Virus record (IMG/VR): IMGVR_UViG_3300021085_000003
Coordinates: 1 to 39,636 of that record
Source of the DNA: a virus
Length of the DNA stretch: 39,636 nucleotides
Reading direction: 5' to 3' (one strand)
Made by a program: the position numbers and the translations under genes. The notes below the pieces were generated by a model. It was not told where the DNA came from, made no database searches, and saw nothing but the letters and a program-made list of their open reading frames with translations. Shown here piece after piece: positions 1-39,636 of the stretch. The stretch's first letter is position 1. Each line of letters begins with the position of its first letter.

Positions 1-28
1 TCTTTTTCAATGTAATTCCTTATATCAA
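1..28. repeat. Terminal direct repeat, left copy (circular overlap)
   Basis: The first 28 bases are identical to the last 28 (39609-39636). Joining the ends with this overlap counted once keeps a minus-strand gene open across the junction. The repeat is therefore best read as an assembly overlap of a circular or permuted genome; a short true terminal repeat cannot be excluded. Confidence 0.9.
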
Positions 29-119
29 AAAAAGCAGGGGACACTTTAATCTTTCCTTTATATGCAAGAATATATGCCTCTACTACGGCATCGTTTAATA
101 GTTGAACTAATGTTTTCAT
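1..119 (-). CDS. Small hypothetical protein, N-terminal part (gene crosses the circular join)
   Basis: An ATG at 119-117 opens a frame beginning MKTLVQLLNDAVVEAYILAY that runs off the left end. With the 28-bp overlap collapsed it continues at 39608 and stops at TAG 39502-39500, giving 75 residues. The C-terminal part is basic and aromatic (ICARRFGGYELQ). The start is preceded by an AACCTTTAACACCAA leader that also precedes the next gene downstream (39453). It matches no family I recognise. It lies downstream of the SSB-tail gene in the minus-strand replication block. Confidence 0.6.
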   Translation of the reverse strand, partial: MKTLVQLLNDAVVEAYILAYKGKIKVSPAFFDIRNYIEK

Positions 120-120
120 T

Positions 121-140
121 TCTCTTTGGTGTTAAAGGTT
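121..140 (-). repeat. Leader repeat TTGGTGTTAAAGGTT, copy 1
   Basis: A 20-bp direct repeat shared exactly with 39455-39474. A 15-bp core recurs at 39510-39524. Read on the minus strand, the first two copies sit just before an ATG (119 and 39453), so it looks like a reused 5' leader or promoter-proximal element. About 80 bp between here and the SSB-tail gene hold no gene. Confidence 0.6.
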
Positions 141-222
141 ATAAAGGGAGGGAATGAATAACCATTTCATTTCAGTTTTAAATTAGTAAAACCCCTCCCT
201 ATATACCTATGTCATACCTTAA

Positions 223-474
223 TTAGAATGGCATATCATCTGAGTCATTCACAGCTGCAGCTTGTGGTGCTGCCTTTCCTGTGTACTCACCTTGAAGTTG
301 AATGTACTTACCGCCATCGCGCTTGTCTTTCATCTCAAGGTTGACCCAACCTTTTTCGTTCTTAGCATTCTGAAGTACCTCGAAATCCTGAGGGCCTAAT
401 GCAATCTTTACAATTTGACCGAACTTTGTGCTTACTACTGTAGTCTTAGCTACGAATACTTTGTCTTGACTCAT
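223..474 (-). CDS. Small protein with SSB-type acidic C-terminal tail
   Basis: An 83-residue protein. The last residues, DSDDMPF, match the SSB-Ct tail (DDDIPF type) by which single-stranded-DNA-binding proteins recruit repair and replication partners. The body has short beta-like stretches (VVSTKFGQIVKIAL, KYIQLQGEYTG) compatible with a small OB-fold. At 83 residues it is much shorter than bacterial SSB (around 170). It lies last before the small junction gene in the replication/recombination block, 12 bp after a DnaA-IV-like gene. The SSB role is inferred from the tail and context; it could instead be a different tail-bearing partner of host SSB-interacting proteins. Confidence 0.6.
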   Translation of the reverse strand: MSQDKVFVAKTTVVSTKFGQIVKIALGPQDFEVLQNAKNEKGWVNLEMKDKRDGGKYIQLQGEYTGKAAPQAAAVNDSDDMPF

Positions 475-485
475 CTTAATTTAAT

Positions 486-914
486 TTAGTTACTTGTTAT
501 TAATTCTTTTAGGTGCTCGTACTTTCCCGATAGGTCCACGTACATCGCTTTTAATTCATCTACCTCGCTATGCAGGGTAGCATCAGAAGAGAAGTATCCC
601 TTCATATATTTATTCGTGCGGTTGTATGCTCGTGAGTAACGAACGTCAGCCATACGATTGTCGTGAGAATGGATATAAGTATGAACGCCTTTCGGGTCCG
701 TGCTTGTTATCCGGCCTATCTCACGAAGAGTTAATCCTTGGTCGAACATAGCCCTGATAGCTATCGCTCTAGCAGTTGTTGTCTCCTTTGTTTTCTTGCT
801 AGACAGTATGTCAGTTGTACTGACTCCCGATGCGCTTGCCGCGCAAAGCAGGATAACGTCTGCTAAGTTTTTAAAGTTCGCCAACTCGCGCTGAGTAAGG
901 GTTGAAGACTCCAT
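486..914 (-). CDS. Stand-alone DnaA domain IV-like DNA-binding protein (divergent)
   Basis: 142 residues. Residues about 30-95 follow the layout of the DnaA C-terminal domain: a helix near TTDILSSKK, a basic helix TTARAIAIRAMFD, then LTLREIG and a second helix ending VHTYIHSHDNRM, which aligns loosely with the GRDHSTVIHS signature. The usual DH is replaced, so it is a diverged member. The last 40 residues look like a coiled coil. There is no AAA+ ATPase domain. It overlaps the end of the RecE-like nuclease gene by 44 bp. It probably binds DNA at an origin or regulatory site; a plain helix-turn-helix regulator is the alternative. Confidence 0.5.
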   Translation of the reverse strand: MESSTLTQRELANFKNLADVILLCAASASGVSTTDILSSKKTKETTTARAIAIRAMFDQGLTLREIGRITSTDPKGVHTYIHSHDNRMADVRYSRAYNRTNKYMKGYFSSDATLHSEVDELKAMYVDLSGKYEHLKELITSN

Positions 915-1629
915 TTAGAAATGTCTTTTCATAAAGGTTAATAGATTTTTTAAATTCCCATTCCCCTCTAGCTAGGAACTCATCGCTTGCACGGAAGATT
1001 CCTACCTCGTAGGGAAATTCTTTTTCAATCACTAGGAAGTAGAAGTTGTCTACACCGAACAATGTTTTGTACAGGTAAGCCTGTTGATTGTACATCATCC
1101 AAGGTGCGCCCTTCTTCCAATCCTCTAGGGATTTTGCTGAGGTCTTCAGGTCTACTAGATAGGTCTCAACTCCATCAAAGACTAGAGCGTCTGCCTTGCC
1201 TTTTAGTTTGATTGTGTTGCCTAAGTCTGAAGTGTATTCCATTACAGCCGGAACCTCAGCTTTGAAGTCGATGCCCATAAGGTCTTTAACCTCATCTAGT
1301 TTCATTAGCTTGTCGTACATACCCATCACGAGATTGTAATCTTTGGATGGCATAACTAACTTGCCTTCATTCTCTAGCTTCAGTTCCTTGTAGGCATTGG
1401 TTCCTCGTCTACCCTCAAAGGGTACAGCTATTTGTTTTCCTTCTAGGAACAACGCGTGTAGTGCAGTACCAATATCGAAGTAGGATGCGCTAGGGTAGGA
1501 CCACTTCCCTTGTCTCATCAACTGAAACTTGGTCGGTGATTGCCTTAGCAGTTTAAGCATACTGTTTGAAAGGTATTCCTTGTCAGCATAGTATGCCTCG
1601 TCATCGTTAAACTTATCTAGGATTGACAT
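871..1629 (-). CDS. RecE-like PD-(D/E)XK exonuclease (DUF3799-type)
   Basis: 252 residues, the length of the RecE/exonuclease VIII C-terminal nuclease fold. Visible motifs are the ALHALF helix with His58, KGKADAL with Asp147, VDLKTS with Asp160 and Lys162 (the D..DLK metal site), and QQAYLY with Gln182-Gln183. The family digests one strand of duplex DNA from ends to make 3' overhangs for a partner annealing protein. The annealing protein candidate lies one gene upstream (1896-2432), the usual pairing in phage recombination modules. It overlaps the preceding gene by 17 bp, so the operon is tightly coupled. Confidence 0.85.
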   Translation of the reverse strand: MSILDKFNDDEAYYADKEYLSNSMLKLLRQSPTKFQLMRQGKWSYPSASYFDIGTALHALFLEGKQIAVPFEGRRGTNAYKELKLENEGKLVMPSKDYNLVMGMYDKLMKLDEVKDLMGIDFKAEVPAVMEYTSDLGNTIKLKGKADALVFDGVETYLVDLKTSAKSLEDWKKGAPWMMYNQQAYLYKTLFGVDNFYFLVIEKEFPYEVGIFRASDEFLARGEWEFKKSINLYEKTFLNGVFNPYSARVGEL

Positions 1630-1939
1630 CGATTCCCATATGTTGAAGAGTGTAATCTACAAGGTCATCAACCTCCAACTCCGTTGGGGTTTCAGTAGGT
1701 AAATCCGTAAGCATATCTATAAGATGCACCGTGTAACTTTGCAGGAACTCTAGTTCATAATCACATACCGCGAATAAGGATTCTACAAATTCCTCCTTTG
1801 GGTAGTCTTGCTCTTTGCATACTTCAGCGATGAGGAGCGCAGCGAATGTACTCACTGTGTCCCCCATCTTGAAGTCATCTAAACTCTCAGTCCAATCAAG
1901 CACCGAGAATCTCTTTACGTTGGTCGTTGGTAATCTCAT
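1613..1939 (-). CDS. Hypothetical acidic protein between annealing protein and nuclease
   Basis: 108 residues, acidic, rich in Leu, Glu and Asp, predicted helical (FAALLIAEVCKEQDYPKEEF), no recognised domain. It overlaps the annealing-protein gene upstream by 44 bp and the nuclease gene downstream by 17 bp, so it is translated from the same message and may work with the recombination pair. The start could also be the internal Met25. Function unknown. Confidence 0.6.
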   Translation of the reverse strand: MRLPTTNVKRFSVLDWTESLDDFKMGDTVSTFAALLIAEVCKEQDYPKEEFVESLFAVCDYELEFLQSYTVHLIDMLTDLPTETPTELEVDDLVDYTLQHMGIDVNPR

Positions 1940-2432
1940 ACTTGTCTAGAGCTACCTTCACTTTGTCGCCCGCTCCATTCTTGACAGCCTCAATCATTTT
2001 GCTTTTGATATCGCTAGTCAATTTGATTTTCCCTGACGCTTCTTTGGTTGCTTTAGGTGTGGCTTTCGTTGTGCCTTGCTTCGCGATGGCCATCGAAACC
2101 TCGTTGCTACTCGCGATTGAAGTATCAATACCAATACCCAAGCTCGCCAATGCACGGCCCCAAGCACTCGTCTCACAGTTTTCCACATAGCTAGTCTTGT
2201 TAATGTAGCTACTAGACTTATCCTCCTGTGCGAACCCTGTAGCTCTTAGGACCCAATTCTCGTCACGGATTTCCGCACGGATTACACAGCTGTCCGCATC
2301 CATTGCGACAATCTCTGAGGACAAAGACCAACCTGTATAGTCAGGGTGTGAGCGAAAGTATTTGATACGCTCGTTGACCTCGACATAAGCCTTGCCTTTA
2401 ATGTTGGTTGTTTTGAAATTGTGTACACTCAT
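1896..2432 (-). CDS. Probable single-strand annealing / recombination protein
   Basis: 178 residues. Residues 14-115 carry the pattern YVEVNERIKYF, then INKTSYVENCETSAWGRAL, then LGIGIDTSIASSNEV, seen in a widespread phage protein type found next to RecE-like nucleases. It resembles the ERF/Rad52/DdrA-like annealing group in its invariant GRAL and glycine-rich turn. The C-terminal 60 residues are Lys/Ala-rich and likely flexible. It would coat nuclease-made single strands and anneal them. The exact family is uncertain: the neighbour gives the role more strongly than the sequence does. Confidence 0.6.
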   Translation of the reverse strand: MSVHNFKTTNIKGKAYVEVNERIKYFRSHPDYTGWSLSSEIVAMDADSCVIRAEIRDENWVLRATGFAQEDKSSSYINKTSYVENCETSAWGRALASLGIGIDTSIASSNEVSMAIAKQGTTKATPKATKEASGKIKLTSDIKSKMIEAVKNGAGDKVKVALDKYEITNDQRKEILGA

Positions 2433-2489
2433 AGTATAAAAATTAAATTGGTTACTTGTTTTCTCTTCATCAAATATAGTCAGGTTTCC

Positions 2490-2948
2490 CTACTTTACAA
2501 CATCTTCCCTGTATTTTTCCAACACAGCTTCGAGAACTGAGATGGATGAGTCGGTGTTTAGTAGCGTAGTCTCTAGCACTGCTATGATTCTGTCCTGCGT
2601 GGACCACATCGTACGCACATCGTCCGGCATAACCTTCTCAAATATCACTGCCCAATTATTGACAGTGGTAACAAACTCTTTATCTAAGATAGACATACGA
2701 TTCTTCACTTGCTTCTCAGCGTGAATCACTGTAGAGTGGTCGATACCTAGATACCTACCAACCTGTTTGTATGTTGTATTGAATTTGTTTTTAAGAATAA
2801 AGGAAAGACATTGCCGAGGTATGAGATTCTGTCGTTGCCTTGTTTGTAACAGGGGGCAAGGTCCGAACGATATTCGGTACGACTCGCACAGGCTGTTCAC
2901 TAGGTCCTGATTCAATTTCTTTTTCGATTCCAATATATTCGATTTCAT
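2490..2948 (-). CDS. Stand-alone DnaA domain IV-like protein
   Basis: 152 residues. Residues about 15-90 match DnaA domain IV: QDLVNSLCESYRIS, the arginine-rich helix around RQRQNLIPRQCLSFIL, TYKQVGRYLG, and the hallmark helix IDHSTVIHAEKQV that in DnaA reads the DnaA box. No ATPase or domain I is present; about 60 further residues are helical. Such a protein could bind an origin or act as a repressor of host-type DnaA sites. Its first 52 codons overlap the sigma-factor gene out of frame. That the overlap encodes the conserved start of the domain shows this start is real. Confidence 0.75.
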   Translation of the reverse strand: MKSNILESKKKLNQDLVNSLCESYRISFGPCPLLQTRQRQNLIPRQCLSFILKNKFNTTYKQVGRYLGIDHSTVIHAEKQVKNRMSILDKEFVTTVNNWAVIFEKVMPDDVRTMWSTQDRIIAVLETTLLNTDSSISVLEAVLEKYREDVVK

Positions 2949-3498
2949 TTGCTTTCTTTTTTATCTTTCTTAATCCTCTCTCTATTGCATTGCGTACATC
3001 ACGCGGCTCACGGTCCAACTCATTAGCTACCTCAGGAACTGTGAGTTGCCTCAGGTATCGGAGCCTTATGCAGTCACGCTCAACTACATTGAGCTCGCTG
3101 TCAATCAGGCCCTGAACTAATTCGATTGTGTTGTCGTACTCCTTTGTGTCTGACTTCAGTGTACTAAGCACTGAGTTGTATACACTCCCGTCCGAATCTG
3201 CACTGTATTCGTAGTCGGTCATAGGCCGGCAGCTCAGTCTATCTCTAAGCGACATCTGTTTGTACGCGTTGAGTATGGCAAACCTAAAGGTGCTCATCAC
3301 CGTCCCAACCATATGCTGTTCACTCTCGAACTCTATCTCTCGATTCTTCAGGCTCATTACATTCTTGATTGCAATGAAGTTTGCCTCTTCGACAACCTCA
3401 TCACTGTGGAATGAATACTTGTAATACTTCGCACAAAAGTGCAGGAACCTGCGGTCCGCAGGGAACCACTCTTTCATCTTCTTCTCGGTTATCTTCAT
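2791..3498 (-). CDS. Sigma-70 family RNA polymerase sigma factor
   Basis: 235 residues from the ATG at 3498. An in-frame ATG at 3525 lies in an AT-rich leader and is less likely. Residues about 15-80 resemble sigma region 2 (FLHFCAKYY, VVEEANFIAI, STFRFAILNAYK). Residues 136-183 are a clear region 4 helix-turn-helix (LNVVERDCIRLRYL, LTVPEVANELDREPRDVRNAIERGL). It would redirect host RNA polymerase to phage promoters. The last 52 residues, after a Lys-rich stretch, are low-complexity and overlap the DnaA-IV gene in another frame. The gene follows a strong hairpin, so it probably has its own promoter. Confidence 0.8.
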   Translation of the reverse strand: MKITEKKMKEWFPADRRFLHFCAKYYKYSFHSDEVVEEANFIAIKNVMSLKNREIEFESEQHMVGTVMSTFRFAILNAYKQMSLRDRLSCRPMTDYEYSADSDGSVYNSVLSTLKSDTKEYDNTIELVQGLIDSELNVVERDCIRLRYLRQLTVPEVANELDREPRDVRNAIERGLRKIKKKANEIEYIGIEKEIESGPSEQPVRVVPNIVRTLPPVTNKATTESHTSAMSFLYS

Positions 3499-3536
3499 CG
3501 CTTTATTATAATATATTATATACATACTATTATTAT

Positions 3537-3561
3537 AAGAGTCCCCCTAAAGGGGACTCTT
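3537..3561. terminator. Strong GC hairpin upstream of the sigma gene
   Basis: A perfect 10-bp stem (AAGAGTCCCC with GGGGACTCTT) around a 5-nt loop. It sits between the 104-residue gene ending at 3576 and the sigma gene. On the minus strand no clean U-tract follows the stem (TTATAATAAT), so it may be an attenuator or processing site instead of a full terminator; the plus-strand side has TTTT. The AT-rich 40 bp between it and the sigma start could hold a promoter. Confidence 0.6.
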
Positions 3562-3575
3562 TTATAATACAGTTA

Positions 3576-3890
3576 TTAACAATCCATCTTCTCGTTTAAA
3601 ACTGTGTTGAGAACTTTACGTGTCTCTTCATACCTGTCCTTCATACCTTCGTACTTTAGTTTCAGGCTACGGTATTCGGTTCTCGCTTTCTCTACCTTCT
3701 GCTTGAGAGTTACTAGGTCACCTGTCCTGACCTCGTGAATAGATACAAATCTCTCGAACTTGTATAATATTCGGGCGACCCTTTTTGGGTCGTCCAACTC
3801 CAAGTTTTGTGACGCTACTATCAAGTCGTTCATCGCGTCATACAGCAGCTCGTAGTCAGCCGCATACATAAGTCGGTCGCCTAAGTCCAT
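3576..3890 (-). CDS. Hypothetical coiled-coil protein
   Basis: 104 residues. The C-terminal half is a long charged helix with heptad-like spacing (LKQKVEKARTEYRSLKLKYE), so it is likely a coiled coil. No catalytic motif is visible. It follows the 50-residue gene by one base and precedes the hairpin at 3537. It is a member of the run of small early genes; function unknown. Confidence 0.6.
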   Translation of the reverse strand: MDLGDRLMYAADYELLYDAMNDLIVASQNLELDDPKRVARILYKFERFVSIHEVRTGDLVTLKQKVEKARTEYRSLKLKYEGMKDRYEETRKVLNTVLNEKMDC

Positions 3891-3891
3891 A

Positions 3892-4044
3892 TTAAATATT
3901 TGTGTTTAGTGTTACGTGCATCGCAGGGTTTTTGTCTTTATGAATATCCATAGCCAAACGTGCGTCCTCTAGGGTATCATACTCATTCCGGTATCGTGAG
4001 AGCTTTCCGTCCCACGACACCTCATATTTTATCCTTTTGTTCAT
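3892..4044 (-). CDS. Small hypothetical protein
   Basis: 50 residues starting MNKRIKYEVSW. This start is chosen over an upstream ATG at 4089 because the leader ACTAGAAACTATG matches the leaders of two other early genes (5237 and 6114) and because the longer version would overlap the 47-residue gene. It looks like a small mixed alpha/beta protein (EDARLAMDIHKDK). Function unknown. Confidence 0.55.
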   Translation of the reverse strand: MNKRIKYEVSWDGKLSRYRNEYDTLEDARLAMDIHKDKNPAMHVTLNTNI

Positions 4045-4049
4045 AGTTT

Positions 4050-4193
4050 CTAGTCTTGTATTTCGTTGTTTATCATTACGTATAACCACTCTAGTTCGTT
4101 AGCCATAAAGCTATTCTTGCCAATAGCAGTCTCTGAAAGTTCCTGCGCTGCGGTAACTACTCGCAGTGCGTGTATTAAGTCTTCTTGTCTCAT
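4050..4193 (-). CDS. Small hypothetical protein (47 residues)
   Basis: An ATG at 4193-4191 opens a frame MRQEDLIHALRVVTAAQELS ending at TAG 4052-4050. It overlaps the upstream gene by 4 bp and ends 5 bp before the next, filling the operon gap exactly. It is mostly helical, with no recognised motif. Confidence 0.55.
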   Translation of the reverse strand: MRQEDLIHALRVVTAAQELSETAIGKNSFMANELEWLYVMINNEIQD

Positions 4194-4369
4194 GATATTG
4201 TGAATGTTGAATTTAAATAATTGAATACATCTTCTCTAATCTCATCGGGTACGCCTACAGAATCCATCTCTATATTTATAGCGGTGAATAGGGCGTTGAT
4301 TGTGCTGTCTACTATGCAGTTCCTACATACGTGGTCTGCATATTCCTCAATCTTTTCTTGCTTAGTCAT
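4190..4369 (-). CDS. Small hypothetical protein with Cys pair
   Basis: 59 residues from MTKQEKIEEYADH. This start overlaps the upstream stop by 8 bp; a longer reading to 4441 would run deep into the upstream gene. It contains HVCRNC, a close Cys-His group that might bind metal, and an acidic C-terminal half. Function unknown; part of the early small-gene run. Confidence 0.55.
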   Translation of the reverse strand: MTKQEKIEEYADHVCRNCIVDSTINALFTAINIEMDSVGVPDEIREDVFNYLNSTFTIS

Positions 4370-4553
4370 TGTGCTGTTCTTTAAGTTCACTATAGTTTTT
4401 GATAATGTAAATCCAATCTGCGCGGTCAATCTCGACACCACTGATTTCCTGCGCTAGCTCGCGCGCTCTAGGGTCTAACATATTGTACGCTCCAATCTCT
4501 TGTACCTGTAGGTACGCCTCAAACTTTGCTGTTTCCATATTAAATCGTTTCAT
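4362..4553 (-). CDS. Small hypothetical protein
   Basis: 63 residues, acidic and helical (ELAQEISGVEIDRADWIYII). The ATG at 4553 overlaps the upstream gene end by 14 bp; Met6 is an alternative. The leader AATAACCTTTATG resembles that before 914. No known domain. Confidence 0.55.
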   Translation of the reverse strand: MKRFNMETAKFEAYLQVQEIGAYNMLDPRARELAQEISGVEIDRADWIYIIKNYSELKEQHND

Positions 4554-4794
4554 AAAGGTTATTACTTGCTACTAATTTCAAAATATTCTCAGGCTTCAGG
4601 GCCATATAGCGTTCGCGCTTAATGTCCCATATCAAAAAGTTGTCAGGGTTCAGGCAGGATTTGCCGCCCTTCACATACTTACCAACACCTGCTCGTCCGT
4701 GAAATGATGTAACCTCACCGTTCGCTTTCAGGTATGTGCCTGATACAAACTTTCCTGAGTTCATAGCTTCCGCAATTTTGTTTTTTAAATTCAT
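4540..4794 (-). CDS. Conserved-type small phage protein (GVxKYxKGG motif)
   Basis: 84 residues from MNLKNKIAEAMNSGKF. The upstream ATG at 4845 is rejected because it would run into the previous gene and the intervening residues are Asn/Ile low-complexity. The core SFHGRAGVGKYVKGG followed by WDIKRERYMALKPENILKL is a pattern I associate with small SH3-like phage proteins of unknown role. It overlaps the next gene by 14 bp. Confidence 0.6.
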   Translation of the reverse strand: MNLKNKIAEAMNSGKFVSGTYLKANGEVTSFHGRAGVGKYVKGGKSCLNPDNFLIWDIKRERYMALKPENILKLVASNNLYETI

Positions 4795-4811
4795 CTTATT
4801 GTTATTTATTA

Positions 4812-5237
4812 TTATCCGTACACGATTTCTCCTAGTAGTAAGCATTGCAGTAATGAGTCCGTTGTTATGGAGTCATAGTCCTTCATCATCTGCTCCAATA
4901 TATGGGGCTCAACATTCTTGAAGTTGCCCATTAAATGGTCGAGGTTAAAAGGCACAACTACATCGTCCTCGTAATCCACGTATTTGAGCTCACCTCCTGC
5001 TCTCAGCACCTCGGTCATCACGTCCTCATAGCACACTGAGGACCCTGTAATATAATCGCTAGGGTTCGCAGCCTTCAGTATCTTTGTGCGCTCTCTAGCG
5101 TCCGCGTATGTCTTCTTGTCGCAGTCTATGCCTACGCATCCAAAGCCAATGGACCCGCCGCAAAGTGCGTCCCAAAATAAATTTAACATTCCTTCTCTCG
5201 TAATCGTTGGGTTAATAGTAATTCCGTAGTTGCTCAT
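4812..5237 (-). CDS. Hypothetical protein
   Basis: 141 residues, the largest of the early small-gene run. It has a Gly/Cys-rich segment (GGSIGFGCVGIDCD), then a helical acidic C-terminus (VPFNLDHLMGNFKNVEPHIL). The start is supported by the leader ACTAGAAATTATG shared with 4044 and, slightly varied, with 6114. No domain is recognised; a host-takeover or anti-defence role is only a guess from position. Confidence 0.6.
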   Translation of the reverse strand: MSNYGITINPTITREGMLNLFWDALCGGSIGFGCVGIDCDKKTYADARERTKILKAANPSDYITGSSVCYEDVMTEVLRAGGELKYVDYEDDVVVPFNLDHLMGNFKNVEPHILEQMMKDYDSITTDSLLQCLLLGEIVYG

Positions 5238-5242
5238 AATTT

Positions 5243-5416
5243 CTAGTTTTTAAAGTAGTTATCGGTTCTCATTGCTCCGTCACTTATAGCGGTGCGGTAC
5301 GCGTCCTCCTGTATATTATAGTTGTCATAGGTCCATCCGCGTCTATTGCTCTCTCTGCACACTAAGTACATTAGCGTGTCCTGTTCCTCATCTGTTGGGT
5401 AAAATGTCTGTTTCAT
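5243..5416 (-). CDS. Small hypothetical protein (57 residues)
   Basis: The frame runs from ATG 5416-5414 to TAG 5245-5243, beginning MKQTFYPTDEEQDTLMYLV. It fills the gap between neighbours (2 bp from the gene upstream, 5 bp to the one downstream). It is soluble, acidic and aromatic. No family recognised. Confidence 0.55.
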   Translation of the reverse strand: MKQTFYPTDEEQDTLMYLVCRESNRRGWTYDNYNIQEDAYRTAISDGAMRTDNYFKN

Positions 5417-5418
5417 AA

Positions 5419-5694
5419 TTAGTAAAGTTCGTTTTCAATTTGTGCGTTAATGTTGTATTCTACAAAGTCCCTGAGTTCGGGCAGCATCACGTTATATTCC
5501 GAGTTTGATATTTTAATAGTTTCGTTGTCTTCAGTGTTGTAGCTCAGGCTAATCATAACGTGCGACCACTCCCAAAAATCACTGCTGCTATCACTAGGGT
5601 CAAAGCAATCCTTCCACGCTTCCCAAACAAAGTCTACCTGCCAAAGCAAAAGGTTTCCGTTGTGCATCATTTCAAATTCTGCTATGCTTTCCAT
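5419..5694 (-). CDS. Hypothetical acidic protein
   Basis: 91 residues from MESIAEFEMMHNG. The ATG at 5694 forms a TAATG overlap with the stop of the membrane-protein gene, which fixes the start better than the ATG at 5739. Trp-rich in the first half (LLLWQVDFVWEAWKDCFD) and acidic overall, a composition common among early phage inhibitor proteins (inference). Function unknown. Confidence 0.55.
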   Translation of the reverse strand: MESIAEFEMMHNGNLLLWQVDFVWEAWKDCFDPSDSSSDFWEWSHVMISLSYNTEDNETIKISNSEYNVMLPELRDFVEYNINAQIENELY

Positions 5695-5867
5695 TATACG
5701 TGTTCCTTTCTTAGTTCTCCATAAATTACAGCGGTCCACAATAGCACCCCTGCACCGGCTCCGCCGAATAATTCCTGATTCTCAGGTAACGCCCCGCCAA
5801 CCGCGTAAGCGATTAGCAAGGTACCAAATAATGCTGCGAGTATTGCAGCGGCTTTCAAGTTTTTCAT
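5694..5867 (-). CDS. Small two-TM membrane protein
   Basis: 57 residues from MKNLKAAAILAALFG. Two hydrophobic stretches (about residues 4-24 and 33-50) are separated by a short PENQE loop, and the tail is charged (GELRKEHV). Likely an inner-membrane protein. It is translationally coupled to the next gene through TAATG. Function unknown; candidates include superinfection exclusion. Confidence 0.55.
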   Translation of the reverse strand: MKNLKAAAILAALFGTLLIAYAVGGALPENQELFGGAGAGVLLWTAVIYGELRKEHV

Positions 5868-5871
5868 ATCG

Positions 5872-6114
5872 TTATTTATTTTTTTCTTCTTGTATAGCAA
5901 TGGCCCAATCGAATAGCTCGCTCGCGACCTTCAGTCTCTCAAGGTCCTCGTCCATAAATTCGTAGTAAAGGCCTTTTATAAACTCATCGTTTGCTTCCTC
6001 GGCTCTTTTTTGGTTGCTTTCCATCTGTTCGCGTATCCCTATGGTCAGGGCGCAAAGTTCGTGGTATTTCATTCTAATCGTTACGGTTCCGTCACTGTTT
6101 TTACGTGTCTTCAT
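5872..6114 (-). CDS. Hypothetical helical protein
   Basis: 80 residues. A short basic beta-like N-terminus (MKTRKNSDGTVTIRMKYHEL) is followed by two charged helices, probably a coiled coil. The leader CTAGAGAAATTATG supports the start. No family recognised. Confidence 0.55.
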   Translation of the reverse strand: MKTRKNSDGTVTIRMKYHELCALTIGIREQMESNQKRAEEANDEFIKGLYYEFMDEDLERLKVASELFDWAIAIQEEKNK

Positions 6115-6126
6115 AATTTCTCTAGG

Positions 6127-6276
6127 TTATGCGCTAAATGCGCGGTTAATTTTCTGCTGTAATTTTAAGCGGGTCGCGTTAAGTGCGATTAATTCGTTGT
6201 GGTCATCGTAGGGGCAAAGGTCAGCCATTGCGTCCGCGATTTTTTCGAGTTGGTAAAATTCGTTTTGCATTTTCAT
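6127..6276 (-). CDS. Small hypothetical protein (49 residues)
   Basis: The frame runs from ATG 6276-6274 to TAA 6129-6127, beginning MKMQNEFYQLEKIADAMADL. Helical, mixed charge. It sits between a GC hairpin (6297-6317) and the next gene 13 bp downstream, so it is placed as a normal operon member. Confidence 0.5.
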   Translation of the reverse strand: MKMQNEFYQLEKIADAMADLCPYDDHNELIALNATRLKLQQKINRAFSA

Positions 6277-6296
6277 TCCGTGTTAGTTAGTAGATA

Positions 6297-6317
6297 GGGG
6301 CGGTATTGCTCCGCCCC
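6297..6317. terminator. GC-rich hairpin after the first early gene
   Basis: A 7-bp perfect stem GGGGCGG / CCGCCCC with a TATTGCT loop, between the stop of the 115-residue gene and the next start. There is no U-tract on the minus side, so it is probably an attenuator or RNA-stability element and not a full stop. Confidence 0.5.
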
Positions 6318-6326
6318 CTTTGTTAT

Positions 6327-6674
6327 TTATGAGAAAATCGTTCTATCTTCTTCGAACAATTCGCCGTTTTCAACCTTGCAAGTGAACCACTCATTGTACT
6401 TGTTCTCAATATCTTCGAGGCTAGTACCGAAAAACTCTTCGCCTGTAATGAACTCCGAAAATATGCACTCAACTTCTTCACCTCTATTGTAGGCGTAGTC
6501 AGCGATTCCGTAACTTACGGGGATATCTTCCGACCAAATATAAATATAGCCGCTATTCTCATTGTACCCTGCTTCACAATACTTGTCAATTACGTGGCCT
6601 TGACGCTCCATTTTTTCGATAACCATTGCAAGGGCTTTGAATTGTGTTGCTGTTTTCAAGTTGGTAGTATTCAT
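6327..6674 (-). CDS. Hypothetical protein, first gene of the minus-strand block
   Basis: 115 residues, acidic and Tyr/Glu-rich (GYNENSGYIYIWSEDIPVSYG). It is the first gene transcribed leftwards from the control region, so it is expected to be expressed immediately after infection. No recognised domain. The ATG lies after an AT-rich TATAAA leader. Confidence 0.6.
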   Translation of the reverse strand: MNTTNLKTATQFKALAMVIEKMERQGHVIDKYCEAGYNENSGYIYIWSEDIPVSYGIADYAYNRGEEVECIFSEFITGEEFFGTSLEDIENKYNEWFTCKVENGELFEEDRTIFS

Positions 6675-7333
6675 TTTATAGATGCCCTTTTAAGGGACTT
6701 ATTAAGTTAGTAAACGGCTAGGGTATTGCTCCCATCGTAAGCCCTCAAGGGCGCCGCTTTAGTAATTTACTTGATGACTTATCATATTGAACAGGTTGAA
6801 AAGGTTTAGTGTTGAGGTCTTAGGTTGCTAGTTATCGCGGTTCATTGTGCGTCCTGTTTAATACTCTGTAGCCTGTTTATGCGGTGTCTCTCTCTCACCC
6901 GTACCCGTTAAACGCCTCGCGGCCTTGCCTTTTCTCCTTGTTTGGGCAGTGTTCACTGCCTTGAATTGATGTAATCGCCTCTCAACCCTTTCGGGGGCTT
7001 TTCAAGTTGGTTAGTGCTATGCTTGATGCTAACCCTCATCGTAACTCGTTGATTTTCAGTGACTTAGAAGCTAAGTGCCTGATTTTCAGTAAGTTAGGTC
7101 TCCTTGGCGGCGGGTCCCGTTGTCCCCGTTTGACAAGTCAAAGAAACGACACTGTGAGTTAATGACCAAATCTAGAGGCTAAGTAGCTGATTATCAGGTA
7201 GTTACAAAATATGTATTTCTCCTAACTCATTGATATTCAAGCAGTTAGCGATTATAGGTCAAATCACTTAACTCGTTGATACTCAGGTAGTTAGGGCTAA
7301 TATTAGGTGTTTTGTCTCAATCTCATTTTTTTT

Positions 7334-7353
7334 TCATAGGTATTTATACCTAT
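7334..7353. promoter_or_regulatory. Operator-like palindrome, box 1
   Basis: Arms ATAGGTAT and ATACCTAT form a perfect 8-bp dyad with a 2-bp spacer (7336-7353), preceded by TC. The CATAGGTAT half recurs at 7705-7713, and once more on the minus strand at 203-211. A repressor or activator site is the likely reading. Confidence 0.5.
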
Positions 7354-7460
7354 ATATCCTCCCCCGTATACAAGTGGACCTAACTCATTGATTATCAGGT
7401 AGTTACATCTAACTCATTGATTATCAGATAGTTAGCTATATATAATCATAATGGATACCC

Positions 7461-7550
7461 GCGCGTACGGACGAGCACAGGCACGGACGCCCGCACACCC
7501 ACCCACGCCCACAGGCGCACGGGCACACACCCACGCACCCACCCGCACAC
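7461..7550. other. C-rich, T-poor island with minus-strand G-quadruplex motif
   Basis: About 90 bp almost free of T on the plus strand, made of CACCCA/CGCACA-like units, in otherwise AT-rich DNA. At 7490-7510 four C3 tracts are spaced 5, 1 and 3 bases apart. The complementary strand therefore has a canonical G3 N1-7 quadruplex motif with loops CGT, T and TGTGC. Three more C3 tracts follow at 7530-7544. It resembles a replication or transcription pausing element. Confidence 0.7.
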
Positions 7551-7703
7551 GTGTACAATAAATATTTGTAACCACCAAACAAAAAGCAATATTTATTTTT
7601 CGGGTCCATATCTGACGATATTAGGACCACCTAACAAAAAGTTTAGGACAGCCTAAAACATACTAAAAAGTGTAACTCATTGACACACAGACACTTACAT
7701 TTG

Positions 7704-7733
7704 TCATAGGTATAAGTACCTAGTGACTAGGTA
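7704..7733. promoter_or_regulatory. Operator-like palindrome, box 2
   Basis: CATAGGTAT at 7705 is followed by the perfect palindrome TACCTAGT-G-ACTAGGTA (7717-7733). It shares the TCATAGGTAT...TACCTA arrangement with box 1 about 370 bp upstream. It lies between dyad repeats 8 and 9. It probably binds the same regulator as box 1. Confidence 0.5.
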
Positions 7734-7919
7734 TATTGTACTACTAAGAAGGAAAACAGGTGCAAAAGTGTAAAGCGTTGATACTTAGGTAGTTAGGTCT
7801 AAATCTGTCTCATTTAAGAGGGTGTTTAATACTACTATTTCACCAATCGAGGTCCGGCATATGTAGGTACCAAAACTACTTCGAGGCTCTTAGAATGGCT
7901 TAAAATGCGTTAAAAAGGC

Positions 7920-8045
7920 ATGACAAATAGACAGGTAATAATGTTGTATATATGGGTTTTATTTTGTATAAGTCTCGCCTTGCTAATATTTTTAGTAATG
8001 CTAACCGCGTCATCTATTTGGACCCGTTACAAATTAGAAAAATAA
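7920..8045 (+). CDS. Single-TM membrane microprotein (41 residues)
   Basis: The frame ATG 7920 to TAA 8043-8045 encodes MTNRQVIM, then a hydrophobic stretch of about 25 residues (LYIWVLFCISLALLIFLVML), then the basic tail SIWTRYKLEK. The pattern of a polar N-terminus, one membrane helix and positive residues after it is typical of a real inner-membrane microprotein. The leader is A-rich. It would be the first gene of the plus block. Function unknown; holin-like or superinfection functions are possible. Confidence 0.55.
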   Translation: MTNRQVIMLYIWVLFCISLALLIFLVMLTASSIWTRYKLEK

Positions 8046-8226
8046 TTGCCCCAAAGTTTGGATATGACCGGAAAAAATTGTATAGTCGGTAAAGCAGGCT
8101 ACTCGGAGGGGGGATTGGGTTTTTAAAGGGGGTACTAATGCACGAGAAAACCACTTCATTTGAAAACTTGTATAATAATAGATACTATTATAATAATTAG
8201 TATTAGTTTACTCTAATACTATTATA

Positions 8227-8259
8227 ATAATACCTTTACTATGGAAGTAAAGGTATTAT
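8227..8259. promoter_or_regulatory. 14-bp inverted repeat (hairpin) in the late leader
   Basis: ATAATACCTTTACT and AGTAAAGGTATTAT are exact reverse complements around a 5-nt loop ATGGA. No U-tract follows, so an operator, or an RNA hairpin protecting the 5' end, is more likely than a terminator. Confidence 0.6.
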
Positions 8260-8322
8260 AACTTGTTATTATAATAAGGCGGTGGGGGTTAGGGAGTGGT
8301 AATGAATTAAATAATTCAATAC

Positions 8323-8332
8323 TTGTACATTA
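8323..8332 (+). promoter_or_regulatory. TTGTAnATTA box before the first packaging gene
   Basis: TTGTACATTA, one base from the recurrent TTGTAAATTA box found before several late genes; 26 bp from box start to the ATG at 8349. Possible late promoter element. Confidence 0.35.
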
Positions 8333-8348
8333 ACTTAAAAGCATTTAG

Positions 8349-8633
8349 ATGACGACTAAGCAACTATTAAAGTCCCTAATGGGCACAGGGTTACCTAAGG
8401 GTGATTTAAAGCAGGAGATGTTCTCTTTCTACAATTCTAAGGTGGGTACGAGTAAGCACTTCGTGCGTAAGGAGAACCCGAACACTTCTTGTGGGAGTTG
8501 CATCCAAAGAGTGAAGACCTCTATTTGGAAATGGTATCATCACGATGAGAGTGCGCCCAACTACAAGGGTTTTGTTTTTACGGGTAGGTTTGTAGCTCAT
8601 AGTATGCCTTTATACAATTATGATGAGAAATAA
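8349..8633 (+). CDS. Hypothetical protein upstream of terminase
   Basis: 94 residues, basic. A central CGSC pair (NTSCGSCIQRVKTSIWKWYHH) could bind zinc or form a disulfide. It lies directly before the small terminase gene, overlapping it by 14 bp. I have an impression of similar small proteins at this place in Bacteroidota phages but cannot name a family. It might assist packaging or regulate the operon. Confidence 0.65.
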   Translation: MTTKQLLKSLMGTGLPKGDLKQEMFSFYNSKVGTSKHFVRKENPNTSCGSCIQRVKTSIWKWYHHDESAPNYKGFVFTGRFVAHSMPLYNYDEK

Positions 8634-9066
8634 AAAAGGAGATGTCGTGAAGGGACGCGGCAGCGAACTAACCACACTCCAATCCGAGTTCCTTGAGCGT
8701 ATTGCTAATGAGGGTATGGAGAACAGTAGTAGTATTGCTAAGGATTTAAACTACACGAGTTACTATCGTGATAGAAGAAACCACGGCACTGCGTTTCATA
8801 GAGAGTTAATGTCTCTAGCTAATCAGGAGATGAAGTCTATTGAGGCAGCAAAGGGGACTAACCTTACAGCTTTAATTAGGATAAGGGACCTAGCTCTTGC
8901 CGAAGGTGATATGAAGGCTGCTATGGACTCGATTAAGATTATAAATGATATGCAGGGTTATAAGGCTCCGACCAAGGTAGAGCAAACTAAGATTGATATC
9001 ACTGCGACCATAGACCTTACAGCTCCGGAAGAAGAACAAGACTATTTGGATATAGATGCAGATTAA
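8620..9066 (+). CDS. terS: Probable terminase small subunit
   Basis: 148 residues (ATG at 8620; the next codon is also ATG). The N-terminal half fits a helix-turn-helix DNA-binding domain (LQSEFLERIANEG, SIAKDLNYTSYYRDRRNHG). It is followed by a long helix (EMKSIEAAKGTNLTALIRIR) for oligomerisation and an acidic tail (APEEEQDYLDIDAD). TerS recognises phage DNA and loads the large subunit. It overlaps terL by 11 bp, the standard pairing. The assignment rests on position, size and domain layout more than on a signature. Confidence 0.7.
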   Translation: MMRNKKGDVVKGRGSELTTLQSEFLERIANEGMENSSSIAKDLNYTSYYRDRRNHGTAFHRELMSLANQEMKSIEAAKGTNLTALIRIRDLALAEGDMKAAMDSIKIINDMQGYKAPTKVEQTKIDITATIDLTAPEEEQDYLDIDAD

Positions 9067-10303
9067 ATTATACAAGCCTACTGAGCCGCAAAAGGACTTT
9101 CACCGGCTCATACACGAGCACAAGCCGTTTATAGGGTGTTTAGTTGCGGGGCGTCAGACAGGAAAGACTTTCTTTATGCAGAACGACTGTGTAATGAGAG
9201 CCTTGAATAACCCGAAGCACAGGATGTTTTGGGTATCTCCTATTCAGGACCAAGCAAACAAGGTTATGAAAGACATAGAGTCTATGTTTAGTAGCCACCA
9301 AGACCTGTGGAACAAAATAATAAAACGATATGACAGAAAGGCAAACGAACTTTATTTTTACAATGGCAGCTTTATTAAGTTTCGTAGTGCTGACAGTGGT
9401 GATAATTTACGCGGCGCAACTTTAGATTATATATATCTAGATGAAGCGGCATATATGAAGTTAGAGTTTATTAACGAGGTGTTACTTCCAATGGTTACAA
9501 GAACGGGCGGAAGGGTATGTGCAGCATCTACGTTCAATGGACCTAATTGGTTTTTTGATTGGTACAAAGAAGGTCAGCTAGAAGCTAACAAAGAACAGGT
9601 GATGTCGATAAAAAGGACATACCTAGACTTGAATGATGACGATGTATCTAGAACGGTACTAGGAATTAAGAAGAGTATGACGAGGGCTCAGTTCGACCAA
9701 GAGTTCTTGTGTAAACCCACTAGTTCAAATAGTCTTTTTAGTAATGTTGAAGACGCGATAGCGGAACTAAACACCCCTTACGAACGTGTTTACATAGGTA
9801 TGGATATCGGGGTGGCGCAAGATTATACTGTGCTCACTGCGATGACAGAGGATTATCACGTGTTTGATATAGACAGGTTTAATTACAAAGAAGAAGGTAT
9901 GGATAGCCTAGAGTTTAGAGAGCGTATAAAGGCTTTCTATCTAAAGCACGATGACAAACTAGCTGCAGCCTACTTCGAATTAAATAACAATGACTTGTTG
10001 TTTGACGAAATTACAGATGACGAGAGGATGTACAAGCTTATACCAATCCACACGACAGCTAAAAACAAGCCTGATATGATAAGGAACCTAATAAAACTTT
10101 TTGAAGACAAGACTATCCGCATACCTAAAGATGATAATCTAGTCAAAGAGCTTTATGATTTTAAGTCAAAGAAGAATGCTATAACAGGAAACCTTCAGTT
10201 TAGTAACACAGACGGCAAGCACGATGATATGGTAATGAGCCTAGCTATTGCCGCTTTCTGTGCGCGCGAAGAGCAGGACGGAGGTGTAACATTGTTCTTA
10301 TGA
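9056..10303 (+). CDS. terL: Terminase large subunit
   Basis: 415 residues. The N-terminal ATPase has Walker A AGRQTGKT (31-38), Walker B IYLDEA with Asp129-Glu130 and a coupling AASTF (156-160). The C-terminal RNase H-like nuclease has IGMDIG (Asp250), a Glu near 308 and HDD (390-391). It pumps DNA into the prohead and cuts it into genome lengths. The size is normal for compact Bacteroidota phage terminases. The portal, its docking partner, lies 22 kb away instead of next door. Confidence 0.95.
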   Translation: MQIKLYKPTEPQKDFHRLIHEHKPFIGCLVAGRQTGKTFFMQNDCVMRALNNPKHRMFWVSPIQDQANKVMKDIESMFSSHQDLWNKIIKRYDRKANELYFYNGSFIKFRSADSGDNLRGATLDYIYLDEAAYMKLEFINEVLLPMVTRTGGRVCAASTFNGPNWFFDWYKEGQLEANKEQVMSIKRTYLDLNDDDVSRTVLGIKKSMTRAQFDQEFLCKPTSSNSLFSNVEDAIAELNTPYERVYIGMDIGVAQDYTVLTAMTEDYHVFDIDRFNYKEEGMDSLEFRERIKAFYLKHDDKLAAAYFELNNNDLLFDEITDDERMYKLIPIHTTAKNKPDMIRNLIKLFEDKTIRIPKDDNLVKELYDFKSKKNAITGNLQFSNTDGKHDDMVMSLAIAAFCAREEQDGGVTLFL

Positions 10304-11013
10304 TGACGTTTAAGCAACATATAGAGCTCTCTGAGGCACTTTCTAAGTTCAATGACATAGAAGTGTATCTAGATGATTTGGAGCCACTAGAACGCGTTAA
10401 AACGCTCAGGTCTATAAACACTACATACCCGTTACAGGACAGTGATGAAATTACTGAAGAGATTTCTAGTGAGTTCGAGTGCTCTGAAAAAGTGTTTGAT
10501 TTAGTTCTTGGTCAGTTCATAATGATAGAACAAATACTCACGGGTAAATTTAAGTTTGTCACAGAGATGCACCAAGACTTAGAGCTACTAACATACGTCC
10601 TTAGACCTAAGGGCGAGTTAGAGTTTGACAATAGTGACCCCAAGAAAGAACAACAGCACAGGGAAAACATCTTAAATACACCTGTTCAAGACTTGTACTC
10701 GGCTATAAATAGGTTTCTGAAAAACAGGGAGCTTATTTTATTCAAGAAGTTCTCAGGAGTTTTCTATTCAACTAGCGATGATACCGATGAAAACCCTGAT
10801 GAGTTTTCTACACCTACACCTGACGAGTTATTTAATCAACAGTGGTATTGGTATTCAATGGTACGGATGTTAGCTCAAGAAGATATCAGACGTTATGATG
10901 AAATATATATGACGAGAATGAGCGTGGTTCTACCTGAGATGAGTTACTTGGCTCAGAAGAACAAGATAGATGCCGCTAATCAAAGACAGCAGGCAGCCCT
11001 TAATAGATTGTAA
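10300..11013 (+). CDS. Hypothetical virion-assembly protein (possible tail assembly chaperone)
   Basis: 237 residues, acidic, with no membrane segment. The C-terminal part (QQWYWYSMVRMLAQEDIRRYDEIYMTRM, split here as a description of an aromatic then charged helix) recalls the helical region of tail assembly chaperones. The gene lies three genes upstream of the tape measure, where such chaperones are found. No slippery frameshift site was identified. It overlaps terL by 4 bp. Head-completion protein is the main alternative. Confidence 0.5.
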   Translation: MMTFKQHIELSEALSKFNDIEVYLDDLEPLERVKTLRSINTTYPLQDSDEITEEISSEFECSEKVFDLVLGQFIMIEQILTGKFKFVTEMHQDLELLTYVLRPKGELEFDNSDPKKEQQHRENILNTPVQDLYSAINRFLKNRELILFKKFSGVFYSTSDDTDENPDEFSTPTPDELFNQQWYWYSMVRMLAQEDIRRYDEIYMTRMSVVLPEMSYLAQKNKIDAANQRQQAALNRL

Positions 11014-11017
11014 ATTA
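11008..11017 (+). promoter_or_regulatory. TTGTAAATTA box
   Basis: Exact copy of the recurrent box. Its TAA is the stop of the preceding gene, and the next ATG follows 14 bp after the box. Confidence 0.35.
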
Positions 11018-11030
11018 TAAAAAAGTGTTT

Positions 11031-11468
11031 ATGAATAACCTCAGAGGTATATACGAGGCTGTTAAGGACTTCGGTGAAAGACATGAAATGGTTAACGAAG
11101 TTATACTTGTTAAGTCTGAAGACGAACTAGAGTCACGCGAGTTCAAGTATAGAACTATGGTTCTGATGCCTATAGAAGCTAATATATCTCGTGAGCAAAA
11201 TGCTCCGGCATATTACATAGATTTCGGATTGGTGCTGCTTGATAAAGTTGCTACAAATAATGATGAGGCTACAATAAACTCTGTCGATGAAAACATATTT
11301 ATTATAGGTCAGCTTCAAGACCATCTTCAGCAAAGTGATTACGATGTTGACTTTGGTTCAGTAGATTTAGGAAACGAATCTATAGACGATTATAACATAA
11401 CAACTGCAATAGCAGACTTTACATTTACGTTGTCTAGAAAACCTTATAACAGAACTATTAATCTATAA
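11031..11468 (+). CDS. Probable tail terminator / neck protein
   Basis: 145 residues from MNNLRGIYEAVKDFGERH; a GTG six bases upstream is less likely. The mixed alpha/beta pattern with a conserved-looking core MVLMPIEANISREQNAPAYY and DENIFIIGQLQDHL is what I associate with tail-terminator-type proteins of Bacteroidota siphophages. These cap the tail tube and join it to the head. It lies between the putative chaperone and a gp10-like protein. The role is inferred. Confidence 0.5.
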   Translation: MNNLRGIYEAVKDFGERHEMVNEVILVKSEDELESREFKYRTMVLMPIEANISREQNAPAYYIDFGLVLLDKVATNNDEATINSVDENIFIIGQLQDHLQQSDYDVDFGSVDLGNESIDDYNITTAIADFTFTLSRKPYNRTINL

Positions 11469-12091
11469 TGATTAAGGTAAGGTCCCAAGGGCAGATAGCT
11501 GTAGCAGCAAGGGTGATAATGATTGCGGCTCTAACAAAAGAGTTTCGTAAATCTCAAATTATTGCTAAAATAATTAAAATAGCTAAGAGTAAGGGTATGG
11601 TCGTTACAGGTGCGTTGACAAATCCTAAAGGCTCAGGCTCTATAACCCCTTCTTCAGATGACAGGTGGTTTATTGACAGAAAAAGTCTTCAGGTTTTTGT
11701 GGGGCCTGTAACATTTGGGGTCCCTTCGTATGTGCGATTTAGGATAAAACCAAACTACGAGATAGCTGAAAAGTATTTTGCTCTTACGGAGCAATCTAGT
11801 AAATCCAAAAGATGGTTCCCAAATGTAGGGAACATAGAAAATTGGGTAAAGAAAAAAAGAATTGGAGACGCTCAAGATTCTAGAAAGATAGCTTTTGCTA
11901 TCTCTAAGTCTATAGCTAAAAAAGGAATTAAAAAGACAAACCTAGCCAACCCATTTTTCTACAAAGGAACAGGTGTTGAGGCTACAATAACGAGAGGGGC
12001 TAATAGAGGAATGCTTAGGGTTTCACAACTCTACCGTCCTCTTATAGTTAACTATATAGATAAAAGTTTTTCTAAAATATTTGATAAGTAA
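11468..12091 (+). CDS. Probable neck / tail completion protein
   Basis: 207 residues, strongly basic. The segment RWFPNVGNIENWVKKKRI followed by KIAFAISKSIAKKGIKKT fits the HK97 gp10-like tail-completion family layout (N-terminal helix, beta core, basic C-terminal helix). It is directly upstream of the tape measure (1-bp overlap) and downstream of the putative tail terminator. Confidence in the exact role is moderate. Confidence 0.5.
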   Translation: MIKVRSQGQIAVAARVIMIAALTKEFRKSQIIAKIIKIAKSKGMVVTGALTNPKGSGSITPSSDDRWFIDRKSLQVFVGPVTFGVPSYVRFRIKPNYEIAEKYFALTEQSSKSKRWFPNVGNIENWVKKKRIGDAQDSRKIAFAISKSIAKKGIKKTNLANPFFYKGTGVEATITRGANRGMLRVSQLYRPLIVNYIDKSFSKIFDK

Positions 12092-15000
12092 TGGCAGCAA
12101 TTCAAGGTCAAAGCACAAAAAGCATAACTAGCTATCAGTTAGACGTACAGAATTTAGTGCGTGAAATGCAGAAACTCAAAGAGGCCGGTGCGTCTAACGA
12201 GCAAATATACAGTCAGCTAGGAGCTGAGTTTGATACTCTTAGACAAAGGGGTACCAAGCTAGAGAAGATGATGCGTTTATACGCAAAGAACACTAAAGAT
12301 TCTCAGAAGGCAACAGCTAATCTAAAGACTAGGATAAAAGCTCTTAATACAGAGGTAAAGAGCCTAGATGCTGCTGAGAATAAATTAGCCTCTACTGCTA
12401 AAAAGAACATAAGAGAAGCTGCAGCTCTTGCTAAACAAATAAGAAAGGGTTCTGAATCTGCAAAAAAAGCTACTAAAGATACCAAGACTTTAGGCGATGC
12501 TCAAGAGAAACAGGGTAAGCAGGCTAAAAAATCAGGCAAGGATAACAAGGACCTAGGAAAAAGTGCTAAGTCTACAAATAAAGGATTAAAAGGAGCACTA
12601 GGGACTTTAATAAAGTTTGGGGCAGCGGGAGCTATTTTAGGTGGTGTACTGAAGGCCCTTAAATTTGTGTTCATAGATAGCTTTAAAGCGGCTGTACAAT
12701 TTGAAAAGGGATTAGCAAACTTATCTGCTGTTGGCGGTGTAAGCGGAGCAGAACTCGACAACCTAAAAGAAGCAGCACTTGACACAGCGGGAGCCACAAA
12801 GTTTACTGCAAATGAAATACTAGGACTGCAAACCGAATTAAGTAAGTTAGGGTTTAGTGCAGATGAAGTTGTCAATTCTACAAAGGCTATTGCCTTAGGT
12901 GCTCAAGCATTAGGCACAGGATTATCTGAAACAGCTACCTCTGTAGGTAAGCTGATTAATCAGTTTGGGTTGATGGCCCAAGACTCTGATGTTATCGTTG
13001 ATACTTTAGTGACGACAATTAACGAGTCGGCACTTTCTTTAGATACCTTCTCTACAGCGATACAATATGTAGGTCCTATATCTAGAGACTTAGGTGTTAC
13101 CCTTCAGGAAACTTCTGCTGCAATGGCAGTCTTAGCTGATAATGGTTTTACTGCATCTCGTATAGGTACGGGTCTTCGTGGTATATTTACTGAGTTAGGT
13201 TCTGAGACGGTTGATGTCAAGTCTAAGTTGAAAGACCTAGCAGATGAAAATCTATCTTTATCTGAAGCCGTAGATTTGGTTGGTAAAAGAAACGCAGCAC
13301 AGCTTATAACTTTGCTTAACAATGTTGAAGTATTAGAAGAGGCCGAGGATGTCTACTATCAACAGGGTAGAGCTCTAGCAGCAGCGGCTGAACAAGCAAC
13401 TACCTTTAGTGGTCAGATGGATTTAGTTAGGTCTGCTGTTAATGAAGCTCAGATTGGATTCGGAGACTTTATACTTTCAACAGGTGTAGTCCAAGGGTTA
13501 TTGAGTACACTTAGTAACTCCGCTAACGAGACATATTTAGCATTCGAACTGTTAAAGAATCAAGGGGCTGAAGCTCTTTCCGAAGATATGCGTAAAGCAG
13601 AGCAGGGGATGAGCACGTTTGATATAGCACTTGAGCGAACAGCTGCAAATGCGGGAGTTACCGCAGAAGAAGTTCAAAAGGCTTTCGGTGACGATATGTT
13701 TAGAGAGGCACTTCAATCTACTCCTATGAGACAGATGGAAGGCAAGCTTAGAGATATGTTTTCTGATGCATTTGGTGATGGTGATTTAGCAGATACGTTT
13801 CAAGGGTATTTGTCTATGTTAACTGAGGAGATTGATAAAGTAAGAGAAAAGAACTTAATTGCAGAGCAAAGACAAGACGCTGATGACTTGTATCTTTCCA
13901 CATTAAATGAGATGATACAGGCCGAAAGAGATGGTGTTGATGTATCTAAGCAGGCCAATGAACTAGCAGGTCAGTTAAACGGTGACCGTCAGGCACTTAT
14001 AAAAGGTGCTAAGGATTTGAGAGATGAGCTCGAAACAAATGAAAACCTTACGGAAACAGAGATTCGTCAGAAAAAAGATTTAATTCTTTTATTTACATCT
14101 CAGGAAAAAGCACTAGCTAACTATGAAAGACGTTTTGCTAACTTCGTTTTAGCGGAAGACCTTTCTGAAAAAATAAGCAGAAAGAAAGCTAGAACCTTTA
14201 AAGAGGAGATAGACATAATGGAGGACTTAAAAGACGCTCAGGATAAGAATGCTGAGGTCCAAGTTCTAGCTTCTGAGGCTTCCGGAAACTATATCGATTC
14301 TATAGAGAAAAGAATAATGGGTAATGAGGATTTGATTAGCACTAATAACGATGTTATTCAAATGGCTGCTACAGAAAAGAAGTCTATAGAAGATAAGATT
14401 GCTATTGAGAAGCGGAGTGTTGATTCAAAAGGCGTGTTGACAAAGCAGGCTGAATCAAATATAAAGACATACGAAAAAGAGATAGCGACCTTAGATGCTA
14501 TAACTGCTAAGTATGAAGAAAAAAATGAGGCTTTAGACAATAGTACAGGCACACTAAAAGATTCTACAAAGGCTCTAGAAAAAGAACTAAAGGCTTTAGA
14601 AAAAGAATACGAGAAAGGAGATATAGGTACTCGAGCATTTGAGAGACAAAGACAAGAGGTAATAGATAACTACACTAAGTTACTTAAAGAAATTGCTAAA
14701 AAAAATCCTGAACTAAAAGCAGCTATCGATGCACTGCTTAAATCTGCAGGAGACGTTGATAACCCTATTGATTGGAGAAACATTTTATCTGAGGGTATAG
14801 ATGAAGCAATAGATGTTGTAACCAAGTCCCTAGAGGGCTTTAGCAAGACCACACTAGAGAATACGAAGAATAGATTAGAAGCTGAGAAAGACGCTCTAAA
14901 AGCAAGATACGAAACAGAGGATTTCCTAGCTAAACAACAGTTTGAAAACGGACTTATAAATGAGTCTCAGTTCAGAAGACGTCAAGCGGCACTAAGAAAA

Positions 15001-15651
15001 AAAGCGATAGCAGAAGAGAACGCTATAGATAAAAAGATTTTTGACGCAGAACAGAAAGGTGATAAAGATAAAGCTAAAACAGATTATCTAGAAGCCTTAG
15101 CTTCAATCATTCCTGAATTAATAAAAGCAGGTAAGGTAATACCTACAGACTTAGCTGTATCTTCAGCTATATCAGCTTCACTTGCTACAGCAGCATTTGG
15201 TGCAGAGATGAGCGCCATAGGTCAAAGAAAATTCTTCCCTAAGAAGTTTGCCGAAGGGGGTATGGTAGAGGGTCCTAGCCATAGTCAAGGCGGAGTTCCT
15301 TTTACTGTTCAAGGTCAAGGCGGTTTTGAAATGGAAGGTGGAGAGTATATAATAAACAAAAGAGCTGCGTCTATACATAGGGATTTATTAGAGAAAATAA
15401 ACGGTTCTGTAAAGCCTAACCTACCTTCACAGCCGATGAAGTTCGCGCAGGGTGGATTAGTATCTACAACTCAAACTAGGTTGGTTCAACCGGATTCTGC
15501 GGAAAGTGTAAATTATCTAAAGGCAATTGCTGAGGCTACTACAACCAACGCTATAAATAGTAGCAGGCCTGTTAGAGCTTTCGTTAGTTCAAAAGACCTT
15601 CGACAAGACGAGAGTGCAAGAAGAATTAAAGACAATAACACGACTATATAA
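12091..15651 (+). CDS. Tail tape measure protein
   Basis: 1186 residues. The N-terminal 190 residues are Lys/Ala-rich coiled coil, with a hydrophobic segment GAAGAILGGVLKALKFVF at about 173-192. A TP901-type PhageMin_Tail domain follows (roughly 200-380: LANLSAVGGVSGAELDNLKE, TAGATKFTANEI, SRIGTGLRGIFTELGS). Long coiled coils (600-1000) and a Gly-rich C-terminus with EYIINKRAA complete it. It sets tail length: at about 0.15 nm per residue, near 178 nm. It is longer than any other gene here and places the phage among siphoviruses. Confidence 0.95.
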   Translation: MAAIQGQSTKSITSYQLDVQNLVREMQKLKEAGASNEQIYSQLGAEFDTLRQRGTKLEKMMRLYAKNTKDSQKATANLKTRIKALNTEVKSLDAAENKLASTAKKNIREAAALAKQIRKGSESAKKATKDTKTLGDAQEKQGKQAKKSGKDNKDLGKSAKSTNKGLKGALGTLIKFGAAGAILGGVLKALKFVFIDSFKAAVQFEKGLANLSAVGGVSGAELDNLKEAALDTAGATKFTANEILGLQTELSKLGFSADEVVNSTKAIALGAQALGTGLSETATSVGKLINQFGLMAQDSDVIVDTLVTTINESALSLDTFSTAIQYVGPISRDLGVTLQETSAAMAVLADNGFTASRIGTGLRGIFTELGSETVDVKSKLKDLADENLSLSEAVDLVGKRNAAQLITLLNNVEVLEEAEDVYYQQGRALAAAAEQATTFSGQMDLVRSAVNEAQIGFGDFILSTGVVQGLLSTLSNSANETYLAFELLKNQGAEALSEDMRKAEQGMSTFDIALERTAANAGVTAEEVQKAFGDDMFREALQSTPMRQMEGKLRDMFSDAFGDGDLADTFQGYLSMLTEEIDKVREKNLIAEQRQDADDLYLSTLNEMIQAERDGVDVSKQANELAGQLNGDRQALIKGAKDLRDELETNENLTETEIRQKKDLILLFTSQEKALANYERRFANFVLAEDLSEKISRKKARTFKEEIDIMEDLKDAQDKNAEVQVLASEASGNYIDSIEKRIMGNEDLISTNNDVIQMAATEKKSIEDKIAIEKRSVDSKGVLTKQAESNIKTYEKEIATLDAITAKYEEKNEALDNSTGTLKDSTKALEKELKALEKEYEKGDIGTRAFERQRQEVIDNYTKLLKEIAKKNPELKAAIDALLKSAGDVDNPIDWRNILSEGIDEAIDVVTKSLEGFSKTTLENTKNRLEAEKDALKARYETEDFLAKQQFENGLINESQFRRRQAALRKKAIAEENAIDKKIFDAEQKGDKDKAKTDYLEALASIIPELIKAGKVIPTDLAVSSAISASLATAAFGAEMSAIGQRKFFPKKFAEGGMVEGPSHSQGGVPFTVQGQGGFEMEGGEYIINKRAASIHRDLLEKINGSVKPNLPSQPMKFAQGGLVSTTQTRLVQPDSAESVNYLKAIAEATTTNAINSSRPVRAFVSSKDLRQDESARRIKDNNTTI

Positions 15652-16250
15652 TGAGCGATTATAATGTATACGAAGTATCTTCTTGGACTTCAGAAACCCA
15701 CCCTAGTGTAAGCATAGACTCTAACACACTAACACAAGTTGTATTGTCTTCTTCGAACAATTTCGCTTCAGGGGATGACGACATAATAAAGCTAGGGGTA
15801 ACAATTAACGGTGTCGTTAGATATATATACGGAGTTCAGATAGACCAAGTTCCTAATCAAGTAGGCTCTACTGTTACTGTGTCATTTGATGGAAATGTAT
15901 ACGGGGACCTTCTTACAGGGGCTACGTTTTCGTCTTGGGAACGCTACACCCCAAGTGCTAGTGATGTTTCTATAGGTCTAAAAAGCTATAACATATCTCC
16001 ATCGCTTTCAGTAGCTACATACGGTAAAGATTTCAAAGCGTATAACTCTACACTTTCCTACAACATACAAGCACCTCAGCAAAAGCTAGTATATAATACT
16101 AGGTTTAAAACACTATACAATTTAAATCAAAAAATTCTACTAGATAGCTGTGATAATAATGTCTACAGTGTCGTCCCTTCAGAGCTATCGGCTGTAGCGG
16201 TAAATGGTAGAATTAAGTCAGCACTAAACTTTAATGTATTTATAAAGTAA
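15651..16250 (+). CDS. Probable distal tail protein
   Basis: 199 residues, beta-rich, Ser/Thr/Asn-rich, with no membrane segment or catalytic motif. It sits immediately after the tape measure, where the distal tail (Dit-like) protein lies in siphophages, and is coupled by TAATG overlaps on both sides. The role is inferred from position only. Confidence 0.5.
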   Translation: MSDYNVYEVSSWTSETHPSVSIDSNTLTQVVLSSSNNFASGDDDIIKLGVTINGVVRYIYGVQIDQVPNQVGSTVTVSFDGNVYGDLLTGATFSSWERYTPSASDVSIGLKSYNISPSLSVATYGKDFKAYNSTLSYNIQAPQQKLVYNTRFKTLYNLNQKILLDSCDNNVYSVVPSELSAVAVNGRIKSALNFNVFIK

Positions 16251-18757
16251 TGGATTATAAGCTAAGACTAAAAAAGAAAAGCACTGCATCTTTTTCAACA
16301 GCTAGTCTATTTCCTGATTTAATTATCGATATTGACTTAGATTTCTACAACGTAGATAGTATTGAAAAGATAAAGGTTCCTGTTAGTATATCAGTGTCAT
16401 TGCCGATGGACTCTGTAAATACATCGATACTAGGCTATAATCCCGAGTCTTCTCCTAGCAGCTCAATACCTGACGTTCCTTTCGATTTTGAATTGTATTC
16501 AAATAACGTTAAGATGTTAGAGGGTAATATGTATGTAGAGTCTTACTCCTTTAACAATCAAATCCCTACTATAGATATTAGGCTAGTTGACTCTATACAG
16601 GACATAATAGCAGGTTCTAAACTTACTACGTTTGCAGATATGTATGACGACCTAGACTCTGATAGAACTTTTTCTAGCTTTTTATCCTCAAACTCAGAGA
16701 CTATAGGGACCAATGTCTCTATGGAACCTGTATTGTTTCCTTACATTGATTTCTGTAACGACATTAGTAAATTTAATTTTGCTTCTAGGCAGTTCTTACA
16801 GCACGGATTTAGCACTGATAAAGCAGGTTTTGTTCCTGCACTAAACGTAAAAAGTTTTGTACAAAGATTTTTTTCAGAAGCTAATACAAGTGTAGTAAGT
16901 AGGTTTTTTAAGTTGGGAAGCTACGGCTCTGCTGTGCCTGATATCAACCCTGATGATATGTACCTCCTTATTCCGGAAAAGCTGTTGACTTCTCCAAGTA
17001 CAACTACAGGGTTCATATTAACTGAAGGCCCGTATGAGCATTTTGTAAACGAGTATACCGCTGATGCTGACTCAAACATTACAAATGCAAAAGAATCGGG
17101 AACAAACCACATCTCTACTTACGGTTGGAATTACAACTCGACCACTTCTGCAAACGCTGCTGACACAGGATTTGGCCTTGAGAGAAAATCAAACCTTGCT
17201 AACAACGGAACTAATGTAGACAGGGCTTACCACGGACCTCATATGAGTTATACTGCAAGGCCTTCAAGTACTCCTAGGAGTATGTCCGGAAGAATAGGTT
17301 ATGAGCTTTCAATGATTAAAACGGGCAACGGTGAGTTCTCTATGGTTTGGAATATATTCGAATCAACATCTACTGCAGTTTTTCAATTGAATGCGGTTCT
17401 TTGGAAAGATGGAAGTCCTTATGAAAGGTTCAAGTTATCCAATACGGACGGAACTGCCAAGCAGTTCAATGTATCTGAATCAACTATTGATACAATGAGG
17501 ACATCTACCGTGGGATATTTCGGTGTGTTAAACGGCACAGCCGGAGCTATAAATCAAACTTCTACTTCAAACGGATTTAATAACGTAATGTATTTCAATA
17601 ATGACGACATAGGCGATTTTATTTGGGAGCAAAAAGAAGTTGAGATAGACGCAGGTTCAACTTACGCAGTAACAATGGAATGGGAGTGGGTTTCAGGACA
17701 AATAGATTTAAGATATGTAGACTCTTGGAGCTCATATCAGAGTGGATTAGTTCCTAATGCTTACGTGAACAGAACTGTTAACTCTAGTGAAGTTATTAAA
17801 GCTGCCTATTATGAGTCGTCAACCGCAACAGGTAATATGTATTTAGGTCTTTATTCTGTAGGATTTAAAAATCCTTACTACGATACAGATATTGTTAACG
17901 TATACGATATTTTTAGAGAAAGCAATCTTTCTCCATTTGACATCTTAAAAAGCATTATATCTAGGTTTAACTTGTCTGTAGTTTACGACCAAAAAACATC
18001 AAGTGTTTTATTAGACAGGCTACCTGACCTTCGTTCTAGAAACACAAACGAAAACATAACGTCTAGTGTTGATGATGCTAATGAGATATCTATAGATATT
18101 TCCACAAAAAGGCTGAAATCTCTAGAGATAACCACATCAAGCAAGAGTCTCTTTTACGATAACTACGGATACAAAAAGAAAGATATAAGTCTTTCAGGTT
18201 CTGATGACGTTAAATTCTCACTAGACTCTAGAGTGTATAACAAATCTCTTTGCGGTGATGATACCTCATTTGATGTTCCGGAAGGGTTTAGCGAGTATGA
18301 AATAGGATTCGTAAGCAATGAGTTCACATCTTATAAGGACATAGGAGTTGTATTTGGATACATAGACTCAGCTCAATATACAACTAATATAAAAAGAGCT
18401 AGATTTGAAGATAAAACAAATTACAAGGGACTTGTCTACTCCACGGAGTTTACGCACACGTTCCCTAGGTTTGTTACAAATAAATCAACTCACCTACCTT
18501 TGTATCACTTTAATGAGCAGGGAGTAGAGACAGACCTTTACGACTTCTTTGTAGGCAACGATAATGTTTTATATCTAGGTAAAAATAAGATTACATTTGA
18601 AGCCTTATTTGAAAGCGATTATGTATTTGATGTAAAAGATAACTACTCTATGATTACTATTGGGCAGGTATCTTCGAGTGGAATGATAATTAAATCCATC
18701 TCAGGTCAGCTCTATGAAGGAGGAATATACGGACAGGTAGAAGCTATTATATTGTAA
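16250..18757 (+). CDS. Large tail-tip / baseplate hub-like protein
   Basis: 835 residues, Ser/Asn/Asp-rich beta protein. It is second after the tape measure, the usual place of the tail-associated hub protein. The N-terminal 150 residues (LFPDLIIDIDLDFYN, KVPVSISVSLPMDSVN) and the C-terminal 300 (SPFDILKSIISRFNLSVVYD, then ISIDISTKRLKSLEI) look hub-like. A middle section with EWEWVSGQIDLRYVD is jelly-roll-like and may be a carbohydrate-binding insert. No hydrolase motif was seen. Confidence 0.6.
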   Translation: MDYKLRLKKKSTASFSTASLFPDLIIDIDLDFYNVDSIEKIKVPVSISVSLPMDSVNTSILGYNPESSPSSSIPDVPFDFELYSNNVKMLEGNMYVESYSFNNQIPTIDIRLVDSIQDIIAGSKLTTFADMYDDLDSDRTFSSFLSSNSETIGTNVSMEPVLFPYIDFCNDISKFNFASRQFLQHGFSTDKAGFVPALNVKSFVQRFFSEANTSVVSRFFKLGSYGSAVPDINPDDMYLLIPEKLLTSPSTTTGFILTEGPYEHFVNEYTADADSNITNAKESGTNHISTYGWNYNSTTSANAADTGFGLERKSNLANNGTNVDRAYHGPHMSYTARPSSTPRSMSGRIGYELSMIKTGNGEFSMVWNIFESTSTAVFQLNAVLWKDGSPYERFKLSNTDGTAKQFNVSESTIDTMRTSTVGYFGVLNGTAGAINQTSTSNGFNNVMYFNNDDIGDFIWEQKEVEIDAGSTYAVTMEWEWVSGQIDLRYVDSWSSYQSGLVPNAYVNRTVNSSEVIKAAYYESSTATGNMYLGLYSVGFKNPYYDTDIVNVYDIFRESNLSPFDILKSIISRFNLSVVYDQKTSSVLLDRLPDLRSRNTNENITSSVDDANEISIDISTKRLKSLEITTSSKSLFYDNYGYKKKDISLSGSDDVKFSLDSRVYNKSLCGDDTSFDVPEGFSEYEIGFVSNEFTSYKDIGVVFGYIDSAQYTTNIKRARFEDKTNYKGLVYSTEFTHTFPRFVTNKSTHLPLYHFNEQGVETDLYDFFVGNDNVLYLGKNKITFEALFESDYVFDVKDNYSMITIGQVSSSGMIIKSISGQLYEGGIYGQVEAIIL

Positions 18758-18761
18758 ATTA
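18752..18761 (+). promoter_or_regulatory. TTGTAAATTA box
   Basis: Exact copy overlapping the stop of the tail-hub gene, 5 bp before the ATG at 18767. Confidence 0.35.
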
Positions 18762-18766
18762 TTCAT

Positions 18767-19543
18767 ATGGCTACTTACAACGACTACCCCGCATCTGCAT
18801 CTAACAACGCTAAGAAAGTTCTTGAGTGGAAGAAGAAGTATGGTAAAGAGGTTAAGGGAATGACCTCTGTGGGTTGGACTCGTGCAAATCAATTAGCCTC
18901 TAAAACAAAATTAAGTTATGCGACTATTGCTAAAATGGCAGGTTTTAATCGTCATAGAAAAAATGCTGCTATTGACCCTAAGTACAAGAGCACTCCTTGG
19001 AAAGACCGAGGCTATGTTGCTTGGCTTGGGTGGGGAGGAACTTCAGGCGTTAATTGGGCGATTAAAAAAGCTGAATCAATCCGAAAAGGAACAGTTAAGG
19101 CTAGTGCTGACATCAGTGACAACCCGTGGGGTAATCGCAAAGTCAAAGATGAACTCGCAACGCAAGGAAAGGATGGCTCGATTAAAAAATCTCCCAAAGC
19201 TCCTAGGAGTAAGACTCCTGAAAAGTCTCCTAAGGGCGTTGGAAAAGGGGGCAAGTTATCCGTAAAGATTATAAAGTCTATTAAAAACAAGATAGACAAG
19301 TATAACAATAAGTACCCTGACAAGAAGATTGGAATGGGTGCTGCAAAGCGTGTAGTTCTTAGAGGTATGGGTGCATATAATACAGGCCACTCTCCTAAAG
19401 TTACAAGTGCTGCACAATGGGGACTAGCAAGACTAAATGCGTTTATGTATTTAGTCAAGAATGGAAAGCCGTCAAACGCTAAGTATGTACAGGATAATGA
19501 CCTGCTACCGTCTTGGCACAAAAGAAGTAAAAAGAATGGATAA
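18767..19543 (+). CDS. Two-domain head protein (N-terminal protease-associated domain plus DUF5824-like C-terminus)
   Basis: 258 residues. Residues 1-110 (YPASASNNAKKVLEWKKKYG, VGWTRANQLA, AKMAGFNRHRK, YVAWLGWGGTSGVNWAIKK) match a domain often found beside or fused to phage prohead proteases. A basic Lys/Pro linker (120-160) leads to GMGAAKRVVLRGMGAYNTGH and WGLARLNAFMYL, a DUF5824-like module. It overlaps the protease gene by 8 bp. Probably a head or capsid-interior protein; the biochemical role is unknown. Confidence 0.65.
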   Translation: MATYNDYPASASNNAKKVLEWKKKYGKEVKGMTSVGWTRANQLASKTKLSYATIAKMAGFNRHRKNAAIDPKYKSTPWKDRGYVAWLGWGGTSGVNWAIKKAESIRKGTVKASADISDNPWGNRKVKDELATQGKDGSIKKSPKAPRSKTPEKSPKGVGKGGKLSVKIIKSIKNKIDKYNNKYPDKKIGMGAAKRVVLRGMGAYNTGHSPKVTSAAQWGLARLNAFMYLVKNGKPSNAKYVQDNDLLPSWHKRSKKNG

Positions 19544-20588
19544 GGATTTACCATTATACGATATTACACTTGAGGATTTTGAGCAGGGAATGTACAAAAT
19601 CTCTCTCGTGGACAAACCTGCGATTGAGGAAAATTTCATATACTTCAACAAAACTGAAGTTGTAGAGATGTTTACCAACGAAGAAAGAAGAGAGGTAGTA
19701 GGACCTATTATGATTCCTAATAAGGAAATCCTACGCCACAGTCCTGAGAACGGATATTACTATGTTAGGTTCACGGAAGATACAATCCGTGATATTATGT
19801 ACAACTACTCTAAGAAAGGTTTGTTCAACGAATTTGGTATTCACCACGAGTACGATACTCAAGATGTGGTGATGCTTGAAGTTTGGATGAAGGAGTCTGA
19901 TAACGATAAGTCAACTGACTATGGTTACGCTCTTCCAAACGGAACTGTATTTGTCAAGGCTAAAATTGAGTCTGACGAATTGTTTAGCGCGATTAAAGAG
20001 GGAGAGGTTAATGGCTTCTCTATCGAAATTCAAGCTGATATTAAACCCGTAAATAATAATAACATGAATGAATTTAATTTTGCTAAAGAGTTAGGCAAGA
20101 TGGAGGCTTCTTTCGAAGCTAACATCTCTAAGTTTGAGGCACAGATTACTGCTTTAGAAGAGGAGAATGCTACTCTTCTAGAAGTGTTGACCTCTTTTGA
20201 AGAGAAGTTCGCAGGTGTAGACGACTTAAAGTCTGCAGTCGAAATGATTCAAAAGCACATCTCTGCAATGGCTGAAAATCACGAAGAAGAAGAAGAGAAG
20301 CCTGAAGAAGAGAAAGAAGAAGAAGAAATGACTGAAGAAAAACCTGAGAAGTACATTGCTCCTGCAGGTGAAGAAGCGGTTGTTGTTGAAAGTAAAGAAG
20401 AAGAAGAAGAAGAAAACAAGTATTCTGCTGAGGAAGAAGTTTCTGAAGAACAAGTTGAGGAGCAATTTGCTGCTGAACAAAAAGCTGAAGAAGTTGCTGA
20501 AACTGTAGAAGACAAGACCGTAGTCTTTAATGCAATTACTGTAGAGAAGGTGAATATGGTTAATGATTTCTTTAACAGATTCAAATAA
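19536..20588 (+). CDS. Prohead protease (XkdF-like, Peptidase S78_2) with Glu-rich scaffold domain
   Basis: 350 residues from ATG 19536, which overlaps the preceding stop; a 25-residue longer reading exists but is unlikely. Residues 1-170 fit the XkdF-like serine protease fold: LVDKPAIEENF at the start, His103-His104 in FGIHHEYD and the nucleophile region GFSIEI with Ser162. Residues 177-350 are a coiled coil (KFEAQITALEEENATLLEVL) followed by a very Glu-rich tail, a scaffold-like region. It cleaves scaffold and capsid proteins during head maturation and precedes the capsid gene. Confidence 0.85.
   Translation: MDKDLPLYDITLEDFEQGMYKISLVDKPAIEENFIYFNKTEVVEMFTNEERREVVGPIMIPNKEILRHSPENGYYYVRFTEDTIRDIMYNYSKKGLFNEFGIHHEYDTQDVVMLEVWMKESDNDKSTDYGYALPNGTVFVKAKIESDELFSAIKEGEVNGFSIEIQADIKPVNNNNMNEFNFAKELGKMEASFEANISKFEAQITALEEENATLLEVLTSFEEKFAGVDDLKSAVEMIQKHISAMAENHEEEEEKPEEEKEEEEMTEEKPEKYIAPAGEEAVVVESKEEEEEENKYSAEEEVSEEQVEEQFAAEQKAEEVAETVEDKTVVFNAITVEKVNMVNDFFNRFK
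20064..20588 (+). other. Possible nested scaffolding protein from an internal start
   Basis: In-frame ATG at 20064 (residue 177 of the protease ORF) directly after an A-rich AAATAATAATAAC leader, the kind that precedes genuine starts in this genome. It would yield the 174-residue coiled-coil/Glu-rich part alone, as lambda Nu3 is made from within gene C. This is an inference from the leader and the domain boundary. Confidence 0.4.
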
Positions 20589-20589
20589 A

Positions 20590-20599
20590 TTGTAAATTA
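20590..20599 (+). promoter_or_regulatory. TTGTAAATTA box before the capsid gene
   Basis: Exact copy, 32 bp before the capsid ATG at 20632, in a gene-free AT-rich leader; the best placed of the boxes for a promoter. Confidence 0.4.
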
Positions 20600-20631
20600 A
20601 TTAAAACGAACTTTTTTAAAACTAAATAAAA

Positions 20632-21519
20632 ATGGCTGTATCTATTTCTAATTTGCCTTATGGCGACCGTAGTCGTGACTTGTTCATCGATGCTATGGTA
20701 AAATCGGCAGCGGTTCTTAACCGTTTCCGTCTTATCGATGGTGTTAAAGCAAAGGTTAACGTACCTATCTTTGACGCTGCATTAACTTTTGGCACAGACA
20801 TCTGTGCTTGGGACCCTCAATCTACTGCTAGTATCGGTGAGAAAGAGATGACTGTATCTGATTACAAGTGGTCTTTCTTAAACTGTAAAACTGCACTAGA
20901 AGGTTCTTACCGTGGTCTTTTGTTAAAGAAAGGTCAACACAACCCTGAGACTATGGACGCTGAGTTCAAGGATTGGGTATTTGATTACTTCGCTAAATTG
21001 TCTGCTCAAAAAGCATTAACTCTTGCTGCTACTGAATTAGCTACTGAGATGACAGGTGATGCTGACGTAATCGACAACGTGATTGCAGGTGGTATTACTT
21101 CTGCTAACGTGTTAGACCATATGGAAGCTGCTTACGCTCTTATGAGCGCGGATATGTTGTCTGCCGTTTACGGAGACGCTGACCGTGATTTCAAACCTGC
21201 TTTCTTCTTGGGAACTGCTGCTATGCAGGCTTACCAAATTGCTATCGCTGAGAAGTTCACTACTACTCCACAGGGTATTGTAGAAGGTAACATCCCTCCT
21301 TACTTCGGTATGGAAGTTGTACACTTCGCTTCTTTAGCTGCAGGACAATTTATATTGTGTGCTCCACAAAACTTGGTTATGTTGACTGACGACTACAACG
21401 ATGTACGTGCAATCGATATGAAGTACGAACCTGAATTGTCAAGCGACAAGATTTGGGGTCAGTTCAAGTTAGGTTTCTCTTACCTCAAAGGTGACGAAAT
21501 CGTTTACACTCACGCATAA
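20632..21519 (+). CDS. Major capsid protein
   Basis: 295 residues, following the protease/scaffold gene and closed by a strong terminator, the usual setting of the most highly expressed head gene. The pattern fits an HK97-fold subunit: helical N-terminal arm (SRDLFIDAMVKSAAVLNRF), spine helix (DWVFDYFAKLSAQKALTLAA), A-domain and C-terminal strand (DKIWGQFKLGFSYLKGDEIV). Asp-, Ala- and Tyr-rich with two-base codon regularity typical of strong expression. Synthesis probably starts from its own 40-base leader. Confidence 0.85.
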   Translation: MAVSISNLPYGDRSRDLFIDAMVKSAAVLNRFRLIDGVKAKVNVPIFDAALTFGTDICAWDPQSTASIGEKEMTVSDYKWSFLNCKTALEGSYRGLLLKKGQHNPETMDAEFKDWVFDYFAKLSAQKALTLAATELATEMTGDADVIDNVIAGGITSANVLDHMEAAYALMSADMLSAVYGDADRDFKPAFFLGTAAMQAYQIAIAEKFTTTPQGIVEGNIPPYFGMEVVHFASLAAGQFILCAPQNLVMLTDDYNDVRAIDMKYEPELSSDKIWGQFKLGFSYLKGDEIVYTHA

Positions 21520-21530
21520 ATAAACTAAAG

Positions 21531-21555
21531 AGGGGAGGTTCTTCCTCCCCTTTTT
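21531..21555 (+). terminator. Rho-independent terminator after the capsid gene
   Basis: 8-bp stem AGGGGAGG / CCTCCCCT, loop TTCTT, followed by five T. It separates capsid from tail-tube expression. Confidence 0.85.
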
Positions 21556-21579
21556 ATTAACTCTAAAAACTAAAAAAAA

Positions 21580-22122
21580 ATGGCTTGTGATATCACTCTA
21601 GCTGACGTGAACTTCTCTTGTGACGACCTAGGAATAGGTGGTTTAAAGCGTGTTCTCATCGGTAATAAGGCTGACTTGGTTTCAGTTGTTGCAGTAGCAA
21701 ACGAAGTAGTAACCGTTACACCGGCGACTACAGGTTTAGATACTGATGGCGATGTAATCGAAATTCAGTTCAATTTAAAAGACGGTTTCTCTGTATTCAG
21801 TGAAGTTAAAACCGTATCTGCTGACGGTGTAGTTTCTGCTGTACCAACTATCTCTATCGAGATTCCTAAAATGTCTACTCTTCACCGTAATGCTTTGGAC
21901 AACATCGCAAAACCGGGTGCAGAATTAGTTGCTTTCATCGAGACTGCTGCCGGAACTTACCATATGGTAGGTTGGGAGTATGGATTGTACGCTGCAACTG
22001 TAGACGGAAATTCAGGTACAGGACGTTCTGAGAAGAACCGTTACCAAATCACACTTACAGGTGAAGAAGACAGTTTGTCTTACTGCATCGAAAGTGCTGA
22101 ATGGGATGACGTAGTTGCGTAA
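21580..22122 (+). CDS. Major tail tube protein
   Basis: 180 residues, beta-rich (VVAVANEVVTVTPATTGLD, SVFSEVKTVSADGVVSAVP), with the layout GGLKRVLIGNKADL near the start and YQITLTGEEDSLS near the end. It is flanked by terminators on both sides, as expected of an abundant virion protein. The next gene is a paralogue. The tail-tube role comes from order (directly after capsid), expression signals and fold pattern. Confidence 0.65.
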   Translation: MACDITLADVNFSCDDLGIGGLKRVLIGNKADLVSVVAVANEVVTVTPATTGLDTDGDVIEIQFNLKDGFSVFSEVKTVSADGVVSAVPTISIEIPKMSTLHRNALDNIAKPGAELVAFIETAAGTYHMVGWEYGLYAATVDGNSGTGRSEKNRYQITLTGEEDSLSYCIESAEWDDVVA

Positions 22123-22143
22123 GCAATTCTTGTAAATTAATAC

Positions 22144-22177
22144 AAGGGGGTAGGGTCTAAGCCCTGCCCCTTTTTTT
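22144..22177 (+). terminator. Rho-independent terminator after the tail-tube gene
   Basis: 9-bp stem GGGGTAGGG / CCCTGCCCC (one G-U pair) with a 6-nt loop and seven T. Confidence 0.85.
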
Positions 22178-22189
22178 ATTTAAAAAATT

Positions 22190-22705
22190 ATGAGCTTTAA
22201 CTGTAGTATTTTTTTAGAAGACATTGACATTAACTGCAACGCAAAGAATGTAGGCGGTATAAATAAGGTTGTTCTAGGGCTACAAAGAGATTTGGAATTA
22301 CAAGTTGATAGTGTTGATGAGACATTAATAACTGATTTAACATTACCGAACTCTGTGGTTTTCGCTCATAACAGTAAAGATGGCACAACGTCTTTTAACG
22401 AGGCTAAATCAACATCTAATGGCTTAGGAGTAATCACTACTGATATTTTAGTAAGATTGCCTATGCTAGATAGAAAGATTAATAAGATTGATTATATGTC
22501 TCGTAGAAGCGATATCGTTTGTTTGTTGTACCACAATAACGGAACAGTAACTGTTTCGGGTTGGATGGATGGACTAACGATGAATTACTCTGCTACAAGC
22601 GGAGTCAGAAGAGGTGAGATTTCTTATGTTGACGTTACACTTACAACTGAAAGTTGGATTGCTTCTTTAGCTATTACAAACCAAAGCATTATTGATTTGT
22701 CATAA
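22190..22705 (+). CDS. Tail tube paralogue
   Basis: 171 residues. It shares with the previous gene a Cys-containing start (DINCNAKNVGGINKVVLG versus SCDDLGIGGLKRVLIG), a central KDG...F.E/V block, an LP/IPK motif and VSGWMDGL versus VGWEYGL. It is probably a duplicated tail-tube subunit, perhaps a minor tube protein or the tube-tip connector. It lacks a terminator of its own and is read through with the following fibre genes. Confidence 0.55.
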   Translation: MSFNCSIFLEDIDINCNAKNVGGINKVVLGLQRDLELQVDSVDETLITDLTLPNSVVFAHNSKDGTTSFNEAKSTSNGLGVITTDILVRLPMLDRKINKIDYMSRRSDIVCLLYHNNGTVTVSGWMDGLTMNYSATSGVRRGEISYVDVTLTTESWIASLAITNQSIIDLS

Positions 22706-23085
22706 TGTATATAACAACGACAGAAGGATACTCTTACGGTGCTACGCAGCAAGTAACAGGTGTTTTAGATTACGTTGTAACTAATAACATAGGCAATGAC
22801 ATAAGTACAAGTTCAATAACAGGTGTATTGGACTATATAATTTTAGGTAGAATGGGTTACTATACCGATGTAAATAACATTGCTAGTAACACAATAAAGT
22901 ATTTACCTACTGATGATTGGGGGAATCAAAAAGGCGTTACACAAGACACAAGCAGTGTTAAGGACTACCTTTTAGACTCTTACATATCAAACTTAATAAT
23001 AGAACAAGAAAGAGGATGGGGTTTCAATTGGGAACTCATAACTCTAGAATGGCAAACTATAAATGATAATTGGAATAATGGATAA
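22705..23085 (+). CDS. Small structural protein ending in W-LI-L-W-TIND-W motif
   Basis: 126 residues, Asn/Thr/Asp-rich and beta-like, with two near-repeats (QVTGVLDYVV and SITGVLDYII). The last 18 residues carry NWELITLEWQTINDNW, repeated with changes in the 47-residue protein at 23338. Probably a small tail or fibre-associated protein. It is coupled by overlaps on both sides. Confidence 0.5.
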   Translation: MYITTTEGYSYGATQQVTGVLDYVVTNNIGNDISTSSITGVLDYIILGRMGYYTDVNNIASNTIKYLPTDDWGNQKGVTQDTSSVKDYLLDSYISNLIIEQERGWGFNWELITLEWQTINDNWNNG

Positions 23086-23338
23086 TATTACAAAAGACAG
23101 AAACTATTTTCAATCCTCTATGGGTGACTTTGGCTTCCGTAGATTAGCTGCTAATGAATCTACTCCTGCAGGTGAAACATATAGAACGATTGTTTGTCTA
23201 CAAGAATCGAGTATTAATGCCACATCTATGGTTGGAGATTCTTTAACAGGACAAGTGCTTCCTACGGGGATGCAGCTTGTAGGTAAGTTTACAAGTGTAT
23301 CTTGTTACCAAGGAGTAGTTCTTGCTTACATAGGATAA
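23078..23338 (+). CDS. Small hypothetical tail-region protein
   Basis: 86 residues from MDNITKDRNYFQ. The ATG overlaps the previous stop by 8 bp, preferred over an ATG 15 bases earlier. Gly/Thr/Val-rich, with the beta-like C-terminus GKFTSVSCYQGVVLAYIG, a pattern of small proteins that sit in fibre clusters. Function unknown. Confidence 0.5.
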   Translation: MDNITKDRNYFQSSMGDFGFRRLAANESTPAGETYRTIVCLQESSINATSMVGDSLTGQVLPTGMQLVGKFTSVSCYQGVVLAYIG

Positions 23339-23481
23339 TGAGATTAGGGTTAGGTTTACAAATAAACTGTATTGCTGCTTCAAATGTAATTGGGGAGAAG
23401 TATGAGTTTGATAACAGATTTTGGAACCTGATTGGATTGCAGTGGGAAACTATTAATGATACTTGGGAGGAAGAAATATGA
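23338..23481 (+). CDS. Small protein sharing the W-LI-L-W-TIND-W motif (47 residues)
   Basis: The frame runs from ATG 23338 (TAATG with the previous stop) to TGA 23479-23481, beginning MRLGLGLQINCIAASNVIGE. The C-terminus FWNLIGLQWETINDTW parallels the end of the protein at 22705. It fills the gap between genes exactly. Role unknown. Confidence 0.5.
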   Translation: MRLGLGLQINCIAASNVIGEKYEFDNRFWNLIGLQWETINDTWEEEI

Positions 23482-23852
23482 GCACACTAACGGGGACTAA
23501 ACCAAAGGATACATATCAGGGACTTATAAAGACCTCTGACAACGGGCCTGTAAGCGGTTCTAAGCAACTTTCAGACGGTAATGGGAACCTTATCCCTGTC
23601 ACTGTTTCTTCTAGCTCTGTAGCCCTTACAGGGTCAGTCACAGCTAATGGAGAATCTTTAACTAGCTACACACATAACCAAACTACATCGGCAGTATCTT
23701 GGACTATAAATCATAATATGAATAAAAAACCTTCCGTAACAGTAGTTGATTCTGCTAACACATATGTGCTTGGGGAGGTTGAATATTTAGACGCAAACTC
23801 ACTTACAGTGAGCTTTAAAAACGCCTTTAAAGGTAAGGCACACTTAAATTAA
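23478..23852 (+). CDS. Small tail-fibre / adhesin-tip domain protein
   Basis: 124 residues from MSTLTGTKPKDTYQGL (ATGA overlap with the preceding stop). The C-terminal half (AVSWTINHNMNKKPSVTVVD, then VLGEVEYLDANSLTVSF, ending GKAHLN) is the short beta domain seen at the end of many phage tail fibres. Here it is a separate gene, so it may be a trimeric fibre tip or connector. Confidence 0.55.
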   Translation: MSTLTGTKPKDTYQGLIKTSDNGPVSGSKQLSDGNGNLIPVTVSSSSVALTGSVTANGESLTSYTHNQTTSAVSWTINHNMNKKPSVTVVDSANTYVLGEVEYLDANSLTVSFKNAFKGKAHLN

Positions 23853-23869
23853 AATCAAATAAATAAACA

Positions 23870-25267
23870 ATGGCTCTTAAACACTTAGTTGACTTAGACT
23901 TAGCAGGCAACGAAATTCAAAACGTAGTCTTGCAAAATTTGGCCACAGCACCAACAGGTGTTGAAGGTCAGATATTTTATGACACGGCAATCAATGCTGT
24001 AAAAGTACATACAGGCTCAGGCTTTGTACGCATTGGCGCAAGTGCTGATGGAAGTACAATCACTGAATCTAGTGGTGTATTCTCGGTAGGCACTATTGCT
24101 CTTAGCAATGTGGACGGTCTGCAATCATCTTTAGATGGCAAGGTAGATGACTCGCAAGTATTGACTAACGTACCTACAGGTGCAGTATTTACGGATACTA
24201 CCTACACTGTTGGTGACGGGGGTCTTACTCAGAAAAACTTTACCTCAACACTAAAAACCAAACTTGATGGTATTTCTACAGGCGCAACTAACACTGAGCC
24301 CGCAGCTATACTATATGGTGGTGGGAATCCTGAATTAGCTACAGGCGTTACAGGAGCCGAGGTTCGCACTTTAATTGGCGCAGGAACTAGCTCTTTAGCC
24401 TTAGGCTCTACGGCTTCAACGGCATTAGCAGGGAATACAACTACCATTTCATCGGGACAGGCCTCTGCTATTACGGCTAACTCTGCGAAGGTATCTATGG
24501 TTATAGGTAGTACGGGTGAATCAGCTATGGCGGGAGACACTAGAACTATCAGTAGTTCGGAGATAACTGCAATTACTGCTAACAGTGCAAAAGTAGGTAT
24601 TACCTCATCACAGGCAACTGCAATTAGCAATAACAGCGCTAAAGTAAGCGATACGGGTACACCTGCGATTTTATCTAATGGTACTGTACCTAGTTTAAAT
24701 ACCGGTATAAGTGCTGCTGAAGTAAGAACTCTTATTGACGTTCCTAGCGTATCTGATATAGGTAGCTTTGCTACAGTAAGTTATGTAGATGATGAAATTA
24801 CAGCTGTGCTTGATGCTGCACCGGCTGCATTAGATACTCTAAACGAACTTGCTGCATCTTTAAATGATGATGCTGATTTTGCAGGTACAATGACTACTGC
24901 ATTAAGTAACAAGCTGAACTCTTCTGCGTATACCGCTGCTGATGTATTGACTAAAATCAAAACAGTTGATGGTGCAGGTTCAGGTCTTGATGCTGACAAG
25001 TTAGACGGACAATCTTCTGCTTACTACAGAAACTACACAAACCTAACTAACAAGCCTAGTATACCTACGTTTGTAAGCCAAACAGTTACAGGCGCAAGTA
25101 GTGGTGCTACTGATTTGAGTTTAGGATTTGGTGGTTATGCTAACATTCAAATCTATGACGAGAGTGGTAACTTGATTATGACTGAGATTAATCAAGATGG
25201 TACCGGAGGTGCAACTGCACAATTGACAGCAAACGTAGACTTTAGAGTTGTAGCTGTAGGCGCATAA
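23870..25267 (+). CDS. Tail fibre protein
   Basis: 465 residues, Ala/Ser/Thr/Asn-rich, with phage-fibre features: the N-terminal DLAGNEIQNVVLQNLATAP and EGQIFYDTAINAVKVHTGSG peptides common at fibre bases, repeated ITANSAKV / ISNNSAKV units (three or more between residues 195 and 265), and ALDTLNELAASLNDDADF. The C-terminus is a small beta domain. Probably a trimeric, elongated fibre. Followed by a strong terminator. Confidence 0.75.
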   Translation: MALKHLVDLDLAGNEIQNVVLQNLATAPTGVEGQIFYDTAINAVKVHTGSGFVRIGASADGSTITESSGVFSVGTIALSNVDGLQSSLDGKVDDSQVLTNVPTGAVFTDTTYTVGDGGLTQKNFTSTLKTKLDGISTGATNTEPAAILYGGGNPELATGVTGAEVRTLIGAGTSSLALGSTASTALAGNTTTISSGQASAITANSAKVSMVIGSTGESAMAGDTRTISSSEITAITANSAKVGITSSQATAISNNSAKVSDTGTPAILSNGTVPSLNTGISAAEVRTLIDVPSVSDIGSFATVSYVDDEITAVLDAAPAALDTLNELAASLNDDADFAGTMTTALSNKLNSSAYTAADVLTKIKTVDGAGSGLDADKLDGQSSAYYRNYTNLTNKPSIPTFVSQTVTGASSGATDLSLGFGGYANIQIYDESGNLIMTEINQDGTGGATAQLTANVDFRVVAVGA

Positions 25268-25285
25268 TTTGTAGATTAACCATAG

Positions 25286-25313
25286 AGGGGGAGGGTATTC
25301 CTCCCCCTTTTTT
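25286..25313 (+). terminator. Rho-independent terminator after the fibre gene
   Basis: 8-bp stem GGGGGAGG / CCTCCCCC with a 5-nt loop and six T. A TTGTAGATTA box variant lies just upstream (25269-25278). Confidence 0.85.
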
Positions 25314-25325
25314 AACAATACATAT

Positions 25326-25889
25326 ATGGCTATAAAGTTTCTAACAGGTATAGAAGTTCAGGGTACACCTAGCGGTCCTGCTACAGTTACTACCGCCATT
25401 GTAGGTGAGACAATAGAAATCACTTTTACGCAGTCAACTGAATCTGTTGACGCATATCAGGTGTGGGCCGCGCAAGGTTCGGGCTCATATAGCTTAATAG
25501 CACAAGTACCTAAAGAAGATTTCGCGTCTACGATGTCAGTAGTTGATACATCTTTTGATACAGGAGGTACAAGAAATTACAGAGTATATTCTCTTCGAGC
25601 AGGAGTTTACTCTTCACCTGTTACAGCAAGTAGAACATATACTGTTTCTGCATTAGAGCCTTTAAATTTAGTTGTGACTCCTATGGAAGAGGCATTCACT
25701 GTAAAGTGGGACTACCCTGATTCTAGGTTTGTAAGTCACTTTGAAGTTTATCATCACAGTCACGCTACTCAGTCGTCTTTGAGTAGAAATTCTGCTAGCA
25801 TAGTATATTCAGGAGCAAGTACAGTATTCATAAAAGCCGTTGACGATGATAATTATCATCAGTTTTGGGTTGAGGTAATTACATCTTAA
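25326..25889 (+). CDS. Fibronectin type III-like tail protein
   Basis: 187 residues that divide into two FN3-like beta-sandwich repeats: TVTTAIVGETIEITFTQST...YQVWAAQGSGSYSLIA and LNLVVTPMEEAFTVKWDYP...FEVYHHSH, both with the W/Y spacing of the fold. FN3 modules decorate phage tails and may hold weak carbohydrate contacts. Start after an AT-rich leader following the terminator. Confidence 0.6.
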   Translation: MAIKFLTGIEVQGTPSGPATVTTAIVGETIEITFTQSTESVDAYQVWAAQGSGSYSLIAQVPKEDFASTMSVVDTSFDTGGTRNYRVYSLRAGVYSSPVTASRTYTVSALEPLNLVVTPMEEAFTVKWDYPDSRFVSHFEVYHHSHATQSSLSRNSASIVYSGASTVFIKAVDDDNYHQFWVEVITS

Positions 25890-26023
25890 TGAGTTTTTGG
25901 CAAGAAAAATTAGATGAATATCAAGAAGCACTCCTATCTGAACTTCAGATGGAAGAGCGCAATGATGATATGATTAAACTTTTAAGAAACAATATAGAAG
26001 AATGTTCAAAACTACTGAGCTAG
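25889..26023 (+). CDS. Small helical protein (44 residues)
   Basis: ATG 25889 forms TAATG with the FN3 stop; TAG at 26021-26023 overlaps the next gene by 22 bp. Sequence MSFWQEKLDEYQEALLSELQ continues as one charged amphipathic helix with Met/Leu heptads. Likely a small coiled-coil partner or chaperone of the fibre proteins. Confidence 0.5.
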   Translation: MSFWQEKLDEYQEALLSELQMEERNDDMIKLLRNNIEECSKLLS

Positions 26024-27726
26024 AAAGGGGTGATATAGTGAGTATCGTGGGAGCTATGGTTAGCGACTACGGTGGGCAAAGCTGTATTGTACCTGTAACT
26101 AAAAGAGGTCGAAGCAACACTATCGTTAACAGCGGAAGCGGTGAGTATGATGGTGGAGATAGAGTCATTGGATTCCCTAACGGATTTGAGGTAGATGGCG
26201 ACCTGCTTTTTACGGTAGGTTGGGGTGATGGCTTTGCAGTACGCAGGTTGAATAATGATGGAACAATGACAAGATTGTTTTACGAGAATAACTTCCTGTA
26301 TAGAGACACGACATCTAGTTACAACCACCTGCAGTCTGTAGCGATTGATACTATAAACAAAAAAGGTGTGGCTATGACATATAATGTCGATGGATACACA
26401 ACTTTTGATTATAGTGGTTTAATGAACGGAGGTACTACGTTTGTAAAAAACGAACGTCCTACACACTCTAACCCTCAAAGATTTATAAACGAAGGAGGAA
26501 TGAATCTTTCTTCAGCAGGTCTTTACTATACTAGCGGCTTAGTAGCTGCAGGTCCTTGGATTTATCTAGGAGAGTATGACGCAAGACACTATCAAAAGTA
26601 TCCGCGTAGAAACATAAACACAGGCTCAGAAGAGATTCTTACTTGGGAAGAGAATGGAAAGACGGGTACCGCTAATGACGACAGAAACGGTTACAGGCAC
26701 ACATTGTTTTATGACGAAGTAAACGATAGGGTTTTTTATTGTTCGTATTACAATGCTAACTTTATGATGATAGAAGATGCTTCTACGTCTGACCCTAAGT
26801 TAGTATGGTGTGACCTAGGAGATGCAGGTGCAGGTGATGATGCTTACGAGCAGGGGTTGCACATAGAAGACCCTGTTAATTATCCAAACATTATGACCGT
26901 AGGCGCCTCGGGTCGCCACGTTAAGATTGATATTTCACCTTGTCAAACAGGAACGAGGCCAACGATAATATCTACAATATACGAAACAGACAATAATAAA
27001 AAAGGACAATCTTTTGCTAACCTTTTTAGACTAGGTACAAAGTATCAAGATGCGACTACAGGTCGCCCTACTGATAAAATGCCCGGATATCCTGAGTTTA
27101 ACCCGATATCTCCTGACAGGGGTAGAGCAATGGGACACGGTTGGATTGATTGGGACAATGGAAGATTAGTATCTGTTTACAGATATAACACAAAAACAGA
27201 AGACACCACAAGTCTTGGTAGAGGAGCGACATATATGTCGGACTATGGCTCTCCTTGTTTTAGAATGTACTCCGCAAACGGGAGTGAGTTTTGGGTGCAG
27301 TTAGGATACGGATACAACGGACACAGCATCCATACTTGGGGCAGTGAGTACAAGAATCATATGTTCGAAAATTGGTCTGTCGAGTATGGCACATACAATT
27401 TAGATAATAACGCAAATGTTGATTTTGTTTATTGGTCAAAATCAGACTACTTTATTCCTAGCGGTTGCTCTTTAGGAGCTTTTGTCAGCAATAATGCAGG
27501 TGAAACTTGGGAGGCGTACACCGGTGATGAAGATACAGAACACATTTTTTCTTCTACAGGGAGTCAATTAAGAATAAAAATCACAGGTTCGGGAGACGTT
27601 TCCAAAAACGCTTACCGAATGTCTACTGCTAATGATGTGGTTTTATTTGGCACAATGTATGAGGCACAAAAAGACTCTGATGTAAGAACCAAGATAAGTA
27701 AATTTTCACTAAGAGGTAAAAAATAA
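26002..27726 (+). CDS. Large receptor-binding-like tail protein (possible beta-propeller)
   Basis: 574 residues, Gly/Asp/Tyr/Asn-rich, no coiled coil. Repeated short blade-like segments ([74 protein letters not shown]) suggest a beta-propeller in residues 40-400. The C-terminal [20 protein letters not shown] resembles a BNR/Asp-box (S-x-D-x-G-x-T-W-like). A glycan-binding or glycosidase-like receptor function is plausible; catalytic residues were not identified. Confidence 0.6.
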
Positions 27727-29648
27727 TGGCTACAGTTTCAGGAAGTAAAAGAAAAAAGAATATAAGTGCGTTGCAAGTTGGTGGCCAAGACGTTGCTACA
27801 GAATCGTATGTGAATAATCAAGGGTACCTTACCACAGAAACAGATAGTCAAACATTATCTATAAGCGGTACAACTCTTTCTCTTCAGAACGGGGGCTCTG
27901 TTACATTACCTACAAGCACAGGACCTCAGGGTGAAGAAGGGCCTCAGGGTCCTACAGGAGATACAGGAGCTACAGGAGCTACAGGGCCTCAGGGAGCGAC
28001 AGGGCCTCAAGGCGGAACAGGGCCTCAAGGACCTCAAGGACCGGACGGACCCGAAGGACCCGAAGGACCACAAGGACCTAGGGGTGATGAAGGCGGAACA
28101 GGACCGCAAGGTCCACAGGGAAGCACCGGAGCTACAGGAGCTGCAGGGGCTACAGGTGGTATTGGTCCTCAAGGTCCTCAGGGAGCTACAGGAGCTACAG
28201 GTGGTGTTGGACCTCAAGGTCCTCAGGGAGATACGGGAGCTACAGGTGCTGTTGGGCCGGAAGGTCCACAGGGAGATACAGGCGCTACAGGTGCTACAGG
28301 CCCTCAAGGTGAGATAGGCGAGGTTGGAGAACAGGGAAATCCCGGAGCCACAGGAGCTACGGGTCCACAAGGACCTCAAGGAGCTACAGGCCCTCAAGGT
28401 GCTACAGGAGGTATAGGCCCCGAAGGTCCTCAAGGCGATACAGGAAGCACGGGTCCTCAAGGCCCTCAAGGTGCTACCGGAGCCACAGGTTCCACAGGAC
28501 CACAAGGACCCGCAGGCCCTGATGGGCCGCAAGGAGATACAGGTGCACAAGGAGCACAGGGTCCCCAAGGAGATATTGGACCTGAAGGTGCTAGAGGTGA
28601 CGAAGGTGGAACAGGGCCTCAGGGCCCCGCAGGTCCTGCAGGTTCTGCAGGAGCTACAGGTCCACAAGGTCCTGCCGGAAGCAGCGGTTCTGATGGGAAC
28701 TCTGTGACTAATGCTTCTTTGCAAAACTATGAGTTAGTCTTAGAGATTGAAAATGTCGGAGAGGTTAATGTAGGTAATGTTCGAGGTGCAACAGGTGCGG
28801 CAGGTAGTAACGGTTCAGCAGGGGCTACGGGCCCACAAGGTGCTACAGGTCCACAAGGCCCCGCAGGGGACGAGGGGCCACAAGGTGACGCAGGAGCTAC
28901 AGGCCCACAAGGACCCGCAGGCCCCGCAGGAGCAGCGGGAGCAGCAGGTGCCACGGGTGCTGAAGGACCACAGGGGGATGCCGGTCCGCAGGGACCTGCA
29001 GGAAGTACAGGAGCAACGGGCCCGCAAGGTCCCGCAGGTAGTACAGGTAGTACAGGAGCAGCCGGTCCCGAGGGGCCACAAGGAGATGCGGGTGCGACAG
29101 GAGCCACAGGACCTCAGGGACCTCAGGGAGACGCAGGGGCAACAGGAGCAACAGGGCCGCAAGGACCTGCCGGAAGTAATGGTACTAACGGAACCAATGG
29201 TTCAAATGGGTCTATGTACGGTCCTGACAAGTATTTATTCCAAACATCAGCAACGTACACTAGCTCAAATGCTAAGATATCAATAAACGCTCAAGAGATT
29301 AACGGAAGCACAAACACAAGTTTAGCAAGTAACAGAATAACATTTGGCTCCGCAGGAACATACTTGATTTCTTGGAACATAAATTGGCAATCTCTATATG
29401 CTAACCGAAGCACTTTTGGTGCTACGGCTAAATTGAACGGGGTAACGATTTCAGGAGGAACTAACTTGCAGTATTTTAGATACAATACATACGGTCATAA
29501 AAGTACCACGAATACATCTTTTGCGATAACTGTAACAGCAAATCAGTATTTAGAGTTTTTTACTTTCCTTCACGCAGGGTCAGTAAATCACAAGGTGACT
29601 AGCACGAACGGAGATGGTGGGGCGATAACAGTAATGAGAATAGTATAA
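27726..29648 (+). CDS. Collagen-like tail fibre with C1q/TNF-like tip
   Basis: 640 residues. Residues 1-65 form a beta-like attachment segment. Gly-X-Y repeats run from Gly66 to about residue 325 (roughly 86 triplets), mostly GPQ, GAT and GxP. A non-collagen insert of about 28 residues ([19 protein letters not shown]) follows, then a second Gly-X-Y block 354-494 (about 47 triplets) and a C-terminal 144-residue beta domain ([38 protein letters not shown]) like BclA/C1q heads. It should form a long trimeric rod with a binding tip. DNA in the block is GC-rich and internally repetitive. Confidence 0.85.
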
Positions 29649-29833
29649 TGGTTGAGACTAAATATTACATAGAGGATTTAATTGACGGTTTTGTATTGCA
29701 GGACGATGGCTCTTGGGATTGGTTTACCGATAACGAAGAGAAGAAATTTAACACGTATAATGACGCGTTAGCTCACATCGAAACACTAGACGATGGTGTG
29801 TATAAAGTTTTTAACAGAATAGTTAAATACTAG
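29648..29833 (+). CDS. Small acidic protein after the collagen fibre
   Basis: 61 residues, Asp/Glu/Trp-rich (FVLQDDGSWDWFTDNEEKKF), soluble. TAATG overlap with the fibre stop. It may be a fibre chaperone or cap, inferred only from coupling. No family recognised. Confidence 0.5.
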   Translation: MVETKYYIEDLIDGFVLQDDGSWDWFTDNEEKKFNTYNDALAHIETLDDGVYKVFNRIVKY

Positions 29834-29840
29834 TATTATA

Positions 29841-29869
29841 AGTTATATTTGTCTATAACAAATATAACT
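29841..29869. promoter_or_regulatory. 12-bp perfect inverted repeat
   Basis: AGTTATATTTGT and ACAAATATAACT are exact complements around CTATA, between two genes 47 bp apart. It is all AT-rich, so it is more likely an operator or promoter element (it includes TATATTTG, matching the Bacteroidota -7 box TAnnTTTG) than a terminator. It could start transcription of the coiled-coil/portal group. Confidence 0.45.
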
Positions 29870-29879
29870 ATTATAATAA

Positions 29880-30119
29880 ATGGGGAAGAAGAAGAAAATC
29901 AATAAAGCAGAACTTGAGGCACTTCAGCAACTAGTAGCAACTAGGACGGAGATTATAAAAACCTTAGGTGAGCTAGAGATTAAGAAAATGCAAGTGGCGT
30001 CTAATTTTGATGCTGTAGAGAACTCTCTCACGGAACGAAGAGCTGCTCTAGAAGAGAAGTACGGTCATATAAATGTAAATTTAAGTACAGGAGAGTACGA
30101 GGAAATTAAAGATGAATAA
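29880..30119 (+). CDS. Small coiled-coil protein
   Basis: 79 residues. A lysine-rich start (MGKKKKINKAELEAL) is followed by a helix of about 50 residues with heptad spacing (LQQLVATRTEIIKTLGELEI). It ends with an acidic, beta-like tail. The type is common in Bacteroidota phage structural clusters. It could be a head or connector accessory protein. It directly precedes the 520-residue protein. Confidence 0.5.
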   Translation: MGKKKKINKAELEALQQLVATRTEIIKTLGELEIKKMQVASNFDAVENSLTERRAALEEKYGHINVNLSTGEYEEIKDE

Positions 30120-31682
30120 ATGAAACGATTAAAAGTAGGTGCGGTAAACTCTATTTCTTTTATTAGAAATATAGGCTATACTATAAACTCATTTGATGTA
30201 ACTTTTGAGAAGGTAGTAGGCCCTACTGCACTGTCTTTGACCGGCCTTCAAGACCAATTAGAACTGAGTAGCTGTTCTGATTTTATTGTATTAAACATTG
30301 ACTTGCTAACACACACACTAGACGGTGGTGAATATTACCTATCTATTTCTAATGAGGGTAATGTAAGCACATACCTATGTGAAGTTCAGGCTCATCAATA
30401 TAACACTCTAGCTGCTGATTCCATATACTCTGATAGCGTTGTTCTTTCTAGTGAAATTACTGAAAGTTCTACTGTTGAGAATACTGACGGAACATCTCCG
30501 GCACCTTCGGGAAGCGCTAGCGAATCAATGTCTGTAACCCTTAGGGATAACACATACGGAGATATGACTTCTCCATACTACGTAAGAACAGACTCTTGGG
30601 TAGCTCAGGCGAATATCGAAACCATAGGTTCTTCTATAACTCAGATTAAATTTAAGATAACGGATAGTAGTTCTCAGGAAATAAGTAAGGTTGTATCAGT
30701 AACCGACAATAGTTTTATGTCAGTATCTTTTGACATAGAGGATGAGACAATAAACTTCGGTGATGTAGCAGATTGGGTAATAGAAGGGTTAAATTCTTCT
30801 GACGAAGTGGTTTATACATCTAGTACACAGAAACTCATTATACCTCCTAAAATCAGCCTTTACTTAGCTGAGTCTTTATCAGACGCTAACGATATGAGAA
30901 GCAATGGCTCATCTGCTATAGAGGTTCTCAATGGTTCTAGCGCCACATACAATCTTTATGCTTACTTAGAGTCAAACACAAATGCTCAGATAACAGCTCA
31001 CAACAGAACCTCAGTAAGCGATAAGGTATTTAATAACTCAGGTGTAGGTAGTATATTCGGTAGTGAGGCATTCAGCATATCGCCAACTGCCAACTCTATG
31101 GAGTTAGTCTCCTCTGACGTAGTACCTGCTTGGACATCTGAAGCGACTGAGAGAAACATAAAGTATTACTGCTACTTTACTTGGTCAGGCGGATACGTTA
31201 CACCTTTAATAAATAACATAGCAGGTGTATACAACACCTCCTCTTACGGTGAAGAGACTAATGGCATAAATCAAAGGCCTTATTCTAAAGAAACCTTGAC
31301 TATATCGGGAACTACGTTTACCCTTGAAGGATTTAGCCCTATACTATATAACTCACTAACGTCTTACACGAATAGCAGGTTAGCTCTTTATATGGGTAAT
31401 GGAACTTATGTAATGAATACAAACCACGTAAACAATATCGCAGTACAACAGGAGTATTCTGATGGCACTACTGAGGAAACAATAATAACCAAGTCTCAGC
31501 TATCTAACGCAGGTATCTTCCCTGCTATGCAGGGGGATTCCTTTGATGTTTATGCTTATGTATCTAGAATAAATTCAAGTAAAACATTGGTTCACAATAA
31601 AGTTTGGGTTAAATACGGCAGTTATTGGTTTAATGTAGACAACGACTCTGTAGATTCTCCTCACTTTTTACTTGAGATTTAA
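30120..31682 (+). CDS. Structural protein upstream of the portal
   Basis: 520 residues, Ser/Thr/Asn-rich, multi-domain beta (about 20-105, 120-245 with Ig-like pattern VSVTDNSFMSVSFDIED, 250-500). No coiled coil, membrane helix or enzyme motif. It follows the previous stop without a gap and lies 16 bp before the portal gene. A head-decoration or fibre protein would fit; position suggests head. Confidence 0.5.
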   Translation: MKRLKVGAVNSISFIRNIGYTINSFDVTFEKVVGPTALSLTGLQDQLELSSCSDFIVLNIDLLTHTLDGGEYYLSISNEGNVSTYLCEVQAHQYNTLAADSIYSDSVVLSSEITESSTVENTDGTSPAPSGSASESMSVTLRDNTYGDMTSPYYVRTDSWVAQANIETIGSSITQIKFKITDSSSQEISKVVSVTDNSFMSVSFDIEDETINFGDVADWVIEGLNSSDEVVYTSSTQKLIIPPKISLYLAESLSDANDMRSNGSSAIEVLNGSSATYNLYAYLESNTNAQITAHNRTSVSDKVFNNSGVGSIFGSEAFSISPTANSMELVSSDVVPAWTSEATERNIKYYCYFTWSGGYVTPLINNIAGVYNTSSYGEETNGINQRPYSKETLTISGTTFTLEGFSPILYNSLTSYTNSRLALYMGNGTYVMNTNHVNNIAVQQEYSDGTTEETIITKSQLSNAGIFPAMQGDSFDVYAYVSRINSSKTLVHNKVWVKYGSYWFNVDNDSVDSPHFLLEI

Positions 31683-31683
31683 C

Positions 31684-31693
31684 TTGTAAATTA
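31684..31693 (+). promoter_or_regulatory. TTGTAAATTA box before the portal gene
   Basis: Exact copy, 5 bp before the portal ATG, in a 16-bp intergenic gap. Confidence 0.35.
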
Positions 31694-31698
31694 TATTA

Positions 31699-32931
31699 AT
31701 GGGACTAGTAAATAATATTGTAGATTTTTTCGCATCAAAAACATTTGTTCAGGCTACTGAATCAAGTGTGTCTGCGAACGAACTAGAGAACGCTATTGTC
31801 GACCTTAACGGTCGTTATAAATTAGGTCATACTAACCTAGGTGATTACATTAAGTTTGGAGTCAATGATGACTTCCCTGTAATCCTAGAAAAGATGCTTC
31901 GTCAGTCTCCTGTTCATTCAGGAATCTTAACAAAGAAGGCTAAGATGATAGCCGGCAATGATATAGATTATAAAGATGATTTCTTATCTACAAAAAAAGC
32001 AAAGCAAGAACTAAAGGTTTTTCTTAATAATTGCGCGGGTAATAACAAAGGTATGTATGACGTGATTTCTCACGCTGCATTCCAATATGAGCACAAGGGT
32101 GCTGCTGCTTTTTATGTTCGTTGGAACAGAGGAAGAACAAAGATTGTAGAATTTAAATCACTAGACCCCAAAGGAGTTAGAGCTGCAGAGCCTAATGAGC
32201 AAGGTGAAATTACACACTACATTGTAAGAAGAAGTTTTGGATACGGAGCAAACTCAGTACAGCACAACGACCCTAAGAGAATCAAAGCCTTTAGCAAGTA
32301 CGACAAGTCTGCGAAAGAGGCTGTACTATATGTTGCTAACCCATACTCAGGAAATCCTTATTACGGAGTCCCCAACTATATTTCTGCTTTCCATTATATC
32401 GCGAGTGATTTCGAGTTTGGTAAGCATATTAAAAATTCCTCAGCTAATGGATTCACGCCAAAGGTACTCGCTACTTTCATTGGCCGGAATATGTCTAATG
32501 AGCAAAAAGCATCTGAATACAGTAAATTCAAAGAGTCTTTCACAGGCCCTGAAGCGGATAACTTCATCGTCAGTTGGGTCAAAAAAGAAGAAGACGCACC
32601 AAAATTCACGCCTTTAGACATCGCAAATTTAGACAAAACCATAGACGTATTATCAAGATTAAATGACGCTAAAATACTTACTGCTCATAATATTACTAGT
32701 CCTACCCTCTTTGGGGTTATGGTTAGCGGTAAGCTCGGAGGAACAGGGAACGAACTTGTCACGGCTTATCAGATATTTAGGGCAACAGAAACGCTACCTA
32801 ATAGAGAGGTTATTCTAGGGGGTATCAACAGAATCCTATCGACTGTAGGATTTGACAAGATGGAATTATCTGTCGTTGAAGAAGATATAAACCTTGAAAG
32901 TATCAAGGGGGCTAACACAACCGATGTATAA
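31699..32931 (+). CDS. Portal protein
   Basis: 410 residues with the order typical of Bacteroidota phage portals: DFPVILEKMLRQSPVHSGIL, a wing with SGNPYYGVPNYISAFHYI, and the crown/clip region IASDFEFGKHIKNSSANGF, LTAHNITSPTLFGVMV and KLGGTGNELVTAYQIF. The portal forms the 12-subunit ring at the head vertex where TerL docks. The gene is unusually far (over 21 kb) from terL and 10 kb past the capsid gene. Confidence 0.9.
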   Translation: MGLVNNIVDFFASKTFVQATESSVSANELENAIVDLNGRYKLGHTNLGDYIKFGVNDDFPVILEKMLRQSPVHSGILTKKAKMIAGNDIDYKDDFLSTKKAKQELKVFLNNCAGNNKGMYDVISHAAFQYEHKGAAAFYVRWNRGRTKIVEFKSLDPKGVRAAEPNEQGEITHYIVRRSFGYGANSVQHNDPKRIKAFSKYDKSAKEAVLYVANPYSGNPYYGVPNYISAFHYIASDFEFGKHIKNSSANGFTPKVLATFIGRNMSNEQKASEYSKFKESFTGPEADNFIVSWVKKEEDAPKFTPLDIANLDKTIDVLSRLNDAKILTAHNITSPTLFGVMVSGKLGGTGNELVTAYQIFRATETLPNREVILGGINRILSTVGFDKMELSVVEEDINLESIKGANTTDV

Positions 32932-32933
32932 AG

Positions 32934-33455
32934 ATGGTTAAAGTAATTTTCATAGACGACAACTACCTGTACCAAAACTTTCCTTTACCGAAAAGATTGG
33001 ACCGAGCTGCGTTGTTGTCTATAATTCAATTAGAGCAATTCACTTCACTTCAGGATTTGCTTGGGACGTGTCTATATGAACACCTAGAGCAGCAAGTGTT
33101 TGACCAAGCTCTCACTACAGAAGAGACTGCGTTGTTCAAGCTAGTAAAATATACTTTAGCTATGTATGCTGCTAAGGCAACTGTAGCTATGTTGCGCTCA
33201 GGCGCAGCTAATACAAAGCACGAAGAGTCCGTACAAGACCAATATGTAATCGATGCACTAACATCTCAGATAGATAGTAAGGCTAAGTACATTAATGCTC
33301 GTATCGTAGATTACATAAAATCAACAACCGCACTAAAGACAATAGCAACTGCCTCAGATTGCGATAACGACCTGTTTAACGAAGATGATATCTATCAGGG
33401 TTCAGTGTACTATCCGTATTCAGTAAACACGGAGAACGAGGATTGTGATGAGTAG
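32934..33455 (+). CDS. Probable head-tail connector
   Basis: 173 residues. The N-terminal LYQNFPLPKRLDRAALLSII, then the helical segments LEQFTSLQDLLGTCLYEHLE and LFKLVKYTLAMYAAKATVAM, resemble the all-helical gp6-like DNA-packaging connector that binds below the portal. The gene starts 3 bp after the portal stop, the usual order. Confidence 0.65.
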   Translation: MVKVIFIDDNYLYQNFPLPKRLDRAALLSIIQLEQFTSLQDLLGTCLYEHLEQQVFDQALTTEETALFKLVKYTLAMYAAKATVAMLRSGAANTKHEESVQDQYVIDALTSQIDSKAKYINARIVDYIKSTTALKTIATASDCDNDLFNEDDIYQGSVYYPYSVNTENEDCDE

Positions 33456-33825
33456 AGGTGTTCGCAGGTTAAAGGAATTATTTTGGTATAGTGATAGCGA
33501 GCCTAACGAGGTACTCATTGCTTTCTGCCATATCTTCGCTTTACCTGCAGCGCTGTGTGTTGATTTCGAAAACCCTTCGTTTCTTCTTATAAGTGCCGGA
33601 ATATTTGCGGGCACGTTTCAACTGTGGGCTGTTATATGGAACGGAACACTTAGAATGAGATTGATAGCTGTACAGATTGCTACACTCATAGCGATATCTA
33701 CAGTAGAGAATTTAATAGCAGAGGGACTTATGAACGGCAGTAGAATAGGTTGGGCTATAATCGGTTTATTTGCTGTATGGAATACGGTAAGAGTCTTTAA
33801 AGAGAAAATACAAAGAGGATTGTAA
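33448..33825 (+). CDS. Polytopic membrane protein
   Basis: 125 residues from MSRGVRRLKELFW (ATG overlapping the previous stop; a GTG three bases earlier is also in frame). About four hydrophobic segments (near 22-38, 45-63, 70-85, 95-115) with Arg-rich ends. It lies at the end of the plus block near lysis-type genes, so it could be a holin or antiholin. No family recognised. Confidence 0.55.
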   Translation: MSRGVRRLKELFWYSDSEPNEVLIAFCHIFALPAALCVDFENPSFLLISAGIFAGTFQLWAVIWNGTLRMRLIAVQIATLIAISTVENLIAEGLMNGSRIGWAIIGLFAVWNTVRVFKEKIQRGL

Positions 33826-34115
33826 TGGAAGGGTATGTACAGGTAATAATAACTATTGTAGGTGTATTAGGAAGTGCTTCGATTTGGAAGTATATGGAGG
33901 CTAGATTAAAGGCCAAAGTTCAAGAAAAACAAACCGACCTAAACAACAACGATACTGTGCAATTCCGAGATGACTTAAAGGCCCGTGTAGCAAGATTAGA
34001 GCTTTTACTCGAAGAGAGTAATGAGAAAGTGATTGTGCTTACAGCTGAAGTACACGAGCTGAGAACGGAGGTTAAGTTCTTGAGAAGAGAAAACGACCGA
34101 TTAAAAGATAAGTAA
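33825..34115 (+). CDS. Membrane-anchored coiled-coil protein
   Basis: 96 residues: one N-terminal membrane helix (VQVIITIVGVLGSASIWKYM), a spacer, then a long coiled coil (RVARLELLLEESNEKVIVLT). The TM plus coiled-coil layout matches phage i-spanin/XhlA-like lysis accessory proteins. Gene position near the lysis genes supports that. TAATG overlap on both sides. The exact role is inferred. Confidence 0.55.
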   Translation: MEGYVQVIITIVGVLGSASIWKYMEARLKAKVQEKQTDLNNNDTVQFRDDLKARVARLELLLEESNEKVIVLTAEVHELRTEVKFLRRENDRLKDK

Positions 34116-34201
34116 TGGAGGCTTGGCAATTCGCAATGTGTATAGCCCCTGCTACAATAGCATTAATAATAATTGCAGGAGAAATGAAAAAGGAGGACTA
34201 A
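34115..34201 (+). CDS. Single-TM microprotein (28 residues), last gene of the plus block
   Basis: ATG 34115 (TAATG) to TAA 34199-34201. Sequence begins MEAWQFAMCIAPATIALIII and ends AGEMKKED. One short membrane helix with a charged tail. Its last codons lie inside the terminator stem. It may be a small lysis accessory. Confidence 0.45.
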   Translation: MEAWQFAMCIAPATIALIIIAGEMKKED

Positions 34202-34218
34202 CGTCCTCCTCTTTTTTT
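34191..34218. terminator. Bidirectional terminator at the convergent junction
   Basis: 8-bp stem AGGAGGAC / GTCCTCCT, loop TAAC. Seven T on the plus side; on the minus side five A, read as a T-run, precede the stem. It therefore closes both the plus-strand late block and the minus-strand lysis end. It is the only convergent point in the genome. Confidence 0.85.
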
Positions 34219-34265
34219 GCATCCATTTGTGCAGTGACACTCAACAGGTTCTTCTTCGCAATATC

Positions 34266-34631
34266 TTATTTTACCTTGCGTCTCTTGTCCACGCTTCTTA
34301 CTGCGAAGTAACCCCCTATCACCGTTACGCTTACCATTTCCCATAGCCCAATCCATCTTTCGCTTACATTACTAATACCAAGTCCCTCAAAAAAAGTCAT
34401 CAATACTAAAAATATAATTACGGTGGCTAGGGTCAAAGGTCTTACGTTCTTAGATAGCCAAGAGTCGGAGCTCATATCGCTGTCCCATCTCTTAGATATC
34501 TCTTCTTCTACAGCTGCACGAACAGCTTCCTTTTCCTCCGGAGTTTTTACAAATCTGTCTACCACATTGGCAACTGCTTCCGCAGTTTCCTGAACAGCTT
34601 TTCCTCCTAATATTTTCAATAACTTGCTCAT
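34266..34631 (-). CDS. 3-TM holin family protein
   Basis: 121 residues from MSKLLKILGGKAV; a Met five residues earlier is less likely. The N-terminal half is charged helix (ETAEAVANVVDRFVKTPEEK). Residues about 68-115 hold two to three membrane segments (VRPLTLATVIIFLVLMTFF, VTVIGGYFAVRSV) as in the GTA_holin_3TM (Phage_holin_3) group. The family makes membrane holes that release endolysin. It is three genes downstream of the membrane protein at 35249, with the amidase between. Confidence 0.7.
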   Translation of the reverse strand: MSKLLKILGGKAVQETAEAVANVVDRFVKTPEEKEAVRAAVEEEISKRWDSDMSSDSWLSKNVRPLTLATVIIFLVLMTFFEGLGISNVSERWIGLWEMVSVTVIGGYFAVRSVDKRRKVK

Positions 34632-34633
34632 AT

Positions 34634-34759
34634 CTAACTCCCACAACCCTCGCAGTCAGGGTTGTCAATAGAACAAGCATTCGAGTTTTTATCGCTTGTT
34701 GTTAACTCGTCTACGAAATCAGCAAATCCATCTGCTAAATCAAAGTCATTCTTCATCAT
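34634..34759 (-). CDS. Small Cys-rich-tail protein between amidase and holin (41 residues)
   Basis: The frame runs from ATG 34759-34757 (a second ATG follows immediately) to TAG 34636-34634, overlapping the amidase end by 14 bp and ending 2 bp before the holin start. The body is acidic (DFDLADGFADFVDEL), and the tail contains three Cys (NACSIDNPDCEGCG) that might hold metal. The overlap supports a real gene. Role unknown; a lysis accessory is possible. Confidence 0.5.
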   Translation of the reverse strand: MMKNDFDLADGFADFVDELTTSDKNSNACSIDNPDCEGCGS

Positions 34760-35234
34760 TCTCTTCTTCTTCTTTAATTAATAAATCTTTGGTTTCCTTT
34801 GGCTCCCATATAAATCCATACTCTTCCTGAACATTAAAGCTAGGACAGGCTTTGTCTGAAAATTCATTGTGGCCGTGCACAGTTGCTGTCGGGTATAACT
34901 TCAACAGAGACTTTATAAGATTTGTTAGCGCAACATCCTGAAGCTCGGTTCTAGTATCCTTTGCTTTCGACATTGTTTTGTTCATACCTCCCACATAAAC
35001 GACACCGATACTTCTACGGTTGTATCCTTTAGCGTGAGCTCCTGAATCTTGAACACTCCTTCCTACTTCTATCTCTCCATCAAGCCCAATAACATAATGA
35101 TAACCAATAGTGGAGAACCCACGATTCTTGTGCCATCTAGTTATGTCATCAACACTAACCTCCCTGCCCTCAGGCGTTGCGGTTGAGTGTATGATTATCC
35201 GGTTAATGTTTCTTGCTGAATTTCTTAATTTCAT
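34746..35234 (-). CDS. N-acetylmuramoyl-L-alanine amidase endolysin (T7 lysozyme-like)
   Basis: 162 residues, Amidase_2 fold. Visible active-site residues: IIIHST (His16), GYHYVI (Tyr45/His46 region), VHGHNEF (His122) and FSDKACPSF with Lys128 and Cys130. T7 lysozyme uses His17, Tyr46, His122, Lys128 and Cys130, so the spacing is nearly identical. It hydrolyses the amide between MurNAc and L-Ala to free progeny. The acidic tail (EEEENDEE) is extra. No signal peptide, so a holin is needed. Confidence 0.9.
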   Translation of the reverse strand: MKLRNSARNINRIIIHSTATPEGREVSVDDITRWHKNRGFSTIGYHYVIGLDGEIEVGRSVQDSGAHAKGYNRRSIGVVYVGGMNKTMSKAKDTRTELQDVALTNLIKSLLKLYPTATVHGHNEFSDKACPSFNVQEEYGFIWEPKETKDLLIKEEEENDEE

Positions 35235-35244
35235 GATACCTATT

Positions 35245-35254
35245 TAATTTACAT
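35245..35254 (-). promoter_or_regulatory. TTGTAAATTA-like box (ATGTAAATTA) before the amidase
   Basis: One mismatch from the plus-strand box, on the minus strand; its TAA is the stop of the gene at 35249. Shared with late-gene leaders. Confidence 0.3.
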
Positions 35255-35494
35255 TATTAGTTTTCTATATGTCATCTCAGCAATCACTGCTGAATATACC
35301 GCGTGTAAGGGACTTAAATCTAAGAACATATACAACCCTAGGCTGCACCAAAAACAAAGGCACAGGACGCAGTTAAATGGCTTATACGGCAATAGTTTAT
35401 CTATGACCCAACCCCAAGGTTCGAATATAAATAAACAAGCAAATAGAAATCCAACACCTACGGTGATGAATATGCTTTCATATATCTCAATCAT
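35249..35494 (-). CDS. Small membrane protein with Cys motif
   Basis: 81 residues. Hydrophobic segments at about 6-26 and 45-75, with a FNCVLCLCFWCSLG cluster between them. I associate the KPFxCxxCxxFW pattern with small membrane proteins next to phage endolysins. It could be lysis-related or a metal-binding membrane protein; function unknown. Overlaps the sigma-like gene by 4 bp. Confidence 0.55.
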   Translation of the reverse strand: MIEIYESIFITVGVGFLFACLFIFEPWGWVIDKLLPYKPFNCVLCLCFWCSLGLYMFLDLSPLHAVYSAVIAEMTYRKLIM

Positions 35495-35901
35495 AATTTC
35501 TGACTTATGTATTCGTCTCTAGTGTATCTCATTAGTTTTGATTTGCGCTCTCCATTCTCTATTACAAACACATTCCCTTTGCGCCTCTCACCATAAACGT
35601 CTCTCCATTTAAGAGAGACAATCTTATTGGTCATAGTGGAATATATCATAGATATGATAAGGTTTGCTGCTGACTTTCCCTCGGTGTAATAATCTAGGAA
35701 TTTTAAACACACTCTCATTACAGCCTCGTCTATAAGAGACTGACGCAATTCTTCATTGCCGTTTGTGATAAACGAAAAGTTGGATATCTCAGCACAGCGC
35801 TCTAAAATGAAAGCTCCGAGCTCGTCAGTCAGGTATCCTTGATTAGAAGACTTTATAGCCTCTAGCTCAATGAAGCCTTTATCATACTTGTTCTTCTTCA
35901 A
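35491..35901 (-). CDS. T4 gp55-like late sigma factor
   Basis: 136 residues. Order and spacing fit the phage gp55 group: YLTDELGAFILERCAEI at the start, LRQSLIDEAVMRVCLKFLDY, then the region-2-like basic stretch SMIYSTMTNKIVSLKWRDVY. Such short sigma factors direct host RNA polymerase to late promoters. No region 4 is visible, as in gp55. It overlaps its upstream gene by 20 bp and lies with replication genes. It might drive the TTGTAAATTA boxes (inference). Confidence 0.65.
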   Translation of the reverse strand: MKKNKYDKGFIELEAIKSSNQGYLTDELGAFILERCAEISNFSFITNGNEELRQSLIDEAVMRVCLKFLDYYTEGKSAANLIISMIYSTMTNKIVSLKWRDVYGERRKGNVFVIENGERKSKLMRYTRDEYISQKL

Positions 35902-36094
35902 CTTTGTCTAGTATTGCTACGATAAAATGCAGGTAGTCAGAAAGCTCTGAGGTGCTAACGTTGAGTTCGTGACCCAAACCCAATAGTGTAACGGGTCTGT
36001 CTTCTTTGACAAGTTTAGATATAGCATAGTATATGGATATTATGAAGTCAGCTTCAGAAGAAGTTATCTCTTCGTATGTCAGATTAAGAGCCAT
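35882..36094 (-). CDS. Small helix-turn-helix-like protein
   Basis: 70 residues, helical, acidic. The segment VTLLGLGHELNVSTSELSDY has the spacing of a helix-turn-helix, so it may be a transcriptional regulator or a gp55 partner. It overlaps the sigma-like gene. The fold assignment is by eye only. Confidence 0.5.
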   Translation of the reverse strand: MALNLTYEEITSSEADFIISIYYAISKLVKEDRPVTLLGLGHELNVSTSELSDYLHFIVAILDKVEEEQV

Positions 36095-36299
36095 AAGGTC
36101 TAATTGAACGTGCTTTATCAGGGTCGAGTTCAGCTATTTTATCTATCATTTCATTCTCTCTTTTGTACGCTAAAGCGTATTCCTCTGCAGTTGAATCAGA
36201 ACCTAGATTAGCAAACAGCTTTGCCATTTCAAATAGATATAAATCTACTCGGTTCTTAATTAATTTACAGGTCTTATAGTTACGGTTGTCTAGTATCAT
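36084..36299 (-). CDS. Hypothetical small protein
   Basis: 71 residues, helical, charged (VDLYLFEMAKLFANLG, ALAYKRENEMIDKIAELDPD). No motif. Overlaps its neighbours by 11 and 20 bp within the minus-strand operon. Confidence 0.5.
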   Translation of the reverse strand: MILDNRNYKTCKLIKNRVDLYLFEMAKLFANLGSDSTAEEYALAYKRENEMIDKIAELDPDKARSIRPYGS

Positions 36300-36666
36300 C
36301 TTCTTTTATTTTATATCCTTTGCACTTGATGACAACGCGGTACGTATTCTTTGGTAGCCCGCCATCAAATGCGATTTTAACTTGGTCATAGAATTTCGGA
36401 TTGTCATCCTCAACCACGCCCAACTCAACGAGCGTATCAGCGAGAAATTTCGAAACAAGAATCCCGTTATCGATATCAAACCTGCTGTTATAAGTAATAT
36501 CAAGGCGAAAACTTTCGCAGGTAAAATCATCGTAAGGCTCAAGAGCTTCGATGCATATTGCTTTATATTCATCTTTTTTCTTTTTTCTGTACGTCCAATG
36601 CTTTCCTGCATAAATCATATTTAAGCTAGGCGGCTTAGGAAGTAAGAGTATTATATTATTTTCCAT
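36280..36666 (-). CDS. rusA: RusA-like Holliday junction resolvase
   Basis: 128 residues, normal for RusA. N-terminal LLPKPPSLNMIYAG (the PPS...N pattern), RFDIDNGIL with the DxDN acidic pair, LADTLVELGVVEDDNPKF with the second acidic pair, and IAFDGG. The family resolves four-way junctions made in recombination or replication before packaging. Context: an operon with recombination genes. Confidence 0.85.
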   Translation of the reverse strand: MENNIILLLPKPPSLNMIYAGKHWTYRKKKKDEYKAICIEALEPYDDFTCESFRLDITYNSRFDIDNGILVSKFLADTLVELGVVEDDNPKFYDQVKIAFDGGLPKNTYRVVIKCKGYKIKEDDTRQP

Positions 36667-36925
36667 TGCGCTGTCTTAGTGCAACCTTTAGCAGTATTAA
36701 GTATCCTATTAAATCCTGCACAGTATCTTCAGTCTCATCAGTGATGCCACGCATCTTAATTCTCATAAGTTTGTCGTCTATACGGCAACACAAGTTGTCG
36801 ACAGCATTACCTCCTGCAAATATTCCCGCAGGATTCAGAGCTGAATCACCATAGGCTTCATTCTTTAGGAGCAATAGTTTTGTAACTGCTTCCGATTCCT
36901 CAAGTATTAAATCTTTTGTGTCCAT
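36656..36925 (-). CDS. Nucleotide modification-associated domain 1-like protein (DUF1599-type)
   Basis: 89 residues. LLLKNEAYGDSALNPAG, RIDDKLMRIKMRG and EDTVQDLIGYLILLKVAL match the YGDS...DK..RI...DT..DL..Y layout of Nmad1, a short phage-borne domain linked to nucleotide or DNA-base metabolism. The exact reaction is unknown. It overlaps the RusA start by 11 bp. Confidence 0.65.
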   Translation of the reverse strand: MDTKDLILEESEAVTKLLLLKNEAYGDSALNPAGIFAGGNAVDNLCCRIDDKLMRIKMRGITDETEDTVQDLIGYLILLKVALRQRNGK

Positions 36926-36939
36926 ATCCCAAATGTAAT

Positions 36940-37236
36940 CTATTCGTCATATAGTTGAACATCAACACGATACACTTTTTTAACATCACCATTCTGAATA
37001 ACGATTCTCCCGTTGTTGGGATTAAAGAATATGTACTTGTCAACTGCTCCTGTATAATCGGAAACATCAAATTTAAATCTGTTGTCGTTGATTACTATGT
37101 CCCCATCATCTTCAACTTCAATACTCTTAGCACTTGGTATATTGAACTTGAGGTAAGCCCTTACCAAATTGGCAAAGGCTACCTTACGCTCAAGAATTAG
37201 GCTGTGAGTAGGCGAATCTTTTTCTTCCTTGTTCAT
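36940..37236 (-). CDS. Hypothetical protein
   Basis: 98 residues, beta-rich, acidic in the middle (IEVEDDGDIVINDNRFKFDV) with an N-terminal helix. It overlaps the helicase gene by 47 bp, so it is coupled to it. No recognised fold; possibly a helicase partner. Confidence 0.55.
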   Translation of the reverse strand: MNKEEKDSPTHSLILERKVAFANLVRAYLKFNIPSAKSIEVEDDGDIVINDNRFKFDVSDYTGAVDKYIFFNPNNGRIVIQNGDVKKVYRVDVQLYDE

Positions 37237-38119
37237 CTAGTTCGTAATATCTGTTAGACAATTTATCAAAATATAAAGTAACGGTTCCTAGCTTACCGAC
37301 AATCTTCGGCTTGGCTTTAACCACAGTAATCTCAACTTGGTTAGCCTCGTAAGGAATACCGTTCCCATCTTCAAGACCAAAGGGGCAACGCCATACGTTG
37401 ACAACCATCATACCTTTACGGCTCCACTGCATACCTCCTGCGATATCGTTCATCGTAGGCTTGTCGACATACGGCACTCCGTTCTTGTACTTAGCTTGTT
37501 GATGTCTAGTGTGTACAGTTACAATCGTGTGGTAATCTCTATCAGCAGAATGCTTACGAACTTTTGTAAGGACCTGACCAATAGCAATATCATCACGAAC
37601 TCCTGCGGATACATCCGTCTTGATTTCGGTAAAGGGGTCAACTAAACATCCGTCAATCTTAATGAAGTTATCATTCTCAATCTTCTCAACTGAGGTATAG
37701 AACGCTTCGATACTTAGGTCCTGCAGACCTGAGTCAATAATATAGAAGTGCTTATTGATAAACTCAATGGCCGATTCAGTCTCTTCATCGGTAGCCGTAA
37801 TCTTGTCGTTCACTAGGAACGGCTTGCGTAAATACACCCAAAGCAATTCCGCAAACACCTCGGTAGGAGAGCCCGTCTCCGGAGAGTATATAGCCCACTT
37901 CCAACCGTCATATTCAGCTAGGTTCATCATCAACTCGAATCCGAACTGAGACTTACCTTGGTGAGCTCCTGCGTAGATGTACGTGGTGGACCCACGCTTA
38001 ACTGAATACTTATCGAACAGGGAACTGAATCCTGTCCAAGCACCTTTCTTGATTCCGTTGTTACGGAGTGTGGTTAACGAGTCTCTCAGTTCGTTAGCCG
38101 TATAAATTAATTTTTGCAT
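37190..38119 (-). CDS. DnaB-like replicative helicase core (no N-terminal domain)
   Basis: 309 residues. RecA-fold with Walker A AGAHQGKS (about 50-57), AIYSPE (switch), Walker B region DGCLVDPF (Asp161), and TVHTRH (His203), the order of the DnaB C-terminal domain. DnaB is about 470 residues with an N-terminal primase-binding domain; that part is absent here. It would unwind the fork using a host primase or loader. It is the largest replication gene; no polymerase or primase was found. Confidence 0.8.
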   Translation of the reverse strand: MQKLIYTANELRDSLTTLRNNGIKKGAWTGFSSLFDKYSVKRGSTTYIYAGAHQGKSQFGFELMMNLAEYDGWKWAIYSPETGSPTEVFAELLWVYLRKPFLVNDKITATDEETESAIEFINKHFYIIDSGLQDLSIEAFYTSVEKIENDNFIKIDGCLVDPFTEIKTDVSAGVRDDIAIGQVLTKVRKHSADRDYHTIVTVHTRHQQAKYKNGVPYVDKPTMNDIAGGMQWSRKGMMVVNVWRCPFGLEDGNGIPYEANQVEITVVKAKPKIVGKLGTVTLYFDKLSNRYYELDEQGRKRFAYSQPNS

Positions 38120-38134
38120 CTGTCCTTAGTTTTT

Positions 38135-38413
38135 TTATTTTTTATAATCAGTTTCTTTGTGAGCAAAGCTCTTACTTAATGGCTGCCTACTCAATTCATC
38201 AGATACGTGGAAGTCAAATACTTTCTTGCCTGTGAGTTTAAGCGAGGCCATTAGATTTAAAATCATCTCGGGGCTTGAGTTCATATCCTCAATGCTTTTC
38301 ATTCTTGTAGGTAACTCCATCGTCCGGTAATGATTCACATACCCGTTCCCTCTTTTAATCTTGTAGGCAATCTTGATTTTCACGAAGTAAATCATTTGTC
38401 CTTCATCATCCAT
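38135..38413 (-). CDS. Hypothetical protein
   Basis: 92 residues, basic, mixed beta/alpha (QMIYFVKIKIAYKIKRGNGY). It overlaps the GIY-YIG gene by 8 bp and lies 15 bp before the helicase. No motif recognised; the basic N-terminus could bind nucleic acid. Confidence 0.5.
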   Translation of the reverse strand: MDDEGQMIYFVKIKIAYKIKRGNGYVNHYRTMELPTRMKSIEDMNSSPEMILNLMASLKLTGKKVFDFHVSDELSRQPLSKSFAHKETDYKK

Positions 38414-38759
38414 TCTTCTTATGATTTTTATAGTTAAAACCTTCGTAGCCCATAGCGTGCAATTTGGTTTCCATTAAGTGACAATCCACAGCTCTATCAA
38501 ATGTGGCAATTACCTCGAAGCCATCAGTTATCTTTTTACCTTTGCTTCTGTGTTCTTGCATCCTATCTTTAAGGCAGTTGGTCATCCCTACATAGTGATG
38601 TTCAGGTATATAATACAATGTATAATGTCCATCTCTAATCCTCTTTCTCTTTTTAAAGTAAGTGGATTTACAGGATTTACATTCAGTCCTGTGCCCTGTA
38701 CCATTTCTGTGGTACTCGCTCAGGGGTTTATTGTCTCCACATATCCTGCACTCCCTCAT
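38406..38759 (-). CDS. GIY-YIG nuclease with N-terminal zinc ribbon
   Basis: 117 residues. Residues 1-32 hold two CxxC pairs (CRICGDNKP...CKSCKS), a zinc ribbon common in phage homing-type enzymes. Residues about 45-100 carry YTLYYIPEHHYVGMT (the GIY...YVG core), DRMQEHRS with Arg and His, and MESLHAMGY-like METKLHAMGY with the catalytic Glu. It may be a free-standing homing nuclease or a repair enzyme. No intron or split gene was seen next to it. Confidence 0.75.
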   Translation of the reverse strand: MRECRICGDNKPLSEYHRNGTGHRTECKSCKSTYFKKRKRIRDGHYTLYYIPEHHYVGMTNCLKDRMQEHRSKGKKITDGFEVIATFDRAVDCHLMETKLHAMGYEGFNYKNHKKNG

Positions 38760-38944
38760 TACATCTTAATTAATCGCAGCCTACGTTGATACTTACGAAT
38801 GAGTAGCGCTGAATTAGTCAGTTGATTTTGAATATCATCTGTCCATCCAAATCTACTAGCGTGTATTGACAGGTTCACAGTATCTAACATTAACATTTCA
38901 AGATACTTCTGAACTTCACGAACGTGCTTTCTCTTTCTATTCAT
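38759..38944 (-). CDS. Small basic protein
   Basis: 61 residues, strongly basic at both ends (MNRKRKHVREVQKY, RKYQRRLRLIKM), helical. It overlaps the PD-(D/E)XK gene by 8 bp and the GIY-YIG gene by 1. It may be a nucleic-acid binding partner; unknown. Confidence 0.5.
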   Translation of the reverse strand: MNRKRKHVREVQKYLEMLMLDTVNLSIHASRFGWTDDIQNQLTNSALLIRKYQRRLRLIKM

Positions 38945-39377
38945 AGGTCTTGATTTTGAATTTAGTATTAGTGTCTCTAAACATTAGCTCTTGGTCATTA
39001 GTAGAGCCATCCCTTGGCGGTCTGCCTCCATAATAAATCTTTCCTTTGAGGTTGTTTAGTGTGGTGTACTTGATTCCATCTTCATATGCCCATACCAAAA
39101 TAGCGTTCGGTATTCTCATCTTTCTCGCGAATGCTTGTAGGTCTACTAGTTTTCTTAATCCTACTACGGGCGAATGATTGTCGTGAACCGACTTCACTTT
39201 ACGTACTCCTTTGATTTCAACTGCTGCTATATCCACGTGTTCTTTGTGGACAATATAATCAACAGCTGCGTGCGGACCTTGGTCTTGGAACTCAATACCT
39301 TCACGGTCTTTTATCAGTAGCTGAATAGCGTTGAGTTGGAAATCAATATCTCTCTTTGTTTCAAAAGTCTTACTCAT
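38937..39377 (-). CDS. PD-(D/E)XK nuclease
   Basis: 146 residues. The core VDYIVHKEHVDIAAVEIKGV holds Asp, then Glu-x-Lys, of the PD-(D/E)XK metal site, preceded by GPHAAVDY. Downstream, GLRKLVDLQAFARKMRIPNA and AILVWAYEDGI are the typical helix and strand of small nucleases in this superfamily. It is a probable resolvase or repair nuclease. It is distinct from the larger RecE-like nuclease at 871-1629. Its ATG overlaps the preceding microprotein stop. Confidence 0.7.
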   Translation of the reverse strand: MSKTFETKRDIDFQLNAIQLLIKDREGIEFQDQGPHAAVDYIVHKEHVDIAAVEIKGVRKVKSVHDNHSPVVGLRKLVDLQAFARKMRIPNAILVWAYEDGIKYTTLNNLKGKIYYGGRPPRDGSTNDQELMFRDTNTKFKIKTYE

Positions 39378-39453
39378 CCTTTATCCATTTATAAATTAGG
39401 TAACCATTCCAAGCTAGAACAATTAAGCAGCCTGCAATATCTTCGATTGTCAT
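39370..39453 (-). CDS. Single-TM microprotein (27 residues)
   Basis: ATG 39453-39451 to TAA 39372-39370: MTIEDIAGCLIVLAWNGYLI then YKWIKDE. One short hydrophobic helix with a charged tail, overlapping the nuclease start by 8 bp. The repeated leader AACCTTTAACACCAA precedes the start. Function unknown. Confidence 0.5.
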   Translation of the reverse strand: MTIEDIAGCLIVLAWNGYLIYKWIKDE

Positions 39454-39454
39454 C

Positions 39455-39524
39455 TCTCTTTGGTGTTAAAGGTTTGCGCCTATTTTTATATGCTTGCGCC
39501 TATTTTTCGTTGGTGTTAAAGGTT
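39455..39524 (-). repeat. Leader repeats: TTGGTGTTAAAGGTT copies and a 21-bp-spaced tandem
   Basis: Copies of TTGGTGTTAAAGGTT at 39460-39474 and 39510-39524, the first extended to 20 bp identical with 121-140. Between them, TTGCGCCTATTTTT occurs twice (39474-39487, 39495-39508), 21 bp apart, two helical turns. This is probably a regulatory leader for the microprotein/nuclease group. Confidence 0.6.
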
Positions 39525-39636
39525 ATGCCATATCCTTGTAGACTTGAGTCCCTTTGTAACTCGTAGCCACCAAATCTACGCGCGCAGATTAAATAACCTA
39601 TACACTTTTCTTTTTCAATGTAATTCCTTATATCAA
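39500..39636 (-). CDS. Small hypothetical protein, C-terminal part (gene crosses the circular join)
   Basis: Continuation of the frame that starts at 119. After the join at 39608 it encodes KCIGYLICARRFGGYELQRD and on to the stop TAG 39502-39500; 39609-39636 duplicates 1-28. Total 75 residues. Its stop lies in the tandem TTGCGCCTATTTTT leader. No family recognised. Confidence 0.55.
   Translation of the reverse strand, partial: DIRNYIEKEKCIGYLICARRFGGYELQRDSSLQGYGITFNTNEK
39609..39636. repeat. Terminal direct repeat, right copy
   Basis: Identical to 1-28; together they show that the sequence closes into a circle of about 39,608 bp. Confidence 0.9.

Follow-up and report, generated by a model that had tools for sequence, protein, structure and literature searches.

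Phage lambda places three operators at each promoter and four iterons inside its O gene, and the proteins that read them come from the same phage. The locus described here, in a virus record of 39,636 bp (IMGVR_UViG_3300021085_000003; the whole of this stretch is referred to as the window), shares with those sites the clustering of near-identical, two-fold symmetric elements at divergent promoters or an origin, although the lambda sites are not known to have spread to unrelated phages. The stoperators of cluster A mycobacteriophages such as L5 and TipsytheTRex, asymmetric 13-mers read by a phage-encoded monomer, likewise repeat one short site many times within a phage genome, both at promoters and in small gaps between genes (PMC9283540); the element of the window is instead a dyad of 25 bp whose distribution follows that of no phage protein. 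The extended start-associated sequences (ESAS) of cluster K mycobacteriophages are 17-bp inverted repeats lying 4-13 bp apart beside translation starts, and their function is not known (PMC3203893). They resemble our dyads in that paired inverted repeats recur ahead of non-structural genes and have no ligand assigned, but they are confined to one phage cluster, whereas the 25-bp dyads occur in unrelated phages and in plasmids.

Multi-site operators are already known as a kind of control element, and the dyad may work like one. A literature search by the dyad sequence string returned unrelated matches only, and a search by topic returned no matching description. We interpret the nine dyads of the window as a multi-site operator whose ligand would be a dimeric DNA-binding protein of Bacteroidota, probably encoded by the host, and give this reading a probability of about 0.5.

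The dyad array and its control region

A pattern scan of the window recovered all nine near-symmetric dyads reported by the first-pass annotation, at 7042-7795, and a reversed-pattern control gave no matches. They follow the consensus TAASTnnYTGAnnnTCARnnASTTA (25 bp, or 27 bp with the outer S), seven of the nine without a mismatch (Table 1), and no further copy with up to three mismatches was found in the rest of the 39.6-kb record; at up to four mismatches there are 16 places in the window, compared with 2-7 in its first-order resamples. The start-to-start distances are 30, 108, 43, 46, 112, 29, 263, and 98 bp, and no helical period is evident in the spacing of the nine. The annotation had also assigned the dyads one shared orientation, which means little for an element so nearly symmetric: by half-site score, the left half is the stronger in six dyads and the right half in the three at 7072, 7180, and 7771.

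Table 1. Features of the control region of the window (mismatches are to the 25-bp consensus)
Feature	Start	End	Sequence	Remarks
Noncoding control region with array	6675	8348		1.67-kb gap; last start of minus-strand block at 6674, first start of plus-strand block at 8349
Dyad 1	7042	7066	TAACTCGTTGATTTTCAGTGACTTA	0 mismatches; also present in L142
Dyad 2	7072	7096	TAAGTGCCTGATTTTCAGTAAGTTA	0 mismatches; right half stronger
Dyad 3	7180	7204	TAAGTAGCTGATTATCAGGTAGTTA	0 mismatches; right half stronger
Dyad 4	7223	7247	TAACTCATTGATATTCAAGCAGTTA	0 mismatches
Dyad 5	7269	7293	TAACTCGTTGATACTCAGGTAGTTA	0 mismatches
Dyad 6	7381	7405	TAACTCATTGATTATCAGGTAGTTA	0 mismatches
Dyad 7	7410	7434	TAACTCATTGATTATCAGATAGTTA	0 mismatches
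GC-rich, C-rich tract	7456	7553	CACACCCACGC-like repeats	98 bp, in the interval between dyads 7 and 8; surroundings AT-rich
Dyad 8	7673	7697	TAACTCATTGACACACAGACACTTA	1 mismatch
Dyad 9	7771	7795	TAAAGCGTTGATACTTAGGTAGTTA	3 mismatches; L142 counterpart scores 2 mismatches

The whole array lies within one gap between divergent transcription blocks, as had been described. The minus-strand block encodes DnaA-IV-like, sigma-like, and PD-(D/E)XK proteins, and the plus-strand block consists of packaging and structural genes. We found no recognisable promoter next to the dyads in the control region, which counts against the operator reading. The control region contains other repeated elements. Ahead of the packaging genes there is an AT-rich block (8168-8279) in which ATACTATTATAATAAT occurs in both direct and inverted orientation. 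The block is conserved (77-89% identity) among array carriers as well as in many array-free relatives by large terminase (TerL), and is a candidate promoter, operator, or origin in its own right. A second, 16-bp palindrome, TAGGTATnnrTACCTA, occurs twice in the window (7337-7353 and 7706-7722); L142, L164, and L130 have retained the copy at 7706, and the palindrome is perhaps the operator of another regulator. Elsewhere in the window, 27726-29648 encodes a collagen-like protein with long Gly-X-Y repeats, which accounts for a 60% GC island at 28-29 kb.

The copies of the dyad were gathered by patterns that demand many of its letters, and the fixed letters of the collection therefore reflect the search, the informative positions being those left free. 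Of 1369 left halves, 1365 have C or T at position 8; at position 4, where the search fixed the other letters, 526 of 534 have C or G. The nearly fixed letters of the half-site are T1 A2 A3 S4 T5 Y8 T9 G10 A11. Beyond this core, position -2 is mostly C or T and position -1 is rarely T, so the site spans 25-29 bp. The two halves conform to one half-site consensus, and in about 500 copies from outside the window they vary nearly independently: facing letters show no excess of matches at positions 4, 7, and 8 and match less often than chance at position 12, and position 6 alone has a clear excess, in one of two phage sets only. Such near-independence argues for the site of a dimeric protein rather than a hairpin, and the dyad is most likely a protein-binding site of this kind with one subunit per half, in agreement with the symmetric DNA-binding protein that the first-pass annotation had suggested. 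That annotation dismissed an RNA hairpin on the grounds that the centre is too tight, but the centre could form a 3-nt loop; we reject a hairpin or terminator instead for the lack of covariation between the arms, together with an Rfam search that matched nothing at the elements.

A dif/Xer site was also considered and rejected. In the dif layout a centre of 6-8 bp separates two arms of 11 bp each (PMC3091885), and such a site is usually present once; dif-like sites of Bacteroidetes are flanking single sites (PMC3091885); the dyad has a 3-bp centre and is present in up to nine copies.

The array varies greatly among TerL relatives of the window phage, with nine dyads in L142, seven in L164, three in L130 (at a contig edge), two in L129, and one in L147; L131, L133, L150, L157, L168, L176, and others have the region and no dyad. 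Absence from relatives with the same genes, which the first-pass annotation regarded as evidence against a functional array, applies to some relatives and not to others, and the array-free close relatives do count against the operator reading. In six of them we found no replacement array comparable to the dyads. In L164, dyads remain perfect at places whose flanking sequence can no longer be aligned, so selection apparently acts on the dyads themselves.

Distribution in phages, plasmids, and bacterial genomes

The strict pattern matches more than 120 IMG/VR stretches among the matches listed, and the reversed pattern matches none in IMG/VR. The sites are arranged in one of three ways. Some form irregular arrays, in which the distance from dyad to dyad ranges from 25 to about 200 bp, others form exact 50-bp pairs, and others stand singly; dyads may abut at 25 bp. 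The 50-bp pairs comprise 252 non-redundant units in 86 loci; mean GC content is 89% for their 25-bp spacer and 42% for the loci. The GC-rich tract of the window, which is missing from L142 and L164, bears only a resemblance to these spacers. In 72 of 419 outward flanks, TTGAC lies exactly 39 bp outside the dyad, compared with about three per distance; it flanks 54 units on one side or both, and 16 of these on both. This TTGAC is part of a sigma70-like promoter directed toward the dyad and frequent in 50-bp units, and if the promoter is spaced in the usual way, it would place the dyad at about +4 to +29, just past the transcription start, in the classic position of a repressor.

In L028, L066, L082, L050, and other loci of this type, dyad-spacer-dyad units are repeated at intervals of 1-2 kb between early-type genes, and promoters often face inward from both sides of these composite units. 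Two of the loci also have short minus-strand matches to a tmRNA model that skip its middle (L028 5996-6061 and L066 6437-6501), and ARAGORN finds no tmRNA at either place.

The leaders of carrier phages are poor in Shine-Dalgarno sequences, being close to shuffled leaders, and resemble those of phage BT24, unlike those of lambda. Such leaders fit Bacteroidota hosts without amounting to proof; the carriers probably infect Bacteroidota, and we infer a host from this phylum for the window phage as well.

BT24 (L395), a cultured phage of Bacteroides thetaiotaomicron VPI-5482, has degenerate dyads in its two largest gaps: sites 20624, 20868, and 20932 precede the exonuclease, SSB, polymerase, and helicase genes, and sites 37859, 37991, 38178, and 38241 precede terminase. 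A promoter of the Bacteroides type, TTG-19-TATCTTTG, is present at 21040 in the early gap. The BT24 dyads do not overlap a recognised promoter and lie at least 84 bp upstream of it, which counts against the operator reading and indicates that their role need not be simple steric repression. The early region is common to 55 Bacteroides phage records, and among the substitutions seen on aligning six phages, several stay within the consensus (A/G at 18 and C/G at 22) and others break it. Both gaps (20566-21299 and 37552-38439) also have GGATAGAT/ATCTATCC repeats between the dyads, possibly the site of a second regulator.

Among GTDB genomes, a tandem dyad pattern was matched in two Cytophagales MAGs only. 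One of the two, the Microscillaceae MAG Prado074 (G063, 6.8 Mb), contains 921 exact copies (control, 0) and 5802 loose copies, with dyads in most intergenic gaps of the loci read and some of them inside MITE-like repeats that have terminal inverted repeats and end in CAATATGTGTGACA; one tandem array with a 46-bp period lies in L248. Numbers and settings like these would suit a mobile or structural repeat of the REP, MITE, or hairpin type that has no dedicated regulator. We regard this as highly improbable for the dyads, given the near absence of covariation between halves, the lack of any Rfam match at the elements, the fixed promoter geometry of the 50-bp units, and the absence of the REP-type transposase (PF01797) from the phage records searched. 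Low-copy palindromes in other Microscillaceae are probably a different thing, several being parts of longer AT-rich hairpins.

For a host-encoded ligand, clear sites might be expected in host chromosomes, yet 293 of the 295 other Bacteroidota genomes sampled have no exact copy and two have one each, which counts against such a ligand. With three mismatches allowed, some Bacteroidota genomes exceed their control (24 versus 4, 17 versus 2, and 11 versus 1), an excess that is only suggestive.

In three Saprospira plasmids and in Persicobacter pPPrrn, a dyad precedes rep by about 250-335 bp and stands next to iterons; it is clean in the plasmid of S. grandis WH and in pPPrrn, whereas the remaining two plasmids have it with one or two mismatches. 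Sites that are weaker or consist of one half were picked up in additional Bacteroidota plasmids by low-significance BLAST hits and are leads only. The position beside rep raises the alternative that the dyads are themselves replication iterons, that is, initiator or origin-accessory sites of a phage origin, recognised by a protein of either the phage or its host. This would agree with the cumulative GC skew of the window, which is lowest at about 7-8 kb, and with the BT24 cluster that precedes replication genes. However, the skew minimum coincides with the point of transcription divergence, the second BT24 cluster precedes terminase, the 50-bp units recurring along some phages are too frequent for origins, the window has no DnaA box (TTATCCACA), and relatives with the same replication genes lack the array. 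We think it unlikely that the dyads are iterons, although this reading and that of a phage-encoded regulator are the two chief rivals of the operator. The first-pass annotation had offered both iterons and a multi-site operator; the BT24 sites ahead of early and terminase genes and the regular promoters at 50-bp units favour the operator, and the rep-side plasmid sites leave room for a role in replication.

Candidate ligands

The two DnaA-IV-like proteins of the window had been put forward as ligands, and the resemblance is real: against the Pfam model of DnaA domain IV, the 2490-2948 protein scores 36.3 bits (above cut-off) and the 486-914 protein 22.6 bits (below). Nevertheless, some phages that lack the array also encode relatives of one or both proteins, and DnaA domain IV reads an asymmetric 9-mer; with the lack of a DnaA box, this leads us to set these candidates aside.

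Each phage may instead encode a small, fast-evolving regulator that binds its dyads, as in lambda or L5, and that similarity searches miss. Arrays are gained and lost among close relatives, as such a regulator might predict, small DNA-binding proteins diverge fast, and many of the contigs are fragments. One gene, 1613-1939, is present in four of four carriers and in none of six non-carriers of the TerL group, with one non-carrier sequence incomplete (G018, whose control region is at the contig end, was left out of the non-carriers). Its product looks acidic, unlike a DNA-binding protein, and its distribution may reflect shared ancestry only, so we take it as weak evidence. All-against-all comparison, profile searches, and comparison with BT24 revealed no protein family common to unrelated carriers, nor did family scans beside 16 arrays find one. 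One site specificity is, moreover, maintained across unrelated phages with different gene sets, and a separate regulator in each phage seems to us a rather doubtful explanation.

A further candidate is a host DNABII protein of the IHF/HU family that bends DNA at the dyads. The IHF consensus of Escherichia coli is WATCARnnnnTTR, and IHF sites occur near plasmid origins and phage promoters. The right half of the dyad approximates this consensus, and the half-site partly fits it on both strands. The dyads differ from it in being palindromic, and we know of no IHF precedent for two overlapping inverted sites; only about half of the half-sites have the A that WATCAR requires as its second letter, two of the four free letters of nnnn are nearly fixed, as A and S, and dyads packed at 25 bp are closer than a footprint of about 35 bp permits. 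We consider IHF-like sites very unlikely. No phage-encoded HU/IHF protein (PF00216) scored above cut-off in the phage records, with one weak match in G049.

Since unrelated phages, plasmids, and one bacterial genome share the site and no protein was found to track it, the ligand is most likely host-encoded; a host protein is the simplest remaining source, and a diverged small phage protein is a less probable one.

Proposed control by a dimeric regulator

In the multi-site operator that we favour, each 25-29-bp element would bind one dimer of a sequence-specific protein, with each subunit reading one half-site, Y-S-T-A-A-S-T-c-n-Y-T-G-A, and the half-sites meeting across a 3-bp, mostly A/T centre. 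The protein would likely come from the Bacteroidota host, or else be a small, fast-changing, exchanged protein that similarity searches have missed. Occupancy of several sites would set transcription of the early/replication block, the packaging/structural block, or both, and we infer that binding controls transcription in the window phage. More tentatively, a new host protein of Bacteroidota may read the 25-29-bp dyad generally, and unrelated phages and plasmids may repeatedly have adopted the dyad in early, replication, and late control regions, including the 25-25-25 units with their GC-rich core between inward promoters.

Gene timing in Bacteroidota phages is little understood, and the sharing of one site between plasmids and phages of both the environment and the gut points to a single regulator common to them. 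It could be sought in B. thetaiotaomicron, whose cultured phages BT24 and relatives carry degenerate copies of the dyad. If encoded by the host, the regulator would be a dependence common to many mobile elements; if encoded by phages, it would be a widely exchanged regulator that annotation has overlooked.
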